A stretch of DNA of 64,000 nucleotides. Origin: Mariniphaga sp. GTDB taxonomy: Bacteria; Bacteroidota; Bacteroidia; Bacteroidales; Prolixibacteraceae. The stretch's first letter is position 1. Each line of letters starts with the position of its first letter. The stretch is from assembly GCA_024636975.1 (NCBI GenBank), contig JAGXGA010000033.1, positions 1-64,000 of the forward strand. Direction: 5' to 3'. The translations under genes and the position numbers were made by a program. Below, one piece after another: positions 1 to 64,000 of the stretch. The notes under the pieces were generated by a model. It was not told the DNA's origin, searched no databases, and saw nothing but the letters and a program-made list of their open reading frames with translations.

Positions 1-42
1 AGGCTTCTCAAACTTTATTTTAAAATCTTCAAATAGTTTCAT
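1..42 (-). CDS. Truncated 5' end of an unidentified gene
   Basis: An ATG at position 42 on the minus strand opens a frame that runs without a stop to the window edge (14 codons, beginning MKLFEDFKIKFEKP). An AGGA lies about 10 bases upstream of this ATG, which supports it as a start. Too little is present to assign a family. It follows the nucleotidyltransferase gene on the same strand after about 250 non-coding bases, so it need not be its partner. Confidence 0.35.
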   Translation of the reverse strand, partial: MKLFEDFKIKFEKP

Positions 43-288
43 TGGTATTTTTTCCTAAATTTACAAAGGAAAAGACTTTTTAAGAAGCAAATAGAGTGCT
101 AGTTATCAACATTTTATTGTTTATTGACAGACACTATTTAGTTTATGTTGCTTCTTTTATTTCTGTGGTAAGGGTTCGATTATTAAAATGTTGTATTGTT
201 TTAATGTTTGGAAAGTGGAGGGTTGAGGAGGTTCAAGTTGTTTGAGGATTTTTGAGTTTGATTGTAGTATGTTCACTTATCAAGCATG

Positions 289-615
289 CTAAATTTTAAT
301 GCCTTCCTTTTTGACATTAGAATAAAAAGGAGAAAACATCATCTTCTCAGACCAATCAGATCTGGAATATACTATTAATGAAATGATTTGTCCTGTTTCA
401 AGTTCTATATCTATTATAGGATCCCTTAATTCTGATTCATAATCTAAAGTGATTTTATCTCTGGGTGTGATAACAAGTATATCCCAATCTGAATCGGGGT
501 GGTTATCTCCACGGGCCCGGGAACCATATAAAAATATTTCAGCCCGGGAATCTTTTTTCTTTATTCCTGTCCTGATCCTGTTTATGATTTCTTTATGCTC
601 CTCCTGATTTAGCAT
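289..615 (-). CDS. MNT-type minimal nucleotidyltransferase
   Basis: This is a 108-residue nucleotidyltransferase of the pol-beta fold. The signature GSRARGDNHPDSDWDILV is complete, with GS, the metal-binding D-x-D pair (SDWD) and a downstream DIELE acidic strand. Such proteins are usually the antitoxin or AMP-transferring half of HEPN/MNT pairs, but no HEPN gene is adjacent: the nearest bases on either side are non-coding. The ATG at 615 is preferred; an in-frame TTG at 642 would add nine residues. Family assignment is firm. A role as an orphan antitoxin is inference. Confidence 0.8.
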   Translation of the reverse strand: MLNQEEHKEIINRIRTGIKKKDSRAEIFLYGSRARGDNHPDSDWDILVITPRDKITLDYESELRDPIIDIELETGQIISLIVYSRSDWSEKMMFSPFYSNVKKEGIKI

Positions 616-721
616 TCTTTGATTTTTTTTTGAACCTATCAACTGTTTCTTAATCCAAAGGTAAGAAATTTTTTTGGCGGAATCCTAACGTATGGGGTTG
701 TTGAAGTTTGATGTGTCAGGG

Positions 722-736
722 ATGCAAACGTTGCAT
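722..736. promoter_or_regulatory. Inverted repeat ATGCAA-ACG-TTGCAT
   Basis: A perfect 6-bp inverted repeat with a 3-base spacer lies about 78 bases upstream of the small secreted protein gene. Its TGCAA/TTGCA half-sites match those of the palindrome in the GH105 promoter (2395-2408), although the spacer is one base shorter. It is a candidate operator; the cognate regulator is not in the window. Confidence 0.35.
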
Positions 737-813
737 AATATTTTTAAAACGAACTGACTCTTTTATTCGAATATTTTGTATAATTTGCCAGGGTGAAACT
801 TAAATTGGAAAAA

Positions 814-1194
814 ATGAAGAAAATAATGGTTCTTATGATGGTAGCTTTTATTGCTGCCGGTAGTTTACAGGCAATAACTCCTGCAGAAAAGAAAGACTTT
901 TTAGGTGAGTGGCAGTTTGAAAGTCCCTATGCACCCGAAGGGTATCAGAAAGGCATCTTTTTTATACAGGAAAAAGAAGGGGTCCTTGCAGGAGAAATCC
1001 GTTTTGGTGACCAGTATAAAGTGCCGATGGAAAATGTGGAATTTGCCGATGGTACACTTAAGTTCGGCATTACTGTCGATTACAATTATGTTCCCTTAAA
1101 AGCTACAATAGAAGAAAACAAGTTAAAAGGATCTGCCTCCACTCCGGACGGGGATTTGCCTTTTGAAGCTACCAAAGTGAAAAAAGCAGAATAA
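814..1194 (+). CDS. Small secreted protein of unknown function
   Basis: A 126-residue protein with a clear signal peptide (MKKIMVLMM..., hydrophobic to about residue 22, ending near LQA) and a mature part of about 100 residues rich in beta-strand patterns (FLGEWQFE, GEIRFGDQY, LKFGITVDY). This looks like a small lipocalin-like or beta-sandwich periplasmic protein, and I recognise no catalytic motif. The ATG at 814 is chosen because it starts directly at the basic n-region; a GTG at 793 would add seven residues. It converges on the GH105 gene and shares a bidirectional terminator with it. Confidence 0.7.
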   Translation: MKKIMVLMMVAFIAAGSLQAITPAEKKDFLGEWQFESPYAPEGYQKGIFFIQEKEGVLAGEIRFGDQYKVPMENVEFADGTLKFGITVDYNYVPLKATIEENKLKGSASTPDGDLPFEATKVKKAE

Positions 1195-1199
1195 AAAAA

Positions 1200-1236
1200 A
1201 ATTCCCTTAGAAATAACCTAAGGGAATTTTTTTTAT
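1200..1236. terminator. Bidirectional intrinsic terminator
   Basis: A perfect 11-bp stem (AATTCCCTTAG / CTAAGGGAATT) with a 7-base loop is flanked by an A-run on the left and a T-run on the right. It can therefore end transcription of the small secreted protein gene (plus strand) and of the GH105 gene (minus strand). Confidence 0.9.
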
Positions 1237-1253
1237 TTATTTTTCTATACTTC

Positions 1254-2360
1254 CTACCTTTCCAGCTTAATCACTTCGCTGCCGGCAAGTAAATAAGCGC
1301 CGGTGCCATAAACTTCCCAGCTTTCAGCAGAGAAATTCTTACGTGGATCGGCTCCGATAGGCTGCACCCACCCCACCCTGCCATCGGGTTGGATGAGGGT
1401 GTTAAGGCCCACCCATGCTTTTTCAACAACCGGAAGGTATTTATCCTTATCGAGCAGGCCATTATTAATACCCCAGGCCAGGGCATAGACATAGAAACCT
1501 GAACCACTGGCCTCGCCTCCCGGGTACGATTGCGGGTCGAGCAGACTTGCACGCCAAAGCCCGTCTTCCTGCTGCAGGGATGCTACTCTTTCAGCCATTT
1601 CCATATAGTTCTGAAGGTAAAAACTGCGGGTAGGCCAGTTTTCAGGTAATTCCTCCAGAACGCGTACCAATCCGCCCATTACCCAACCGTTGCCTCTCGA
1701 CCAGAATATCTTTTTTCCGTTGGCTTCCTTTATAATTTCTACCTCCGGCTCATTCCACTTGTAACGGATATCGCGGGCATACAAATGCTCTTCCTTATCG
1801 TAAAGCAAATCATAGCATTCCCTAAATAGTTTGTCGTTCAGCTCCAGGTACTTATTTTCCTTCAATGTTGTACCAAGCTTTATCAAGGCAGGAGGCGCCA
1901 TAAACAAAGCATCGCACCACCACCAGGTTACTTTCCTGATATCGCCTGTTTCATAGGGAGTTGCCATAAACTCCTCCATCATTTCTATAAACGGCTGAAT
2001 CATTTTACGTTCTCCTGATATGCGGTACAAATCGATGTACGACTGGCAGATAACATGATCATCGGCATGATGCAACCGCGGTCCCGGTTCCCAATTGTTG
2101 AATTCTCCCATGGCATAAATGGCATTATAAATATTTTCATTTTCCAGAGTTTCATAAGCTGCATAAACTCCGGCATAAAATGCACCATTGGTCCAGTCCC
2201 ACAACTTATGATTTGGATGGTGTAATTGCCAGTCCAGCGCATTTTTCATCGTTTTTTTGATGAACGTTTCATCAAAAAACTTTTCTTTTTCCACATTTTG
2301 TGCAGTAGTGATCCCGGCATAAAACACAACCGCAACGAATACAACAAATAGTTTTTTCAT
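1254..2360 (-). CDS. GH105 unsaturated rhamnogalacturonyl/glucuronyl hydrolase
   Basis: A 368-residue secreted protein of the GH88/GH105 (YteR/YesR) fold. These enzymes hydrate the 4,5-unsaturated uronic acid left at the end of oligosaccharides by polysaccharide lyases. After a signal peptide (about residues 1-20) the family hallmarks appear in order: HHADDHVICQSYIDLY (about 97-112), WWWCDALFMAPPAL with the expected catalytic Asp (about 147-160), FWSRGNGWVMGGLVR (about 220-234), and GGEASGSGFYVYALAWGIN (about 281-299). Length is normal for the family. It stands alone with its own promoter and operator-like palindrome. The exact substrate (rhamnogalacturonan, ulvan or other) cannot be read from sequence. 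Confidence 0.9.
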   Translation of the reverse strand: MKKLFVVFVAVVFYAGITTAQNVEKEKFFDETFIKKTMKNALDWQLHHPNHKLWDWTNGAFYAGVYAAYETLENENIYNAIYAMGEFNNWEPGPRLHHADDHVICQSYIDLYRISGERKMIQPFIEMMEEFMATPYETGDIRKVTWWWCDALFMAPPALIKLGTTLKENKYLELNDKLFRECYDLLYDKEEHLYARDIRYKWNEPEVEIIKEANGKKIFWSRGNGWVMGGLVRVLEELPENWPTRSFYLQNYMEMAERVASLQQEDGLWRASLLDPQSYPGGEASGSGFYVYALAWGINNGLLDKDKYLPVVEKAWVGLNTLIQPDGRVGWVQPIGADPRKNFSAESWEVYGTGAYLLAGSEVIKLER

Positions 2361-2386
2361 AATTCAGACTTTTTATTTTTCCAGCA

Positions 2387-2417
2387 CAATTATATGCAAT
2401 CGATTGCAGATTTCAAA
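2387..2417 (-). promoter_or_regulatory. GH105 promoter with LacI-type operator in the spacer
   Basis: Read on the minus strand, TTTG (2414-2417) is followed by exactly 19 bases and then TATAATTG (2387-2394), one mismatch from the Bacteroidota -7 consensus TAnnTTTG. The spacer contains the perfect 14-bp palindrome TGCAATCGATTGCA (2395-2408), which fits the general LacI-family operator pattern AAnCGnTT. A repressor bound here would cover the promoter. The regulator and inducer are unknown. Confidence 0.6.
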
Positions 2418-2464
2418 CAACTATTTAAATTTTATTAAGATTTTGTTTAAAGCTTACTATTCAT

Positions 2465-2497
2465 TGCCCAGATTGAAAATTAATAATTATACTTGCA
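2465..2497 (+). promoter_or_regulatory. Probable his operon promoter
   Basis: ATTG (2465-2468), a 21-base spacer and TATACTTG (2490-2497) approximate the Bacteroidota promoter TTTG-N19-21-TAnnTTTG with one mismatch in each box. Transcription from here would start shortly before the His-rich leader ATG at 2521. Confidence 0.4.
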
Positions 2498-2520
2498 TCA
2501 GTTAAAATATTGTATATAAC

Positions 2521-2565
2521 ATGAATTACAGATTCGGACATCACGGCCATCATTATAATACCTGA
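2521..2565 (+). CDS. hisL: his operon leader peptide
   Basis: A 14-codon open frame reads MNYRFGHHGHHYNT then TGA. Four of 14 residues are His, in two HH pairs at positions 7-8 and 10-11. It lies 126 bases before hisG and is followed by a terminator hairpin, the architecture of transcriptional attenuation: ribosomes stalling at His codons when charged tRNA-His is scarce would let an alternative fold disrupt the terminator. There is no strong Shine-Dalgarno, which is usual in this phylum. I could not resolve the antiterminator pairing by eye. Confidence 0.8.
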   Translation: MNYRFGHHGHHYNT

Positions 2566-2615
2566 TTGGGTAGGTCGCTGTTGTTGTGTCGTAAATTTAA
2601 AAAGATAATGAACCA

Positions 2616-2649
2616 GAGGCTTGCCACAAAGGCAGGCCTCGTTTTGTTT
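2616..2649 (+). terminator. his attenuator terminator hairpin
   Basis: GAGGCTTGCC, a 5-base loop and GGCAGGCCTC form a 10-bp stem with one G-U pair, followed by GTTTTGTTT. It sits 50 bases after the leader-peptide stop and 42 bases before the hisG ATG, the expected position of an attenuator. Confidence 0.8.
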
Positions 2650-2691
2650 AAGTCCTGTTCGGTTACAGGTTAAAAGAAAAACAGATAAATT

Positions 2692-3549
2692 ATGGAAAAA
2701 CTCAAGATTGCCATTCAAACCAAAGGCCGGTTAAACGAAGACTCCATGAAGCTAATCAAGGAATCGGGGATCAATCTGGCCATCGGACGCCGTACCCTTG
2801 TAGCAGAAGCAAAGAACTTCCCGATGGAAGCATTGTTCCTGCGTGATGATGACATTCCACAAACGGTTGCCGATGGCGTAGCCGATGTAGGTATCGTGGG
2901 CGAAAACGAAATGCTGGAGAAGCAGGAAAATGTAGTTATTGCCAAACGGCTGGGATTCAGCAAATGCCGTTTGTCGCTTGCCATACCTAAAACGATGGAA
3001 TATCCGGGGCCTGAATTCTTTAACGGCAAAAAAATAGCCACCTCCTACCCTGCCATTCTGAAAAAGTTTTTAAACGAACACAATATAAAAGCTGAAACAC
3101 ATGTAATAAGCGGCTCAGTAGAAATAGCTCCGGGCATTGGACTGGCCGATGCCATTTTCGACATAGTAAGCTCTGGTTCTACACTGGTAAGTAATCGCTT
3201 AAAGGAAGTGGAAGTAGTGATGCATTCCGAAGCAGTGTTAATTTCAAAGCCTGATCTTTCATTGGCCAAAAAGGAAATCCTGGATGAGCTTATTTTCAGA
3301 ATGGAATCGGTACAGCGGGCGGAAGGAAAAAAGTACATCCTGCTGAATACTCCCAATGATAAAATTCAGGAAGTAGCCAGCCTGTTGCCTGGGATAAAAA
3401 GTCCAACCGTAGTTCCGTTGGCCGAGGAAGGATGGAGTTCAATGCATTCGGTGATTGCGGAAAACGATTTCTGGGAAATCATAGGCAAGCTAAAAAAAGC
3501 CGGTGCAGAAGGTATACTTGTGGTGCCAATTGAGAAGATGATATTTTAG
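2692..3549 (+). CDS. hisG: ATP phosphoribosyltransferase, long form
   Basis: HisG catalyses the first committed step of histidine synthesis, joining ATP and PRPP to give phosphoribosyl-ATP. The 285-residue length matches the long, self-sufficient form with a C-terminal ACT-like regulatory domain (about 210-285), so no HisZ is needed. Visible motifs are TKGRLNEDSMKLI near the N-terminus, DVGIVGENE (about 65-73), and the PRPP-site region EIAPGIGLADAIFDIVSSGSTL (about 145-166). It is the first structural gene after the attenuator and is expected to be feedback-inhibited by histidine as in the family. A 375-base repeat-rich spacer separates it from hisD. Confidence 0.97.
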   Translation: MEKLKIAIQTKGRLNEDSMKLIKESGINLAIGRRTLVAEAKNFPMEALFLRDDDIPQTVADGVADVGIVGENEMLEKQENVVIAKRLGFSKCRLSLAIPKTMEYPGPEFFNGKKIATSYPAILKKFLNEHNIKAETHVISGSVEIAPGIGLADAIFDIVSSGSTLVSNRLKEVEVVMHSEAVLISKPDLSLAKKEILDELIFRMESVQRAEGKKYILLNTPNDKIQEVASLLPGIKSPTVVPLAEEGWSSMHSVIAENDFWEIIGKLKKAGAEGILVVPIEKMIF

Positions 3550-3592
3550 CATGGTGCAAAGGGCATGGGGCAAAGGGCAAGAGAGCTCAAAA

Positions 3593-3847
3593 GTTCCGGG
3601 TTCAAAGTTTAAAGTTTAAAGTGAGGCTGCCCATAATGGGCGATGGAATCCCGATCGGAGCAGGCCCGGGTGGCGCGGTTTTTTACCACGCATTCAGGCA
3701 AAGTGCAGAGAGTTCGAGGTTCAGAGTTCAGAGTTTAGAGTTTAAAGTTCCGGGTTTCAAGTTTAATGTGGGGGTGCCGGCTAGTAGGCTTCGGAACCTT
3801 GTTTTGAAGCAGGAACCCGGGTGGCGCGGTTTTCTACCGCGCATTCA
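3593..3847 (+). repeat. Two composite repeats: heptamer array plus hairpin unit
   Basis: Two copies of one composite lie head to tail inside the hisG-hisD spacer. Each begins with degenerate heptamers of the GTTTAAA/GTTCAGA type: four units at 3593-3620 and eight at 3712-3767. A related 76-80 bp unit follows (3621-3696 and 3768-3847), sharing the core CCCGGGTGGCGCGG and ending ACGCATTCA or GCGCATTCA. The second unit folds GCGCGG (3824-3829) onto CCGCGC (3837-3842) perfectly; the first has one mismatch in the same stem. Upstream of the first array, 3550-3586 holds imperfect GGGCAAAG-type repeats. No gene is visible in the spacer. Confidence 0.75.
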
Positions 3848-3923
3848 TGGAATTGCAACGAAATGAATTTAAGGCAACAGTTGAAAATGACCAATGACTT
3901 AAGAAACAAAAAATTAATGCATA

Positions 3924-5210
3924 ATGAAAATATATAACAATCCGCAAAGAGACCTGTGGCCGCAGATACTGGAGCGGCCGTCGATTGATGTTTCAGGGCT
4001 GCATGAAACCGTTCGGTCTATCCTTTCAGATATAAGGATGGAGAAGGATAAAGCATTGCTGAAATATTCGCTGAAGTTTGATGGCAATTCTCCGGAACAG
4101 TTTCTTGTGACCGATAAAGAGCTGGCTGCCGCTGAAGAGAAAGTAGAGCCGGAACTAAAAAAAGCAATCGAACTGGCAGCAGGAAACATTGAACAATTTC
4201 ATGCTGCCCAGAAAACAGGTCTGTTAAAAATAGAAACCATGCCGGGTGTGACCTGCTGGCAAAAAGCAGTTCCCATCGAAAAAGTGGGTCTGTATATTCC
4301 CGGAGGTACGGCTCCCCTGTTTTCTACTGTGCTGATGCTTGCCATCCCGGCACGCATTGCAGGGTGCAGCGAAATTATTTTATGCACTCCGCCTGGAAAG
4401 GATGGTAATATAAACCCTGCCATTTTGTTTGCAGCAAAATATGCAGGGGTTAAAAAAGTATTCCGGCTGGGCGGCGTGCAAGCTATAGGGGCAATGGCTT
4501 ACGGAACTGAATCGGTGCCTAAAATGTACAAAATCTTCGGTCCGGGTAACCAATATGTTACTGCTGCCAAGCAACTGGTCAGCATGACCGATGTAGCCAT
4601 TGATATGCCTGCCGGTCCGTCGGAGGTAATGGTGGTTGCTGATGAAACAGCCCATCCGGCTTTTGTGGCTGCCGACCTGTTGTCGCAGGCCGAACATGGA
4701 ACTGACAGCCAGGTGGTGCTGGTTGCCGGCAGCCAGAAGATGGTTGATAAAGTAAAAGAGCAAATTAACCTTCAGCTTGAAAAGTTGCCCAGAAAGGAGT
4801 TTGCAGAAAAATCACTTATGAATAGTGTCCTTATTGTTATGGAGAATGAGCAGGACAGGTTGGATTTGATCAATGCCTATGCCCCGGAGCATTTGATATT
4901 GTCGGTTGCCGGATACCATGAACTGGCAGAAAAGATCAGCAATGCAGGATCTGTGTTCCTTGGCAATTATACCCCCGAAAGTGCAGGGGATTATGCATCG
5001 GGAACCAACCACACGCTGCCTACCAACGGCTGGGCCAGGACAAACAGCGGGGTAAATCTCGACAGCTTTATGAAAAAGATTACGTTCCAGGAAATAACAA
5101 AAGAAGGACTACAAAATGTAGGACCTGCTGTTGAAACAATGGCTGCCGCTGAATTGCTGGACGGGCATAAGAATGCGGTAACGGTTAGATTAGGAGAACA
5201 AACTCAATGA
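3924..5210 (+). CDS. hisD: Histidinol dehydrogenase
   Basis: HisD oxidises L-histidinol to L-histidine in two NAD-dependent steps, the end of the pathway. At 428 residues it is full length. The zinc and catalytic signatures are intact: GPSEVMVVAD, LLSQAEHGTDSQ (zinc-ligand Gln and His), APEHLIL (catalytic Glu-His), DYASGTNHTLPTNGWAR (zinc-ligand Asp and substrate loop) and LLDGHKNAVTVR (C-terminal His ligand). The ATG at 3924 follows an A-rich stretch and fits the family N-terminus. It is presumably co-transcribed with hisG despite the repeat-filled spacer. Confidence 0.97.
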   Translation: MKIYNNPQRDLWPQILERPSIDVSGLHETVRSILSDIRMEKDKALLKYSLKFDGNSPEQFLVTDKELAAAEEKVEPELKKAIELAAGNIEQFHAAQKTGLLKIETMPGVTCWQKAVPIEKVGLYIPGGTAPLFSTVLMLAIPARIAGCSEIILCTPPGKDGNINPAILFAAKYAGVKKVFRLGGVQAIGAMAYGTESVPKMYKIFGPGNQYVTAAKQLVSMTDVAIDMPAGPSEVMVVADETAHPAFVAADLLSQAEHGTDSQVVLVAGSQKMVDKVKEQINLQLEKLPRKEFAEKSLMNSVLIVMENEQDRLDLINAYAPEHLILSVAGYHELAEKISNAGSVFLGNYTPESAGDYASGTNHTLPTNGWARTNSGVNLDSFMKKITFQEITKEGLQNVGPAVETMAAAELLDGHKNAVTVRLGEQTQ

Positions 5211-5231
5211 AGCACAAACTTTGATTGGAAA

Positions 5232-5261
5232 ACGTCATCCTGAACTTGTTTCAGGATCTGC
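5232..5261 (+). repeat. REP-like palindrome, copy 1
   Basis: CGTCATCCTGAACTTG followed by TTTCAGGATCTG: the arms ATCCTGAA and TTCAGGAT pair around CTTGT. It is the direct-orientation member of a family whose other copies lie on the far side of the GIY-YIG pseudogene, sharing the core CTGAACTTGTTTCAG. Confidence 0.85.
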
Positions 5262-5282
5262 TCAATACAGCACTTGCTAAAT

Positions 5283-5570
5283 ATGAAAAAAGGTTACGTT
5301 TATATTATGAGCAACAAAAACAGAACAACTTTTTACATAGGTGTAACGAGTAATATGAAAAATCGGATAGCAGATCATAAAAATGGAATTGGGTCAGTTT
5401 TCACTAAAAGATACAATCTTAATGATTTGGTATATTATGAAGATTTTCCGGATATATGACAGGCAATCGACAGGGAAAAGCAGTTAAAAAAATGGCACAG
5501 GGAATGGAAAATAAATTTAATTCAATCGGTAAACCCTGAAATGAAGGATTTATATTGGGAGATTAGATGA
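5283..5570 (+). pseudogene. GIY-YIG endonuclease with in-frame stop
   Basis: The frame encodes a small single-domain GIY-YIG nuclease (UvrC/SLX1-type fold) of about 95 residues. The GIY element reads GYVYIMSN, the YIG element FYIGVTSN, followed by KNRI and the Glu of LVYYEDFPD. A TGA at 5457-5459 interrupts it. The same frame then resumes for 36 codons with the normal family C-terminus (QAIDREKQLKKWHREW ... MKDLYWEIR) and ends at TGA 5568-5570. Catalytic residues lie before the stop, so a shortened product of about 58 residues could be made but lacks the C-terminal helices. It sits in the his operon between hisD and hisC, bounded on both sides by REP-like palindromes. An in-frame TTG at 5274 precedes the chosen ATG. 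Confidence 0.85.
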
Positions 5571-5582
5571 ATAAGTATGAAC

Positions 5583-5665
5583 ATCACCTTAACTTGGTTC
5601 AGGACATCACCCTGAACTTGTTTCAGGGTCTGCTGAACAGATGCTGAAACAAGTTCAGCATGACA
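5583..5665 (+). repeat. REP-like palindromes, inverted pair
   Basis: Three related units follow the GIY-YIG remnant: a degenerate one (CCTTAACTTGGTTCAGG, from 5587), a direct one (CCTGAACTTGTTTCAGG, 5611-5627), and an inverted one (5641-5661, ATGCTGAA and TTCAGCAT around ACAAG). The last two face each other, so they can fold singly or pair with each other, like a REPIN. The inverted unit supplies the spurious upstream ATG at 5641 that would extend HisC. Confidence 0.85.
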
Positions 5666-5691
5666 TTGAGATACTACATAAACATAAAACA

Positions 5692-6723
5692 ATGGATTTA
5701 GATAAACTTCTGCGCAAAAACATTATAGACCTGAAACCTTATTCTTCAGCACGCGATGAATATTCGGGCGAGGCGATGGTCTTCCTTGATGCCAATGAAA
5801 ACCCCTGGAATCAGCCCTACAACCGCTACCCCGACCCGTTGCAAAGAAAACTGAAGGAAAAAGTTGCCGGCCTGAAAAACATTTCACCGGAACACATCTT
5901 TTTAGGGAACGGCAGCGACGAGCCCATCGACCTGCTCATTCGGGCATTCTGCGAACCGGGCGAGGATAATATTGTAAGCATTGACCCCACCTACGGAATG
6001 TACCAGGTGGCCGCAGGAATAAACAATGTGGAAGTTATAAAGGTGCCCCTAACGGAAAGTTTTGGACTGGATGCCGGAAAACTTTTAGCTGCTGCCGGAG
6101 AAAAAACAAAGCTGGTATTTCTCTGCTCACCTAACAATCCCAGCGGTAACGTGCTTCAGCAGGAAGCAATACTTGAGGTGGTAAATAATTTCAAGGGAAT
6201 TGTGGTCCTTGATGAAGCCTATATTGATTTTGCACCGGAAAAGTCATTGCTGACTAAACTCGGTCAGTATCCCAACCTGGTAATACTGCAAACTTTTTCC
6301 AAAGCATGGGGTATGGCAGGAATAAGGCTGGGAATGGCATTTGCCTCTCCTGAAATCATTTCAGTGCTTAATAAAATCAAATATCCTTACAACCTGAATA
6401 TACTTACCCAGCAAAAGGCGCTGGAATTGATAGAAAACAGAAGTCAAACGGAAGACTGGGTTAAACAAATAATTAATGAGCGGGAGAAAATGGGCCAGAT
6501 GCTGAGTGAGCTTCCTTTTGTAATAAAAGGGTATCCCTCCGATGCAAATTTCATCCTGGTAAAAATGCATGATGCAAGGGGCATCTATGAATTTCTAAAG
6601 GAAAAAGGAGTAATCGTTCGCGACCGCTCCAAAGTATTTCTTTGTGATGACAGTCTGCGTATTACTGTTGGTTCACCCGAAGAAAACAATCTGTTAATAA
6701 ACACACTGAAAGAATTAATATGA
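5692..6723 (+). CDS. hisC: Histidinol-phosphate aminotransferase
   Basis: HisC is a fold-type I PLP enzyme that transaminates imidazole acetol phosphate with glutamate. At 343 residues it is normal length. It has GNGSDEPIDLLIRAF, CSPNNPSGN, VLDEAYIDF (PLP-contacting Asp and Tyr) and TFSKAWGMAGIRLG with the Schiff-base Lys. The start at 5692 (MDLDKLLRKNI) is preferred because the in-frame ATG at 5641 begins inside a REP-like palindrome and would add 17 residues of palindrome-derived sequence. hisB follows after about 115 bases. Confidence 0.95.
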   Translation: MDLDKLLRKNIIDLKPYSSARDEYSGEAMVFLDANENPWNQPYNRYPDPLQRKLKEKVAGLKNISPEHIFLGNGSDEPIDLLIRAFCEPGEDNIVSIDPTYGMYQVAAGINNVEVIKVPLTESFGLDAGKLLAAAGEKTKLVFLCSPNNPSGNVLQQEAILEVVNNFKGIVVLDEAYIDFAPEKSLLTKLGQYPNLVILQTFSKAWGMAGIRLGMAFASPEIISVLNKIKYPYNLNILTQQKALELIENRSQTEDWVKQIINEREKMGQMLSELPFVIKGYPSDANFILVKMHDARGIYEFLKEKGVIVRDRSKVFLCDDSLRITVGSPEENNLLINTLKELI

Positions 6724-6839
6724 TTTTTATCATTATTTCAGGAAATTTTACGAAACTTGAAGTTTTTCCCAAAAAATCAACTATATGCAGTTAAGGATAG
6801 CTGAAAACAGTTTGATTGCGGGTCACAATAAATAATAAA

Positions 6840-7961
6840 ATGAAGAAAGCATTATTTATAGACAGAGACGGCACCTTAATTTTTGAACCGGAAGACGAAC
6901 AAATCGATTCATTGGAAAAGCTGGAGTTTATTCCGGGAGTCTTCAGGAACCTGTTTCTGATTCAAAAAAACCTGGATTACGAACTTGTAATTGTCTCCAA
7001 TCAGGATGGACTGGGAACGGAATCTTATCCCGAAGAAGGCTATTTGACTGTTCAGAATAAAATGCTTCGCGCATTCGAAAATGAGGGAATCGTATTCGAT
7101 GATATTTTAATCGATAAAAGCTTTCCGGCCGACAATGCCCCTACCCGTAAACCACGAACAGGGCTTCTTGGAAGTTATCTGAACGGAGAGTATGACCTGG
7201 CCAACAGCTTTGTAATCGGCGACCGGTTAACAGATATTGAACTGGCAAAAAATATTGGCGCCAAAGGCATACTGCTGAACAACGGAACTCTTTCAGAAGA
7301 GCTACTGAAATGCGGATTGGTGAATCATTGCGTACTGGTTTCCGAAGATTGGGATGATATTTATGCTGCTGTAGCTGCACCGGAACGTACGGCTGAAGTA
7401 AAACGCACCACGAAGGAAACCGACATAAACATCAGGATAAACCTTGATGGCTCCGGGGTCTGCGACATTTCTACCGGGCTTAACTTTTTCGACCACATGC
7501 TTAACCAGATTGGTCGCCATGCAGGGGTCGATCTGGACATACAAGTTAAAGGCGACCTTGAAGTAGATGAACACCATACCATTGAAGATACAGGGCTTGC
7601 TCTCGGCGAAGCATTTTATAATGCTGTAGGGAATAAAAAGGGAATGGAACGATATGGCTTTTGCCTGCCAATGGATGACTGCCTGGCACAGGTGGCCATT
7701 GATTTTGGAGGCCGGCCATGGCTGGTATGGGAAGCTGAATTCAACCGTGAAAAAGTTGGTGATATGCCAACCGAGATGTTTATGCATTTTTTTAAATCTT
7801 TTTCCGATACGGCCAGATGCAACCTCAATATAAAGGCTGAAGGCAGTAACGAGCACCATAAAATTGAAGCAATTTTTAAAGCGCTGGCGAAATCAATAAA
7901 AATGGCTGTAAGAAGGGATGTATTTAATTTTGATTTGCCCTCGACAAAAGGGACTTTGTGA
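6840..7961 (+). CDS. hisB: Bifunctional histidinol-phosphatase / imidazoleglycerol-phosphate dehydratase
   Basis: This fused HisB carries two histidine-pathway activities. The N-terminal HAD phosphatase (about 1-170) has the nucleophile motif [10 protein letters not shown] and the distal [13 protein letters not shown]. The C-terminal IGP dehydratase (about 180-373) has [14 protein letters not shown] and [18 protein letters not shown] with the manganese-ligand His and Glu residues. The length of 373 residues matches the enterobacterial-type fusion. The ATG at 6840 is chosen over a TTG at 6816, which would add eight non-homologous residues. Confidence 0.96.
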
Positions 7962-8041
7962 AAATAAAACCACTGAAATTAAAGCACTGGATAATATTTT
8001 ACAGTGCGGGAAGAAAATAAACAGGATATTCAGATAAAGAT

Positions 8042-8926
8042 ATGGAAACAATAAAACCGTTACGGGAAAAAAGAAACACAGCCATTTTGCTGATCCACTG
8101 TCCCGACCGGCAGGGAATCCTTGCTACCGTTACCGAGTTCCTGAACAAAAACCAGGGCAACATCATCTACCTCGACCAGCACGTCGACCGGCAGGAGAAG
8201 ATTTTTTATATGCGGGTGGAATGGGAATTGGATGGCTTTGCCATCCCTTCTGAAAAGATCGGTGAATATTTTGCCACACTTATAGGTACGCCGCTAAAAA
8301 TGAACTGGAAACTTTATTTCTCGGATGAAGTGCCCCGGATGGCGCTGTTTGTTTCCAAAATGCCTCATTGTCTTTTCGATATCCTTGCCCGCTATGCTGC
8401 CGGTGAATGGGACGTTGAAATACCGGTTATAATCAGCAACCATGAACTGCTTAGACCTGTTGCCGACCGGTTTGGAATAGAGTTTCATTACTGCCCGGTG
8501 ACTGCTGAAAATAAGGAAGAAATGGAGAAAGAGGAAATAAAGCTGCTAAAGGAAAAGAACATCGATTTTGTTGTGCTTGCGCGCTATATGCAGATTCTCT
8601 CACCGGACTTTGTAAAACAGTTCCCGAATAAAATAATCAACATTCATCATTCATTCCTGCCAGCTTTTGCAGGGGCCAAACCTTATCATGCAGCACATGA
8701 GCGCGGGGTTAAGATCATAGGCGCGACAAGCCATTACGTAACTTCCGATTTGGATGCCGGACCAATTATTGAACAGGATGTTACCCGAAGCAGTCATGTC
8801 GACACAATTCAAAAACTTATCAGGAAAGGTCGTGATTTGGAAAAAATTGTACTTTCGCAGGCAGTGTACAAACATTTGCAAAGGAAAATTTTAGTATATA
8901 ACAACAGAACCGTGGTATTCAATTAA
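8042..8926 (+). CDS. purU: Formyltetrahydrofolate deformylase
   Basis: PurU hydrolyses 10-formyl-THF to formate and THF, feeding formate to PurT and balancing the one-carbon pool. An N-terminal ACT domain (about 12-85, HCPDRQGILATVTEFL) precedes the formyltransferase-fold catalytic domain, with the active site in NIHHSFLPAFAGAKPYHAA and the Asp in TSDLDAGPIIEQDV. Length (294) is typical. It lies in the his gene string between hisB and hisH, 80 bases after hisB. Histidine synthesis releases AICAR, whose re-use needs formyl-THF, so co-location is metabolically sensible, though that link is inference. Confidence 0.95.
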   Translation: METIKPLREKRNTAILLIHCPDRQGILATVTEFLNKNQGNIIYLDQHVDRQEKIFYMRVEWELDGFAIPSEKIGEYFATLIGTPLKMNWKLYFSDEVPRMALFVSKMPHCLFDILARYAAGEWDVEIPVIISNHELLRPVADRFGIEFHYCPVTAENKEEMEKEEIKLLKEKNIDFVVLARYMQILSPDFVKQFPNKIINIHHSFLPAFAGAKPYHAAHERGVKIIGATSHYVTSDLDAGPIIEQDVTRSSHVDTIQKLIRKGRDLEKIVLSQAVYKHLQRKILVYNNRTVVFN

Positions 8927-8986
8927 AATTAATATTTGCCGCCGTTAAAATAAAGACAAGTGCTTAGGAAGATAAAAAATAGATTC

Positions 8987-9550
8987 ATGAATAATAGAAC
9001 AAAAATAGGTCTGCTCATGCTGTTTTCCATAATGGTAACATTTGCTGCCAGCTCGCAGTCAGCGAAAATACCTCAGCAAAAGATACCTGCTGATTATGGC
9101 TATATTGTAAAAACGGGTCAGCAGATGCCCGATATAAACCTGCAACTGACAGACGGCACTACTGTTACAACGGCTGATTTAAAAGGGAAGGTAGTTATGC
9201 TGCAGTTTACTGCAAGCTGGTGCGGAGTGTGCCGGAAAGAAATGCCTCACATCGAAAATGAAATATGGCAAAAGCATAAAGGCAATAATGATTTCGCCCT
9301 TTTTGGTATTGATCTCAAAGAGCCCCTTGAAACTGTTAAAAAGTTTGCCTCCGATATGAAGATTACTTACCCCCTGGCACTTGATCCTGATGGGGAGATT
9401 TTCTATACGTTTGCTGCCGAAGGTGCAGGTGTAACACGAAATGTCATTGTTGACCGGACAGGTAAAATAGTTTACATGACAAGGCTGTTCAAGGAAGAAG
9501 AATTCAATGAAATGAAAAATGTGATTGATTCACTGCTTGAAGAGTCCTGA
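8987..9550 (+). CDS. TlpA/ResA-like secreted thioredoxin
   Basis: A 187-residue periplasmic thiol-disulfide protein. After a signal peptide (about 1-24) comes an AhpC/TSA-Redoxin type thioredoxin fold with the active site FTASWCGVCRKEM (about 75-87) and the cis-Pro region in GAGVTRNVIVDRTGK, where Thr replaces the usual Pro. Such proteins reduce cytochrome c apoproteins or other periplasmic disulfides. The start at ATG 8987 places the basic n-region of the signal correctly; a GTG at 8960 would add nine residues. Its position between purU and hisH is not functionally obvious and looks like an insertion into the his cluster. Confidence 0.88.
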   Translation: MNNRTKIGLLMLFSIMVTFAASSQSAKIPQQKIPADYGYIVKTGQQMPDINLQLTDGTTVTTADLKGKVVMLQFTASWCGVCRKEMPHIENEIWQKHKGNNDFALFGIDLKEPLETVKKFASDMKITYPLALDPDGEIFYTFAAEGAGVTRNVIVDRTGKIVYMTRLFKEEEFNEMKNVIDSLLEES

Positions 9551-9594
9551 AAAAAATACCTAAAGCTGAAATTAAAATAATAAAACCAATTATT

Positions 9595-10014
9595 ATGAAC
9601 AATTCAAAAGAATTTATAGAGTGGCAAAAAGATTTAATTTTTTTAGCACAAATTTATAATATAACATCTGCATTTGAAGGTGATGAGCCCGATGATTTAA
9701 TTGCACAAATTCTTCATGCCGCCCGATCAGTGCCGGCCGAAATAGAAGAAAAGCTTGGTGAGCAGACAGGAAGTTCTTTAGCTTACTTTTTAAAAACTGC
9801 TGCTGAATCATTAATAAAGCTTCAGGATATGTTGAAAATTTCGCTAAATTTAAATCTGATATCAATAAGCGAATACCATTCACTTTTGGTAAACCTCAAT
9901 GAAATTGGTGAGATTATCAAAAAGTTTGTATTAAAAATTAATAGCAATCAGAAACACAGGGGTAAAAAGTTAAGTGTAGAACTTGATAATTTCGCCCGCT
10001 GTACATTAAATTAA
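9595..10014 (+). CDS. Four-helix bundle protein (23S rRNA IVS / Avd-like family)
   Basis: A 139-residue, almost entirely helical protein with the four-helix-bundle pattern of the family first seen in 23S rRNA intervening sequences: EFIEWQKDLIFLAQIY, an ISxxx-like central HAARSVPAEIEE, and the C-terminal pair around SEYHSLLVNLNEIGEIIKKF. No enzymatic motif is present; related proteins bind nucleic acid or act as accessory subunits of reverse-transcriptase systems. Here it is a free gene, 44 bases after the thioredoxin gene and 20-32 bases before hisH. There is no rRNA or reverse transcriptase nearby, so its role in this context is unknown. Confidence 0.8.
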   Translation: MNNSKEFIEWQKDLIFLAQIYNITSAFEGDEPDDLIAQILHAARSVPAEIEEKLGEQTGSSLAYFLKTAAESLIKLQDMLKISLNLNLISISEYHSLLVNLNEIGEIIKKFVLKINSNQKHRGKKLSVELDNFARCTLN

Positions 10015-10046
10015 TTGTTGCGCGGAAAGTAAATATGCCTCATAAA

Positions 10047-10646
10047 ATGTCAATTGTAATTATTAAATACAATGCCGGTAATATAGAATCCGTAACCAAT
10101 GCGTTAAAGAGGTTTGGTGTGGAAGCAGAAGTAACTGGTGTTCCGGAAAAAATAAAAGATGCCGATAAAGTTATCTTCCCGGGAGTTGGGGAAGCCAGTA
10201 CAACAATGGCATATCTCCGCAAACATAACCTCGATGAATTGATTGTTTCTCTCAAACAGCCGGTACTGGGAATCTGCCTTGGACTGCAACTTATGTGCTC
10301 GCATTCCGAGGAAGGCGATACTCAATGCCTGGGCATATTTGAGGAAAAAGTGAAACGTTTTGTTCCGGAACCGGGAAAGGAGTACATTACCAAAGTCCCT
10401 CATATGGGCTGGAATACCATTTATAACATTAAAAGCGACCTTTTTTCAAAGGACATTGATAACCAGTATATGTATTTTGTCCATTCCTTTTATGCAGGTC
10501 TTGGAGAACATACTGCAGCAACCTGCAACTATATTCTCCCGTTTAGTGCTGCCCTGCAAAAGAATAATTTTTATGCTACACAATTTCACCCCGAAAAAAG
10601 CGGGGAAATTGGTGCTGTTATATTAAAAAACTTTTTGAACCTTTAA
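10047..10646 (+). CDS. hisH: Imidazole glycerol phosphate synthase, glutaminase subunit
   Basis: HisH hydrolyses glutamine and channels ammonia to HisF. The class-I amidotransferase triad is complete: nucleophile Cys in VLGICLGLQLMC, and His and Glu in QFHPEKSG near the C-terminus. The N-terminus IVIIKYNAGNIESV matches the family. ATG 10047 gives the usual length (199 residues); an in-frame ATG at 10035 would add four. The cyclase partner hisF, normally linked, is not in the window. Confidence 0.96.
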   Translation: MSIVIIKYNAGNIESVTNALKRFGVEAEVTGVPEKIKDADKVIFPGVGEASTTMAYLRKHNLDELIVSLKQPVLGICLGLQLMCSHSEEGDTQCLGIFEEKVKRFVPEPGKEYITKVPHMGWNTIYNIKSDLFSKDIDNQYMYFVHSFYAGLGEHTAATCNYILPFSAALQKNNFYATQFHPEKSGEIGAVILKNFLNL

Positions 10647-10664
10647 CTATTTTATACCAAACAA

Positions 10665-11432
10665 ATGGATCGATTAACTATAATTAAAGTAGGTGGCAAG
10701 GTGGTGGAAGATCCTTCCGCACTAAATGCAATGCTTGATCAGTTTGTACGAATCTCAGGGTACAAAATACTGGTACATGGAGGAGGCAATACTGCCTCAG
10801 AGATTGCTGGCAAATTAGGAATCGAAACCCAAATGGTGGATGGACGCAGGATCACCAGCCAATCGATGCTTGATGTGGTAACTATGGTTTATGGAGGGTT
10901 GGTGAATAAAAAAATTGTTGCACAACTGCAGGCCAGAGGGTGTAATGCCATTGGGTTGAGCGGCGCCGATCTGAATCTCATTCACGCCAGGAAGCGTCCT
11001 GTTAAGGAAATCGATTTTGGATTTGTAGGAGATGTAGACGATGTAAACAGTCGTGAGCTGCGGTTCCTTCTCAATGAAAACGTGGTGCCTGTGGTTGCTC
11101 CCCTGACCCACGACGGCAAAGGCCAGTTGCTAAACACCAATGCCGATACAATAGCCGCAGAATTGGCAGGAGAACTGGCAAATCACTACAGCGTTTATCT
11201 ATTTTTCTGCTTCGACAAAAAAGGTGTTCTGATGAATCCCGAAGATGAGGGCAGCATGTTACATGAACTTAGTGCCCAGGAATTCGGGCAATATCAAAAC
11301 GAGAAAGTCATTAGTTCGGGAATGATTCCCAAGCTTGAAAACGGTTTTAAAGCAAAACGTAGAGGCGTAAAGGAAGTATTAATCACCAATACAGAGAACA
11401 TGATGACAGGAAGAGGTACACGTTTGGTTTGA
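10665..11432 (+). CDS. argB: Acetylglutamate (or succinylglutamate) kinase
   Basis: ArgB phosphorylates an N-acylated glutamate in arginine synthesis. At 255 residues this is a full-length amino-acid kinase: IIKVGGKVVEDP at the N-terminus, the nucleotide loop VHGGGNTASEIA, substrate-binding RRITSQSMLDVVTMVYGG, and the C-terminal SSGMIPKLENGFKAKRRG. Some Bacteroidota use N-succinyl rather than N-acetyl intermediates, so the acyl group cannot be fixed from this gene alone. It follows hisH by 18 bases, where hisA would be expected in a standard his operon. Confidence 0.93.
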   Translation: MDRLTIIKVGGKVVEDPSALNAMLDQFVRISGYKILVHGGGNTASEIAGKLGIETQMVDGRRITSQSMLDVVTMVYGGLVNKKIVAQLQARGCNAIGLSGADLNLIHARKRPVKEIDFGFVGDVDDVNSRELRFLLNENVVPVVAPLTHDGKGQLLNTNADTIAAELAGELANHYSVYLFFCFDKKGVLMNPEDEGSMLHELSAQEFGQYQNEKVISSGMIPKLENGFKAKRRGVKEVLITNTENMMTGRGTRLV

Positions 11433-11606
11433 AGGAATCCTGGCTATTTGGGACAAACAAACGTATAACTCTATTTTCAATTACTTGCCATAAATTGATC
11501 TTTTTATTATTTTTGTAAAAAGTATGTAGGCTGCGCATTGGCGACAAAATGATGGATAATGAAGCAAGTAACATAAAATATTCCTGATAATAAATACCCG
11601 TTTTTC

Positions 11607-11777
11607 ATGGAACTGGTCAAGAGCCTTGGTTTTGTTAAATTCGCAGATAAAACGAATTTAACCAAAAAGCAACGGGAATTTGTGGAAGGAACCAAAGAAT
11701 CACTTGAACAAGTGGAGCAACATATAAAAGGGAAAATTCAATTAAAATCAGCCGACCAGTTGTTCGATGAGCTTTAA
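11607..11777 (+). CDS. Probable antitoxin of a RelE/ParE-type pair
   Basis: A 56-residue open frame (starting MELVKSLGFVKF, ending SADQLFDEL). Its C-terminal LKSADQLFDEL resembles the short peptide by which RelE-family antitoxins wrap their toxins. Its end overlaps the ATG of the downstream toxin-like frame by 11 bases, the usual type II toxin-antitoxin arrangement. It has no stop codon inside, unlike its partner. It is too short to identify the DNA-binding fold with confidence. Confidence 0.6.
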   Translation: MELVKSLGFVKFADKTNLTKKQREFVEGTKESLEQVEQHIKGKIQLKSADQLFDEL

Positions 11778-12099
11778 TATTTATACCACCGATTTTTTTG
11801 ATAAGGAACTGAAAATACTTTCCAAAAAATACCCTTCCTTAAAGTATGATTAGAAAGCATTGATTGATTCTTTAAAAGTGGAGCCTAAGCAAGGGCAGCC
11901 ATTGGGAAAAGATTGTTATAAAATTCGCATGGCCATCACTTCTAAAGGAAAAGGCAAGAGCGGTGGCTGTCGGATTATTTCCTGTGTTAAAATTGTTGCA
12001 GAATAGGTTTTCTTAATTTCCATCTTTGACAAAAGTGCCAAGGAAAGTATTACAGAAAAAGAACTGGATAAATTGCTTAAAGCTGCTGGTTTATTATAA
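11767..12099 (+). pseudogene. RelE/ParE-type toxin remnant with two in-frame TAG codons
   Basis: The frame spans 111 codons and reads like a RelE/ParE-family toxin (IYTTDFFDKELKILSKKYP..., GKDCYKIRMAITSKGKGKSGG, then VFLISIFDKSAKESITEKEL). It is broken by TAG at 11851-11853 (codon 29) and TAG at 12004-12006 (codon 80), without any frameshift. The reading frame on either side of both stops still matches the family, so the inactivation looks recent or the stops may be tolerated. It is most likely a dead toxin whose antitoxin survives. Confidence 0.75.
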
Positions 12100-12380
12100 A
12101 TCTTTAAAAAAATCAGGACGTGCAAGACTTATTTTTGCAAATCCTTTAGATTATAGTTTAACCGGATGTTTTGTTTCTCAAAGGATCCCTAATATAAAAT
12201 GTCACAAGACCTCCAAAAAAGGTTAACCGATCAATAAACAAAGTATTTCAAAAGGTTTGATTTAGATTAATTATATGTTAAAATGATAATTGCATGCAGT
12301 TAACCGTTTGAAAAATGTTTTTTTATGGCAATTAAGAACAAAATGTATATCTTTAGAAAAATTTAATTATTAAAGTATAT

Positions 12381-12830
12381 ATGGGAAGATCTCAGGAATC
12401 ATTTAACAAAAAAGAAGTCAGAAACAAGAAAGAGAAAAAACGGAAAGATAAAGAGAAAAAACGACTGGCACGTAAAGACAACACCAGAAGCAACAGCCTT
12501 GATGATATGATTGCTTTTGTTGATGAACATGGTAATATCACCGACACACCTCCTGATCCGGACAAAAAAGAAAAAGTTAATGCTGAAGACATTCAGATTA
12601 GTGTTCCAAGAGGGGCTAGTACTGAAATTGATCCTGTAAGAAGAGGCACAGTTACATATTTCAATGATTCGAAAGGCTTTGGATTTATTACCGATCAGCA
12701 AACCAAGGAAAGCATCTTTCTGCATGTAAACAATATGCTGGAAGAAATACGCGAAGGTAACCTTGTGAGCTATGAAGTAGAAAAAGGACAAAAAGGACCG
12801 GTTGCGGTACAGGTAAAAATTATCCGCTGA
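12381..12830 (+). CDS. Cold-shock-domain protein with basic N-terminal extension
   Basis: A 149-residue protein with two parts. Residues 1-85 are highly charged and Lys-rich, probably disordered and RNA-binding. Residues about 86-149 form one cold-shock domain with RNP1-like KGFGFITD and RNP2-like SIFLHVNNM. This architecture is common in Bacteroidota, where it is thought to act as an RNA chaperone. It ends 14 bases from a convergent DUF2905 gene with no obvious terminator between. Confidence 0.9.
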   Translation: MGRSQESFNKKEVRNKKEKKRKDKEKKRLARKDNTRSNSLDDMIAFVDEHGNITDTPPDPDKKEKVNAEDIQISVPRGASTEIDPVRRGTVTYFNDSKGFGFITDQQTKESIFLHVNNMLEEIREGNLVSYEVEKGQKGPVAVQVKIIR

Positions 12831-12844
12831 CAGCATTTATTGAA

Positions 12845-13060
12845 TCATTTCCCCAGAAAACGGACTATATTGACGATCAGCGTAAAGGCGATACTGATGA
12901 CAATCATTGAAGTTATGGGGAAAAAGATTCTGCTGTTTTGCTTTTCAATCCGGATATCGCCGGGCAGTTTTCCAAACCAATTGAATAACCACGGCGCCAG
13001 GTAATAAGCTGTTCCGATTACAATCAGTATAATTCCTGCTATTATTAACCAACGCGCCAT
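12845..13060 (-). CDS. DUF2905 family small membrane protein
   Basis: A 71-residue protein with two transmembrane helices (about 4-24 and 46-68) around a conserved loop GKLPGDIRIEKQNSRIFFPI, the signature of DUF2905. The function of the family is not known. It is convergent with the cold-shock gene. Confidence 0.88.
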   Translation of the reverse strand: MARWLIIAGIILIVIGTAYYLAPWLFNWFGKLPGDIRIEKQNSRIFFPITSMIVISIAFTLIVNIVRFLGK

Positions 13061-13254
13061 GCTTCCTGATTTTATTTAACGCAAAAATACAATTTTTGAA
13101 TATAATCCATAATCCAGGTATTGGATGAATTAAATGTAATAACAACTATTTATTTGTGTTATTAAAATCCTATAAATTTTCCCGCAGAGATAAAATACAT
13201 TGCTATTTTTGGTGCTTGTATAATTAGCAGTTTCAATAAACTTATCTGATAGTC

Positions 13255-15510
13255 ATGTCTAATAAACCAATACCTTTTCTGATTGCGATGTTATTCCTGA
13301 CATACGTAAATGGATTTTCACAGGATTCAATAATAACAAAATACATTGTAGTCGATCAGTTTGGGTACCGGCCAAATGCAAATAAAGTTGCTGTTATCCG
13401 TAATCCTCAGGCAGGCTTCGATTCCCTCGAAGTGTTCATCCCGGGAGCCAATTATGCTGTAGTTAATAAGGACGACAGCACCCATGTCTATACCGGTACT
13501 CCTTCAGTCTGGAACAATGGTGCTACAGATACTTCATCGGGAGACAAAGCCTGGTGGTTCGACTTCACTTCCGTTACGGAAACCGGTAGTTATTACATTC
13601 TGGATGTCGACAGTAACCTGCGATCATACGAATTTGAGATAAGGGAGAACATTTATGAAGAAGTTATGATTCAGGCGGTACGTACTTTTTTCTACCAGCG
13701 TTCCGGTCATGAAAAACAACCTCCCTATGCCTGTGAGGAATGGGCTGATGGTGCCAGTCACCTGCAGGATAAACAGGCCCGTGACTTTTTAGCCAAAGGG
13801 GATGCTTCAACCGAACGGGATGTTTCAGGCGGATGGTACGATGCCGGTGATTACAACAAATACACGAGCTGGACAGCCAGTTACGTTGTGGAATTCATGA
13901 AGGCCTTTATAGAAAATCCGGGAGTATGGGGTGACGATTACAATATTCCTGAATCAGGCAACAACATTCCTGACATCCTCGATGAAGCTAAATGGGGATT
14001 AAACCATTTAATGCGCCTGCAGGAGCCCGATGGCAGCATGTTGAGTGTGGTGGGAGCTGCACATGGAAGTCCGCCTTCTTCTGCCAGCGGCACTTCATAT
14101 TATGGCAGGCCCAATACTTCGGGGACACTTAATGCGACGAGTGCATTTGCCCTTGCTTCAAAAGTATACCGTTCAATTGGATTGGAGCAATTTGCCGATT
14201 CATTGTTAACAAGTGCAATTAAAGCATGGCAATGGGCAGATGAGAATCCAAATGTTTTCTTCCAAAACAATGAGGGTTCTACAAGCGGCCTGGCAGCCGG
14301 GAAGCAGGAAATGGATGATTACGGCCGGTTAATGGCCAAAATGGAGGCAGCTGCATTTCTTTATGAAGTTACAGGTGAAGATGTTTACAAAAACTTTTTC
14401 GAAAGCTCCTACACACAGGTTCACCTGATGCAATGGACGTTTGCCTACCCTTTTGAAAGAGACAACCAGGAAACATTGCTGTATTATACCACCCTTGATG
14501 GCATTTCATCCACTGTAAAAGCAAATATATTAAGCAAGTACCGCAGTGCAATGGATGGATCGGAGAATTTTCCTGCCTACCGCAATCAAAAAGATCCCTA
14601 CCTTGCACACATTAAAGATTATACGTGGGGAAGCAATAACACAAAATCGAGTAAAGGTCTAATGTTTTTGGTCTATGAACACTACGGCCTTAATTCTGCA
14701 AATAATGCTGAAGCATTAGCTGCAGCCGAGAATTACATTCATTACATTCACGGGGTAAATCCGTTCAGCATGGTTTATCTGTCAAATATGTACAGTTATG
14801 GTGCAGAAAATTCGGTTAACGAGTTCTACCATTCATGGTTTACTGATGGAAGTGCAAAATGGGACAGGGTTGGCGAATCGTTGTACGGACCACCGCCCGG
14901 ATTCCTGACCGGAGGCCCGAATCCCAGCTACAGCTGGGACGGATGTTGCCCATCAGGTTGCGGCAGCACCGGCAACAACGCCAAATGTTACAGCGAATCC
15001 ATTACACCGCCAATGGATCAGCCTGCTCAAAAGTCATACAAAGATTTTAACACCTCCTGGCCGCTAAACTCATGGTCGGTTACAGAAAACAGCTGTGGTT
15101 ATCAGGTCAGCTATATCAGGTTGCTTGCTCAATTCCTGCCTGTACAGTACGATTGCAGCGGAACCTTTAATGGCACTGCATCGTATGATGTTTGCGGTGT
15201 TTGTTCAGAAGGGACAACCGGCATCAGTCCATCTGCCAGCTCCGAAGATTGTGTTACCACTTCTTCTGCGGAAATAAAAATACAAACGCCACAAGTATTT
15301 CCAAATCCTGCCACGAACAAGTTAAACATACATTTTCAGGAAATGGATGAATACTCCGTCAGTATACTGAATGCTCAGGGGCAGGAAGTAATGACTCATA
15401 ATTGCAATGGAAATGTGGCCCTTGAAATCAGTGCGCTGCAAGCGGGGCAATATCTGGTTAAAATTACCGGCAAAAAGGATTCCTGGAACAAGCGGTTTGT
15501 TAAACTATAA
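13255..15510 (+). CDS. GH9 cellulase with T9SS sorting domain
   Basis: A 751-residue secreted endoglucanase-type enzyme. The order is: signal peptide (1-22); an N-terminal CelD-type Ig-like domain (about 25-125, VVDQFGYRPNANKVAV); a GH9 (alpha/alpha)6 catalytic domain (about 135-625), with the Asp pair in GGWYDAGDYNKY, the C-terminal HGVNPFSMVYLSNM block, and the proposed general acid Glu in WSVTENSCGYQ; a Cys-rich linker (DCSGTFNGTASYDVCGVCSEG); and a type A T9SS C-terminal domain (about 675-751, PNPATNKLNIHF to the terminal RFVKL). It is expected to be exported by the Sec pathway and then through T9SS to the cell surface. No other cellulose or SusCD genes are adjacent. Confidence 0.93.
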   Translation: MSNKPIPFLIAMLFLTYVNGFSQDSIITKYIVVDQFGYRPNANKVAVIRNPQAGFDSLEVFIPGANYAVVNKDDSTHVYTGTPSVWNNGATDTSSGDKAWWFDFTSVTETGSYYILDVDSNLRSYEFEIRENIYEEVMIQAVRTFFYQRSGHEKQPPYACEEWADGASHLQDKQARDFLAKGDASTERDVSGGWYDAGDYNKYTSWTASYVVEFMKAFIENPGVWGDDYNIPESGNNIPDILDEAKWGLNHLMRLQEPDGSMLSVVGAAHGSPPSSASGTSYYGRPNTSGTLNATSAFALASKVYRSIGLEQFADSLLTSAIKAWQWADENPNVFFQNNEGSTSGLAAGKQEMDDYGRLMAKMEAAAFLYEVTGEDVYKNFFESSYTQVHLMQWTFAYPFERDNQETLLYYTTLDGISSTVKANILSKYRSAMDGSENFPAYRNQKDPYLAHIKDYTWGSNNTKSSKGLMFLVYEHYGLNSANNAEALAAAENYIHYIHGVNPFSMVYLSNMYSYGAENSVNEFYHSWFTDGSAKWDRVGESLYGPPPGFLTGGPNPSYSWDGCCPSGCGSTGNNAKCYSESITPPMDQPAQKSYKDFNTSWPLNSWSVTENSCGYQVSYIRLLAQFLPVQYDCSGTFNGTASYDVCGVCSEGTTGISPSASSEDCVTTSSAEIKIQTPQVFPNPATNKLNIHFQEMDEYSVSILNAQGQEVMTHNCNGNVALEISALQAGQYLVKITGKKDSWNKRFVKL

Positions 15511-15631
15511 ACCATCTGTAACCTGAAGTATTGAATTCTGCTCAGTTTAATAAACTGCAGGCTAACTGGAAGCATATCAGAAGTAAGCCTTAAGGATTGG
15601 CTAACACGTCTGATTGGCACAATAAGCTGTA

Positions 15632-16423
15632 TCATGGTAATTTCTTCATCTCTTCCAGCCAATTTAGTATATGCTGAAAGTGAGAGCCCTGCCAGTATAT
15701 TTTTCTGCAGGAGGAGCATTCCCAGAATTCATCGTAGTATGTTAAAGTATCGGCCGAAAGCCGATCGTCAAGCTTTTCCCTGCTTACTGGTTCCAGTTCT
15801 CCATTGCAGTTGGAGCAACGTGTAAACGGCTTGAAATCGTTCTGCAACTGCAATCGGTTTATTACCTCGGCAAGCTGCTGCCCGGGATTATCATTCCGGA
15901 TCCAGTGCCCGTGCGTAACAGCATTCTGCATGAGTATTCCCCTGTCGCGGGTCAATATAATCCTTTTTTCCTTCAGGGCTATTTCGATAATTTCATCGTC
16001 CTCCAGATCATTCCTGAAAAGAGTATCGAAGCCCAGCAACCGCAGCTTTTGAGCGAGCTTGCCCAGATTCACGTCAACAATGAAACGGCTGTTGCGCAAT
16101 GGTTTTGGGCGAAGCCTGATTATCGGCGATATGTCGAGCAATTCAAAAACCGGGTACACCGATACTTCTTCCCCACCCTGCAGCTGGTACTCAAATCCTA
16201 CCGAATCACCATTCACCAGAATCAGGTCCACTTCTACCTGAGGCACCCCAATAGCCTGAATTGTATTTTTCACAGATGGCCTGCCTTTAAATTCATAGGC
16301 AAACCTTTGTTTTTTCCGATGTTCCGGCAAATGATCGTTCAACTCCTCATAAAAACGGAAAAAAGATTTCCTGATCAGGGAGGAATGATTGGATTCAGTA
16401 TTGTCTGTAATTTCTGTTCTCAT
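15632..16423 (-). CDS. Mut7-C RNase-fold protein with N-terminal ubiquitin-like domain
   Basis: A 263-residue protein of the Mut7-C family. Residues about 20-105 form the ubiquitin-like domain that often precedes it. Residues about 113-260 hold the PIN-like Mut7-C domain: FIVDVNLGKLAQKLRLLGFDT, acidic EDDEII, ILTRDRGIL. A zinc ribbon follows from CSNCNGELEPV and WECSSCRKIYW. By family, it may be an RNase or RNA-binding protein. It converges on the cellulase gene with about 120 bases between them. Confidence 0.88.
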   Translation of the reverse strand: MRTEITDNTESNHSSLIRKSFFRFYEELNDHLPEHRKKQRFAYEFKGRPSVKNTIQAIGVPQVEVDLILVNGDSVGFEYQLQGGEEVSVYPVFELLDISPIIRLRPKPLRNSRFIVDVNLGKLAQKLRLLGFDTLFRNDLEDDEIIEIALKEKRIILTRDRGILMQNAVTHGHWIRNDNPGQQLAEVINRLQLQNDFKPFTRCSNCNGELEPVSREKLDDRLSADTLTYYDEFWECSSCRKIYWQGSHFQHILNWLEEMKKLP

Positions 16424-16555
16424 TGTTTGATAATATGAAGCGGTTGGGTTCTCGGGCTGCGTTCTTAAACAGCTACAAGAATGTTGAAGCGGGAACCAAA
16501 CGCCCGCAAACCATTGATACCCTATATTTTTTAATTGTGTGCTGTGGGCTGTATT

Positions 16556-16894
16556 TTATTCGTCAAGCAGTCCCGTTACTTCGTCTTTTAATTTTGGCAA
16601 ATGATTTATCACTATACTCCAAATCAAATTATCCGAAATTTAATCATATCCGTGAATAATCCTATTTCGAGTACCGATAATTTTCTCTGCATTATCAAGT
16701 TTGAAATTTTTGTTCTTTATAAGTATCCGATTTACTGCTTCTCCTATTATTTCTAAATTTCGCTCAATTGCTCTTTTTGTCTTGATATCAGAAACATATT
16801 CTTCAAAAATCCTTGGTTTGTTATCATAGTAGCTATCAATCTCATTTATCGATTGTAAAATGTCATATAACCAGGTTTTTATGTCATTATCCAT
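16556..16894 (-). pseudogene. hepT: HepT-like toxin with in-frame stop
   Basis: The frame encodes a DUF86/HepT HEPN protein of about 112 residues. The catalytic R-x4-H-x-Y motif is present as RNRIIHGY, but a TAA at 16640-16642 follows one residue after it. The frame then continues for 27 codons with the normal family C-terminus (ISDNLIWSIVINHLPKLKDEV) to a second stop at 16556-16558. The shortened 84-residue product keeps the motif but loses the last helix. It overlaps the end of the mntA gene by 8 bases, the usual arrangement. It is probably an inactivated toxin beside an intact antitoxin. Confidence 0.85.
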
Positions 16895-17186
16895 AAATCA
16901 AATGTTTAGAAGAGTCAATCGATTTTCTTAAATATGGATTTTTAATAGCCTTATCTTCAAGTAAATCAACCTGTCGTTTTAGTAATTTCTCTAATGATGT
17001 TTTTAAATCAAAATAATTGTCAGCGTAGTCATAAAGGTCTACTCCTGAGAAATCTACCAATAAGTCAATGTCGCTTGATTTTTTAAAATCATCAGTTAAG
17101 ATTGAGCCAAATACAAATAGTCTGGTCACCTTATGCTTATTACATAAGGCTCTTATCTTATCAATATTTTTATCTATAAGTCTCAT
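16887..17186 (-). CDS. mntA: MntA-like nucleotidyltransferase antitoxin
   Basis: A minimal nucleotidyltransferase of 99 residues with VFGSILTDDFKKSSDIDLLVDF, which holds GS and the D-x-D metal site. In HepT/MntA pairs this protein AMPylates the toxin on the Tyr of its RxxxxHxY motif. It is encoded first, with hepT overlapping its 3' end. ATG 17186 (MRLIDKNIDKI) is preferred to the longer start at 17201. The protein looks intact although its partner carries a stop. Confidence 0.85.
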   Translation of the reverse strand: MRLIDKNIDKIRALCNKHKVTRLFVFGSILTDDFKKSSDIDLLVDFSGVDLYDYADNYFDLKTSLEKLLKRQVDLLEDKAIKNPYLRKSIDSSKHLIYG

Positions 17187-17427
17187 ATACCAAAAATACA
17201 AACTTTTTTAATCTTACCGAAAATTATCAAATAGTATAGGTTTTCAAGGGTTGCGCACAACTAAAGGTAACCAATCGACAGGCAAATAAGCAAATGAAAG
17301 TATCGTTTAGTTAAAACAGGTGAATTTCGTTGCAATAAAGTTAATTACATATAAAACAATGTTGTAAACCGGCAATTTACCCGTTATCACAGTACCGGAA
17401 TAATTCTTTTTCTTCCGTATTTTGAAT

Positions 17428-17435
17428 TATATTTG
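17428..17435 (+). promoter_or_regulatory. Possible -7 box for surE
   Basis: TATATTTG matches the Bacteroidota -7 consensus TAnnTTTG exactly and lies 17 bases before the surE ATG. The -33 region is not clear (only T-rich), so this is a tentative call. Confidence 0.35.
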
Positions 17436-17452
17436 CTGTTTGTTAATTGAAT

Positions 17453-18214
17453 ATGACAGAAAATCCATTAATATTAGTAACCAACGACGACGGCATTCAT
17501 GCAAAAGGGCTGCGCGAACTGGTTGAGGTAATGAAGTTCTTTGGCGAAGTGGTGGTCATCTCCTCCGAAATTTCCATGTCGGGAAAAGCTTGCGGAATTA
17601 CAGTTGACCAGCCTCTGCGCACAGTTCCAGTTGAAAAAATACATGGAGTACCTACCTGGAAATGCAACGGCACACCGGTCGATAGTGTTAAGCTGAGTTT
17701 TAATAGCCTATTCGACCGCAAACCCGATTATGTTGTGTCAGGCATCAATCACGGTGCGAACTCATCGATAAGCGTTATTTACAGCGGCACTATGGGTGCT
17801 GCCATCGAAGGAAGCCTTCATGGGGTGCCGTCAATAGGCTTTTCACTTGCTGATTTCCATCCCGATGCCGATTTTTCCAAAGCAAAAATAATTGCAGCCA
17901 AAGTATTTCAAAAAGTCCTGGATAACGGTATGCCATCATATACCTGCCTGAATGTTAATATCCCAAAAGGAAAACCAAAAGGAATTAAAGTTTGCAGGCA
18001 AACCCACGGCAAATGGATGGAAGAGTTCGAAAAGAGGGTTGATCCCCATGGCAGGGAATACCATTGGCTATCGGGATATTTTAAGAATTTTGAAGAAGGT
18101 TCACCTGAAACCGATATCGATGCACTTTTAAATAATTTCGTCTCAATAGTGCCGGTATCGGTTGATATGACATGCTATAAAACGCTGGAAGAATTAAAAA
18201 ACTGGAATTTTTAA
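17453..18214 (+). CDS. surE: 5'/3'-nucleotidase SurE
   Basis: SurE is a metal-dependent phosphatase of nucleoside monophosphates linked to stationary-phase survival. The metal site LVTNDDGIHAKGL sits at the N-terminus, followed by SGKACGITVDQPL and GINHGANSSISVIYSGTMGAAIEG. The 253-residue length is normal. ATG 17453 places the NDDG motif as in the family. Its stop overlaps the next ATG (TAATG), so the membrane protein gene is probably translationally coupled. Confidence 0.96.
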   Translation: MTENPLILVTNDDGIHAKGLRELVEVMKFFGEVVVISSEISMSGKACGITVDQPLRTVPVEKIHGVPTWKCNGTPVDSVKLSFNSLFDRKPDYVVSGINHGANSSISVIYSGTMGAAIEGSLHGVPSIGFSLADFHPDADFSKAKIIAAKVFQKVLDNGMPSYTCLNVNIPKGKPKGIKVCRQTHGKWMEEFEKRVDPHGREYHWLSGYFKNFEEGSPETDIDALLNNFVSIVPVSVDMTCYKTLEELKNWNF

Positions 18215-18516
18215 TGCCTCGAAATAAAAGACAACAGTTTGATACCCCGGGCATCGGTTTCCTGCTTGGTTTCCTGGTACCGGTAATAATCTTTTTTGCG
18301 GTTTATTTTTTCGGGGAAAGGGAAATTCCGTTTGGCAATTATTTAAATAACCTATGGCACCTGCAGGCGTTGGTAAAACTGGCAAGCCTGTGTGTGTTTG
18401 CGAATCTGCTCGTCTTTATGGGGTTCATTCGTATAAAGTTCGATCAGGCAGCAAGAGGTGTATTAGGTGCAACTATAATATACGGACTGGCCGTTTTAAT
18501 TTCAAGAGCATTTTAA
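18214..18516 (+). CDS. Small integral membrane protein, unknown function
   Basis: A 100-residue protein with three predicted transmembrane helices (about 14-34, 50-69 and 80-98) and a basic N-terminus. I recognise no family motif. It sits between surE and lpxB with a 1-base overlap upstream and a 1-base gap downstream, so it is in the same operon. A role in the envelope is suggested only by that context. Confidence 0.8.
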   Translation: MPRNKRQQFDTPGIGFLLGFLVPVIIFFAVYFFGEREIPFGNYLNNLWHLQALVKLASLCVFANLLVFMGFIRIKFDQAARGVLGATIIYGLAVLISRAF

Positions 18517-18517
18517 A

Positions 18518-19660
18518 ATGAAGTATTACCTGATAGCCGGTGAAGCTTCCGGAGATTTACATGGTGCCAACCTGATGCACGAATTAAAAAACAGCGATCC
18601 TGAGGCGCAATTCCGCTATTTTGGTGGTGATTTGATGCAGGCTGAGGGTGGAACATTGGTAAAGCATTGCCGCGACATGGCTTATATGGGTGTTGTAAAT
18701 GTTGCCCGAAACATAAGAACCATTAGCCGCAATATGAATTTTTGCCAGAAGGATCTTCTGGAATTCCAGCCCGATGTGCTGATCCTGATTGATTACCCGG
18801 GATTTAATTTGCGAATGGCAAAGTTTGCAAAACGCAACAATGTTCGGGTTTTTTATTACATTTCACCGAAAATATGGGCCTGGAAAGAATACCGCGTAAA
18901 GGAAATAAGGGAAAATGTTGACGAGATGTTTACTATCCTTCCCTTTGAAACCGAATTCTATAAAAAACATGGAATTGATGTCCATTATGTAGGCAATCCT
19001 TTACTTGACACAATAGAAAAGTACCGGGAAACTGCAGTTTCAAAAGAAGAATTCCTGAACCGGAACAATCTTGATACCAGGCCAATTGTTGCCCTGCTGG
19101 CGGGCAGCCGTAAACAGGAAATTGAGAATACATTGCCTGTGATGAAAAAAGCAGCAGCATGTTATCCTGAATTCCAGTTTGTTATAGCCGGAGTCTCCTA
19201 TGTTGATTCTGAACTTTACGAAAAAGCACAAAACGGAGTAACCATCCCTGTGATTTTTAATCAAACATACGACTTGCTGAATAATGCTCATACTGCACTT
19301 GTAGCTTCCGGTACTGCTACATTGGAAACCGCCTTGTTTGAAGTCCCTCAGACTGTAATTTACAGAATGGAAGGCGGTTGGGTAGTACAGGTGGTTATGA
19401 AATACTTTTTCCTTAAAATTAAATGGGCTTCATTGCCAAACCTTATTCTCAACAAGGAAGCAATAAAGGAATTCATTCAAATGGATATGACCTTTAAGAA
19501 TGTAAAGGATGAATTGCACCGGCTTTTTTATGAAGAGGAATACCGCGAAAAAATAATTACCGATTACAAACAGTTAAAATTATTAATGGGAAAACGTGGG
19601 AGTTCAGCCCGCACTGCAAATAAAATGGTGGAGCTGCTTAAAGCATTAAAGAAAAACTGA
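18518..19660 (+). CDS. lpxB: Lipid-A-disaccharide synthase
   Basis: LpxB (GT19) condenses UDP-2,3-diacylglucosamine with lipid X to form the lipid A disaccharide on the inner membrane. At 380 residues it is full length. It has IAGEASGDLHGANL at the N-terminus, LIDYPGFNLRMAKFAK, YYISPKIWAWKEYRVKEI, LLAGSRKQEIENTLP and the nucleotide-binding ASGTATLETALFEVPQTVIYR. It follows the small membrane protein directly. Confidence 0.97.
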   Translation: MKYYLIAGEASGDLHGANLMHELKNSDPEAQFRYFGGDLMQAEGGTLVKHCRDMAYMGVVNVARNIRTISRNMNFCQKDLLEFQPDVLILIDYPGFNLRMAKFAKRNNVRVFYYISPKIWAWKEYRVKEIRENVDEMFTILPFETEFYKKHGIDVHYVGNPLLDTIEKYRETAVSKEEFLNRNNLDTRPIVALLAGSRKQEIENTLPVMKKAAACYPEFQFVIAGVSYVDSELYEKAQNGVTIPVIFNQTYDLLNNAHTALVASGTATLETALFEVPQTVIYRMEGGWVVQVVMKYFFLKIKWASLPNLILNKEAIKEFIQMDMTFKNVKDELHRLFYEEEYREKIITDYKQLKLLMGKRGSSARTANKMVELLKALKKN

Positions 19661-19715
19661 CCCTGACTCTTTCAACATTAAGCTTTACTCTTACTATTCA
19701 TTACCCGATACGAAG

Positions 19716-22130
19716 ATGTACAGTTTATTTAAAAAGGAAATAAAAATATTTTTTGGATCGCTTACCGGCTACTTAGCCCTGTTGGTTTTCCTACTGGTGG
19801 CCGGACTTTTCTTATGGGTGTTTCCCGGCAATTACAATATACCCGATAACGGATATGCAACCCTCGAAGGTTTCTTTTCACTTGCCCCCTGGCTGTATCT
19901 TTTTCTGATACCTGCAATTACTATGCGATTTATTGCCGAAGAGAAACGCAGCGGTACACTTGAAATATTACTGACCCGTCCGCTGACCGACATGAAGCTG
20001 ATTGTTGCCAAATTTCTTGCAGGGCTGGTTCTGGTAACCTTCTCGCTCATCCCTGCCCTGCTATGGTTTCTATCGGTTTATTTGTTGGGAAATCCTGTGG
20101 GCAGCATCGATACAGGCGCCACATGGGGATCGTTCTTCGGTCTTTATTTTCTTGCAGCCATTTATATTGCAATAGGTATTTTTGCCTCCTCCCTTACCGA
20201 AAACCAGATCATTTCTTTCATCCTTTCCATGGCTTTATCGTTTGTATTCTACCTGGGATTTGATTTTATTGCCAGCTCAGGTGTACCCTACCTTCTCGAA
20301 CAGGTGTTTGGATGGCTAAGCATTAACAACCATTACCTGTCGGCTTCGCGTGGGGTAATCGACCTTCGCGATGCGATTTATTTTGGAGGAATGACGTTCA
20401 TTTTTCTTTGGCTAACCCGTGCCTTTCTAAGAAAAGGAAAGCGCAGTCAAAAGAAATTTAAAATCAACACCCTTGTAATATTACTGGTTTTAACCGTCGT
20501 ATTTATTGTCTCCGGGAATTTTTTATACCGCATCGACCTCACTTCCGACAAACGCTATTCCCTTTCGCCGGTAAGTGCCGAAATGGCCTCCGAACTGGAA
20601 TCGCCAATGGAAATCGAACTGTTCCTGGCTGGAAGGCTGGAGCCGGGACTGCGAAAATTGCAACAGGAAGTATTGGAAAAAATCGCTGTCTTAAATGCCT
20701 ATTCACCGGCCAATATACGATTAAAGGTTACTGATCCTTATGCCATAGGTAATACTGAAAGAAGGGAAGCGTTTATTGCTGAGCTTATGGAAAAGGGAAT
20801 CCGAGCTACCAGCTTTCGGCAACAGACCGATCAGGGAGTTAGTACACGCCTTATTTTTCCGGGGGCCCTTATCCGTTACAATGGCAAAGAACAGGCAATG
20901 AACTTCCTGAAGTATAACCCTGATTTCTCCCATGAAGCCAATTTCAATCATTCAGCTGAAACCGTTGAGTTTGAACTGGTATATGCCTTCCAGAAGCTTA
21001 TGCGGAGCAGCCGCTCGACAGTTTCTTTCCTTGAAGGACACGGAGAGGCCGATCGGTACCAGGTGTATGATTTTGCCGCCTCACTAAGTGAAGATTTCAA
21101 TATAAACAGAATTGAAGTTGAAGGGCTGGCAACGGCCCCCACCGAAACCGATATTCTGATAGTAGCCGATCCGGAAGAGCCTTTCGCTGAACGCGACAAA
21201 TTCTATATCGACCAGTTCATCATGCAGGGAGGTAAGGTAATCTGGCTGATCGATCCGGTACAGGTAAGCCTAGACAGTCTTTCGCAGGGACACACAACCA
21301 TGGCTTTCCCGCGTGATCTGAATTTAAATGACCAACTTTTCCGCTATGGGGTGCGATTAAATTACAACCTTTTGCAGGATGTCGATTGTGCACGGATCAG
21401 GGTAAATACGGCCCCTCCGGGAAACCCGCCACAGTTCACCCTTCATCCCTGGTATTATTCCCCGTTGCTTGTCCCGGCCGACGACCATTCCCTCAGCCGG
21501 AACCTGAACCGGATTCTTACTGAATTCGTCTCTTCTGTCGATACGGTATCCGGAAACCCGGACGTCACTAAGGATATCATTCTATCAACCTCTCCCTATG
21601 CACGGACTGTAAAAGCCCCATCAACAGTAAGCCTTCTAAACATAGACAATCCGCCCGCACGCGAACTCTTCAATGAGTCGTTTCTTCCTGTGGGAGTGTT
21701 GCTTGAAGGCTCTTTTATATCGGTGTTCCGGAACCGGATGCTGGAAACCCTTGATATTCCTTACACACAGGTTATTGCTGAAAGCACACCTACAAAAATG
21801 GTAGTGATTGCCGACGGTGGAATGATTGTTAATCCGGTGGATTATTCCACCAATCCCCCCAGGGTGCAGGAGCTAGGTCAGGACAGGGCGTCAGGGCAGG
21901 TATTTGGTAATCGTGAATTTCTCCTGAATACTGTTCTATACCTGAACGACGACCGCGGTATCATGCAATTGCGTACCCGGACCCGGCAACTCAGGTTGCT
22001 CGACAAAGTTCGCCTGCGTGAAGAAAAACCTTTCTGGCAGTGGATTAATGTATTGATGCCACTCATTCTGGTTGGTCTTTGGGGCATATTATACAACCTG
22101 TTGCGCCGCAGACGTTTTTCCCGTTCATAA
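19716..22130 (+). CDS. gldFG: Fused GldF-GldG gliding-type ABC transporter component
   Basis: One 804-residue protein joins two components usually encoded separately. Residues 1-240 form an ABC-2 permease with six hydrophobic segments like GldF (MRFIAEEKRSGTLEILLTRPLTDMKLI is the coupling region). Residues 251-271 form a new transmembrane helix opening the GldG-like part (FLYRIDLTSDKRYSLS...), a large extracytoplasmic domain with FLEGHGEADRY, ending in a C-terminal transmembrane helix (about 775-795) and an Arg-rich tail. In flavobacteria GldA, GldF and GldG form an ABC transporter needed for gliding. No gldA ATPase is in the window. The single frame is uninterrupted, so the fusion is real in this sequence. 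dnaN follows after 160 bases. Confidence 0.9.
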   Translation: MYSLFKKEIKIFFGSLTGYLALLVFLLVAGLFLWVFPGNYNIPDNGYATLEGFFSLAPWLYLFLIPAITMRFIAEEKRSGTLEILLTRPLTDMKLIVAKFLAGLVLVTFSLIPALLWFLSVYLLGNPVGSIDTGATWGSFFGLYFLAAIYIAIGIFASSLTENQIISFILSMALSFVFYLGFDFIASSGVPYLLEQVFGWLSINNHYLSASRGVIDLRDAIYFGGMTFIFLWLTRAFLRKGKRSQKKFKINTLVILLVLTVVFIVSGNFLYRIDLTSDKRYSLSPVSAEMASELESPMEIELFLAGRLEPGLRKLQQEVLEKIAVLNAYSPANIRLKVTDPYAIGNTERREAFIAELMEKGIRATSFRQQTDQGVSTRLIFPGALIRYNGKEQAMNFLKYNPDFSHEANFNHSAETVEFELVYAFQKLMRSSRSTVSFLEGHGEADRYQVYDFAASLSEDFNINRIEVEGLATAPTETDILIVADPEEPFAERDKFYIDQFIMQGGKVIWLIDPVQVSLDSLSQGHTTMAFPRDLNLNDQLFRYGVRLNYNLLQDVDCARIRVNTAPPGNPPQFTLHPWYYSPLLVPADDHSLSRNLNRILTEFVSSVDTVSGNPDVTKDIILSTSPYARTVKAPSTVSLLNIDNPPARELFNESFLPVGVLLEGSFISVFRNRMLETLDIPYTQVIAESTPTKMVVIADGGMIVNPVDYSTNPPRVQELGQDRASGQVFGNREFLLNTVLYLNDDRGIMQLRTRTRQLRLLDKVRLREEKPFWQWINVLMPLILVGLWGILYNLLRRRRFSRS

Positions 22131-22289
22131 ATGCCTGAAAAAATAGAAGTTTTCAACATCGGGAAAAAGATTAAAGTTTGTATATTCGTTACTTGATTTT
22201 CCTGTTATCCGGAATGCTGCAAGTTTTAATCAGTCACCGCTTTAAGGGAAAGGAATGAATTCAAAAAAAATTAAATTAAATACATCCTT

Positions 22290-23420
22290 ATGAAATTTGT
22301 TGTTTCAAGTACCGACTTACTTAGTCATCTGGCCTCTGTCAGTAAGGTTATCAGCAGTAAAAGCACCATGCCTATCCTCGACAACTTTCTGTTTAAGCTT
22401 ACAGAAACAGATTTAACCATCACTGCCTCCGACCTTGAGTCGACGTTGATTACCAAAATGGAACTGGATAATATTGAAGGAGAAGGTTTAATTGCCGTTC
22501 CTGCCAAGTTACTCATCGATACACTTAAAGAGTTCCCTGAGCAGCCCCTTACTTTCCAGGTGAATAATGAAAACTATGGAATTGAAATTTTTTCCGATAA
22601 TGGGAAATATACTATTGTAGGTCAAAGTGGTGAAGATTTTCCGGAAATGCCGGCAGTTGATGAAGAAGCAGCAACAACTGTAACAATTACATCAAAGGTA
22701 CTTTTAAAAGGAATTGAAAAGACACTGTTTGCCACTGCCGATGACGAATTACGCCCGGTAATGAATGGCATCTTTGTAGAACTATCTCCTGAAAACATAG
22801 GTTTTGTGGCTTCCGATGCTCATAAGCTGGTTCGTTACCGTCGTTCAGATGCTGCCGCCGAGTTCGATTCATCCTTTATTCTGCCTAAAAAACCGGCAAG
22901 TCTCTTAAGAAATCTCCTTCCAAAAGAAGAGCACGACGTAAAACTGGAATTCGATGATAAAAATGCAATTTTTACCCTCACCAAATACCGCTTAATCTGT
23001 CGGTTGGTAGAAGGAAATTACCCCAGCTACAACTCGGTTATTCCTACCAAGAACCCGAATAAAATGACAATCGACCGGCTGGCCTTTTACAATACTGTAA
23101 AAAGAGTATCTGTATTTTCAAACCAGGCAAGCAACCTGGTAAAGCTTAATATTAACGACAATCAACTGGTGGTTTCAGCGCAAGACATCGATTTTTCAAT
23201 ATCTGCCGTTGAACGGCTTGGCTGCGAATATGAAGGCGAAGAAATAGAAATCGGATTCAAATCAACTTTTTTGCTTGAAATTATTGCAAACATATCGGCA
23301 AGCGATGTACGCGTTGAAATGAGTGATCCGTCAAGAGCCGGACTGCTTTTACCAGCCGAAACAGAAGAAGAGGCAGAAGATGTGCTTATGCTTCTGATGC
23401 CTATGATGATCAATGCTTAA
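22290..23420 (+). CDS. dnaN: DNA polymerase III beta subunit (sliding clamp)
   Basis: DnaN is the ring-shaped processivity clamp of the replicase. The 376-residue protein shows the three-domain clamp pattern: N-terminal KFVVSSTDLLSHLASVSKVIS, ILDNFLFKL, a middle FVASDAHKLVRYR, and the C-terminal MLLMPMMI in the place of the family MPMR end. dnaA is not beside it, so this is not a canonical oriC arrangement. A DnaQ-like exonuclease gene follows after about 100 bases. Confidence 0.96.
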   Translation: MKFVVSSTDLLSHLASVSKVISSKSTMPILDNFLFKLTETDLTITASDLESTLITKMELDNIEGEGLIAVPAKLLIDTLKEFPEQPLTFQVNNENYGIEIFSDNGKYTIVGQSGEDFPEMPAVDEEAATTVTITSKVLLKGIEKTLFATADDELRPVMNGIFVELSPENIGFVASDAHKLVRYRRSDAAAEFDSSFILPKKPASLLRNLLPKEEHDVKLEFDDKNAIFTLTKYRLICRLVEGNYPSYNSVIPTKNPNKMTIDRLAFYNTVKRVSVFSNQASNLVKLNINDNQLVVSAQDIDFSISAVERLGCEYEGEEIEIGFKSTFLLEIIANISASDVRVEMSDPSRAGLLLPAETEEEAEDVLMLLMPMMINA

Positions 23421-23517
23421 TTCATAACTTTCTAAAAATATATTTTAATCGTTTCCCCGATCAAATTGGTTGAGGAAACCCGATGCCCGGGAAAGGCATT
23501 GCTTAACGAATAATTAA

Positions 23518-24324
23518 ATGTTATTAAATTTAAAAAATCCGGTTGTATTTCTTGATCTGGAAACAACAGGTATGGATATCGTAAAAGACCGGATAGTGGA
23601 AATAGCGCTGCTAAAAATTCACCTTGATGGCAAGGAAGAAGAATTGCTATACCGCATTAATCCCGAAATGGCAATATCTCAGGAAGCTACCCGTGTTCAT
23701 GGCATTACCAGTGCCGATGTGGCAAATGAGCCTACCTTTAAGGCCGTAGCCAAAACCCTTGCAAAATTCATCGAAGGGTGCGACCTGGGAGGGTTTAATT
23801 CCAACCGGTTCGACATCCCCCTATTGGCCGAAGAATTCCTTCGCGCCGACGTTGACATCGAAATGAAAAAGAGAAAATTCATCGATGTGCAGGCGATCTT
23901 CCATAAAATGGAAAAACGTACACTGGCTGCCGCTTACCTTTTTTACTGCCAAAAACCCTTGATTGATGCACACAGTGCAATGGCTGATACCCGCGCTACA
24001 TATGAGGTATTGCAGGCTCAACTCGACACCTACCAGGGTGTGGAATATGAAGACAATAAAGGAAAAACAAGTGTTCCGGTTGTAAATGATGTGGAAAAAC
24101 TCAGCGAGTTTTCAGCCTACGATCGTAATGTCGATTTCGCCGGCAGAATTGTTTACAATGAAAAAGGAATAGAGGTTTTCAACTTCGGAAAAAACAAGGG
24201 CATGCCTGTTGAAAAAGTGTTAAACGAACAACCAGGCTATTTCGGATGGATCATGAATGGTGATTTTCCGCTTTACACCAAACGTGTTCTGACCCAAATT
24301 AAGCTCCGGATGATGGTTAAATAA
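23518..24324 (+). CDS. DnaQ-like 3'-5' exonuclease
   Basis: A 268-residue DEDDh exonuclease: ExoI FLDLETTGMDI, ExoII region with SNRFDIPLLAEEF, and ExoIII DAHSAMADTRATYE (His and Asp). After the nuclease domain (1-175) the C-terminal 90 residues contain FNFGKNKGMPVEKVLNEQPGYFGWIMNGDFP, a small domain found on proofreading-like exonucleases in this phylum. Its position after dnaN fits a replication or repair role; whether it is the polymerase III epsilon subunit is not certain. Confidence 0.9.
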   Translation: MLLNLKNPVVFLDLETTGMDIVKDRIVEIALLKIHLDGKEEELLYRINPEMAISQEATRVHGITSADVANEPTFKAVAKTLAKFIEGCDLGGFNSNRFDIPLLAEEFLRADVDIEMKKRKFIDVQAIFHKMEKRTLAAAYLFYCQKPLIDAHSAMADTRATYEVLQAQLDTYQGVEYEDNKGKTSVPVVNDVEKLSEFSAYDRNVDFAGRIVYNEKGIEVFNFGKNKGMPVEKVLNEQPGYFGWIMNGDFPLYTKRVLTQIKLRMMVK

Positions 24325-24367
24325 TAATTCTGTGATTTATATGTAAATTTCTGAAAGCAAAAAACGA

Positions 24368-24982
24368 ATGAAGATAATTTGTATTGGCAGAAATTATGCG
24401 GCACATGCTAAGGAACTGAATAATGAAATTCCGGAAGAGCCTGTTTTTTTCATGAAGCCCGATTCATCGCTGCTGCGTAATAACGAGCCGTTTTATATAC
24501 CGGAATGGACACAGGAAGTTCACCATGAAATAGAACTTGTGTTGCGCATCAACCGGTTGGGGAAAAATATTGAGGAGCGTTTTGCACACAGGTACTTCGA
24601 TGAAATTGGCCTTGGAATTGATTTTACAGCACGCGACATTCAGAACAAACTAAAGGCAAAAGGCCTTCCCTGGGAAAAAGCGAAAGCCTTCGACAGGGCA
24701 GCTGTTATCGGGGGCAGTTTCCTACCCAAATCCGGTTTCCCCGATTTGAAAGCAATTCATTTCAGGTTGGATATAAATGGAAAAACAGTGCAGGATGGGA
24801 ATTCAGGACTGATGCTATTCAGCTTTGATCAGATAATTGCAAATGTTTCAAAGTATGTCACCTTAAAAATCGGTGACCTGATTTATACCGGTACACCTGC
24901 TGGTGTAGGCCCTGTAATAGATGGTGATGTGCTTGAAGGTTACCTGGCAGATAATAAACTGCTCGATTTTGTTGTGAAGTAA
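24368..24982 (+). CDS. Fumarylacetoacetate hydrolase family protein
   Basis: A 204-residue FAH-fold enzyme. The metal-binding Glu residues lie in QEVHHEIELVL, with IGLGIDFTARDIQ-like DEIGLGIDFTARDIQNKLKAKGLPWEKAKAFD and the C-terminal GDLIYTGTPAGVGPV. Relatives are acylpyruvate hydrolases or oxaloacetate decarboxylases; the substrate cannot be read here. It is followed by the CoA-binding protein gene on the same strand. Confidence 0.9.
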   Translation: MKIICIGRNYAAHAKELNNEIPEEPVFFMKPDSSLLRNNEPFYIPEWTQEVHHEIELVLRINRLGKNIEERFAHRYFDEIGLGIDFTARDIQNKLKAKGLPWEKAKAFDRAAVIGGSFLPKSGFPDLKAIHFRLDINGKTVQDGNSGLMLFSFDQIIANVSKYVTLKIGDLIYTGTPAGVGPVIDGDVLEGYLADNKLLDFVVK

Positions 24983-25037
24983 GATTATAACATCATATGT
25001 TTTTGGTAAATTTTAAAATAACAAAATCATTAACGCT

Positions 25038-25520
25038 ATGGAAACTGCTACATTACAAAAAGTTGTCTCGCTGAATGACATTCAAAAATTTCTTGAACCA
25101 AAAAAACTTGCCCTGGCAGGAGCTTCCCGTAATCCAAAGAAATTTGGCGGCACTGTACTAAAAGAATTAATTGAAAAAGGATTTGAGGTGTTTCCTGTAA
25201 ATCCGAATGCAACAGAGATCCAGGGGCAGAAATGTTACCCGTCGGTAGCTGATCTGCCGGAAGATGTCACGCACCTGCTGGTTGTCACACCAAAAAATGA
25301 AACGGCACCAGTAGCAGAAGAAGCAGTGAAAAAAGGGATGAAAATGATCTGGATTCAACAGATGTCGGATACTTCTGAGGCCATAAATACTATAAATGAT
25401 GCGGGCATAACGCTTATCACAAAAAAATGCATTTTAATGTTTGCCGGCCCGGTAGAAGGTCCGCACAAATTCCACCGGTTTTTTGTGAAGCTGTTCGGGC
25501 GTTATCCAAAGATGGGGTAA
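25038..25520 (+). CDS. CoA-binding domain protein
   Basis: A 160-residue Rossmann-fold protein of the CoA-binding family (YccU type): LALAGASRNPKKFGGTVLKEL, FEVFPVNPNATEIQG, and a C-terminal ITLITKKCILMFAGPVEG with the family Cys. This resembles the N-terminal nucleotide-binding part of succinyl-CoA synthetase alpha. Its specific function is unknown. Confidence 0.88.
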   Translation: METATLQKVVSLNDIQKFLEPKKLALAGASRNPKKFGGTVLKELIEKGFEVFPVNPNATEIQGQKCYPSVADLPEDVTHLLVVTPKNETAPVAEEAVKKGMKMIWIQQMSDTSEAINTINDAGITLITKKCILMFAGPVEGPHKFHRFFVKLFGRYPKMG

Positions 25521-25594
25521 ATCCATTTTAACCGGTTTGAAATGCTGGTAAATTGACCATCATTTACAAACCTTAAATCGTATTCTATTTAAGA

Positions 25595-26017
25595 ATGAAA
25601 GACTTTGATTATCAAATTGAACTGGAAGTACGCGACCACGAATGCGACATCCAGGGCATAGTAAATAATTCTGTTTACCAGAACTACCTTGAGCATTGCC
25701 GTCATAAATTCTTAAATGAGATAGGGCTTAGTTTTGCAGAGATGCACAATCAAGGAATAGATGCGGTAGTTATACGTGCTGAAATTGATTACAAATCCCC
25801 TTTGCGTCCGGGCGACAGCTTCATTGTTCAGCTTAAAATGGCCAAACAGGGCCGGTTACGTATCATCTTCCGGCAGGAAATCCTGCGTAAGGCAGACCAA
25901 AAACTGATGATCAGTGCCCGGATAACAACTGTTTTAACCCGTAATGGAAAACCAATATCACCTGAGTCACTGGAAGAAGCATTTAAACGCGCGGGAATAA
26001 ATATGGAAGTGGATTAA
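25595..26017 (+). CDS. Acyl-CoA thioesterase, 4HBT/hotdog fold
   Basis: A 140-residue hotdog-fold protein. The 4-hydroxybenzoyl-CoA thioesterase pattern VRDHECDIQGIVNNSVYQNYLEHCRHKFL holds an Asp at the usual catalytic position, followed by VVIRAEIDYKSPLRPGD. It is likely to hydrolyse acyl-CoAs. It is the last plus-strand gene of this block. Confidence 0.88.
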   Translation: MKDFDYQIELEVRDHECDIQGIVNNSVYQNYLEHCRHKFLNEIGLSFAEMHNQGIDAVVIRAEIDYKSPLRPGDSFIVQLKMAKQGRLRIIFRQEILRKADQKLMISARITTVLTRNGKPISPESLEEAFKRAGINMEVD

Positions 26018-26085
26018 CCACCACTTAAGCATAAATAAAGTATATCTGATGGAAAGTGAAGCAAAATCGGTAAAATGAGCTGGTT

Positions 26086-26727
26086 TCACTGCCTCTCAAT
26101 CCCGGGAAATTCCTCAATTCTGAATTCCTGCACTATTACCCCGTTTGCTTTCAGCGCAGCCCTGAAACCTTCATTTATCATCCGACCCATCCGCATCGGG
26201 AAATCCATTAATGCAGGAACTGCATCTTTGCTTTCCGGCTCATTGTAGAACTTTTTACAGGTATTAACATCCGAAGAAAGGTAAATGCGGCACGCCACCG
26301 GTCGGGCAGAATAAGCCATGCATACATCATTTTCAAGCAATGGGCATGCAAACTTTGAATTCAGCAAGGCCTCTCCTTGCAAACCACTGAGCTTGACCCT
26401 TTTTGCTTCAGCACGTTGATATATTTTTTCCAGTCCCTGTTCTGAGAAGTTCTGTTTCAGAAATTCATGCAGGTTATCAAGTTCATATGAGAGTGCAAAC
26501 ACAGGCTGGTAACAGCACCATGAGCACCCTTTTTTACAATCGGCAGCCTTGTTCTGTTTCTCCGCATATTCCGAAAAATAAGCAATCACCTCATCTACCA
26601 TCCGGTGCATTTCTCCAACAGCTGCTTGTAATGATTCAGGGGAATATCCTTCCTTTACTGCATTCATTGCCAAACGGTACCCATCGGAATAAAACTGCTT
26701 TTCCAACGCTTTAAAGGTGTCGCTCAT
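26086..26727 (-). CDS. YkgJ-family cysteine-cluster protein
   Basis: A 213-residue protein with the zinc/iron-binding cysteine cluster of the YkgJ family: CKKGCSWCCYQPV (about 63-75) and CPLLENDVCMAYSARPVACRIYLSSDVNTC (split over about 122-151). Homologues are thought to bind a metal or Fe-S cluster, but their function is not established. About 200 non-coding bases separate it from the response regulator gene on the same strand. Confidence 0.88.
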   Translation of the reverse strand: MSDTFKALEKQFYSDGYRLAMNAVKEGYSPESLQAAVGEMHRMVDEVIAYFSEYAEKQNKAADCKKGCSWCCYQPVFALSYELDNLHEFLKQNFSEQGLEKIYQRAEAKRVKLSGLQGEALLNSKFACPLLENDVCMAYSARPVACRIYLSSDVNTCKKFYNEPESKDAVPALMDFPMRMGRMINEGFRAALKANGVIVQEFRIEEFPGIERQ

Positions 26728-26926
26728 AAACTCAAAAATAATCGGTTAGCACAATTGTACGGTGCCCCATGTAAATGATGTACTATTTATAGTTTGAATC
26801 GGGTGTAATATTATATCTTTCCGATGGTATTTATGGTAATCCACCTGGATTATTTTTTTCAGTATCCTGCTCCTATAGGACACCATTTTTATAACTGCAT
26901 CCATTAATAGTTGTTGCCGGAATTTT

Positions 26927-27640
26927 CTACCGTTGTTCCAATCTTGCCAAAACATTTTTCCTGTAGCTTGAGCCAATGGAAAACGACTTCTTCCCTATAA
27001 ATATGTTCACCGGACTGAAACTAGTGATATGCTTAAGTGAAACAATAAATGACCTGTGAATTCTTAAAAAATCTTTTCCCGGAAGCACCTTCTCCATGAA
27101 TGAAAGCGTATTTCGGCTGTTAATTTCCCTTCCGGTAGTATAAATGGTCATATTATCACCCATACTCTCAGCATATACAATTTCATTCATAGGGATTTTA
27201 TGGATGAGGTTTTTTTCCTGCAGGTAAAGGAATTCCTCGTTTGTAACCTCTTTGTTTACTGAAATTTCGCTTTCCTTATTGTATAACAAAAAGAATTTTT
27301 CAACTGCCTGCATAAATCGCCCAAATGAAATGGGCTTCAGCAAATAATCAATAACATTTAATTCATAACCTTCAAGTGCATATTCACGATAGGCTGTGGT
27401 AAAAACCACTGCAGGCGGATTTTTAAGCGCTTTTATCAGTTCTGTTCCTTTCATTTCAGGCATATGAATATCAAGAAACATTAAATCGATTTTATGCTTG
27501 TTCAAAAAATCAAAAGCTTCTATGGCATCTCCGGCAGTCCCTGCAATTTCTATAGAGTTGAGTTTACTGAGGTGCGATTTTAGTACTTCGATGGCCAGTG
27601 GCTCGTCGTCAACAATTAAACATTTTGCTTTTGTTTTCAT
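26927..27640 (-). CDS. LytTR-family response regulator
   Basis: A 237-residue response regulator. The receiver domain (1-120) has the acidic pair VDDEP, the phospho-acceptor Asp57 in FLDIHMPEMKG, Thr in FTTAYREYA and Lys102 in LLKPIS. The C-terminal LytTR DNA-binding domain (about 140-237) shows the IVYAESMGDNMTIYT and FLRIHRSFIVSLKHI patterns. The ATG at 27640 begins exactly at the family N-terminus. It lies 5 bases after the sensor kinase gene, so the two form one operon. Confidence 0.95.
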   Translation of the reverse strand: MKTKAKCLIVDDEPLAIEVLKSHLSKLNSIEIAGTAGDAIEAFDFLNKHKIDLMFLDIHMPEMKGTELIKALKNPPAVVFTTAYREYALEGYELNVIDYLLKPISFGRFMQAVEKFFLLYNKESEISVNKEVTNEEFLYLQEKNLIHKIPMNEIVYAESMGDNMTIYTTGREINSRNTLSFMEKVLPGKDFLRIHRSFIVSLKHITSFSPVNIFIGKKSFSIGSSYRKNVLARLEQR

Positions 27641-27645
27641 CGTCC

Positions 27646-28698
27646 TTATTTCTTCCACACTATTTTGCATTCAACAACGAATACATCGTCCTGCTGTTCA
27701 ATATTCAGTTCATGCTTTCCGGGATAAATAAGTTCCAACCTGCGTTGCACATTCTTCAAGCCTATCCCTTCATTTTCCGGCATATCATTTTTCTTCTCCG
27801 CTGGTACAGAGTTAATAACCTTTAGGAAAAGAAAAGCGGGTTCAATGTCAAGGCTGATATGTATACTTGGTTTTGCCCTGTCTTTACTGGCCCCGTGTTT
27901 AAAACTGTTTTCAACAAAAGGAAGCAGGATAAGGGGCGCTATTTCATATGTGCCTGATTCTCCCTTTATATCGAATTTGAAATCCAGGCGTTCATTATAT
28001 CTCATTTTTTCAAGTTCGATATAGCTTTTCAGGATTTCCAGTTCTTTGGAAAGGGGTACAAATAAATCATTGCTTTTGTAAATCATATAGTCCAGCAAAT
28101 CGGAAAGTTTTAACACAATATCAGGTGTTTTATCCGATTTAATCAGTGTAAGTGCATATAAATTATTCAGGGTATTAAATAAAAAATGTGGATGCACCTG
28201 CGACTTAAGAAAGTTTAATTCAGCCGCCATCTTCTCTTCTGTCAGCTTCTTATTTTTTTGCTGGTCGAGGTACCATTTTTTAAAAATAACAATGGCAGCT
28301 CCTATCGCAGGAATTACATACTCGGAAATAGATTTGGGAACTATCTTGCCCGGATTAAAGAAGGGTTGTTTTGAAAAATCGAATAACTCAGGATATGGAT
28401 TTTTCAGATAATAGGAAGCATAAATTAAAAATCCATATATAAAAAAATGAATCAACAGTAAAAAGCTGAAAAGTCCAAACTTCTTTTTTTCAATCGCAAA
28501 TGGCAGAACCAGGTATATGAACGTATATGTGCCCACAATCCGGGCAGGCATAACAGCAAGACTTATCATGAACTCCTGGTAATAATTACCCATAATTCCT
28601 GCACCATTGAGCCAGAACATAACAAATACAGCAACCCAAAACAGGAGATGCCATAAAAAGCGAAATCTGAAAAATACAGGAAGTTGATTTACTGCCAT
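27646..28698 (-). CDS. LytS-type sensor histidine kinase
   Basis: A histidine kinase of the His_kinase (PF06580) class. Four or more transmembrane segments come first (about residues 15-140), then the phospho-acceptor region QVHPHFLFNTLNNLYAL, the N-box LLPFVENSFKHG and the G-box EGIGLKNVQRRLELIY. The ATG at 28698 (MAVNQLPVFF) has AAGGA just upstream and matches typical starts. In-frame starts at 28770 (ATG) or 28779 (GTG) would add a hydrophobic stretch. It is divergent from the small secreted protein gene at 28954, a possible target. Confidence 0.92.
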   Translation of the reverse strand: MAVNQLPVFFRFRFLWHLLFWVAVFVMFWLNGAGIMGNYYQEFMISLAVMPARIVGTYTFIYLVLPFAIEKKKFGLFSFLLLIHFFIYGFLIYASYYLKNPYPELFDFSKQPFFNPGKIVPKSISEYVIPAIGAAIVIFKKWYLDQQKNKKLTEEKMAAELNFLKSQVHPHFLFNTLNNLYALTLIKSDKTPDIVLKLSDLLDYMIYKSNDLFVPLSKELEILKSYIELEKMRYNERLDFKFDIKGESGTYEIAPLILLPFVENSFKHGASKDRAKPSIHISLDIEPAFLFLKVINSVPAEKKNDMPENEGIGLKNVQRRLELIYPGKHELNIEQQDDVFVVECKIVWKK

Positions 28699-28953
28699 TT
28701 CCTTGCTAAAATATTTATTCAAACTTAGTCCAAAACAGGTAATCATGCAAATAGTTGCGACGAATACCATTTTAAACACGACGTTGTGAGGGTTAAACGC
28801 ATTTTCTGCTTAAAATCATTAAACACCCTTCACAGGCTGGTATTCATCGCAAAAAATTGCAAACGGGTTCCATCATCCATAATTTTGAAGTCGATATAAA
28901 GAATGATATAGAATAATGAAAACAGAAGTATAAACAATTAAAATTTACACGTC

Positions 28954-29544
28954 ATGAAAACAGCAAAACAATTATTATTAGGAGTTGCATTTGTATTAGT
29001 ATCAGGTGCAGTAATGGCCACAGGAAACTTAAAGGTGGATATCCTACAGGGGGAAAAAGAAAATACAGTGGTTCAGATTTCAAATAATGCCGAAAGCATC
29101 TTTGAAATTGAATTGAAAAACAATGATGGTAATATTATCTATTACAAAAGAACCGAGTCGCCAGCAGCAGCATGCAGGCAATATTTTGATTTTTCAAGAA
29201 TTGCCGATGGTCAGTACCAGTTAACCGTAAGCATTGATTCTGAGAAAAAAGAGAATACACTTAAAATTAATAACGGTCAGGTTGATTTAGTAAACCAAAG
29301 AAAAGAGCTGGAGCCCTACTTTACTGTCAGGGACAACCGTCTCGAGCTGTCGTATTTAAATTTTGAACTGGATGATGTAAATCTGATGGTTTATAAGAAT
29401 GGTGAACTGCTATATGAGAAAGACCTGGAACCTGAATTTGCAGTCAATTACGGACTTGATTTATCCAACCTGAATGCCGGAGATTACAACGCAATTTTGT
29501 CGACTGAAAACAGCACCTATAATTATCTGATTTCAAAAGAATAA
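28954..29544 (+). CDS. Secreted protein, DUF3244-like
   Basis: A 196-residue protein with a signal peptide (1-22, ending VMATG). Two short repeated beta-sandwich-like parts follow, each with a turn of the type NNDGNIIYYKR / YKNGELLYEK and a closing ADGQYQLTVSID / NAGDYNAILSTEN. This is close to the small periplasmic DUF3244 proteins of Bacteroidota. It is transcribed away from the LytS/LytR pair and ends at a strong terminator. Regulation by that pair is inferred from position only. Confidence 0.75.
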   Translation: MKTAKQLLLGVAFVLVSGAVMATGNLKVDILQGEKENTVVQISNNAESIFEIELKNNDGNIIYYKRTESPAAACRQYFDFSRIADGQYQLTVSIDSEKKENTLKINNGQVDLVNQRKELEPYFTVRDNRLELSYLNFELDDVNLMVYKNGELLYEKDLEPEFAVNYGLDLSNLNAGDYNAILSTENSTYNYLISKE

Positions 29545-29592
29545 TGGTTTTGAAGTGACCATTAAAAAATACTTCATAGATTTTAATTTTGT

Positions 29593-29628
29593 GAACCATT
29601 CCTTGCTGAGGGAATGGTTCTTTTGTTT
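29593..29628 (+). terminator. Intrinsic terminator
   Basis: GAACCATTCC and GGAATGGTTC form a perfect 10-bp stem with an 8-base loop, followed by TTTTGTTT, 48 bases after the stop of the secreted protein gene. Confidence 0.9.
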
Positions 29629-29790
29629 GCAACTGACTTCTGATAAAGGTTTCAAGAGTATTCGCTGTTGCACCGTTTTCATGAAACCTGGAATACCAAA
29701 ATTAAATTTCCGGTTATATCCTTACCTGAAGTTATAGAAACAGTATTAACCAAAACCCTTTTTCCTCTCCATACATGGAAGTTACCTTCG

Positions 29791-29909
29791 CCTGACTAAA
29801 CTCAATGTTAACTCAATATAAACTCAATATTAATTCAGTGTAAATTCAATTATAATTGAATTTACATTGAGTTTATACTGAAATTATACTGAGTTTATAC
29901 TGGACCAGG
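29791..29909. repeat. 11-bp-unit palindromic element, copy 1
   Basis: This 119-bp AT-rich element begins CCTGACTAAACTC and ends near CCAGG. The left half is a run of 11-mers of the form AACTCAATnnn (starting at 29799, 29810, 29821, 29832, 29843). The right half is a run of inverted 11-mers (nnnTTGAnTTTA, TGAGTTTATAC types). The centre TGTAAATTCAATTA / TAATTGAATTTACA (29839-29866) is a perfect 28-bp palindrome. The left arm matches copy 2 (51430) at 55 of 58 positions; the right arm is more diverged. The rest of the gap (29629-29790 and 29910-30123) shows no gene or other feature. Confidence 0.9.
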
Positions 29910-30123
29910 TACTGAGAATTTATAGCTTATTAATTCCCGGCCAATTATTTTGAATGTGGTGTGGATTGCATATAAAGCATGGGTATAAATTCCACATAAT
30001 TAATAGCTGAACAGGGTAATACGAAAATATATTTATTGTTTCGTGGCCTAAAAGCGTGAGTGAATCAAAGGCATGTTTTTTGAAAAATAACTGATTCGTA
30101 TCAATAAACGATGAAACAATATT

Positions 30124-30351
30124 ATGAGTGATTATTTTGAAAAGCTGGTTCAAAACGTGCAAAAAGGAGAATTGTATGAAGTGAAACTGAAAAATGATTC
30201 ACGGATTTATCTTGCAATTCCAATGATTCCGGGGCGTTACCAAAATGATGATCCTTCGAAATTCCTTTTAAAAGTGGTGGCTCCGGAAGCAGACAAAGGC
30301 GTTTACGAACACCTGGTAACGGATATTGAAAGTCTTGAAAGAAAAGGATAA
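30124..30351 (+). CDS. Small soluble protein of unknown function
   Basis: A 75-residue frame with plausible globular composition (MSDYFEKLVQNVQKGELYEVKLKN..., two beta-like stretches, a charged C-terminus). It has no signal peptide or membrane segment. Codon use resembles neighbouring genes. I recognise no family. It stands alone between the palindromic element and the acidic-tail lipoprotein gene. It is probably real, with no function assigned. Confidence 0.6.
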   Translation: MSDYFEKLVQNVQKGELYEVKLKNDSRIYLAIPMIPGRYQNDDPSKFLLKVVAPEADKGVYEHLVTDIESLERKG

Positions 30352-30597
30352 ATTTAGATTTAGCCCCTGATTTTAGAAAACTGTTGATGAAAGGCTATAG
30401 GTTTCCGGGTTTGGTTAAATTTATTTGATTCTGATTTTTCTTTCACATGTGCTTGAAGTTTTATATTTTAATACTGCTCTTTCAGCGGTAGATAAAAATT
30501 AATGGCATTCGTTTTGGCATACAGAATACCAAATTAAACAAAACATTCACCAGGCGAGTGATGTTCTATAATTAAAGTCTGACAATAATACAAGCCC

Positions 30598-32043
30598 ATG
30601 AAAACGATACTATATTTCAAATATTTTATTTTACTGGCAGGAATTTTCCTTTTCGATGCATGCAAAGATGATGATTTTGAAGCACCAAGTGGTGTAAAAA
30701 TCACCTTCCAGGCTACATCTTTGCTTAAAAGTACTGCCAATACCATATTACTTGAAGAGGCTTATATAGGGATAGGAAACATTGATTTGAAACGTGTGGG
30801 AGAAAACGATTCCGCAGCCATCGAAAAAATAGTTTACGACGGACCATATGTCGCTGATCTGTTAAATGGTACAATTTCTCCTGCCATTAGATGGATATTT
30901 GCAGAACCGGGTTCTTACAGGGAAATTGAAATAAAAACGCATAAAGCCCTTACAGGAGGAATGACCATTATTTTAAGAGGTACGATAATGCCTTCTGATG
31001 GTTCAGGTGAAATTCCATTTGAATTAATAACAGCCAGGGAGTATACATTAAATATTGAAAACAATACCGGTATTGAAGTCAGAGAAGGTGAAAATGTTGA
31101 TCTTCTGGTTGTATTTGATTTGTCGGATTTATTTAAGGGAATTGATGTCAGTTCGTTAGATAAAAATGAAAACGGAATCCTTGTTATTTCCGAAGAGGCT
31201 GCTTCTAATACGGTCGCCCTGCTAATTGATAAGTTTAACACGTTCAGCAGCTTTGGCATCAATGATGGCCTGTTTCCGGGTAACACTGCAGATGAAAACC
31301 CGGATAATGAAGCTCCGGAAGGAGATGAGGATACCGGTGAAGAAGCTGACGGCGATACCAGTGATGGTGAGTCCGGTGATAATCCGGATGGTGATAATTC
31401 GGGAGATGGAGATACAGGTGGAACTGATGAATCAGGAGATGAAGATGAAGGTGGCACTGATGAATCCGGAGACAACCCAGATGATGGAGAAGATGAAAAT
31501 GACCCGGGTGCTGGATCGGAAGATTCAGGAAGCAGTGGAGATGGAACAAATGAAGATGATGAGAAGGATGAAAATTCCGGGGAAGCCGGTAGTGGAGATG
31601 GACCCGCCGGTAATGGCGACAGCCCTGTAGACGGAACCGGAGACACTCCGGGGAATGGAAATGATGGCAATTCAGGAAATGAGGATGAAGAAGGCCCTGG
31701 AGATGAAGCTGGTGATGAAGGTTCGGACAATGAACCGGGAGACGCGGAGGGTGATGATGATTCCCCGAATGATGGCAGTAATGAAGGTGATAGTGATGAT
31801 CAGGGAGAAAATGATGAAGGTACCGGGAATGATGAAGGGGAAAATGACGAAGGTACCGGGAATGATGAAGGAGGAAATGATGAGGAAAGTGGGGATGATG
31901 ATGGAGACGATGATGAGGACAACAGGGATGATGATGGAGATAATGATGACGACGACGACGATGATGACGACGATAAAAAAAAAGATAAAGGCAACTCAGG
32001 GAAGGGCAACAATGGAAACTCAGGCGGAGGAAAAAAGAAATAG
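30598..32043 (+). CDS. Lipoprotein with long acidic low-complexity tail
   Basis: A 481-residue envelope protein. A lipoprotein-like signal ends at FLFDAC (about residue 22; the lipobox is imperfect). Residues about 30-225 form a beta-rich domain (VKITFQATSLLKST, EIEIKTHKALTGGMTIILRG) resembling, but not confidently matching, the DUF4382 type. From about residue 226 to 455 the chain is almost only D, E, G, S, N and T, with repeats such as GENDEGTGND twice, and ends DDDDDDDDDDKKKDKGNSGKG. The acidic tract is encoded by GAT/GAA/GGA-rich DNA and may vary in length. It could bind calcium or act as a surface spacer. An outer-membrane barrel gene follows. Confidence 0.8.
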   Translation: MKTILYFKYFILLAGIFLFDACKDDDFEAPSGVKITFQATSLLKSTANTILLEEAYIGIGNIDLKRVGENDSAAIEKIVYDGPYVADLLNGTISPAIRWIFAEPGSYREIEIKTHKALTGGMTIILRGTIMPSDGSGEIPFELITAREYTLNIENNTGIEVREGENVDLLVVFDLSDLFKGIDVSSLDKNENGILVISEEAASNTVALLIDKFNTFSSFGINDGLFPGNTADENPDNEAPEGDEDTGEEADGDTSDGESGDNPDGDNSGDGDTGGTDESGDEDEGGTDESGDNPDDGEDENDPGAGSEDSGSSGDGTNEDDEKDENSGEAGSGDGPAGNGDSPVDGTGDTPGNGNDGNSGNEDEEGPGDEAGDEGSDNEPGDAEGDDDSPNDGSNEGDSDDQGENDEGTGNDEGENDEGTGNDEGGNDEESGDDDGDDDEDNRDDDGDNDDDDDDDDDDKKKDKGNSGKGNNGNSGGGKKK

Positions 32044-32135
32044 TGGCAATTATGCATGAATTTCATATAAATCAATAAACAAAAGAACATTTTAACTATT
32101 CAAACAGTTATCATACAAAAATGAATTAATGGTCA

Positions 32136-32792
32136 ATGAAAATGAATAAAAAAGCGGTACTCTTTGCTGCACTATTAGTGTTTTCCGTCTTTTCAGTTCA
32201 CGCACAGTTTACTTTAGCACCCAAAATAGGTTTAAGTTATTCTACTTTTGGAGGTGATTTTACCAATTCCAGATTAATGCCAGGCGCTTTTTTTGGTGGA
32301 ATGTTAAATTATAAAATGCAGGAATTATATTCCTTCCAGAGCGGCATATTTCTTTCAGGAAAAGGAACTACACTAAGGTATTCAGAAATTGACGACGATC
32401 ATATGCTTATTTCTTATCTTGAATTTCCATTTAACAGCATACTTACTGTGCCTGCCGGATCAGGTATCCTGCAGTTATTTGCAGGTCCTTATTTTGGTTA
32501 TGCCCTGAGTGGAAGATATAAATATCTTGAAGACGAAAACGATATTACTGAAAAGCTGCAGATAGGCACTTCCGAATCCGATGAAATTAAACCTTTTGAT
32601 GCAGGCCTCAACTTTGGTATAGGGTTCTTATTCATGGGTTTTGAAGTTCAGGGTGCATATAGCAGATCGCTTACTAATATTTCCAATTTGCCTGTTGATA
32701 AATTGTATAATAGCGTAGTTACCATATCAATGGGATATTTTTTTGAACTTAATCCCGGCGGCAATCAACAGCGTTGGTACAGAGCAAGGTAA
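32136..32792 (+). CDS. Outer-membrane beta-barrel protein (PorT-like)
   Basis: A 218-residue protein with a signal peptide (1-25, ending VHAQ). Alternating amphipathic strands suit an 8-stranded porin-like barrel: FTLAPKIGLSYSTFGGDF, FFGGMLNYKM, LFAGPYFGYALSGRYKY, LNFGIGFLFMGFEVQGAYSRSL, VVTISMGYFFEL. It follows the acidic-tail lipoprotein by about 90 bases and may form an operon with it. Confidence 0.85.
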   Translation: MKMNKKAVLFAALLVFSVFSVHAQFTLAPKIGLSYSTFGGDFTNSRLMPGAFFGGMLNYKMQELYSFQSGIFLSGKGTTLRYSEIDDDHMLISYLEFPFNSILTVPAGSGILQLFAGPYFGYALSGRYKYLEDENDITEKLQIGTSESDEIKPFDAGLNFGIGFLFMGFEVQGAYSRSLTNISNLPVDKLYNSVVTISMGYFFELNPGGNQQRWYRAR

Positions 32793-33063
32793 ATTCTTAA
32801 GAAGACAATCAATTTATAAGACAATGTAAAAGTAACCGCTGAGCAGGGCCTGCTAAGAAATGTATTAACTATTAATATTGAATAAAAAAGATGATTGTTT
32901 TTAAGATTAATGTGCAGGCATGTTTAATGCAAAACCGAAAAAAGCTTGCACTTGGATTTAGTCTGGTCTGAATATTATCCCAAAGGGATAAAATATGTAT
33001 TGTAAATGCTCCAAGCGTAATTTAGGACCCTGGCCAGAGTCGAACATCTTTCTATTCATTATT

Positions 33064-33176
33064 CCCGCCTGCCATGGGGGGCAGGTTCTATAAACATGCG
33101 ATCTCTCTGAAGTCATAAGGAACCTGCATGAGCTTTTCGACAGACCCTGCTCGCTGGAAAGCAGAATTCAGGCGGG
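33064..33176. repeat. Structured intergenic element with nested inverted repeats
   Basis: The outer arms are CCCGCCTG (33064-33071) and CAGGCGGG (33169-33176). Nested inside are GCAGGTTC (33081-33088) paired with GAACCTGC (33120-33127), a CCTGCC/GGCAGG hairpin, and CTGCT/AGCAG near the right end. The element stops exactly at the stop codon of the phosphotriesterase-like gene. It is probably a dispersed REP-like or structured-RNA repeat. The remaining gap, 32793-33063, shows no gene. Confidence 0.65.
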
Positions 33177-34205
33177 TTACAATAACCTGTACCTTACCTG
33201 GAAAGCATCTTTTGGATTCATAACGAAAAGCTGAAGGATATCCTGCTGGCTCACCCCCTTTTTTCGAAGTTCAGGGATAAGCAATTCCTCTATTTCTGTA
33301 AAGCCTCTAAAATTACCCCCATTGGGTTCACCTGGCCTGTACCAGCCACCATCGTGAGAGAACAATATCCGGTTTAGTAATCCTTGTTTTTTCATATATA
33401 TTGCAAAATCGACGTATCTATCAATCTGGTCAGCAGAGAAACCGTCAAAAGCTATCCATGCACCACGCATTGCAGCCTCGGCATGTTTTTCAAAATCAGT
33501 TTCATTTTGTGCATGTGTCCAGATAAATGCAGACGGATGAACGCCATAATTTTTAAGTATTTCAAGTTGTTGAAAAGCTGGTGTGGCAGTTCCGGTATGC
33601 GACATAATAACCAATCCTGTTGCTTTATGAGTGATGGCAGCTGCCCCTGCTATTTTACGGTGAATTTGTTCGAGTGGCTTATTTTCAACTGAAATTTTAA
33701 TGAACCCGGGAAATACACCGGTGCCTTCAATGCCATTGCGGGCTTCATCAATCCAACGCTCGGCAATTTCTTCAGCTGTTTCCCGCAAGGCATGAGGAGG
33801 CAAATATTTTGACTCCACCGCACTGTAATACCCGGTGTTGGTTATAAGCTGAAGCCCTGACTCCTCGGAAAGCATTTTCATTAATTGCGGGTCACGGCCC
33901 AGGTACGCAGGAGTGCACTCGACCAACGTTTTATATCCAAGTTTTTTTATTTCAATTAAATAAGGAAGCACCTTATTTACAACACTGTCTTTATTCCAGC
34001 GATTATATCCGGTACTGTCAGCACCAATAAAATCTACCAGCAGATGCTCGTGATGTAAGGTTTTTCCCATAGCTCCTGCCGGAATTTCTCCATTTACAGT
34101 TATTACTGTACCGTTGTCATTTGAACAGGACAAAAGCAGCAGGAAAATCAGAACTATAGCTCCATTTCTTATCCGGGATATTATTTTTCTGCAAGAAAGG
34201 CTCAT
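33177..34205 (-). CDS. Phosphotriesterase-family metal hydrolase, lipoprotein
   Basis: A 342-residue amidohydrolase-superfamily protein of the phosphotriesterase/PHP (OpdA-like, lactonase) group. A lipoprotein signal (LLLLSCS) precedes the TIM barrel. Metal ligands are seen as HHEHLL (the HxH motif), a bridging Lys in FIKISVE, His in MSHTGT and WTHAQ, and Asp in FSHDGGWY. Members hydrolyse lactones, carboxyl esters or phosphotriesters; the native substrate is unknown. It is convergent with the barrel gene and divergent from the cytochrome gene. Confidence 0.9.
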   Translation of the reverse strand: MSLSCRKIISRIRNGAIVLIFLLLLSCSNDNGTVITVNGEIPAGAMGKTLHHEHLLVDFIGADSTGYNRWNKDSVVNKVLPYLIEIKKLGYKTLVECTPAYLGRDPQLMKMLSEESGLQLITNTGYYSAVESKYLPPHALRETAEEIAERWIDEARNGIEGTGVFPGFIKISVENKPLEQIHRKIAGAAAITHKATGLVIMSHTGTATPAFQQLEILKNYGVHPSAFIWTHAQNETDFEKHAEAAMRGAWIAFDGFSADQIDRYVDFAIYMKKQGLLNRILFSHDGGWYRPGEPNGGNFRGFTEIEELLIPELRKKGVSQQDILQLFVMNPKDAFQVRYRLL

Positions 34206-34376
34206 TATAAAGAAGTTTTAATTTTTTATGTAATATACGAAATATGAGGGATAAATCATATATCCCTTATGGGAGAATTAAATATTCTTGCACTTAGTGA
34301 TAGAAAAAGTTAATCAAATAAATACTTATTTATCTTTTTTATTTATAACTTGTATTAAATTTAAAAAGAGCCTGTT

Positions 34377-35345
34377 ATGAAGTATTTATGGATAACACTA
34401 TTAATTATTCTTGTTGCAGTTCTGCTGGTAGTAGCCTATGTAAAGCTGATGTTACCCAATACAGGAGCGGCACCTGAATTGCAGGTAGAAATTACCCCGG
34501 AGCGGGTTGAGCGAGGAAAGTATCTTGCACATAATGTTATGGTTTGTGCCGATTGTCATTCTATGCGCGATTATTCCAAATTTTCTGCCCCTATTTCCGG
34601 TCCTGCCTTTTCGGGTGGGGGAGATGAATTTACTGAAGAATTTGGTTTGCCTGGTAATTTTTACGCCAGCAACCTGACACCATTTTATCTTAAAGACTGG
34701 ACCGATGGGGAACTGTTCAGAGCCATCACAACAGGTGTTTCGAAAAATGGCAGGGCACTGTTCCCTGCAATGCCTTATCCGCTGTACAACCAGGCCAGTG
34801 AGGAAGACATACATGCTGTAATAGCTTATCTCAGAACTCTGCCTTCAGTAGAAAATACTGTTAAAGTTTCAAAAGCAAAATTTCCGGTTTCCCTTCTGAT
34901 TAACACAATGCCGGTCAAATACAACTATCCTGCTAAGCCAGATGAACAAAATGTTACAGAGTATGGAAAGTACATGGCTACGATAGCTGGCTGCATTGAA
35001 TGCCACACTCCGATGGTAAAAGGAAAACCCGTATTAGAGGAAGCCTTTTCGGGAGGCAGGGAATTTCTGATGGCGGGAGGAGTGGTTACTACATCGAATC
35101 TTACTCCTGACCCCCATACCGGAATTGGAAACTGGACAGAGGAAATGTTTATCAATCGTTTCAAGGCATTTGCTGATTCTTCTTACAGTCCTCATGATGT
35201 AGATATAAACAATGAGTTTAATACGCTTATGCCCTGGTTGTTATATAGTCAAATGAGTGAGACGGATTTAAAGGCAATTTATACTTACCTTCAGACACTT
35301 GAACCTCAGGAGAAACTGATTACCGTATTTACACCACATCAATAG
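34377..35345 (+). CDS. Membrane-anchored diheme cytochrome c
   Basis: A 322-residue protein with an N-terminal transmembrane anchor (1-25) and two cytochrome c domains. Heme-attachment sites are VMVCADCHSM (about residue 56) and AGCIECHTP (about 205), with distal axial Met candidates in ALFPAMPYPLY and NTLMPWLLYS. This is the pattern of cytochromes that accept electrons from periplasmic dehydrogenases, which fits the several exported oxidoreductases nearby; that link is inference. Confidence 0.93.
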   Translation: MKYLWITLLIILVAVLLVVAYVKLMLPNTGAAPELQVEITPERVERGKYLAHNVMVCADCHSMRDYSKFSAPISGPAFSGGGDEFTEEFGLPGNFYASNLTPFYLKDWTDGELFRAITTGVSKNGRALFPAMPYPLYNQASEEDIHAVIAYLRTLPSVENTVKVSKAKFPVSLLINTMPVKYNYPAKPDEQNVTEYGKYMATIAGCIECHTPMVKGKPVLEEAFSGGREFLMAGGVVTTSNLTPDPHTGIGNWTEEMFINRFKAFADSSYSPHDVDINNEFNTLMPWLLYSQMSETDLKAIYTYLQTLEPQEKLITVFTPHQ

Positions 35346-35488
35346 GTAAATATGTCAGTAATTTAGCATAGGCTAATCAGTATTACTAATAAAGTTTCGG
35401 CATTTGTTACTTAAAGGATCAGCAAAAGATTTATATAGTTAAATTGAATAAGCTTTACTTTTGGACTGCTTAAATAGTAATTCAAAAG

Positions 35489-35740
35489 GTGAAAGCAAGA
35501 GAAAAAAAAATATGGTTGTTTGGTGTTTTCAGTGCATGTCCACTGGAGTATGCACTTAAAGGTTGTCCTTTTGAGGAAGTGCGAAAGAAATCAGCGCTTG
35601 AACGATGGGAGCATATTGAGCAGCTTACCGAAGAAGAGATGGATGTATTGATCCTTCATCATAAAAGTTGCATTTATAAAAGAGAACAATTGGAACTTAA
35701 AAAATGTCCTCCTGTAGATAAACTAAAAAAAGTAGTTTAA
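35489..35740 (+). CDS. Small Cys-rich protein, paralogue of 53075 gene
   Basis: An 83-residue protein with the pattern CPLEYALKGCPF ... LERWEHIEQLTEEEMDVLILHHKSC. The same order (CP, spaced CP, W, L-x2-EE, HK-x-C, R) occurs in the 62-residue protein at 53075-53263, so the two are paralogues of a small Bacteroidota family. The Cys and His residues suggest metal binding or redox. It lies about 140 bases after the diheme cytochrome. The start codon at 35489 is GTG, and an upstream ATG is not available in frame. Confidence 0.65.
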   Translation: MKAREKKIWLFGVFSACPLEYALKGCPFEEVRKKSALERWEHIEQLTEEEMDVLILHHKSCIYKREQLELKKCPPVDKLKKVV

Positions 35741-35756
35741 TCAACTTATTCCTTTT

Positions 35757-37445
35757 CTAAAAACCAGCTGCCTGTCCATCTTTCCGCGATTCCGAAGCAC
35801 CGAAATAAACTTTATTTTCATTATTCAGCATAATAGCCTGATAGCCTCCATAGGGTCCAACAGCGTAACCTATTTTATGTCCTTTGTTTAATAGCGTCCT
35901 GATGGTTTCATAAGAAAATCCTGTTTCGAGTGTTACCTCTCCGCCATCAGTCATTATTTCGCCTGTGGGTTGGCTCGACCCGGTATGTTGAATCCTTGGT
36001 GCATCGCCAGCTTCCTGCAGGTTCATGTTAAAATCTACGAGGTTGCAAACGATCTGTACGTGCCCCTGGGGTTGCATAGCGCCCCCCATAAGACCGAAAC
36101 TTATCCAGGGTTCTCCTTTTTTGGTTATAAACGCCGGTATAATTGTATGGAACGGTCTCTTATGTGGTTCGTAGACATTCATGTGGCCTTCGTCGAGTGA
36201 AAAAAGCTCACCTCGGTCCTGTAACACAAATCCCAGTTTGCCGGGAGTCATTCCTGATCCCATTCCAAGGTAGTTACTTTGAATGAGCGATACCATATTC
36301 CCCTCCTTATCTGCCGTCGTAAGGTATATTGTATTTCCGGTTTCCAGTTCGCCGGCAGGGTAATCACGGCCTGCCCGGTCGGGGTTAATAAGCTTGGCCC
36401 GTTGTTTACCATAACTTTTTGATATGAGTTGTTCAACAGGCAATTCGTTAAATGCAGGATCGGAATAATACTTTGCACGGTCTTCAAATGCAAGCTTTTT
36501 TGCTTCGATAAAAAGGTGCATATATTCAGGTGAACCAAAACCCATACTGCCGATGTCGTAGTTTTCCAGTATATTTAACATCTGTAAAACGGCAGTTCCC
36601 TGTCCGTTTGGAGGCAGCTCCCATACATCGTAACCTCGGTAGTTGGTTGAAATTGGTTCCACCCATTCCGATGTATGTTCTTCCATATCTCTCATACTTA
36701 AGAATCCTCCCTGTTCGCGGACGTACTTCACAATCTTTTCTGCAATCTCTCCTTTATAAAAAACACTACGGCCTTTTTGGGCAATTAATCTCAGGGTACC
36801 GGCCAGATAAGGATTTTTAAATATTTCTCCCTTAGCCGGTGCCTTTCCGCCGGGCATGTAAATTTCTTCGAAGCCGGGATATTTTTGCAGGATTCGGGAA
36901 TTGCTTTTCCAGTAATAAGCTATTACTTCACTAACCGGAAAGCCATTTTCAGCATAATCAATTGCAGGAGAAAGTACTTTTTCCATTGGAAGGACTCCAA
37001 ACTTTTCATGCAATTCAAACCAACCGTCTACACAACCGGGCACTGAAACAGGGAGTGGTCCATGTGCAGGTATTTTTTCATATCCATTTTCCTTGAAATA
37101 ATCGAGGGTCAGTTCATAAGGAGACCGTCCGCTGGCATTAAGCCCATATAATTTTTGGGTCTTTGCATCCCAGACTATTGCAAATAAATCACCACCAATT
37201 CCATTGCCTGTTGGTTCTGTCAGTCCCAGTACTGCATTGGCTGCAATAGCTGCATCAATGGCATTGCCTCCCGACTTAAGTATATCAAGTGCTGCCTGTG
37301 TAGCCAGCGGTTGGCTGGTACAGGCCATGCCATTTTGGGCAATCACTTCACTCCGGGTGGTAAAGGGATGGCCTGTTATACGATCTTGAGAATAAAGCTG
37401 AATAGATATAAATAGAACCAGGACAGCTGGAAATAATTTGTTCAT
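35757..37445 (-). CDS. ggt: Gamma-glutamyltransferase
   Basis: A 562-residue periplasmic Ntn-hydrolase that cleaves glutathione and other gamma-glutamyl compounds. A signal peptide (1-19) precedes the large subunit, with GNAIDAAIAANAVLGLTEP, TGNGIGGDLFA and GYDVWELPPNGQGTAVLQML. The autocatalytic Thr lies in TGNTIYLTTAD, and the small subunit has NYLGMGSGMTPGKLGFVLQDRG and FGLMGGAMQPQGHVQI. Length is normal, so processing into two subunits is expected. Confidence 0.95.
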   Translation of the reverse strand: MNKLFPAVLVLFISIQLYSQDRITGHPFTTRSEVIAQNGMACTSQPLATQAALDILKSGGNAIDAAIAANAVLGLTEPTGNGIGGDLFAIVWDAKTQKLYGLNASGRSPYELTLDYFKENGYEKIPAHGPLPVSVPGCVDGWFELHEKFGVLPMEKVLSPAIDYAENGFPVSEVIAYYWKSNSRILQKYPGFEEIYMPGGKAPAKGEIFKNPYLAGTLRLIAQKGRSVFYKGEIAEKIVKYVREQGGFLSMRDMEEHTSEWVEPISTNYRGYDVWELPPNGQGTAVLQMLNILENYDIGSMGFGSPEYMHLFIEAKKLAFEDRAKYYSDPAFNELPVEQLISKSYGKQRAKLINPDRAGRDYPAGELETGNTIYLTTADKEGNMVSLIQSNYLGMGSGMTPGKLGFVLQDRGELFSLDEGHMNVYEPHKRPFHTIIPAFITKKGEPWISFGLMGGAMQPQGHVQIVCNLVDFNMNLQEAGDAPRIQHTGSSQPTGEIMTDGGEVTLETGFSYETIRTLLNKGHKIGYAVGPYGGYQAIMLNNENKVYFGASESRKDGQAAGF

Positions 37446-37498
37446 TGCACTGTTTTTTTATAACACTGCCCTAAAAGTACGAAATCAAAAGCAAATAA

Positions 37499-38425
37499 TT
37501 ATCCCTGCAGCGCCCTTAGTGCATCTTCTGTTCGTGCAATATAATTATCAACCTGGTCAATTGTTTCAAATCCAACTATTACCATATCCACTGTTTTCAG
37601 TCCAAGTACAAAACGAATTGCATTGTCAATTTTATCACTTTGGTCGCGGTAATCACCATTTCCAACCAGCTTCATGCCGATAACTCCTTTACCTGATTGA
37701 TGCAATTGATTAATTACTTCCACTACTTCTTCCGGATCTGGTTTATCCATTGCAATGCCGTAAGGATTTATTCTCACGTGAATTACATCGACCCATGGAC
37801 TTTTTAAAGCATCTTTCATCGCTTCAAGGGAGTGAACCGAAACCCCATGCGCCTTTATTATTCCTTTGGCCTTAAGGTTCTCCAGAATATCCATCTGCTT
37901 TTTCTGTGTTTCAGTCCAGTTTTCTTCCACCATGCAGTGAATTTGCACCAGGTCGATGTAATCGGTATCCAGTTCCTTTCTGAAACGGTCAACTACAACG
38001 TCGGCATCTGGCCGTTCAGGTTCAGGAATACCTCCTCCACGAACCCATATTTTGGAGGTCAGTGTTAATTCATCGCGGTCCATGTTTTTTAACGCTTCTG
38101 CCATGAGCCCGTGTGTACCATAGGTGTCAGCACAATCAAAAAAGCGAACTCCTTTATCCCAGGCATGTTGCAGCAAGGCAAGGCTTTTTTCTTTTTCCTG
38201 CCGGGTCATGAATGCAGAACGATCACCTGCATGAACTCCTGTTCCTATACCAACAAGTGTGGTTTCAATACCCGATTCGCCCAGTTTAACTTTTTGCAGT
38301 GGATATGTGCTAGAATACTTTGATTGCCCTGCCTGAAGTGGATTCGAAAATAGAAGATGAGCCGTACCAAGAGATAATGCACGGACAAAATTCCTGCGAT
38401 CCATATTTAATTTAATTTTTCCCAT
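37499..38425 (-). CDS. Exported aldo/keto reductase
   Basis: A 308-residue aldo/keto reductase with an N-terminal Tat-like signal (MDRRNFVRALSLGTAHLL). The catalytic residues are recognisable: Asp and Tyr in DCADTYGTHGLMAEAL, Lys in LTSKIWVRG, His in LVQIHCMVEENW. The C-terminus has a typical VDMVIVGFETIDQVDNYI. A second reductase of the same type is encoded at 43737. An exported NADPH-dependent enzyme is unusual because cofactor must be bound before export, consistent with Tat transport of folded protein. Confidence 0.9.
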   Translation of the reverse strand: MGKIKLNMDRRNFVRALSLGTAHLLFSNPLQAGQSKYSSTYPLQKVKLGESGIETTLVGIGTGVHAGDRSAFMTRQEKEKSLALLQHAWDKGVRFFDCADTYGTHGLMAEALKNMDRDELTLTSKIWVRGGGIPEPERPDADVVVDRFRKELDTDYIDLVQIHCMVEENWTETQKKQMDILENLKAKGIIKAHGVSVHSLEAMKDALKSPWVDVIHVRINPYGIAMDKPDPEEVVEVINQLHQSGKGVIGMKLVGNGDYRDQSDKIDNAIRFVLGLKTVDMVIVGFETIDQVDNYIARTEDALRALQG

Positions 38426-38695
38426 ATGCTAGTCGTTTTACGTAACAACAAACTATACAATCATTTGGTTGAGGAGTCTGACTATCCTCTCCAAACATTA
38501 ATGATTTTGTTACATTTTGCTACTAATATAATAAAATAATAATGCTGTTATATGGAAATGGAATTTTCCGGGGATTGGAAAAGGTGATTTTGAGAGATTT
38601 ACCTTATAATAATATCAATTTTTAGAAGAAAATTGTTAAATGTTCCGGAAGCTTTGAGCTCTGGGATAAATAAGCTTAAACTTTAGAAATACAAT

Positions 38696-38950
38696 TTATT
38701 CGATGTTTTCAGGGGTACCTTTGGTCTCATTTTCCTTATTTGGGAGTTCTTCCTGAGTGGATTTCTCCTGAACATCCTTTTCTTCTTCTGAGTCTTGAAA
38801 CAAAGGCAGAGCTTTAACCGGTTTTGAATTTATTATTTTATTGGTAATTATCTGATCAACAGCGTTGGCTTTTCCACGAAGATCGATAAGGCTGCTAATT
38901 TTTAAACCAAGTATGAAAAATATTGAAGAGAGGAAAAGTGTTGCTTTCAT
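38696..38950 (-). CDS. Small secreted charged protein, unknown
   Basis: An 84-residue frame with a hydrophobic N-terminus (MKATLFLSSIFFILGLKISS) that could be a signal or anchor, followed by a charged tail rich in E, K, Q and N. It has no family motif. It stands alone; the roughly 270 bases upstream toward 38426 show no other feature. It may or may not be a real gene. Confidence 0.5.
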   Translation of the reverse strand: MKATLFLSSIFFILGLKISSLIDLRGKANAVDQIITNKIINSKPVKALPLFQDSEEEKDVQEKSTQEELPNKENETKGTPENIE

Positions 38951-39132
38951 CTGAAACTAAATTTGATGTTTGTATTCAACTTAAAACTTATTGCTAAATT
39001 ATGCAATTACGTGCAAACAGTGAAATATATTCTGTGAGATGCATGTTTTTTTCGGCGAACGGCAATTTTCATTCTATCATCACTTCTTTTTATATCAATG
39101 TAAAAAAGGAACACAGATATAATTCGATTGGC

Positions 39133-39834
39133 TTATTGAGTAAGTTGCGCAAGGTAATCGTAATGCGGTCCATCCTCAACTAATTTACATTTTAAACCAG
39201 CAGATCCGGCTACATTTTCGAGTGTGTCGAAATCAGCAAATAACCAGTTAAAGCTGGATTTTTGATTCTTATAATTTACAGTATAATTCATTTCGCCATG
39301 GTAATTGTCGTTTGCAAGGTTAATCCAAAAGGAGCCATCCGACTCCTGAAAAAGATATGATATATCTGAGGAGTCGATCAGTATCTTGCCATCCTTTGCC
39401 AGCAGGCTTTTTAAATGAAGCAGCAAATCCTTTAATCCTGTTAATGTTCCGCCAATGCCAGTCCCGTTCATAAGCATCAGAATGGTATCGAACCCTTTTT
39501 TATGAAACTGATATATGTTGGTACAAATTACATTATCAATGCCTCTCTTTCTCATCACTTCAGCAGCAGACATCGATTTTTCGAGGGCAGTAACGTCGAA
39601 TCCCTGTTCTTGTAAGGGCAAGGCATGGCAACCTGCAGCTGCTCCTACATCCAGGATCTTTCCGGAACACAGCCTTAAAGCGGTTCGTTCAATTGAGGGC
39701 ATTTCATCAGTGGTTCTAAAAAACCAGGAAGGAGAAAGCAGCTCATCTTCTGTATAGTTGGTTTCAATCACTATGTTTTCTGCTACTCTGTTTTCAAAGT
39801 AATCGTGAATAGCCTGGCCTATCGGATCACACAT
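39133..39834 (-). CDS. Class I SAM-dependent methyltransferase
   Basis: A 233-residue Rossmann-fold methyltransferase. Motif I reads ILDVGAAAGCHALPL, followed by the acidic end of beta-2 in VTALEKS, and ILIDSSDISYLF near motif post-I. The substrate is not identifiable. It lies 15 bases after the FRG-domain gene on the same strand, so the two are co-transcribed. Confidence 0.88.
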   Translation of the reverse strand: MCDPIGQAIHDYFENRVAENIVIETNYTEDELLSPSWFFRTTDEMPSIERTALRLCSGKILDVGAAAGCHALPLQEQGFDVTALEKSMSAAEVMRKRGIDNVICTNIYQFHKKGFDTILMLMNGTGIGGTLTGLKDLLLHLKSLLAKDGKILIDSSDISYLFQESDGSFWINLANDNYHGEMNYTVNYKNQKSSFNWLFADFDTLENVAGSAGLKCKLVEDGPHYDYLAQLTQ

Positions 39835-39849
39835 GTTTGTTTTTGCTTA

Positions 39850-40680
39850 TTACGTAAATGATGTTTGCGATCTGTCGTTTTTTGGCTGATAGTGTCTTTT
39901 AAGCCAGCTGGCCAGGCCGTCGAGCCCGGGAAACAGTACCCGTTCAGTTATATTGGCCTGATCAAGCTTGTCCCTAATTTCCCATTTAAGTTTTGCCGGA
40001 ATTATTATCCTGCGGTACAAATCGGGATGCTTTACCAGCCAATCATCAAGAATTGCTGTTGCCTCTGTCATTAACGAGAATAGGGCAAACTGGTTAACAA
40101 TCCGATCATCAAGTGATGGAGGCTCAAAAAACAGGGCATGACCTTTTCCAATTGCTTCATCAAATTTTTGTAACGACAAAAACTCCGACTCAAGCATTTC
40201 TATTGTAAAGGCATTGCACTTTTCTTCTCTGAGCAGAGCATTAAGGGGCTCGGGCGAAAGCCGGTTCACCTTTACAAAATCAACCTGCCATATTACACCA
40301 TCGCAGTCAAACTTTTCAGTATTTGAAGTTGCGAAATGCAAAGCGATAAACGGCGAGTACGTCCAGTCGACCAGCCTGGTAGTGAGGCTATGATGCTGGG
40401 CAAGTACCAGTGAACGTAACTGTGTGGTGGTATGTTGAGGTTCATCCGTGCGGGCATACTTTCTAAAGTTGCGTAATAAGTGATATTCAAGTTCAGGGTG
40501 ATTCCCGCAATTACGCAGAAAACTATTTTTTAACTGGTACCTGCAGTCCGACAGGCCCCTGAAGGCATAGTCGCTGCGGTAACGCCCCATTTTAGGTTTC
40601 CATGAATCATAGTAGACTTCATCAATCAGTTGATTCCATGATTCAACTACGAAATCATTTGAGGTAATTTTACAGTTCAT
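39850..40680 (-). CDS. FRG-domain protein
   Basis: A 276-residue protein of the FRG family. The name motif appears as DYAFRGLSDCRYQL, followed by the conserved LAQHHSLTTRLVDWTYSPFIALHFA. FRG proteins are widespread in accessory genome regions and have been proposed to act in stress or defence; the biochemical activity is not established. Pairing with a methyltransferase gene is seen here but not known to be functional. Confidence 0.85.
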   Translation of the reverse strand: MNCKITSNDFVVESWNQLIDEVYYDSWKPKMGRYRSDYAFRGLSDCRYQLKNSFLRNCGNHPELEYHLLRNFRKYARTDEPQHTTTQLRSLVLAQHHSLTTRLVDWTYSPFIALHFATSNTEKFDCDGVIWQVDFVKVNRLSPEPLNALLREEKCNAFTIEMLESEFLSLQKFDEAIGKGHALFFEPPSLDDRIVNQFALFSLMTEATAILDDWLVKHPDLYRRIIIPAKLKWEIRDKLDQANITERVLFPGLDGLASWLKRHYQPKNDRSQTSFT

Positions 40681-40796
40681 TGCATTAATATCAGAAATGA
40701 AGTCGCTAAATTAAGAAAAGAAATAGGGGTGAAAAATTTTTTTAATCGTGGTAATCCTTTTATTTTGTATGGGGCTGTTGATTTAATAATAATGTA

Positions 40797-42296
40797 ATGA
40801 GTAATATAAAAATGAATCACTCAAGACGTAGCTTTTTACAAAAAACTGCTGCAGCAACGGTAGGAATCACTATTATACCAAGTATAGCGGTAAGCGGACT
40901 GGGGCACCGTGCTCCAAGTGACAAGCTAAACATTGCAGGAGTAGGGATTGGTGGGAAAGGTCATCCCAACCTTGTGGCCATGAATTCCGAGAATATTGTG
41001 GCACTTTGTGATGTTGATTGGAAGTATGCAGATAAGACTTTCAATGAGTTTCCAAAAGCAAAGCGCTACTGGGACTGGCGAAATATGTACGATGAAATGG
41101 GTAATTCAATCGATGCTGTTATGGTAGCCACTTCCGACCATACCCATGCTGCTGTAGCGGCTCAGGCATTGGCAATGGGTAAGCACGTTTATTGTCAGAA
41201 ACCACTAACTCATTCGGTTTACGAATCGAGATTGCTGACACGCCTGGCTGCAAAACACAAAGTAGCCACTCAAATGGGAAACCAGGGGAATTCAGGCGAC
41301 GGTGTGCGCCAGGTGTGCGAGTGGATATGGAATGGTGAAATCGGTGAAGTGAAGGAAGTGCATGCTTGGACCGACAGGCCTATTTGGCCCCAGGGGCTGG
41401 AAAGACCCACCCAAAAAATGGCAACCCCTGATACGATGAACTGGGACCTTTTTGTTGGTCCGGCACCTGAACGCCCCTATCATGAAATTTATACCCCCTG
41501 GAACTGGAGAGGATGGTGGGATTTTGGAACCGGAGCTTTCGGCGATATGGCCTGCCATGTGCTCGACCCAGTATACCAGGCTTTGAAGTTGGGATACCCC
41601 GACAAAGTAAGGGGAAGCTCAACACAGATGAATACAGAATCGGCACCTCAGGCTGAAACCGTCGAGTTTTCCTTTCCGGCGAGGGAGAAAATGGATAAGG
41701 TAAACATGCCACCGGTAAAAGTCTATTGGTACGATGGAGGATTATTGCCTAATCTTGCAGAACTGATGCCCGTAGAAATTGACCTGATGGCTGACGGATT
41801 GGGAGGTTGCATCTTTGTTGGTTCGAAGGATACAATAATTACCGGTTGCGGTGGATTTAACGCATTTTTGCTTTCGGGAAGAAAGCCTCAGGTTACACCT
41901 TATCTGCGACGTATACCCGGAGCAATAGGTTATGTTGACGGGCCCCATGAGCAGGATTGGATTCGTGCCTGTAAGGAATCACCCGATAACCGCATAGAAA
42001 GTACTTCTCACTTTGGTTATTCCGGACCATTTAATGAAATGGTGTTACTTGGTGTCCTTGCTATCCGGTTGCAAAGCCTTAACAAAACCCTGCAATGGGA
42101 TGCACAAAATATGCGGTTTACCAACATTTCACCTTCGGAAGAACTGAAGATTGTGACCTCTGATGAATTTAAGGTAATAGACGGGCATCCGCATTTTAAT
42201 ACACAATTTGCATCATTTAACGCTGAGACTGCTGCAAACGAATATATTAAACACAACTACAGGGAAGGCTGGAATTTGCCTGAGATGCCATTATAA
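40797..42296 (+). CDS. Tat-exported Gfo/Idh/MocA oxidoreductase
   Basis: A 499-residue protein with a Tat signal (SRRSFLQKTAAATVGITII) and the Gfo/Idh/MocA Rossmann fold: LNIAGVGIGGKGHPN binds the dinucleotide, followed by VMVATSDHTHAAVA and the family HVYCQKPLTHS with its catalytic Lys. These act on sugars or inositols, often in glycan or sugar-acid metabolism. Tat export with bound cofactor fits the other exported enzymes in this region. Confidence 0.92.
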   Translation: MSNIKMNHSRRSFLQKTAAATVGITIIPSIAVSGLGHRAPSDKLNIAGVGIGGKGHPNLVAMNSENIVALCDVDWKYADKTFNEFPKAKRYWDWRNMYDEMGNSIDAVMVATSDHTHAAVAAQALAMGKHVYCQKPLTHSVYESRLLTRLAAKHKVATQMGNQGNSGDGVRQVCEWIWNGEIGEVKEVHAWTDRPIWPQGLERPTQKMATPDTMNWDLFVGPAPERPYHEIYTPWNWRGWWDFGTGAFGDMACHVLDPVYQALKLGYPDKVRGSSTQMNTESAPQAETVEFSFPAREKMDKVNMPPVKVYWYDGGLLPNLAELMPVEIDLMADGLGGCIFVGSKDTIITGCGGFNAFLLSGRKPQVTPYLRRIPGAIGYVDGPHEQDWIRACKESPDNRIESTSHFGYSGPFNEMVLLGVLAIRLQSLNKTLQWDAQNMRFTNISPSEELKIVTSDEFKVIDGHPHFNTQFASFNAETAANEYIKHNYREGWNLPEMPL

Positions 42297-42455
42297 CCGG
42301 GAACAATCTGCCCGCATTTAAAATCTAAACAGCCAGGACAGTCTGAGTTCTTACTAATTAAATACAGTGATGAAAACCTGGTTGTCAAAGTTATAATTGG
42401 CAACTACAGCTTTTATCCCTGCTGATATTACATGATTTTTAAAATATTGAATTAA

Positions 42456-43589
42456 ATGGTAAATATTATTTCCAGAGCTATTTTAGTGTCTGTTTTTCTA
42501 TATGTTTCACCTATTAACAGTAATGGTTTTGTGCCCAAAAAGGTTGATTCAGGTGAAGTGCCTCCTAAAACACGCGATATTAAAAAGTGGCCGTTTGCTT
42601 CCACCTCAATCTGGAATATGCCTGTTGGCAGCGATGCAATTTATGTTCATGCCCGTTTGGAACAGGCGGAGGCACAGGGGATGACTATTGACGAGGACAT
42701 TATCGTTTTAACAGAAACGGCACCGGTTACCGACATATATATTAATAATGCAGGGTGGGACAGGAATAAAAACCGTTGCACCGTTGAAGGCGAACTGATG
42801 TTTTCGGCACCTATTCCTGATGATTTTGTTGTAAGTCCGGATACATGGGACGGTCAGACTCCCAACTCCGGCCTGGCGGTACTGATGTCTGATGGCAGGA
42901 CCATTATGCAGACACAGCCCTTTGCACGTTGTGAAGCAGGTAAAGCCGCCACCTCTCGCTATGTTTTTGAGGACCAGGACTTGTATGGCGAAGGAATGTA
43001 TGGTGCACACGGAGCTTCCAAATTATCAGCCATTGGTGGTGCATTAAGGATAGGAGAGTTAAGGCCCGGCTCAGGTATGATCAGACATGCGCTGAAAGTA
43101 AATGTTTATGCAGCCAAAAATCTGTTTTACAATGAATCTAGCTATGGATATCGGTGGCCTGCCAAAAGTGCCGACAGTTATGCACCGGGAGATTACGGGC
43201 GCAAGCGCAGTACCCCGTTAGTAAAGGAGTGCCGGATGGGAGCGTTGCTTGCACTCCCTGCCAATTGGGATCTCGACTCCCTGGGTTTTGAAACTGAACC
43301 TGCACGAATACTGGCTGAAACCTTTCAGAAATACGGAGCTTATATTGTAGATGATACGGCCTGGGATGTATATGCAATAATTACTGAATGGGGACCAGCC
43401 GGTCGTTTTGACGAACAGTTTGAAGATGACTGGGGGTTTTCAATGAAGCAACAAAGTAAAAATACCCCATGGGCCCGCGATATGGATCGCATCTTTTTAA
43501 ACCTTCATGTAGTTGATAACAATTCCGAAAGCTCTATAGGTGGGGGAGGAAAGCCTCTTGCACCGCTGGCCCCTCCTCTTGCTGAATAG
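42456..43589 (+). CDS. Secreted protein of unknown function
   Basis: A 377-residue protein with a signal peptide (1-24). Conserved-looking patches are WPFASTSIWNMPVGSDAIYV, GHGAS-like YGAHGASKLSAIGGALRIGELRPG, and DDTAWDVYAIITEWGP. The SIWNMPVGS motif recurs in secreted proteins I associate with carbohydrate-related loci, but I cannot name the family with confidence. A Pro-rich C-terminal end (LAPLAPPLAE) closes it. It sits between the Gfo/Idh/MocA and the second aldo/keto reductase. Confidence 0.75.
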   Translation: MVNIISRAILVSVFLYVSPINSNGFVPKKVDSGEVPPKTRDIKKWPFASTSIWNMPVGSDAIYVHARLEQAEAQGMTIDEDIIVLTETAPVTDIYINNAGWDRNKNRCTVEGELMFSAPIPDDFVVSPDTWDGQTPNSGLAVLMSDGRTIMQTQPFARCEAGKAATSRYVFEDQDLYGEGMYGAHGASKLSAIGGALRIGELRPGSGMIRHALKVNVYAAKNLFYNESSYGYRWPAKSADSYAPGDYGRKRSTPLVKECRMGALLALPANWDLDSLGFETEPARILAETFQKYGAYIVDDTAWDVYAIITEWGPAGRFDEQFEDDWGFSMKQQSKNTPWARDMDRIFLNLHVVDNNSESSIGGGGKPLAPLAPPLAE

Positions 43590-43736
43590 TGTTTGTATAT
43601 ATGTTACAGTTTTCTGAAAGATATTGCTGAGCTAAATGCTGTAACATATGAAAACGAAAGCAGTATTTGTTGTCTGCCTGTTTCCCTGGTTGTCATGAAA
43701 TTGTTATGCCATTAACGCTGGGGTTATCCAATAAAT

Positions 43737-44606
43737 TTATCCTCTCACACTTGCAGCAGGAATCTTTTTTGTTAAATCCTTAAATTCGTCGATGTTTTCT
43801 GAGCCAATTGTAAAGCAGTCTAAATAATCCTGCGCCAGGGCATACTGAAGCATTTGATCGGTTTTATCGCGAAGCGAACCCCCTCCGAATATTTTCATGC
43901 CAATAACTCCTTTACCCTTCGACTTCATATCTTTCAAAACTTTAACTACAGTAGGCACGTCAGCATCCATTCGTGCTCCGGCAGGGTTCATGCGTGCAAG
44001 GTCGACCTGCACCCAGGGCTCATTTGCTGCTGTTTGCAATGCTCCCAATGAATGACAGGACACTCCATGGGCTCTTATGATGCCGTCTTCCCTTGCCTGT
44101 GAGAGGTATTCCATTGCACCCATCCGGTTGGTATTCCAATCCGGATTGGTAAGTGCATGCAGCAATACAATATCGATGTAATCTGTTCCGATCTCCTTTC
44201 GGTATCGGTCAAGATCCTTTTTCATCTGGTCGGCAGTTTTAGCATGCGTCTTGGTCAGGAGAACCACCTTTTCCCTGTCAACTTTTTTTAACGCTTCCTT
44301 CAGGTGAGGATGGGTGCCATACTGATCGGCCGACTCCCAAAAGAACACACCGTTGTCGTAACCTGTGCGCAGAAGATTGGTTAATCCTTTCAGTCCCAGC
44401 TTACGTTTTTGGTTTGAACTGTTACCAAAACCATTTGTACCGGTACCCATGGCAAGCCGTGAAACTTCTATACCCGTATCTCCAAGAATGACTTTATCCC
44501 AGGCATATTTTTTAATATCGGAAGCAAAAGCATGGTATGGAAATGCATCCAGCAGTAATGTTCCTGCAGCTGCTAATCCTGATTTAATAAAATATCGACG
44601 CTTCAT
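43737..44606 (-). CDS. Exported aldo/keto reductase, second copy
   Basis: A 289-residue reductase with an N-terminal signal (MKRRYFIKSGLAAAGTLLLDAF). It has catalytic Asp/Tyr in ESADQYGTHPHLKEAL, Lys in LLTKTHAK and His in VLLHALTNPDW. It shares the order and many blocks with the 37499 gene (HGVSCHSLGALQ, GVIGMKIFGGG), so the two are likely paralogues. About 2 kb of other genes separate it from the Gfo/Idh/MocA gene. Confidence 0.88.
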   Translation of the reverse strand: MKRRYFIKSGLAAAGTLLLDAFPYHAFASDIKKYAWDKVILGDTGIEVSRLAMGTGTNGFGNSSNQKRKLGLKGLTNLLRTGYDNGVFFWESADQYGTHPHLKEALKKVDREKVVLLTKTHAKTADQMKKDLDRYRKEIGTDYIDIVLLHALTNPDWNTNRMGAMEYLSQAREDGIIRAHGVSCHSLGALQTAANEPWVQVDLARMNPAGARMDADVPTVVKVLKDMKSKGKGVIGMKIFGGGSLRDKTDQMLQYALAQDYLDCFTIGSENIDEFKDLTKKIPAASVRG

Positions 44607-44879
44607 TATATTGGGATCTTTATTTTAATTCAAAAACAAAATTTAAAATTGAATGTTCGCAGTTTCTCGTTTAATTGGTCTCTGCTTTAATGTTTAAAAT
44701 CAGTTATCTATAATTTATAGAAGAAATGTGCTAAGGAACCAGATCAGACCAAATTCCTTTCATTCAATAATTATAAAGGTATTTGGAATGCTTTGGAACT
44801 GAATGTTTGCCTAAACAGTTTATTGTATTGTTTGTTAATAAAATCAATAAAAAGCATTAAAAAATCAATTAAATTATAA

Positions 44880-44905
44880 TTAATAAAAATCCTGATTTTT
44901 ATTAA
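44880..44905. promoter_or_regulatory. Perfect 12-bp inverted repeat before an outer-membrane gene
   Basis: TTAATAAAAATC (44880-44891) and GATTTTTATTAA (44894-44905) are exact reverse complements separated by CT. The palindrome lies 19 bases before the ATG at 44925, where it could be an operator or an mRNA hairpin over the ribosome-binding region. The rest of the gap from 44607 is AT-rich and shows nothing else. Confidence 0.55.
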
Positions 44906-44924
44906 GAAAATACTCCTGCATTTA

Positions 44925-46238
44925 ATGAAGAATTTTTTGATATTTATCATACTGACAACAGGTTTTATTAATTTACTTTCTAACAATGTAATTGCTCAGA
45001 TAGATGAACAGGATACCATTATTGGAGCGGAATTAAACGATACGATTAAACGTCCTGTTTCTATTGCCTCCATTCTTGCCCCATCGTTTTACATCGACTG
45101 CAGGCGTTGTGATTTTGCTTTTATCCGGACAGAGCTCAACTTTGTGAATTATGTACGGGATCCTGAATTAGCTGATGTACATGTATTTGTAACCGATGAG
45201 GAAACGGGTGGGGGAGGGCGCGAATACCAGTTTACTTTTATAGGCAGGCGAAGGTTCGAAGGAACCTCTTATACATTGAGGCATTATATCGACAGAGATG
45301 CCACTCTCTCTGAGCGCCGGCAGGCAATAACAAGTTTTCTGAAACAGGGATTTGCGTCGTTTATTTTGCAGACACCTTTAGGAACAAATTTTTCTATAAA
45401 GTATTTACCAGACGAAGCCGACGAATTAGTGCAGGTAGAAGACCCATGGAACTATTGGGTTTTTCAGGGATATGTAGGAAGTGTTCGGTTTGACCTGGAA
45501 TCAAACCAAAGTGATTTTGATTCCCGTTGGGGATTTTTTGCAGACCGGGTAACAGAAGATTGGAAGCTTCGGTTCAGACCCTATTTCAACTACGGCAAGG
45601 TAACCTTCCAGACCAGCGACAGCGATGAGGAAGTGGTTAGTGAACAACGACGGCATGGAATTGACAGTTATATAATAAAAAGCCTTACCAATCATTGGTC
45701 GGCAGGGCTAATAGTCGATTATGTAACAAATAACAGCCGGAACACAAGGCACCATTTAGGTATTAGTCCTGGCATCGAGTTCAACATTTTTCCATACCGG
45801 GAAGCCGTGCGTAAAGCGATAACCTTCAGGTACCTTTTAGGCTATCAGATCTTCGATTATTTTGATCAAACCATATACGACAAATCCAAAGAAAAACTTT
45901 TCAACCATCAGTTCCGGGGTGATGTAAATATTCAGCAACCCTGGGGAAGTATAGAAACAGGATTTGTGGGGTCTCAGTACCTTCAGAAAATGGAGCATTA
46001 CCGTGCTGAGTTTTACGGGCAAACATCAGTGCGTTTGTTTGAGGGTTTTGCCCTGCGCTTTCAGATTGAATATGAGGTAATACGTGATCAACTCTCTCTG
46101 CCAAAAGGAGAAGCTTCCCTTGAAGATGTTTTGTTGAGGCAGCGTGAACTATCCACCGATTTTTCCTTTTACAGTTCAATTGCTGTAACCTATACATTTG
46201 GATCACAATATACAAATGTGGTTAATACACGATTTTGA
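44925..46238 (+). CDS. Outer-membrane protein, putative barrel
   Basis: A 437-residue protein with a signal peptide (1-25, ending VIAQ). Alternating aromatic strands are seen through the C-terminal half (YWVFQGYVGSVRFDLES, SAGLIVDYVTNN, ITFRYLLGYQIFDYFDQ, FSFYSSIAVTYTFGSQ), consistent with a beta barrel. A Cys pair IDCRRCDFAF is near residue 60. The overall family is unknown to me. It is convergent with the histidine kinase gene. Confidence 0.75.
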   Translation: MKNFLIFIILTTGFINLLSNNVIAQIDEQDTIIGAELNDTIKRPVSIASILAPSFYIDCRRCDFAFIRTELNFVNYVRDPELADVHVFVTDEETGGGGREYQFTFIGRRRFEGTSYTLRHYIDRDATLSERRQAITSFLKQGFASFILQTPLGTNFSIKYLPDEADELVQVEDPWNYWVFQGYVGSVRFDLESNQSDFDSRWGFFADRVTEDWKLRFRPYFNYGKVTFQTSDSDEEVVSEQRRHGIDSYIIKSLTNHWSAGLIVDYVTNNSRNTRHHLGISPGIEFNIFPYREAVRKAITFRYLLGYQIFDYFDQTIYDKSKEKLFNHQFRGDVNIQQPWGSIETGFVGSQYLQKMEHYRAEFYGQTSVRLFEGFALRFQIEYEVIRDQLSLPKGEASLEDVLLRQRELSTDFSFYSSIAVTYTFGSQYTNVVNTRF

Positions 46239-46263
46239 TATTCACAGCAGGAGATGTTAAATT

Positions 46264-48105
46264 TTAATGAGAAGTGCCAAGCAGTTCCTCTTCAGGTTTA
46301 TTTGTATAAACCGTGGGTAAACTGAACCAGAAACAGGCTCCTTCACCTGTAATTCCTGTACTGTCTACTCCAACATATCCCCCCATTTTTCTTAAAATCC
46401 GTTTAACAATAGAGAGTCCAAGTCCATAACCTTCAGCTTTTTCCGGCGTGAGCCGGGAATATTTTTTAAATAATTTTTCCTGAGCAGCGGGGGATATCCC
46501 ATTGCCATTATCTTTTATCCAGAACCTGATATAATGTTCTTCAGATAGGGCCCCAATCGATATCACAGGAGGTGCACCACCGTATTTTATGGCATTAGTC
46601 AGGTAATTCACCCACACTTCCTCGATCCATGGAGCATATCCCAACGAAACGGGCCATTCTTCAGGAAATGAGATTTGAGCGCCACTGCTTTTTATTAATT
46701 CTTTAACCTGACTTTGAGCATCAATGAATATCCGCCCCATATCCAATTGCTTTTTTTCTACTTCATGATGGTTTACAGTTGCCAAAAGAAGAAGTTCATG
46801 CGTAATATGCATCGCTTTTTGGGCAGATGCCTTGATATGTCCTGAAAATTCATTTAGTATGGCCGTTTTGCCTTCCTTAATGCACTCTTCAATAATTTCG
46901 GTGGAACTATAAACCGAACCAAGGGAATTTCTTAAATCATGGGCTACCGTATGCGCAAACGCATCCAAATCTTCAATAAGCCGGCCCCGTTCCTCTACTT
47001 CAGCTTCCAGTTTTTTATTAACCAGTCTGAGTTTGTTCTCCGACTGTTTTAGCGAAGATACATCGTTTAATTGCAGCAGGTGCCCTGAAAACTGACGGTT
47101 GCGGTTATAAACCGGCGATATGCGGACCTGGTAAGTTTTTGATTCAGCAGGCATACCTGCCTCTATTTCCACGAGGCTGTTTGTTTCTGCTTCGGTTGCT
47201 AAAACAATATTTTCATAGTCACTGAAGACGTCTGAAAACCTGTTTCTCACAACAGGAGATTGCAGATTAAAAATTGTATTCACAGCAGGATTGTAATCTT
47301 CGATGAAGCCTTCCGAATTTACAATTATAACACCATCGCTCATTGTGTCGATAAGATTGTTACGGGCAAACGGTACCAGGTCGAACATACGGTACCTTAC
47401 AATCCCAAAGGTGATCACAAGCCCGGTGAAAACAAACAATATTGGAGTCCAGTCAAATCCCGGAATGGGATTGATCCCGGTTATGTATACCAGGTTACCT
47501 CCCAGTGGTATAAGCGTGGCAATAAGCAGAGTGGCCACCTGCGATTTATAATAGGCGGTAAACTCATAAATTGAAAGCAGCAAATTGTATAAGCCAGCTA
47601 TTATTAGTGTAATGGCATACGACCAGTATATCCAGAACCAGCTGCCATGATCAATAATGATTGTATTATTTTCGAAATTATCAAGGATAACATTTTTCCA
47701 TACCAGGTGGTGGTATTCATTTGTTAAAACAAGCGGAATGGTAATAAATGGAATTATTGAAAGTAAGGCAATATTACGGGGAGAAATCAGGTGAAATTTC
47801 TGGCTGAAAGCGGTGGTAAACAGAAAATAAGAAACAGGTAGAAAGGCAATTCCAAAATAAGATAGCTGAGACCATATCATTTTCATTTCCAAACTTGTGG
47901 ACATAAATTCCAATCCGCTGGTAAGGGCCCATATTGCAGCAAATAGTTCGATAAATATTAGGTAGATTACTTCCCCCGATTTCCGAAACTTCCAAAGAAT
48001 GATAACAGTGCCAACAGCCACAAGCATAGCCAAAAATGCAATGACACTTTCCATAGGCAGATATTGAGAAACTACCTGCATTACCGTTTTAAGCATTGAA
48101 TCCAT
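46264..48105 (-). CDS. 7TM-PAS hybrid-input sensor histidine kinase
   Basis: A 613-residue kinase. An N-terminal module of about seven transmembrane helices (residues 15-230) precedes a PAS domain (SDGVIIVNSEGFIEDYNPAVN), a HisKA dimerisation domain with the phospho-His in FAHTVAHDLRNSLGSVYSS, and an HATPase domain with YLTNAIKYGG, DNGNGI and YGLGLSIVKRI. ATG 48105 is preferred to a TTG at 48114. No response regulator is adjacent, so its partner lies elsewhere. Confidence 0.92.
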   Translation of the reverse strand: MDSMLKTVMQVVSQYLPMESVIAFLAMLVAVGTVIILWKFRKSGEVIYLIFIELFAAIWALTSGLEFMSTSLEMKMIWSQLSYFGIAFLPVSYFLFTTAFSQKFHLISPRNIALLSIIPFITIPLVLTNEYHHLVWKNVILDNFENNTIIIDHGSWFWIYWSYAITLIIAGLYNLLLSIYEFTAYYKSQVATLLIATLIPLGGNLVYITGINPIPGFDWTPILFVFTGLVITFGIVRYRMFDLVPFARNNLIDTMSDGVIIVNSEGFIEDYNPAVNTIFNLQSPVVRNRFSDVFSDYENIVLATEAETNSLVEIEAGMPAESKTYQVRISPVYNRNRQFSGHLLQLNDVSSLKQSENKLRLVNKKLEAEVEERGRLIEDLDAFAHTVAHDLRNSLGSVYSSTEIIEECIKEGKTAILNEFSGHIKASAQKAMHITHELLLLATVNHHEVEKKQLDMGRIFIDAQSQVKELIKSSGAQISFPEEWPVSLGYAPWIEEVWVNYLTNAIKYGGAPPVISIGALSEEHYIRFWIKDNGNGISPAAQEKLFKKYSRLTPEKAEGYGLGLSIVKRILRKMGGYVGVDSTGITGEGACFWFSLPTVYTNKPEEELLGTSH

Positions 48106-48159
48106 AGCTGCCAAAAATAATTCAATTTCGTTTAATGCCCTTTTAAAGGAGCGTGTTAT

Positions 48160-48897
48160 TTATTCTATTTTTTTTAACAACGGGTAAACCCCTGTAGAAA
48201 TTAAAATTAGCCCTGCAGTAAACAGTTCCCATTGAAAACGCCCGGGTACATAAAGAATCATTTCTTTTATAAAGTTCTGATTTTCGGTTAGCGTAAAAAA
48301 TTGGGAAAGATAATTCCCCCCAATAATAATACTGGCGAAATCATAAACAAATGCAACAACAATTAATAATGAACCTGCAAGGAAAAGCCACATGGCATTT
48401 TTTTCCGGAGCCTTTACCCCATACTGTGTATGCAGGTATTCAAGAAGCACAGCCAGGGCAATCATAACCAGTGAACAAAGAACAGGTGCCAGCACCGGTC
48501 CCGTCCAGGTTACCGGTATAAGAAACAGGATGTCCCAGGTAAGTAGTGATTCAGGCCAACCCAGGAAAAGCCACAGGGCGAGATAATAAAATATATCCCA
48601 TACACCAAACAGAAATAAGAAAGCAGCAAGCCGGCGCATAAATGATTTTCCGGTAACATATGCTACAGCCCATAACATAAACAAGGTGCAAAGTTCCCTG
48701 ACCATTTCGGTACCAATGAATGTGGATTTCATCAGTTTTAAAGGAAAGGCAAAACCTTCGGGGTAATAAAGTTCCCTGATATAAACCACTACTATAGCTT
48801 CAAGAAATCCCATGGCAACCGCAAAAATGAAAAGTGGTGCTACCAGGGGAAGCGGATTGTATTCTGATTTCTGCATTTGATTCAAATAAAATACCAT
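48160..48897 (-). CDS. Polytopic membrane protein, unknown function
   Basis: A roughly 245-residue protein with about seven hydrophobic helices (for example LFIFAVAMGFLEAIVVVYI, FLFLFGVWDIFYYLALWLFL, WLFLAGSLLIVVAFVYDFASII). There is no transporter or enzyme motif. ATG 48897 is chosen; a GTG at 48942 and an ATG at 48876 are alternatives. It lies about 55 bases before the histidine kinase start on the same strand, so it may share its transcript. Confidence 0.75.
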   Translation of the reverse strand: MVFYLNQMQKSEYNPLPLVAPLFIFAVAMGFLEAIVVVYIRELYYPEGFAFPLKLMKSTFIGTEMVRELCTLFMLWAVAYVTGKSFMRRLAAFLFLFGVWDIFYYLALWLFLGWPESLLTWDILFLIPVTWTGPVLAPVLCSLVMIALAVLLEYLHTQYGVKAPEKNAMWLFLAGSLLIVVAFVYDFASIIIGGNYLSQFFTLTENQNFIKEMILYVPGRFQWELFTAGLILISTGVYPLLKKIE

Positions 48898-49005
48898 GTA
48901 ATTTCGAAATAAATTTATTAAAAAACTATTCGGATATTTCACATCAATTCAGTAATTTGGCTGAGCAGCTAAAACTATATTTTTTTAAACAATAAAAGCA
49001 ACATC

Positions 49006-50349
49006 ATGTCAAACCGTAAAATTTCCCGCCGGCAGGCTATAACAACCGCTACAGCAGGGTCACTTGGAACAATGGCCTTGTCTCCCTTCTCTTTTATACA
49101 CCTGAAAAATACTGTTAAACCAGCATTGCTGGGAGGAGAAAAAGTGCGGACAACAGCCTGGCCCCAGTGGCCGGTATGGGATGAATCGGCCGAACAACAG
49201 ATTATTGAAATGCTGCGCAGTGGCCGCTGGTGGAGGGGCGGGGGAGAATATGTTGCTGAATTTGAGAAGGAATATGCCCTGTTGATGGGAGCTGACCGTT
49301 GTCTGGCTACTGCCAGCGGCACAACTGCATTATTGGTGGCACTGCATGTTTTGGGAGTGGATGCCGGCGATGAGGTGCTGGTCTCGCCATATACTTTCAT
49401 TGCAAGCTACAATGTTATTTTCATGAATAAGGCTCTGCCTGTATTTGTGGATACCGATCCCGAAACATTTTTGATCGATCCGTCTAAAATGGAAAAAAGA
49501 ATAACCGATCGGACTTCAGCCATTTTGCCTGTACATATATACGGTTTGCCTGCAGATATGGATAAAATAAATGAAGTGGCCCAACAGCATGACCTGAGGG
49601 TTGTAGAGGATGCATGCCAGGCATGGCTGGGTGAATATAAGGGCAAGAAACTTGGAACCCTGGGCGATTTGGGATGCTACAGTTTTCAGAATTCAAAAAA
49701 CCTTCCTACCGGTGAAGGGGGCGCAATTGTTGGAAACAATCCTGAATTAATGGACAGGTGTTATTCATTTCATAATTGCGGAAGGCCTTACGGAACCGTA
49801 GAGCGGACTTCTGATTATCCTGTAAGGGGCAGTAATCGCCGGATGCAACAGATACAGGCATTAATGCTCCTTTCACAAATGAAGCGAATTGAAAAAGATG
49901 CTGATGTAAGGCTTGAAAATGCCATGTACCTCGATAGTAAACTGAGCGAAATTCCGGGCATTAAAACAGCAAAACTGGTGGAAGGAAATAACCGCTCGGC
50001 TTATCATATGTATCCATTTCGGTTTATTTCAAAAGAATTCGGAGGCGTTTCAAGGGGGAAATTCCTGGAGGCATTACAGGCCGAAGGAATCCCATGCTCT
50101 GCCGGATACGGGCAACAAAATAAAGATGGATTGATTGAAGAGGCCCTGAATTCAAAAGGATACAAACGACTATTTACTCAAAACAGGCTGAACCGGTGGC
50201 GGGAAGAAAATCGCCTGCCTGGAAATGACCAGCTTACCCGTGAAGCTGTTACACTTTATCAGAGTATGCTGTTGGGCAGTAAATCCGACATGGACGACAT
50301 CGTAAATGCAGTTGCCAAATTGTATGAAAACCGGGAAAGTTTAACTTAA
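49006..50349 (+). CDS. Tat-exported DegT/DnrJ/EryC1 aminotransferase
   Basis: A 447-residue PLP enzyme of the DegT/StrS family with an N-terminal Tat signal (SRRQAITTATAGSLG). The family motifs are GRWWRGGGEYVAEFE, LATASGTTALLVALHVL, VSPYTFIAS, VVEDACQAWLGEY, and CYSFQNSKNLPTGEGGAI with the Schiff-base Lys. The residues are intact, so it is probably active on a sugar-like substrate. A Tat signal on this normally cytoplasmic enzyme is the odd point. There are no sugar-nucleotide genes around it. Confidence 0.9.
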   Translation: MSNRKISRRQAITTATAGSLGTMALSPFSFIHLKNTVKPALLGGEKVRTTAWPQWPVWDESAEQQIIEMLRSGRWWRGGGEYVAEFEKEYALLMGADRCLATASGTTALLVALHVLGVDAGDEVLVSPYTFIASYNVIFMNKALPVFVDTDPETFLIDPSKMEKRITDRTSAILPVHIYGLPADMDKINEVAQQHDLRVVEDACQAWLGEYKGKKLGTLGDLGCYSFQNSKNLPTGEGGAIVGNNPELMDRCYSFHNCGRPYGTVERTSDYPVRGSNRRMQQIQALMLLSQMKRIEKDADVRLENAMYLDSKLSEIPGIKTAKLVEGNNRSAYHMYPFRFISKEFGGVSRGKFLEALQAEGIPCSAGYGQQNKDGLIEEALNSKGYKRLFTQNRLNRWREENRLPGNDQLTREAVTLYQSMLLGSKSDMDDIVNAVAKLYENRESLT

Positions 50350-50645
50350 CACAGATTATCAATAAGAAAACACTCTCTGCGACGGTAATTATGCATCACT
50401 AAATTCCCTTTTTAAGAAATATATTTCATCTGAGATGGAATTATTCTGAATTTAATTCATAATCTGAACAGTCCAGATCAAGCCTTCAGCTCTCACTAAA
50501 ATCCTTAATAATCATTCCCATTTAACGAATGTTGTGATGTATGTACTTGTGTTAAATGATGTTATCAATCTTTAAAATCCTGATTTTCTCAAATAATGGA
50601 ATGAGAATTGTTTTTAAGGGATTAATAAAGGAGAGAGAGAAAACA

Positions 50646-51197
50646 ATGAAACATGTTATAAAACATTTATTAATTGCAATTGTTATTGTATTAAGTACCA
50701 GTGGTGTAGTTGGCCAAACAACTGAGCATGCTTCTAAGTTAAACCGTAAAGAAAAGAGAGCTGTAGAAAGGGAACGTCTTTACCAATCAAACAAACAGAT
50801 GCTGGAAAACAGGAGTTTTGTCGTTGAGACAGATTATCTCCAAAACCATTATGGAGTGCGGATTCCTGTAAATTCATCCATCAACTTTATAATGGTTGAT
50901 GCCGGTGAAGCAGTTATACAGATTGGTTCAAATACGGGTATGGGTTATAACGGTGTGGGTGGTATTACCGCAAAGGGTAAAATCACTAACTGGGAACTTA
51001 AGGAAAACGAAAAGAAGAAAACATTTGACCTTTCGATGCATATTTTAACCAGCATCGGTATGTACGATGTGAATATGACAATTGGTAACTTTGGAGCAAC
51101 AGCAAGAATATCAGGCATTCGTCGAGGAAACCTGATGTTTGACGGCGACATGGTTGCACTTGAAGAATCGGCCGTGTATGAAGGCCAATCGTTATAA
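50646..51197 (+). CDS. Secreted DUF4251 protein
   Basis: A 183-residue protein with a signal peptide (MKHVIKHLLIAIVIVLSTSGVVGQ) and the DUF4251 domain: LENRSFVVETDYLQN, SSINFIMVDAGEAVIQIG, GVGGITAKGKITNWEL, and the closing IGNFGATARISG. The function of the family is unknown. ATG 50646 follows AAAGGAGAG, an unusually clear ribosome-binding site for this phylum; the longer frame from 50556 is rejected. The gap from 50350 to the start shows no other feature. Confidence 0.88.
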   Translation: MKHVIKHLLIAIVIVLSTSGVVGQTTEHASKLNRKEKRAVERERLYQSNKQMLENRSFVVETDYLQNHYGVRIPVNSSINFIMVDAGEAVIQIGSNTGMGYNGVGGITAKGKITNWELKENEKKKTFDLSMHILTSIGMYDVNMTIGNFGATARISGIRRGNLMFDGDMVALEESAVYEGQSL

Positions 51198-51255
51198 AAA
51201 TATTTAAAACATTAAGCATTCTTTAAATTGCTTAATTGATTGATTGATTGAAAAT

Positions 51256-51294
51256 CAGCGAAGGGGATGTTGATCCCTTTCGCTGTATTTTTTA
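51256..51294 (+). terminator. Intrinsic terminator
   Basis: CAGCGAAGGGGAT, a 4-base loop GTTG and ATCCCTTTCGCTG make a 13-bp stem with one G-U pair, followed by TATTTTTTAT, about 60 bases after the DUF4251 stop. Confidence 0.88.
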
Positions 51295-51429
51295 TAGTAA
51301 CCAGTTGATTGGCATACATGAAAAATTCTGATTATAATTAGCTGTTTATTGCCATTCTTGAGGCAGCTTATCTTAAACACCTGTAAGAGTTTATTTATAT
51401 GTTCTCCCGATGCTTTGTACCTACCAAAG

Positions 51430-51553
51430 CCTGACTAAACTCAATGTTAACTCAATACAAACTCAATATTAACTCAATGTAAATTCAATTTTAACTGAAT
51501 TTACATTGAGTTAATATTGAATTTACAATGACTCAACACTGAGTTTAATCAGG
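51430..51553. repeat. 11-bp-unit palindromic element, copy 2
   Basis: This 124-bp element pairs with itself as two 58-base arms around an 8-base loop ATTTTAAC (51488-51495). It has the same CCTGACTAAACTC beginning and ends GAGTTTAATCAGG. The innermost 25 bases of each arm are exact reverse complements (51463-51487 against 51496-51520); over the whole 58-base arms, 50 positions pair. It is built of 11-mers such as AACTCAATGTT and TTGAGTTAATA. It lies 136 bases after the DUF4251 terminator; copy 1 lies 163 bases after another terminator. The rest of the gap, to 51687, shows nothing else. Confidence 0.92.
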
Positions 51554-51687
51554 AATTAACCAGTACTTAAACGGATGTAGCAGGAGCCATTATATAATTT
51601 ATTTCGCAACTTTTGAAAAAATGAATATATTCCACGCAACCTTTGGTGAATTCTGATCATCTATAGGAAAAATGTAATTTAATTAAA

Positions 51688-52107
51688 ATGAAGATCAGAA
51701 TACTTATTGCCGTTATAATGACCCTTTTCGTTTTTGTCGCCTGTGAAAAGGAAGAAGTTTTTATTGCAACAGAGGATTCAGGAAATCTGACCGGCTACTG
51801 GGTAAATCAGCAATTTGCCGATACCCTTTTTACTTATGAAAAGTCGGACAATCTTGTTGATAATGAATACGGATTTGCATTTCTGCCAGGTGGTAAATTT
51901 ATTGAACGCAAGAATGCAGGTTGGTGTGGCACGCCTCCCATTTCTTATGCCGATTTTGAAGGGAGCTGGTCGTTGAATGATTCAATTTTCAATGTTACTG
52001 TCGGGTATTGGGGAGGAACTGCTACTTACCGGTGGCGGGTTGTTTCAGCTGATAATGGGCGTTTGATAATTGATGTAGTTTCTGAAGATTATTCACAGGA
52101 AAATTAA
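51688..52107 (+). CDS. Small lipoprotein, unknown
   Basis: A 139-residue protein with a lipoprotein signal ending FVFVACEKEE. The mature part looks like a small lipocalin-type domain (NLTGYWVNQQF, FEGSWSLNDSIFNVTVGYWGG). A single Cys-containing loop GWCGTPPISY is present. No family is recognised. A GNAT gene follows after 16 bases, so the two form an operon. Confidence 0.8.
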   Translation: MKIRILIAVIMTLFVFVACEKEEVFIATEDSGNLTGYWVNQQFADTLFTYEKSDNLVDNEYGFAFLPGGKFIERKNAGWCGTPPISYADFEGSWSLNDSIFNVTVGYWGGTATYRWRVVSADNGRLIIDVVSEDYSQEN

Positions 52108-52123
52108 GACATTTGCCCTTCTG

Positions 52124-52900
52124 ATGCAAATAGAGGTATTACGCAATAAAGACATATTGTTTGAATTCCTTCAGAAGGAGGCAGCTCTTCAGATATATCT
52201 TACCGGCGATCTCGACGATTTTTTCTGGCCTGATACCACCTGGTATGCCTTGAAAGAAGCGGGTGAAATAAAATCGGTGGCTTTGCTTTATGCAGGAATG
52301 ACTCCGCCGACGCTTTTGTGTTTTCAAAATGAAGGAGCTGAATTTGCCGTTCATTTGTTGCATGAAATCAGATCGCTGCTGCCTCCCCGGTTTTATGCCC
52401 ATTTGGGCGAAGGATTTATAGATGTGTTTGGCCGCAGTAACATCATTGAACATTACGGCCTGAATTATAAGATGGCGCTGAAAAAAAAAGTTGCAGACCC
52501 GGTTGTTCCCGGCATTAGGAGGCTGTTGCAAAATGATCTTAATGAAATTCTGAAGCTTTATGCGGAGGCATACCCACACAACTGGTTTGACAACCGTATG
52601 CTGGAATCGGGAAAATATTTTGGTTATTTTTTGGAAGATAAACTGGTGGGTGTGGCAGGCATTCATGTATATTCTTCAAAATATAAAGTGGCAGCCCTGG
52701 GAAACATAACCACTCATAATGATTACAGGCACCGTAAAATTGGTTCAAATATTACTGCTGCCTTGTGTTATGATTTGCAGAAAAATGTTGATATCATAGG
52801 ACTGAATGTGCGATCCGATAACCATTATGCCATCAGGTTATATAAGAACCTGGGTTTTGATATTGAGGGCACGTATGAAGAGTGCTTTTTAAAGAACTGA
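52124..52900 (+). CDS. GNAT acetyltransferase, FR47-like
   Basis: A 258-residue protein whose C-terminal half is a GNAT domain: LVGVAGIHVYSSKYKVAALGNITTH, the acetyl-CoA loop DYRHRKIGSNITAAL, and LNVRSDNHYAIRLYKNLGFDIEGTYEECF. The N-terminal 130 residues are a degenerate second acetyltransferase-like part. The acceptor is unknown. Confidence 0.87.
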   Translation: MQIEVLRNKDILFEFLQKEAALQIYLTGDLDDFFWPDTTWYALKEAGEIKSVALLYAGMTPPTLLCFQNEGAEFAVHLLHEIRSLLPPRFYAHLGEGFIDVFGRSNIIEHYGLNYKMALKKKVADPVVPGIRRLLQNDLNEILKLYAEAYPHNWFDNRMLESGKYFGYFLEDKLVGVAGIHVYSSKYKVAALGNITTHNDYRHRKIGSNITAALCYDLQKNVDIIGLNVRSDNHYAIRLYKNLGFDIEGTYEECFLKN

Positions 52901-53074
52901 ATGGTAAGTATATGTTATAAGTAATCAGTGACTTAATTAGAATTATTAAGTCATATGTTAAAGAATAATTATAAAATTTTCAATAATTGGTAAACTTTCA
53001 ATTGGTGAAATTGTTTTTTTTACAATTTGTTTTTGCAAATCATGATCAACTACAATTTGAATTAAATAGTATAA

Positions 53075-53263
53075 ATGAAGCCCGAAATTTTGTTTTATGG
53101 CAATTTATATTCCTGTCCGACAGGAAAACGAAAACCTGATTGTCCTGTTATTTACTTTGAAAATCTCTCTTTTGAAGAAAAAGTAAACTGGTTCGATGGA
53201 TTAGCTCCTGAAGAAAGAAAATCGGTCATGGATTATCACAAATTTTGTGTGGCAAAAAGGTAA
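53075..53263 (+). CDS. Small Cys-rich protein, paralogue of 35489 gene
   Basis: A 62-residue protein with CPTGKRKPDCPVIYF, FEEKVNWFDGLAPEERKSVMDYHKFC. It shares its Cys, Trp, EE, HK-x-C order with the 83-residue protein at 35489-35740. No signal peptide is present. Metal binding is suggested by the paired CP and HKxC motifs. Confidence 0.7.
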   Translation: MKPEILFYGNLYSCPTGKRKPDCPVIYFENLSFEEKVNWFDGLAPEERKSVMDYHKFCVAKR

Positions 53264-53412
53264 ATAGAACTTTCCTTATTTGAAGAACCGAAAATGCCTT
53301 TTATTTTTTATTACCAGCTTACGAAACTAATTTATAAACTTTTACCGGCTGAAAGTTGTCTTAATTGAAAATGCCTGAACTTCAGGCTTTATATACATAA
53401 GACAAATAAAAT

Positions 53413-54729
53413 ATGAAGAAGCTCTTATTCATATGGAATGAACTGAAAGCCACTTTTTGGTTTATTCCTGTGCTAATAATAGTGGCAGCCTTAGGTTTTG
53501 CCTATGGGTTAATATATTTTGACAGCATTAATGATTTTGATCCCGGGGAAGTAGGGATTTATCTATTTGCAGGAAGCCCCGATTCGGCCCGCAGTGTCCT
53601 TTCTGTAATTTCAGGAGCTATGATTGGTGTGGCGGGAACCGTTTTTTCCATCACTCTGGTTGCTTTAAGTCTTGCATCATCGCAATTGGGACCCAGGCTG
53701 TTAAAGAACTTTATGTACGAAAAGATTAACCAGGTAGTATTAGGCGCCTATATTTCCACATTTTTATACTGCCTGGTAGTTATTAATTCAATCAGGGGAA
53801 ATGATGATTTTACTTTCGTTCCTTTTTTTTCCGTATTGTTTGCACTTGTTGTTTCTGTCGCAAATATTGTTCTTTTAATTATTTTTATACACCACATTTC
53901 AATGAGCATTCAGGCAGACCATGTGATCTCAACAATATCCGAGTCGCTTTCGGGCAGTGTGCGTAACCTTTTCCCGAATCAATTGGGGCATGAGAGTGAG
54001 GAAGTGAATAAAGAGGAAGATGAAACATTATTAAAATCGAAGTATGCTTACCGGTATACCATTGAAGTTTTTAAGGGTGGCTATCTTCAATATCTTGATG
54101 GCGAGGCATTTCTTAAATATGCAGTTAAGAATAAGTCATTGATTGAGCTGTATTACCGGCCAGGCAACTATCTTGTGAAAGGTCTGGAATTGGGTACCAT
54201 TTATTCTGATGTTAAGTTGGAGGAGGATGAAATTGATTGGTGCAGGAAGTACTATGTTACCGGCAGGATAAGAACTCCACACCAGGATACTGAATATTCC
54301 ATTCATCAGATGGTTGAAATTGCCTGCAGGGCACTCTCTCCTGGTGTTAATGATCCATACACTGCTATAGCCTGCATCGATAATCTCACTTCTACAATTT
54401 GCTATCTTTCCAGGGTGAATTTTCCTTCACGGTATCGTTATGATGATGAAGATACGCTGAGGTTGATAACTAAAGTCCTTACTTATGAGGGGGTATTCGA
54501 TGCCTCATTCAACCAGATCAGGCAATATGGCCATTCGGTTCCGGCGGTAGCTGTAAGATTAATGGATGCATTTATCGTTATCGATAAATTTGCAAATAAA
54601 AAGCAACAAAAAGAAGTCATTAAGAAACATGCAAACATGGTATTAAAAATGGCGGAGAAAACTTTTGAAGAACAGAATGATCTTTTGGATCTAAAGGAAA
54701 GAAGCAAACTGTTACCGGAAATAAATTAA
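53413..54729 (+). CDS. DUF2254 membrane protein
   Basis: A 438-residue protein with four transmembrane helices in the first 170 residues (FIPVLIIVAALGFAYGLIYF, SGAMIGVAGTVFSITLVALS, YISTFLYCLVVIN, FSVLFALVVSVANIVLLIIFI). A large cytoplasmic domain follows, containing ALSPGVNDPYTAIACIDNL, the DUF2254 signature. The function of the family is unknown; distant resemblance to ion channels has been suggested for it, which I cannot test here. Confidence 0.9.
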   Translation: MKKLLFIWNELKATFWFIPVLIIVAALGFAYGLIYFDSINDFDPGEVGIYLFAGSPDSARSVLSVISGAMIGVAGTVFSITLVALSLASSQLGPRLLKNFMYEKINQVVLGAYISTFLYCLVVINSIRGNDDFTFVPFFSVLFALVVSVANIVLLIIFIHHISMSIQADHVISTISESLSGSVRNLFPNQLGHESEEVNKEEDETLLKSKYAYRYTIEVFKGGYLQYLDGEAFLKYAVKNKSLIELYYRPGNYLVKGLELGTIYSDVKLEEDEIDWCRKYYVTGRIRTPHQDTEYSIHQMVEIACRALSPGVNDPYTAIACIDNLTSTICYLSRVNFPSRYRYDDEDTLRLITKVLTYEGVFDASFNQIRQYGHSVPAVAVRLMDAFIVIDKFANKKQQKEVIKKHANMVLKMAEKTFEEQNDLLDLKERSKLLPEIN

Positions 54730-54784
54730 CAGGGAAATCAAATATTATCTCTGTATTTTTCAGTAAGCGGAGTATTCTTTTCAG

Positions 54785-56464
54785 TTAGTCTTTTGGCAGC
54801 TTTTCATCAGGAAAACGATCTCTGTACTCCTGCCAAAAACTCTTCACTTCATTCTTCATCTCTTTCGACAGGGTAAGGATTCCTATCAAGTTGGGAATGG
54901 TCATCAGTGCGATTGTAATCCCCGACAAGGTCCATATAATGGTGGTATCGGTAAATGAAGCCAGGAAAAAACCCAGCACATAAACAATATGATAATAAAT
55001 TACCTTGTCCGATCCGAAGAGATAAGTGATTGCCCGGTCGCCATAATACGACCAGCTGATGGCAGTTGAGAAGGCAAACAGCAGCAGTCCGATTGCAACA
55101 ATGTAACTGCCATAACTGCCAAACCAGCTTCGGGTAAAGGCTATTGTGGTTAGAGGAGCGCTGTGCAGCAATGATTCCCCCGTAAGGGTTAACCCCGGCT
55201 GGCTCACCAGTCTTCCTGAATTAAACACTATACTGCCTGTATGAGGTTGATTGTTCACATATACAATAACGTTTTCAGCTACCGATCGTGCATGCAGGAG
55301 GGTAACCTTTCCCTGGATTTTTCCATCCACAACTTTGAGGCTTCCGGAATACAACGGGAGGTTTGATTCACCTGCAAGAAATTCAAATAACTGTTTTTGA
55401 TGGGCAGGATTATTATCTGAATAATTTCCTTCAAGAGCAGTTAAATCGGTTTCCTGGAACTGGTTCGGAAGTTTTTCGTTCCACACCCCCGATGATAAAA
55501 GCACCAGACCGGTAAGGGTACAAATGATAATGGTATCGATAAACGGCTCAAGCAGGGCAACCAACCCTTCTGAAACCGGTTCATGCGCACGCGCTGCAGC
55601 ATGGGCAATCGGAGCTGAACCCTGCCCGGCCTCGTTGGAAAATAAACCTCGGTTGACCCCCCGGTTAAAGGCAAAGGCAATACTGCCTCCCAGGAATCCT
55701 CCAACAGCTGCTGTACCTGTAAATACATCAACTATAATTGCTTCAAGCGAGGGCAGGATGTTTTCATAATTGTAGGCTATAACAGCTACTGCACCAAGGA
55801 AATAAATAACAGCCATTATTGGCACCAGGCGGGAAGTAACTTTTGCAATGCGTTTAATGCCTCCTATTATTACGAACCCAAGTATAACCGACAGGATAGC
55901 TCCGGTTAACATGTGGTTGATGCCGAATGTCTCGAAGAGTGAATTGGAAATGCTGTTTATCTGTGGCAGGTTACCTGTACCAAATGATGACAACACTGTT
56001 GCAACGGCAAATATTACGGCAAGCCATTTCAGGTTCAGCCGGTTTTTCATATAATACATGGGGCCTCCGGCAATGGTCCCATCGGCAGCGGTTTCACGGT
56101 ATTTATGCGAAAGGGTAACTTCTACGAATTTTGTTGTCATACCAACAGCAGCCGTAACAAGCATCCAAAACAATGCAGCAGGGCCTCCCAGGTGAATTGC
56201 CAAGGCAACGCCGGCTATGTTTCCGGTTCCTACAGTGCCCGAAAGTGCTGTAGTAAGGGCCTGGAAATGGGAAGTATCTCCCTGGTCGCCCTGGCGGTCG
56301 AATTTGCCGCGCATTATACGCACAGAATGCTTTAGATAACGAAACTGTGGAAACTTAAGGTAGACTGTAAAAAATAGTCCGGTACCCAAAAGTAGAAAAA
56401 CGAACCATTGCGATCCGCCGATATAACTGTCGATGAGGGATAGAAATTGGTTCAGTTCATTCAT
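54785..56464 (-). CDS. Alanine/glycine:cation symporter, AGCS family
   Basis: A 559-residue transporter of the AGCS (DAACS, Na+:alanine) family. Family motifs: [61 protein letters not shown], and a C-terminal [21 protein letters not shown]. It is about 100 residues longer than most members: residues about 330-430 form a hydrophilic insert between transmembrane helices (starting at [11 protein letters not shown]). Na+ or H+ driven amino-acid uptake is the expected role. Confidence 0.93.
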
Positions 56465-56534
56465 TTTTTAAAATTTCAGCTAAAAATAGTAATCTATTTC
56501 ATAAATTAGCAACATAATTTTTAAAACAGAAAAC

Positions 56535-56786
56535 ATGTTGCCCAGATTTTTATTAGCCGACAACTCGCTGGAGACACCCGAAACCATTTTTGTGGTGCAT
56601 AATGAAAAACCGCGTTTTATTATTGAAGCCGACATCGACGATTTTGAAAACAATCAGGAAATACACTGGATTGATGATGAGCCTGGTGATGAGAACATGA
56701 TAGCACAACTTGTGCAGGAAGCTGAAGAGTTTCTGGAAAAAGAGTTTGAGAATGAAGAGTTCCTGGATGCAGATGAAGAAGAATAA
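56535..56786 (+). CDS. Small acidic protein, unknown
   Basis: An 83-residue acidic protein (FIVVHNEKPRFIIEADIDDFE-like start, ending FENEEFLDADEEE) with no signal or membrane segment. It is 2 bases upstream of the PspC gene, so the two are co-transcribed. No family recognised. Confidence 0.72.
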   Translation: MLPRFLLADNSLETPETIFVVHNEKPRFIIEADIDDFENNQEIHWIDDEPGDENMIAQLVQEAEEFLEKEFENEEFLDADEEE

Positions 56787-56788
56787 AA

Positions 56789-57001
56789 ATGGAAAAAAGC
56801 AGTAAATCAAAAAAACTCTACCGTTCGCAGGACAGAATACTTGGTGGAGTACTGGCAGGATTTGCCGAATACATTTATGCCGATAAAACCATTGTGAGGC
56901 TAATTTATGCCGTTGTCTCAATTCTTTCGGCTGGTTTTCCGGGGTTGCTGGTTTATATTATTGCATGGATTGTTATTCCACCGAAGCCGTTGCAATTCTG
57001 A
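56789..57001 (+). CDS. PspC-domain protein
   Basis: A 70-residue PspC-domain protein: KLYRSQDRILGGVLAGFAEYIYAD followed by the hydrophobic helix IVRLIYAVVSILSAGFPGLLVYIIAWIVIPP. In phage-shock systems PspC is a small inner-membrane sensor. No pspA or other psp genes are nearby. Confidence 0.88.
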   Translation: MEKSSKSKKLYRSQDRILGGVLAGFAEYIYADKTIVRLIYAVVSILSAGFPGLLVYIIAWIVIPPKPLQF

Positions 57002-57015
57002 TTTAACCAGAAACA

Positions 57016-57948
57016 TTATCCGGGTTTGCCGGTATTCGTTTCCGGAGCAACTTTTTTCTTTTTTCTGACCACCAGGTAAGCACCAGTAATTACCAGTGAG
57101 GCTCCAAGTATGGTTATAAGGGAAAACCGTTCATGTGTAATCCAATCTACTTCCAGGTAGGTTAAAACTCCCATTGTGGTAAAAGTAATAATGGGATTAA
57201 GGAATATAATAACGCTTACCCTGCTGGCTTCAATAAATCGTAATGCCTGGGCCAGGCAACTGTACGCAATGAGCGTATTCGCCCCTAAAAAGAATAGGAG
57301 AAGCCACCAGCTCCAGTGTAACTGAAACACTGGGGCAAGTTCAATAAAAGGCAGATAAATTAAAGCAGGAAATCCAAACAGAAAAAGATTCAGCATGGGT
57401 GCCGGGTACCGTCTGACCAGAATTTTTTGCATGACAGCGTAGAGTGTCCATGCAAGTGCCCCGCTGAGGGTAAACAACACGCCAATATTGTACTGGTTTT
57501 TACCTTCGAAAAAAGCCATTAACTGATCGCTATAAAAGAAACCAAAACCAAAAAGGGCAGTAAAGAAACCGGCCATCTGAAGCCGGGTGAGCCGTTCCTT
57601 AAAAATAAGAAATCCTGCAAGTGCCAGCATTAGTGGGCCAAACTGAATGAATAGCTGTGCATTGCTTGGCGTAGTATAATGAATACCCAACATGAATCCC
57701 AGATAGTTCCATGAGATTCCAATTGCGGCAATCAGGAGCAATAGGGGAGGCTTAATCAGAATTTTTAGCGTAGACGGCTTATGGTAAATTTGCCATCCGG
57801 CCAAAAGTATGAATGCTATAAAAAAACGAAACCAGACAATAGTTTTTGGATCAACTTCTCTTACAGCCACTTTCAGGGCAATTGCAAGGAACCCCCAGAA
57901 GAATGCTGTTACAGCAGCATATATAACTCCTTTTGTCTGGTCCGGCAT
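57016..57948 (-). CDS. EamA-family (DMT) transporter
   Basis: A 310-residue protein with ten predicted transmembrane helices and two EamA repeats (GVIYAAVTAFFWGFLAIALK, VLFTLSGALAWTLYAVMQK), ending in a Lys-rich tail (VVRKKKKVAPE). It is likely to export or import a small metabolite. It lies only 3 bases downstream of the pheT stop on the same strand. Confidence 0.9.
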   Translation of the reverse strand: MPDQTKGVIYAAVTAFFWGFLAIALKVAVREVDPKTIVWFRFFIAFILLAGWQIYHKPSTLKILIKPPLLLLIAAIGISWNYLGFMLGIHYTTPSNAQLFIQFGPLMLALAGFLIFKERLTRLQMAGFFTALFGFGFFYSDQLMAFFEGKNQYNIGVLFTLSGALAWTLYAVMQKILVRRYPAPMLNLFLFGFPALIYLPFIELAPVFQLHWSWWLLLFFLGANTLIAYSCLAQALRFIEASRVSVIIFLNPIITFTTMGVLTYLEVDWITHERFSLITILGASLVITGAYLVVRKKKKVAPETNTGKPG

Positions 57949-57951
57949 TTT

Positions 57952-60405
57952 TTATTTGCGTAATTGGGCACCCAAATCACGTTCAAATGCAGCAACCAGC
58001 TTTTGCATGGTTTTATCAATCTGTTTGTCGTTCAGGGTCCGTAAATCATCGCGAAGAACGAAACTTACAGCATACGATTTTTTACCTTCGGGAATTCCTT
58101 TGCCTTCATATACGTCAAACAGGCCTGTCTCCATTAATATCTTCCGCTCTGTTTTATACGCTATTTCTTCAATCTCCCTGAATTTTACCTGCTTGTCGAC
58201 AACCAGTGCCAGGTCTCGGCGTACGGCCGGGAATTTTGGCAATTCCTCAAAAAGGACTTTATGCCGTGCCAGTTTTAACATTACTGCATTCCAGTTAAAA
58301 TCGGCATAATAAACCGGGTTTTCAACCCCGAATTTTTTAAGGAACCGTTTTGCTACAGTACCTGTTTCCAGCACGGTTTTGTTGTTTTCAATGTAGCTGA
58401 TTCCTTCAGAAAACAATTCGTTTTTTGTTTCAGATAGCTGAAGTTGCGCGATTGTATATCCCATACGTTTTAGGATGTTTTCGGCTATTGATTTAAGATG
58501 GAAAAAAGAAGTGGGCTTTTGCTCCATAGCCCAGCTTTCAGAAGTTTGAGCACCGGTAATAAACAGTCCCAGATGTTCCTCTTCGTGGTAATTTCGCACC
58601 GGCTGTTCTTTTAGCTCAGTTCCTTTAAAGAAATAGCAGTTGCCAAATTCATACAACTTCAAATCTTTGTTTTGGCGGTTGGCATTCCAGGCTATGCATT
58701 CGAGCCCGCCAAACAATAAGGTCTGGCGCATACCATTCAGATCGGCACTTAATGGGTTCAGCAGGTTTACTGTGTTTTCATGCCGGTACTGCTCCATTCC
58801 CTCATAATACATTGATTTTGTAAGTGAATTTGACCAGATTTCATTGAACCCCTGTGAGGTGAGCATCTCCGATACCAGGTTACGTACCTGGTCGGGATCG
58901 GGTTTTACCGACACCTGAAGCGAAGATTTAACCACCGAAGGTATTTCCACATTATTATAACCGTATATCCGGAGGATTTCTTCAATTACATCAGCTTCCC
59001 GCTTTACATCGACCCTGTAGGGAGGTACAGCAAGTGACAATCCTTTTTCTGTTTCGCTTTCGATATCTATTTCAAGCGAAGTAAGTATTTTTTTAATTGT
59101 TTCTGCACCCAGGTCTTTTCCAATAAGTCGGGCAATATTTTTATAGGTTACCTGCACCTTGAAATGTTCTGCTGGCATTGGATAAACATCCTGTATTTCT
59201 GAAGAAATTGTTCCCCCGGCAATCTCCTTAATCAGAATTGCTGCACGTTTTAATGCATAAATTACTCCATTGGGATCGGTACCCCGTTCAAATCGGAACG
59301 AGGCGTCGGTATTAAGGCCATGGCGACGTGCTGTTTTGCGGATATATACCGGGTCGAACCAGGCGCTTTCAAGGAAGATGGATGTTGTAGATTCCTTGAC
59401 TCCTGAAGTCAGTCCACCAAAAACACCACCAATGCACATGGGTTCTTTGGTATTACAAATCATCAGGTCGTCCTCGTGAAGACCGCGTTCAACTTCATCG
59501 AGCGTGGTAAATTTTGTTCCTGCAGGTACGGTTTGTACAACAACTTTTTTGCCGGCTATTTCAGCGGCATCGAAGGCATGAAGCGGCTGGCCTGTTTCGA
59601 ACAATACGAAATTAGTTACATCAACCACATTATTAATAGGCGTATGCCCAATTGCCTTCAGCCGGTTTTTAAGCCATGCCGGTGATTCTTTTACCTTTAT
59701 ACCTGATAGTGTAACACCTGCATACCTGGGGCAAGCTTCCGGATTTCTTATTTCTACCGGAATTTCGAGGTCGTTATTATCTGTCTTGAACATGTCAACC
59801 GGCATTCGTTTAAATGCAGCTGGCCTGGTTTGGTTTATAAAAGCAGCCAGGTCGCGGGCTACACCAATGTGTGATGCCCCGTCGATGCGGTTGGGTGTTA
59901 AATCTACTTCAATTACCCAATCCGACTCAACGTTGAAGTACTCTTTGGCAGGAATGCCGATTTCTACTGTATCGTCCAGCACAATAATCCCGTCATGATC
60001 GGTTCCTATACCAATTTCATCCTCAGCGCAAATCATCCCTTCAGATACTTCACCCCTGATTTTGACCTTTTTTAAAGTCAGTTCCTGATCTCCGATATAC
60101 AAGGTTGTTCCAACAGGAGCCACCACTACTTTTTGTCCTGCAGCCACATTGGGGGCCCCGCAAACAATTGGCAGCAGACTGCCTGTTCCGATATCGACCG
60201 TGGTTATGCTCAGATGATCGGAGTTGGGGTGTTTTGCACAGGTAACAACCAGCCCCGTCACCAAGCCTTCCATACCGCCTTTAATGGTTTCCACCTTTTC
60301 AATGCTGCCCACTTCAAGTCCGGTTTGGGTTAATATTTTACTTACTTCTTCAGGTGATTCTTCCAACTGAATGTAATCCTTTAACCAGGTATAAGATATC
60401 TTCAT
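57952..60405 (-). CDS. pheT: Phenylalanyl-tRNA synthetase beta subunit
   Basis: An 817-residue PheT, the large subunit of the Phe-tRNA synthetase. Domains in order: tRNA-binding (OB) domain at the N-terminus (about 40-150, VVTCAKHPNSDHLSITTVDIG), the B3/B4 editing region (about 215-370, TNFVLFETGQPLHAFDA), the B5 domain, catalytic-like module with ARRHGLNTDASFRFERGTDPNG, and the C-terminal FDX-ACB domain (about 725-817, FPAVRRDLALVVDK). pheS is not in the window; in Bacteroidota it is often separate. EamA follows with almost no gap. Confidence 0.96.
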   Translation of the reverse strand: MKISYTWLKDYIQLEESPEEVSKILTQTGLEVGSIEKVETIKGGMEGLVTGLVVTCAKHPNSDHLSITTVDIGTGSLLPIVCGAPNVAAGQKVVVAPVGTTLYIGDQELTLKKVKIRGEVSEGMICAEDEIGIGTDHDGIIVLDDTVEIGIPAKEYFNVESDWVIEVDLTPNRIDGASHIGVARDLAAFINQTRPAAFKRMPVDMFKTDNNDLEIPVEIRNPEACPRYAGVTLSGIKVKESPAWLKNRLKAIGHTPINNVVDVTNFVLFETGQPLHAFDAAEIAGKKVVVQTVPAGTKFTTLDEVERGLHEDDLMICNTKEPMCIGGVFGGLTSGVKESTTSIFLESAWFDPVYIRKTARRHGLNTDASFRFERGTDPNGVIYALKRAAILIKEIAGGTISSEIQDVYPMPAEHFKVQVTYKNIARLIGKDLGAETIKKILTSLEIDIESETEKGLSLAVPPYRVDVKREADVIEEILRIYGYNNVEIPSVVKSSLQVSVKPDPDQVRNLVSEMLTSQGFNEIWSNSLTKSMYYEGMEQYRHENTVNLLNPLSADLNGMRQTLLFGGLECIAWNANRQNKDLKLYEFGNCYFFKGTELKEQPVRNYHEEEHLGLFITGAQTSESWAMEQKPTSFFHLKSIAENILKRMGYTIAQLQLSETKNELFSEGISYIENNKTVLETGTVAKRFLKKFGVENPVYYADFNWNAVMLKLARHKVLFEELPKFPAVRRDLALVVDKQVKFREIEEIAYKTERKILMETGLFDVYEGKGIPEGKKSYAVSFVLRDDLRTLNDKQIDKTMQKLVAAFERDLGAQLRK

Positions 60406-60914
60406 GCCAACTTCATGCTAAAAATTAATGAAGGAACAAAAATATAGATTTTACCTGAATAATCAGCAGGATTGGTGGCCTGATAACAGTTGGTTAAATT
60501 AAAGAGGTAGGGCAAATAAGTGGCTTACCTAATTCCCGGGGACATAGTACTTGGCTGCAGCTATGTATTTAGGCCTTCTGCCACAGGGTGGACCCAATCC
60601 CTGTTGATGTTCTTTTCTTTTTTGGCTAATAAGAAAAGATCCAAAAGAAGTCTTCTCCCGATGTATCGGGATCGTACACAGTAACGGAGCCGTTTAAGAA
60701 TCCATTTTTATAGTTAAATGTTGATTAGGTAATGCGTTTTTGTAAATTGTGCACATGCTCATTTAGGGCAGCCACCTCGTGTAGAGTGCATTTGTCAGAT
60801 TTGCTAATATTGAGTGTCATACTTCAATAAACTATTGCATGGATCGAATTGTTCGTGCTTCGTGATGTCAAACAACACAACATATACAAATGTTTGGGCA
60901 AAATACTTATTACA
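60406..60914. other. Intergenic gap with one short palindrome
   Basis: This 509-base gap separates pheT (minus) from the Crp/Fnr gene (plus). It holds the palindrome TCCCGAT-GT-ATCGGGA (60656-60671), a class of short repeat common in this phylum, and a TGTGCACA palindrome near 60757. I see no gene or recognisable RNA. Confidence 0.5.
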
Positions 60915-61505
60915 ATGGACGCTAATCAAGAAATAATATTAAACTCTATTTTTCAAAAACACACCACGATTGGTAATTCTTCATTGAGAAAATTTATAGA
61001 TGTATGTGAATTAAAAACATTGAAAAAGGGAGAACAGTTTTCTACTATTAATAAACCTGACTCCTATGAATATTTTTTAATAGACAGTTTAGTTTGCCGT
61101 TATATATTTGATGAACAGGGTGAAATTGTGGTTAGTGGTTTTTATCTGCCTGGAACAGTCATTACCCCAAATTTTGCCAGAACTGTAAATGGTAAAAGTA
61201 TTTACATTTTAGAAGTTTTATCAGACGGATCTTTAGCCCGAATACCGGTAAAAATAATGGATTCTTTGCGTTATTCTTATGAAGATATAAAAACTTTTGG
61301 AGCAAAAGTTGTTGAAAATGAACTTGCTAAAACACTTCATGCAGAGGTCTCATATCGGGTATTGACTGCTAAAAATAGATTAATTAACTTTCGGAAAGAA
61401 TATCCCAATCTTGAAAATCTAATTCCTCATTCATTCATCGCCTCATATCTAGGAATTACCACTGTTTCGTTTTCAAGAGTAAGAAACGAACTGACAAAGA
61501 CATAA
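60915..61505 (+). CDS. Crp/Fnr-family transcriptional regulator
   Basis: A 196-residue regulator with an N-terminal cyclic-nucleotide-binding-like fold (about 15-120, KKGEQFSTINKPDSYEYFLI, GSLARIPVKIM) and a C-terminal helix-turn-helix (SFIASYLGITTVSFSRVRNEL). The cNMP-binding residues and Fnr-type Cys cluster are not seen, so the effector is unknown. ATG 60915 (MDANQEIILN) is preferred over a TTG at 60849. It precedes two hydrolase genes on the same strand. Confidence 0.9.
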   Translation: MDANQEIILNSIFQKHTTIGNSSLRKFIDVCELKTLKKGEQFSTINKPDSYEYFLIDSLVCRYIFDEQGEIVVSGFYLPGTVITPNFARTVNGKSIYILEVLSDGSLARIPVKIMDSLRYSYEDIKTFGAKVVENELAKTLHAEVSYRVLTAKNRLINFRKEYPNLENLIPHSFIASYLGITTVSFSRVRNELTKT

Positions 61506-61577
61506 TCGTTTCTTATCAAATGATAATAGAAAATGTTTCACCTGTAACTAATTTTGGATCAATTTAAATGATTCAAA

Positions 61578-62477
61578 ATGAAAAATCTATTATTTCTCTT
61601 TTCGTTTTTTGGTACCATATTTCCTGCTTTGGGAACTAACCCTGATACAATCAACTGTAATTGCAGCGGTCAAGGTCCAATTACATTTGTATTTGATGCC
61701 GGTATGGGAAATTGGTCTATATTTTTCAAACCCCTTGCCAGCAAGTTAACAGGTAATATTAAAATATGCCTGTTTGACAGGCCTGGTTATTCCAGTCCAC
61801 ATAAAGTTGAAGATAAACCAAATGCACTTTCAATAGCCATGCACATGAAACAGGTACTCTTAAAAGAGGGCGTCAAAGATTCGGTAATTCTTGTGGGACA
61901 TTCAATGGGTGGATTAAATGTTAGAATGTTTCAGAGCCTATACCCTGAAATGGTGAAAGGAATGATTTTAATCGATGCGGCAAATCCTGACCTGCTTGAA
62001 AAAATGCCTGAAGTTAAAACTAACATTCAGGAACAAATAAGACAGATGAGGAAGGTTAGCAGACTAGCAAAATTTGGATTGTTGAATTTTGCAAAAAGTC
62101 AAATTCCTACATTTGGTTTGCCAAAGGCGTATTTAAAGGATTATTATAAAATCGTTACAAAATCATTCTATTACGAAACATATATTCAAGAGCTGGAGAA
62201 TCTCAGCCACAGTATTGAACAATGCAAAAACCTTCCAAATCTTGGCAACCTTCCATTGCTTGTTATTTCAAGCAGACAAGGATTAAATAGTAATGCCAGT
62301 GAAATATCTGAAAATAGCAATACAGATTATCGCTGGATAGGATTGCAAAAAGAACTGGCCTCGCTATCGTCAAACTCCATATATCTGGAAAGTGATGAAG
62401 ACCATTTTATTCACCTTTCTGACACAGCGTTGGTAGTTGAGGCAATCCATAATTTTTATAATTTCAGCTTTAAATAA
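61578..62477 (+). CDS. Secreted alpha/beta hydrolase
   Basis: A 299-residue alpha/beta hydrolase with a signal peptide (1-19). The nucleophile elbow is VGHSMGGLNVRM with the Ser; the acid and His follow in the C-terminal part (SDEDHFIHLSD has the candidate His). Oxyanion-hole region FDAGMGNWSIFF. The substrate is unknown. It lies 9 bases before the class-C-type hydrolase gene. Confidence 0.87.
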   Translation: MKNLLFLFSFFGTIFPALGTNPDTINCNCSGQGPITFVFDAGMGNWSIFFKPLASKLTGNIKICLFDRPGYSSPHKVEDKPNALSIAMHMKQVLLKEGVKDSVILVGHSMGGLNVRMFQSLYPEMVKGMILIDAANPDLLEKMPEVKTNIQEQIRQMRKVSRLAKFGLLNFAKSQIPTFGLPKAYLKDYYKIVTKSFYYETYIQELENLSHSIEQCKNLPNLGNLPLLVISSRQGLNSNASEISENSNTDYRWIGLQKELASLSSNSIYLESDEDHFIHLSDTALVVEAIHNFYNFSFK

Positions 62478-62486
62478 ATCAATAAA

Positions 62487-63653
62487 ATGAAAGCTGTTCT
62501 TTTAATTTCCATAATCATGCTTCTTGGCACTTCTTGTAATCAAAATGAATCAGATAACTTAAAAATCATGAATAACATGAATTACAGCACAACCATTCTG
62601 GATAATGAAATAAGAAAAGGAAGAACCCCGTCTGTTCAATACCTTTTTTTTTCTGTCGATAGTATATTATATGATTATTCCTCGGGATATTCTGATATAA
62701 AGACAAGGATGAAAGTTGACCGCAACACTACCTTTAATGCCTTTTCAATTACAAAAACTTTTACTGCACTTGCAATACTGCAGCTTGCAGAGGAGAATTT
62801 AGTCTCATTGGAAAAATCAGTAAAACATTATTTGCCTTCTTCCAAAATTTCTGAGAATGTACTGGTAAAACATCTTATGAATCATACATCAGGCCTATCA
62901 AACCCTTTACCCTTAAGTTGGATACATTTATCTTCAGAACATAATAATTTCAATCGCGACGAATTCTTTAACCCTATTTTAGAAAATAACTTAAAGATGA
63001 AAACTGAACCAGGATCTAAGTTCAAATATTCCAACCTAGGCTATATTTATCTTGCCTTGATTATAGAAAAAGTTTCGGAAATGAACTATGAGGATTATGT
63101 GGCAAAGAATATTCTTGACCAGGTTCAACTCGAATCCGAAGTGCTTGATTTTAAAATTCCTCATGATTTTTTACATGCTAAAGGTTATCATAGTAATAGA
63201 AGCATATCAATGTTCCTATTGAATTTTCTGTTAGACAAATCTAAATACATGGCTAAGCCCGTTGGCAAGTGGAAGCCGTTTAAACAATACTATGTTAACG
63301 GTACGCCTTATGGTGGACTAATTTGTAATTCCCGGGGGCTTGTTAAATATGGTCAGGAAATGCTTAAAGAAAATAACGCCCTCATATCAGAAGGCAGCAA
63401 AAAGCTGCTTTTCACTGAAAATGTAGATGATAAAGGAAGAAGAACCGGCATGTGTTTATCCTGGTTCACAGGAAAACTTGACAAATATCGATACGTTGCC
63501 CATGCAGGAGGAGGTGGAGGGTATTATTGTGAACTTAGGCTCTATCCGGAATTTAAGTTGGGTAGTTTGATTGTGTTCAACAGATCAGGATTTAGTGATG
63601 AAAGATACCTCGATAAACTTGATTTGGCACTTTTAGAATATAATGTAAAATAA
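62487..63653 (+). CDS. Serine hydrolase of the class C beta-lactamase fold, lipoprotein
   Basis: A 388-residue lipoprotein (signal ending LLGTSCNQ). It has the SxxK motif in FSITKTFTALAIL, the YxN motif as YSNLGYIY, and the C-terminal HAGGGGGY where HxG replaces KTG. These are the catalytic residues of beta-lactamase/DD-peptidase/esterase proteins. Whether it acts on cell wall, esters or beta-lactams cannot be told. It follows the alpha/beta hydrolase, and both follow a Crp/Fnr regulator. Confidence 0.88.
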   Translation: MKAVLLISIIMLLGTSCNQNESDNLKIMNNMNYSTTILDNEIRKGRTPSVQYLFFSVDSILYDYSSGYSDIKTRMKVDRNTTFNAFSITKTFTALAILQLAEENLVSLEKSVKHYLPSSKISENVLVKHLMNHTSGLSNPLPLSWIHLSSEHNNFNRDEFFNPILENNLKMKTEPGSKFKYSNLGYIYLALIIEKVSEMNYEDYVAKNILDQVQLESEVLDFKIPHDFLHAKGYHSNRSISMFLLNFLLDKSKYMAKPVGKWKPFKQYYVNGTPYGGLICNSRGLVKYGQEMLKENNALISEGSKKLLFTENVDDKGRRTGMCLSWFTGKLDKYRYVAHAGGGGGYYCELRLYPEFKLGSLIVFNRSGFSDERYLDKLDLALLEYNVK

Positions 63654-63781
63654 GCCTGCCAAATCCAATTTGTAAAAGTATTTGATCTTTACTTTTTTTT
63701 GAAAATGTTTTAACCGGCATGCAAGGACAGATTGGATTTATTAGAACTATGCCAGGTAATCTGCGCGTATCCTGTGGTTGT

Positions 63782-63817
63782 AAAAGCAAAAGAGGCTGCC
63801 CGATTAGGCAACCTCTT
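63782..63817 (-). terminator. Intrinsic terminator of the M3 peptidase gene
   Basis: On the minus strand, AAGAGGTTGCC, a 6-base loop and GGCAGCCTCTT form an 11-bp stem with one G-U pair, followed by TTGCTTTTA. It lies 23 bases after the M3 peptidase stop. Confidence 0.8.
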
Positions 63818-63839
63818 AAATGTATTTTCTGTTGACTGA

Positions 63840-64000
63840 TTAAAGCAGTCCTTTCTTTTCCAGATAAGGTTCAATGGAAGGTTCTTTTCCACGGAATTTT
63901 TTATAGACTTCCATACCTTCATCGGAACCGCACTTTTCGAGAAGGGTTCTGAATTTTGCAGCTACTTCAGGATTGAACAGATCTCCTGTTTCTTTAAAGG
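63840..64000 (-). CDS. C-terminal part of an M3-family peptidase
   Basis: The last 53 codons of a gene on the minus strand read GDLFNPEVAAKFRTLLEKCG, SDEGMEVYKKFRGKEPSIEP and YLEKKGLL before TAA. This matches the C-terminal end of M3 peptidases (peptidyl-dipeptidase Dcp / oligopeptidase A), whose members end in a Y-x-x-FRG-x-x-P pattern. The rest of the gene is beyond the window, so the zinc site HExxH cannot be seen. Confidence 0.8.
   Translation of the reverse strand, partial: FKETGDLFNPEVAAKFRTLLEKCGSDEGMEVYKKFRGKEPSIEPYLEKKGLL

Follow-up and report, generated by a model that had tools for sequence, protein, structure and literature searches.

Inverted arrays of 11-bp units dispersed through a Mariniphaga genome as putative docking sites for a chromosomal protein

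A hairpin built of short tandem units, found at positions 51,430-51,553 of a 64,000-nucleotide stretch of Mariniphaga DNA (the window) and again at 29,791-29,909, leads to the question as to what such an element is. The original prediction, made from the letters of the window, left three options: a MITE-like mobile element, an array of protein-binding sites on one face of the DNA, or a long structured RNA. A recount of the two copies agreed with its description of the arms: the left arms are identical at 55 of 58 positions, and in copy 2 the arms pair at 50 of 58 positions, with a longest perfect run of 25 and an eight-base loop (ATTTTAAC). Both copies are real, but they are longer than claimed, extending over 29779-29921 and 51418-51565 according to a covariance model (R1). 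The arms are indeed runs of 11-mers, although a single unit, AAYTCARTNNN, makes up both arms rather than two different forms. A two-unit pattern allowing up to two mismatches matched the window 11 times, always inside the two copies, where 0.05 matches were expected. The window genes that were scanned look like those of an ordinary chromosome (histidine biosynthesis, PheT, hydrolases and a two-component pair). The features of the two copies are as follows.

51418..51565, + strand: copy 2, whole element (covariance model R1; five-unit right arm)
51423..51431, + strand: copy 2, left end motif ACCAAAGCC (family consensus ACCTTCTCC)
51436..51490, + strand: copy 2, left arm, five 11-bp units of the AAYTCARTNNN type
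51464..51519, no strand: copy 2, central palindromic core (on average the most conserved stretch of the family)
51493..51547, + strand: copy 2, right arm, five inverted 11-bp units
29779..29921, + strand: copy 1, whole element (covariance model R1; four-unit right arm)
29784..29792, + strand: copy 1, left end motif ACCTTCGCC
29797..29851, + strand: copy 1, left arm, five 11-bp units
29825..29880, no strand: copy 1, central palindromic core
29854..29897, + strand: copy 1, right arm, four 11-bp units
29902..29910, + strand: copy 1, right end motif GGACCAGGT (reverse complement ACCTGGTCC)

Elsewhere in the window, an inverted repeat with CCCTGAACTTGTTTCAGGG and GCTGAAACAAGTTCAGC lies between the genes for histidinol dehydrogenase and an aminotransferase (5581-5663) and seems to be a further palindromic repeat of the dispersed type; a repeat resembling it, CCCGAACTTGTTTCGGG, is also present in the unrelated locus L374. 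The window further contains a short tandem repeat of AGAGTTC-like heptamers (3700-3766) and encodes a predicted protein of 481 amino acids (30598-32043), the C-terminal half of which is a very acidic Asp/Glu/Gly/Asn-rich repeat and which has no Pfam match at E 0.01.

The element had been called dispersed with two copies in view, and dispersed it is, with about seventy copies genome-wide rather than two. Across the genome (5.76 Mb, 67 contigs), a three-unit pattern matched 133 times in forward and 124 times in reverse orientation, and its reversed control not once. The 66 copies analysed here comprise the two of the window and 64 picked among the matches listed, and the 45 copies with a five-unit right arm were used to build the covariance model. 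This model recovered 71 places in the genome, namely the 66 copies (the overlap being judged by eye), one further strong copy (C51:18243-18390, 115 bits), which stands outside the statistics on the 66, and four weak places of 39-56 bits on C20, C38, C12 and C34. Partial copies are rare, a single strong place of the 71 being matched in part. Weak copies may be missed, since the model scored the best 150 of 4,695 first-look candidates in this genome, 150 per genome within the genus and seven per genome across the order.

Each array of ~145 bases consists of directional 11-bp units centred head-to-head on a 28-bp palindrome that is strongly conserved; the end motifs of the array are of the ACCnnnnCC type. 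When 56 copies were oriented by an iterative fit, the family consensus read ATACCTTCTCCtGACTAAACTCAATGTAAACTCAATATAAACTCAATATTAACTCAATGTAAATTCAATTA, followed by TAATTGAATTTACATTGAGTTAATACTGAGTTAACACTGAGTTaAtAtTGAaTTTAgTAaGGagaAgGTat. In the 28 columns at the centre, 52 or more of these 56 copies share the same letter at 25 positions, and 44, 47 and 50 copies do so at the remaining three. In nine of the ten units, at least 54 of the 56 copies retain each letter of the TCA core, which reads TGA on the right; the exception is the outermost right unit, where core conservation is lower, some right arms being shorter. The unit positions Y, R and NNN vary, and Y and R mix strong and weak pairs. Conservation is graded along the element, with means across the 66 copies of 0.92 for the centre (-28 to +27), 0.88 for the left outer part, 0.70 for the right outer part and 0.36 for the flanks.

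The two ends, which the original prediction took for terminal inverted repeats, differ in this respect. The ACCT of the left end is kept in 53-54 of 56 copies, nearly as well as the centre, while the right end is degenerate apart from its GG (63 and 61 of 66 copies) and has no sharp edge of conservation. The left arm holds five units and, as aligned, has the same length in all 66 copies. The right arm, whose ends were located by best motif score, has five units in 46 copies, four in 17 and three in 3, and the steps are always 11 bp. The register is strict: 45 five-unit copies align without gaps over 148 columns, and the GC and A/T periods lie at 10.85-11.0 bp. Fixed core letters with free spacers, repeated at many loci, are what is expected of a chromosomal protein-binding site.

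A hairpin of this size may also be read as a long structured RNA, be it a UTR hairpin, a small RNA or a terminator. Indeed, both window copies have a very stable predicted fold, with minimum free energies of -53.5 and -39.6 kcal/mol (z -13.7 and -7.9, from 200 shuffles each). Conserved pairing would show in the agreement between the arms of individual copies, and this agreement is uneven. In a test of the 56 copies run without orientation, the arms at u3, u4 and u5 agreed less than under random pairing (z -4.0, -5.3 and -2.8), and those at u2 agreed more (z +3.2). With orientation and unit number included, u3 and u4 fell below re-paired arms (z -4.4 and -4.9), u2 stood above them (z +3.5), and u1 and u5 were neutral. 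For the whole structure, 77.6% of cells are paired versus 78.3% in shuffles, 493 of 500 shuffles being at least as high. The score for compensatory covariation equalled that of shuffles in this test, only u2 pairs exceeding re-paired arms, and pair types are slightly more numerous (80 versus 75.4 in shuffles; 37/500). Since pairing at u3 and u4 falls short of that in re-paired arms, hairpin pairing is not the feature that is conserved. Both arms retain the core letters, and mismatches are favoured at the free positions of u3 and u4; this tendency may reflect avoidance of a long perfect palindrome or, alternatively, a design with two unlike arms. An Rfam scan of the window gave no family at gathering score, and the 12 sub-threshold matches of copy 2 were all to microRNA families.

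The position of the copies relative to genes bears on the same point. Called genes cover none of the 66 copies, of which 17 lie between divergent genes, 15 between convergent genes and 31 in tandem contexts, with three unclear. Orientation is not fixed in the tandem contexts, 16 of the 31 copies running with transcription and 15 against it. Single context assignments may be wrong, as the simple, home-made gene caller overlooked some genes, including the DUF4251 gene that precedes copy 2. The seemingly random orientation and gene context suggest a role at the level of DNA that is independent of transcription. Together with the shuffle-level covariation score, the mismatch tendency of u3 and u4 and the Rfam result, they led us to reject the RNA hairpin, which we regard as highly improbable in spite of the stable folds and the pairing at u2.

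Both copies had furthermore been placed downstream of a terminator that follows a gene for a secreted DUF protein. Terminator-like stems do end at 29620 and 51285, which is 170 and 144 bases before the copies as first described, and the preceding genes match DUF3244 and DUF4251. No such family is common to the neighbours of the other copies: the 236 flanking proteins form only small clusters, the largest of six, and the link to terminator and DUF gene looks coincidental. Local GC skew was likewise discarded as a correlate of copy orientation (p 0.63).

Among the 66 copies there are 36 same-contig gaps, the shortest of which is 18,376 bp. Uniform placement with the same numbers per contig leaves 10.5 gaps shorter than 18 kb on average, and all 20,000 random draws contained such gaps. 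When four of the further model matches are added (the fifth is alone on its contig, and so does not enter the count), there are 40 gaps with the same shortest distance and a median of 39 kb; the corresponding null has a mean of 12.1 gaps below 18 kb and never fewer than 2. Chromosomal spacing is therefore non-random in this 67-contig assembly, as expected of protein sites. For a neutral repeat such a minimum distance would be difficult to account for; it is compatible with a chromosome-scale role or with transposition immunity.

Among the three original options, the best fit is an array of sites bound by protein along one face of the DNA, in view of the 11-bp register, the near-invariant TCA cores, the independence of transcription and the minimum spacing. 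We propose that each copy is a putative double-stranded DNA docking site for a protein that would assemble or wrap along the helically phased units. This reading fits somewhat better than a mobile element or an RNA hairpin, and we put its probability at slightly less than one half. The protein would touch the same DNA face once per helical turn (11 bp), nucleating at the central palindrome and then extending outwards over both arms, more strictly so on the left; strict register, fixed cores, freer spacers and indifference to transcription fit contacts of this kind. Selection would keep the copies in place. As they lie between genes and at least 18 kb apart, a chromosome-scale, architectural role is likely, perhaps that of a nucleoid-folding, topological-domain, supercoiling or segregation site. 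DNA gyrase and a DNA-wrapping nucleoid protein are candidate binders.

Transposition immunity, which occurs in Tn7, Mu and Tn3, opens another route to the same spacing. The main rival to the docking site is a MITE-like element that would depend on a transposase supplied in trans and binding the 11-bp repeats near both ends, with immunity keeping copies at least 18 kb apart. MITEs and foldback elements have inverted repeats and occur in many copies, and those of the foldback type consist of tandem short units. High copy number in one genome with absence from three others of the genus, random orientation, and apparently defined inverted ends of which the left is well conserved all suit such an element. 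Some common ancestry among the copies suits it also. Pairwise identities (median 81%) are spread more widely than in column-permuted data (sd 0.044 versus 0.030), and columns are associated strongly within 5 bp (r2 0.076 versus 0.015 permuted) and weakly over long range (mean r2 ~0.020 versus 0.015). The identity spread and the weak long-range association suggest that a single source gave rise to the copies, which have diverged since their spread.

Other observations weigh against such an element. Target-site duplications, which the original prediction had singled out as a check, did not exceed chance at the 66 copies, either as exact matches (k 3-9) or as identity (k 4, 5, 6, 8 and 9). The best of 9,963 identity offset tests reached z 3.6, and the best exact case comprised 3 copies at k 5 and one offset, where 0.07 were expected, among thousands of offsets. 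This weighs little against a MITE, since old copies would have lost such duplications. There are no recent twins or near-identical pairs among the 66 copies, the best pair being 94% identical, a maximum within the column-permuted range. Cores are fixed while free positions are randomised, partial copies are nearly absent, and neither a split element with separated arms nor any parent element was found among the matches listed. In same-genus pieces, no syntenic flanks of the window copies were found, most matched stretches being ~64-76% identical.

Y1_Tnp, the sole transposase family searched, occurs at seven places in the genome, none of which adjoins any of the 66 copies, and the fetched flanks are devoid of 11-mer units; the link to a Y1 transposase or RAYT was dropped on these grounds. 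In this genome (G000), Y1_Tnp matches of nearly full length, IS200-like or RAYT-like and unlinked to the arrays, were noted at five loci, on C5, C18, C41, C57 and C58 (L350-L354). Plasmid and phage records gave no match to the array, and an origin from such replicons was set aside, the three viral contigs that a further search returned being two near-identical minisatellites and one unrelated array. The MITE option of the original prediction is consequently weakened, and in its classical form it is left weak by the lack of target duplications and recent twins. It carries more weight than these results suggest, because the left end is conserved nearly like the centre and because missing duplications are uninformative for old copies. 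We consider the version with immunity unlikely, but a serious contender.

A covariance-model search of related genomes had also been suggested at the outset. Ninety-nine other genomes, of which three belong to the genus itself, gave no match to the exact pattern, and the model, scoring 150 candidates per genome, found no copy in any of these three. A hairpin detector that recovered all 66 own copies returned two short stems and nothing comparable from 790 kb of same-genus genomes. In an order-wide sample, searched with stricter filters and the best seven candidates per genome, 7 of 392 other genomes gave weak matches of 33-41 bits; for two of them, contig number and coordinates coincide with those in genomes G100 and G105. 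Six of eight slices inspected contained repeats or hairpins, and two (L338 and L343) were without an array. A scan of the collection returned at least 73 loci, many of them simple minisatellites and some of them related arrays, with at least 22 genomes in the follow-up pattern list.

Related arrays came from a genome of the Prolixibacteraceae (G110), in which at least 18 contigs matched, with a best model score of 106 bits. Its arrays have AANTCAATACN as outer units and inner units of the GGGTACATTAC, AGGTAGATAAT or AATTCGTAGAT type. Nine of 11 loci inspected in this genome pair at 60-79 of 90 positions, as compared to 38-45 in 16 control pieces; of the other two, L374 is another repeat and L202 consists partly of N. 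For G100 and G105 six loci were compared: one lacks an array and the other five pair at 47-63 of 90, a range whose lower end hardly exceeds the control values. In the three genomes together, the left arm matches itself at lag 11 with values of 0.49-0.73 in 14 of 17 loci, while lags 8-10 and 12-14 give only 0.14-0.40; L374 and L380 have no lag-11 peak, and the value of L202 is inflated by N. The arms in G105 have common cores such as TTCAATAG with differing spacers. Hence, pairing and lag-11 peaks indicate that the inverted 11-bp plan recurs in other Bacteroidota genomes with other unit sequences. Orthologous placement in G110 rested on three protein matches of 33-74% identity and gave no convincing case.

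Simple 11-mer minisatellites occur in many genomes, and the right arm varies by whole units, as would be the case if slippage and hairpin-templated synthesis had turned such minisatellites into inverted, functionless repeats. One plan at 66 loci, near-fixed cores, a constant left arm and a minimum spacing are unexpected from independent slippage, and we consider this neutral origin improbable. Long 11-bp minisatellites of the GGTAATTCAAT type, several hundred bases in length, were observed in Bacteroidota MAG sequence (L069, and contigs C63 and C103 of genome G107). Further MAG repeats (L335, L337, L012 and L016) mix GTCATTC-type 11-mers with GCGAAGCGAATGAC-type units and are alike between genomes.

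The dimensions of the array recall those of strong DNA gyrase sites, at which the arms would wrap the two GyrA C-terminal domains and the palindrome would be the gate segment, the copies serving as spaced supercoiling sites in the manner of BIME-2 or the Mu strong gyrase site. The E. coli gyrase motif is described as having a 36-bp centre and two 47-bp arms, 130 bp in all, with a GC period of 10.75 bp (PMC6379681). The array likewise has a centre and two periodic arms over ~140 bp, and its period of close to 11 bp resembles that of this motif and of the Mu site (130-140 bp; PMC6379681). Retention of the period with different sequences in other genomes, and the minimum spacing, are also consistent with gyrase. 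However, the E. coli motif is depicted there as degenerate, present at thousands of sites and presumably recognised by way of DNA shape (PMC6379681), whereas the array is strict in sequence, with TCA near-fixed and Y and R mixing strong and weak pairs, numbers about 70 copies and is absent from three same-genus genomes. Gyrase sites proper thus appear quite unlikely. Predicted curvature is strong compared to shuffles in all 66 copies but modest compared to unit-permuted controls, with 58 of 66 below the control mean; as ~20% of within-unit permutations are equally curved, it is largely a product of the periodicity.

REP and BIME sequences, and REPINs with their RAYT, are like the array in being dispersed, palindromic, intergenic, present in many copies and often species-specific, and in E. 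coli gyrase prefers BIMEs (PMC6379681). REPs are portrayed as 20-40 bp long and mostly GTAG- or CGTC-tagged (PMC3733652). The array differs in its ~145 bp of 11-bp units, in its 18-kb minimum spacing and in lacking a Y1 transposase alongside; its consensus is not a tagged palindrome of REP length, and a RAYT association is missing at the 66 copies. A Bacteroidetes subclass of Y1 proteins is reported to have genes flanked by atypical structures with copies elsewhere (PMC6006769). Structures of this kind resembling the array were not found at the Y1_Tnp flanks fetched from this genome.

In terms of numbers and spread, the docking site has better-known counterparts. Noc, SlmA and MatP each have tens of specific sites over a chromosome, and the bound protein acts on the nucleoid or on division. 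Their sites are short single palindromes, unlike the present array with up to ten units in inverted arrangement. Absence from three same-genus genomes is odd for a core chromosome function and counts against the docking site. This absence, a left end like that of a mobile element, the ability of immunity to explain the spacing and the fact that we infer binding from sequence features keep our confidence just under one half.

A wider form of the proposal is possible, although we hold it as tentative: several Bacteroidota lineages may carry architectural head-to-head 11-bp arrays on a palindrome, tens of kb apart and with lineage-specific units, to which a lineage-specific protein would bind with one subunit per helical turn and so fold or partition the nucleoid. 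Such arrays were not found described in the literature searched, most subscription papers lying outside its scope. If the docking-site reading holds, some seventy alike and spaced sites would offer a direct handle on the organisation of this chromosome. Should transposition immunity be the cause of the spacing, the copies would amount to a clear trace, across a whole genome, of how that process acts on a non-autonomous element.
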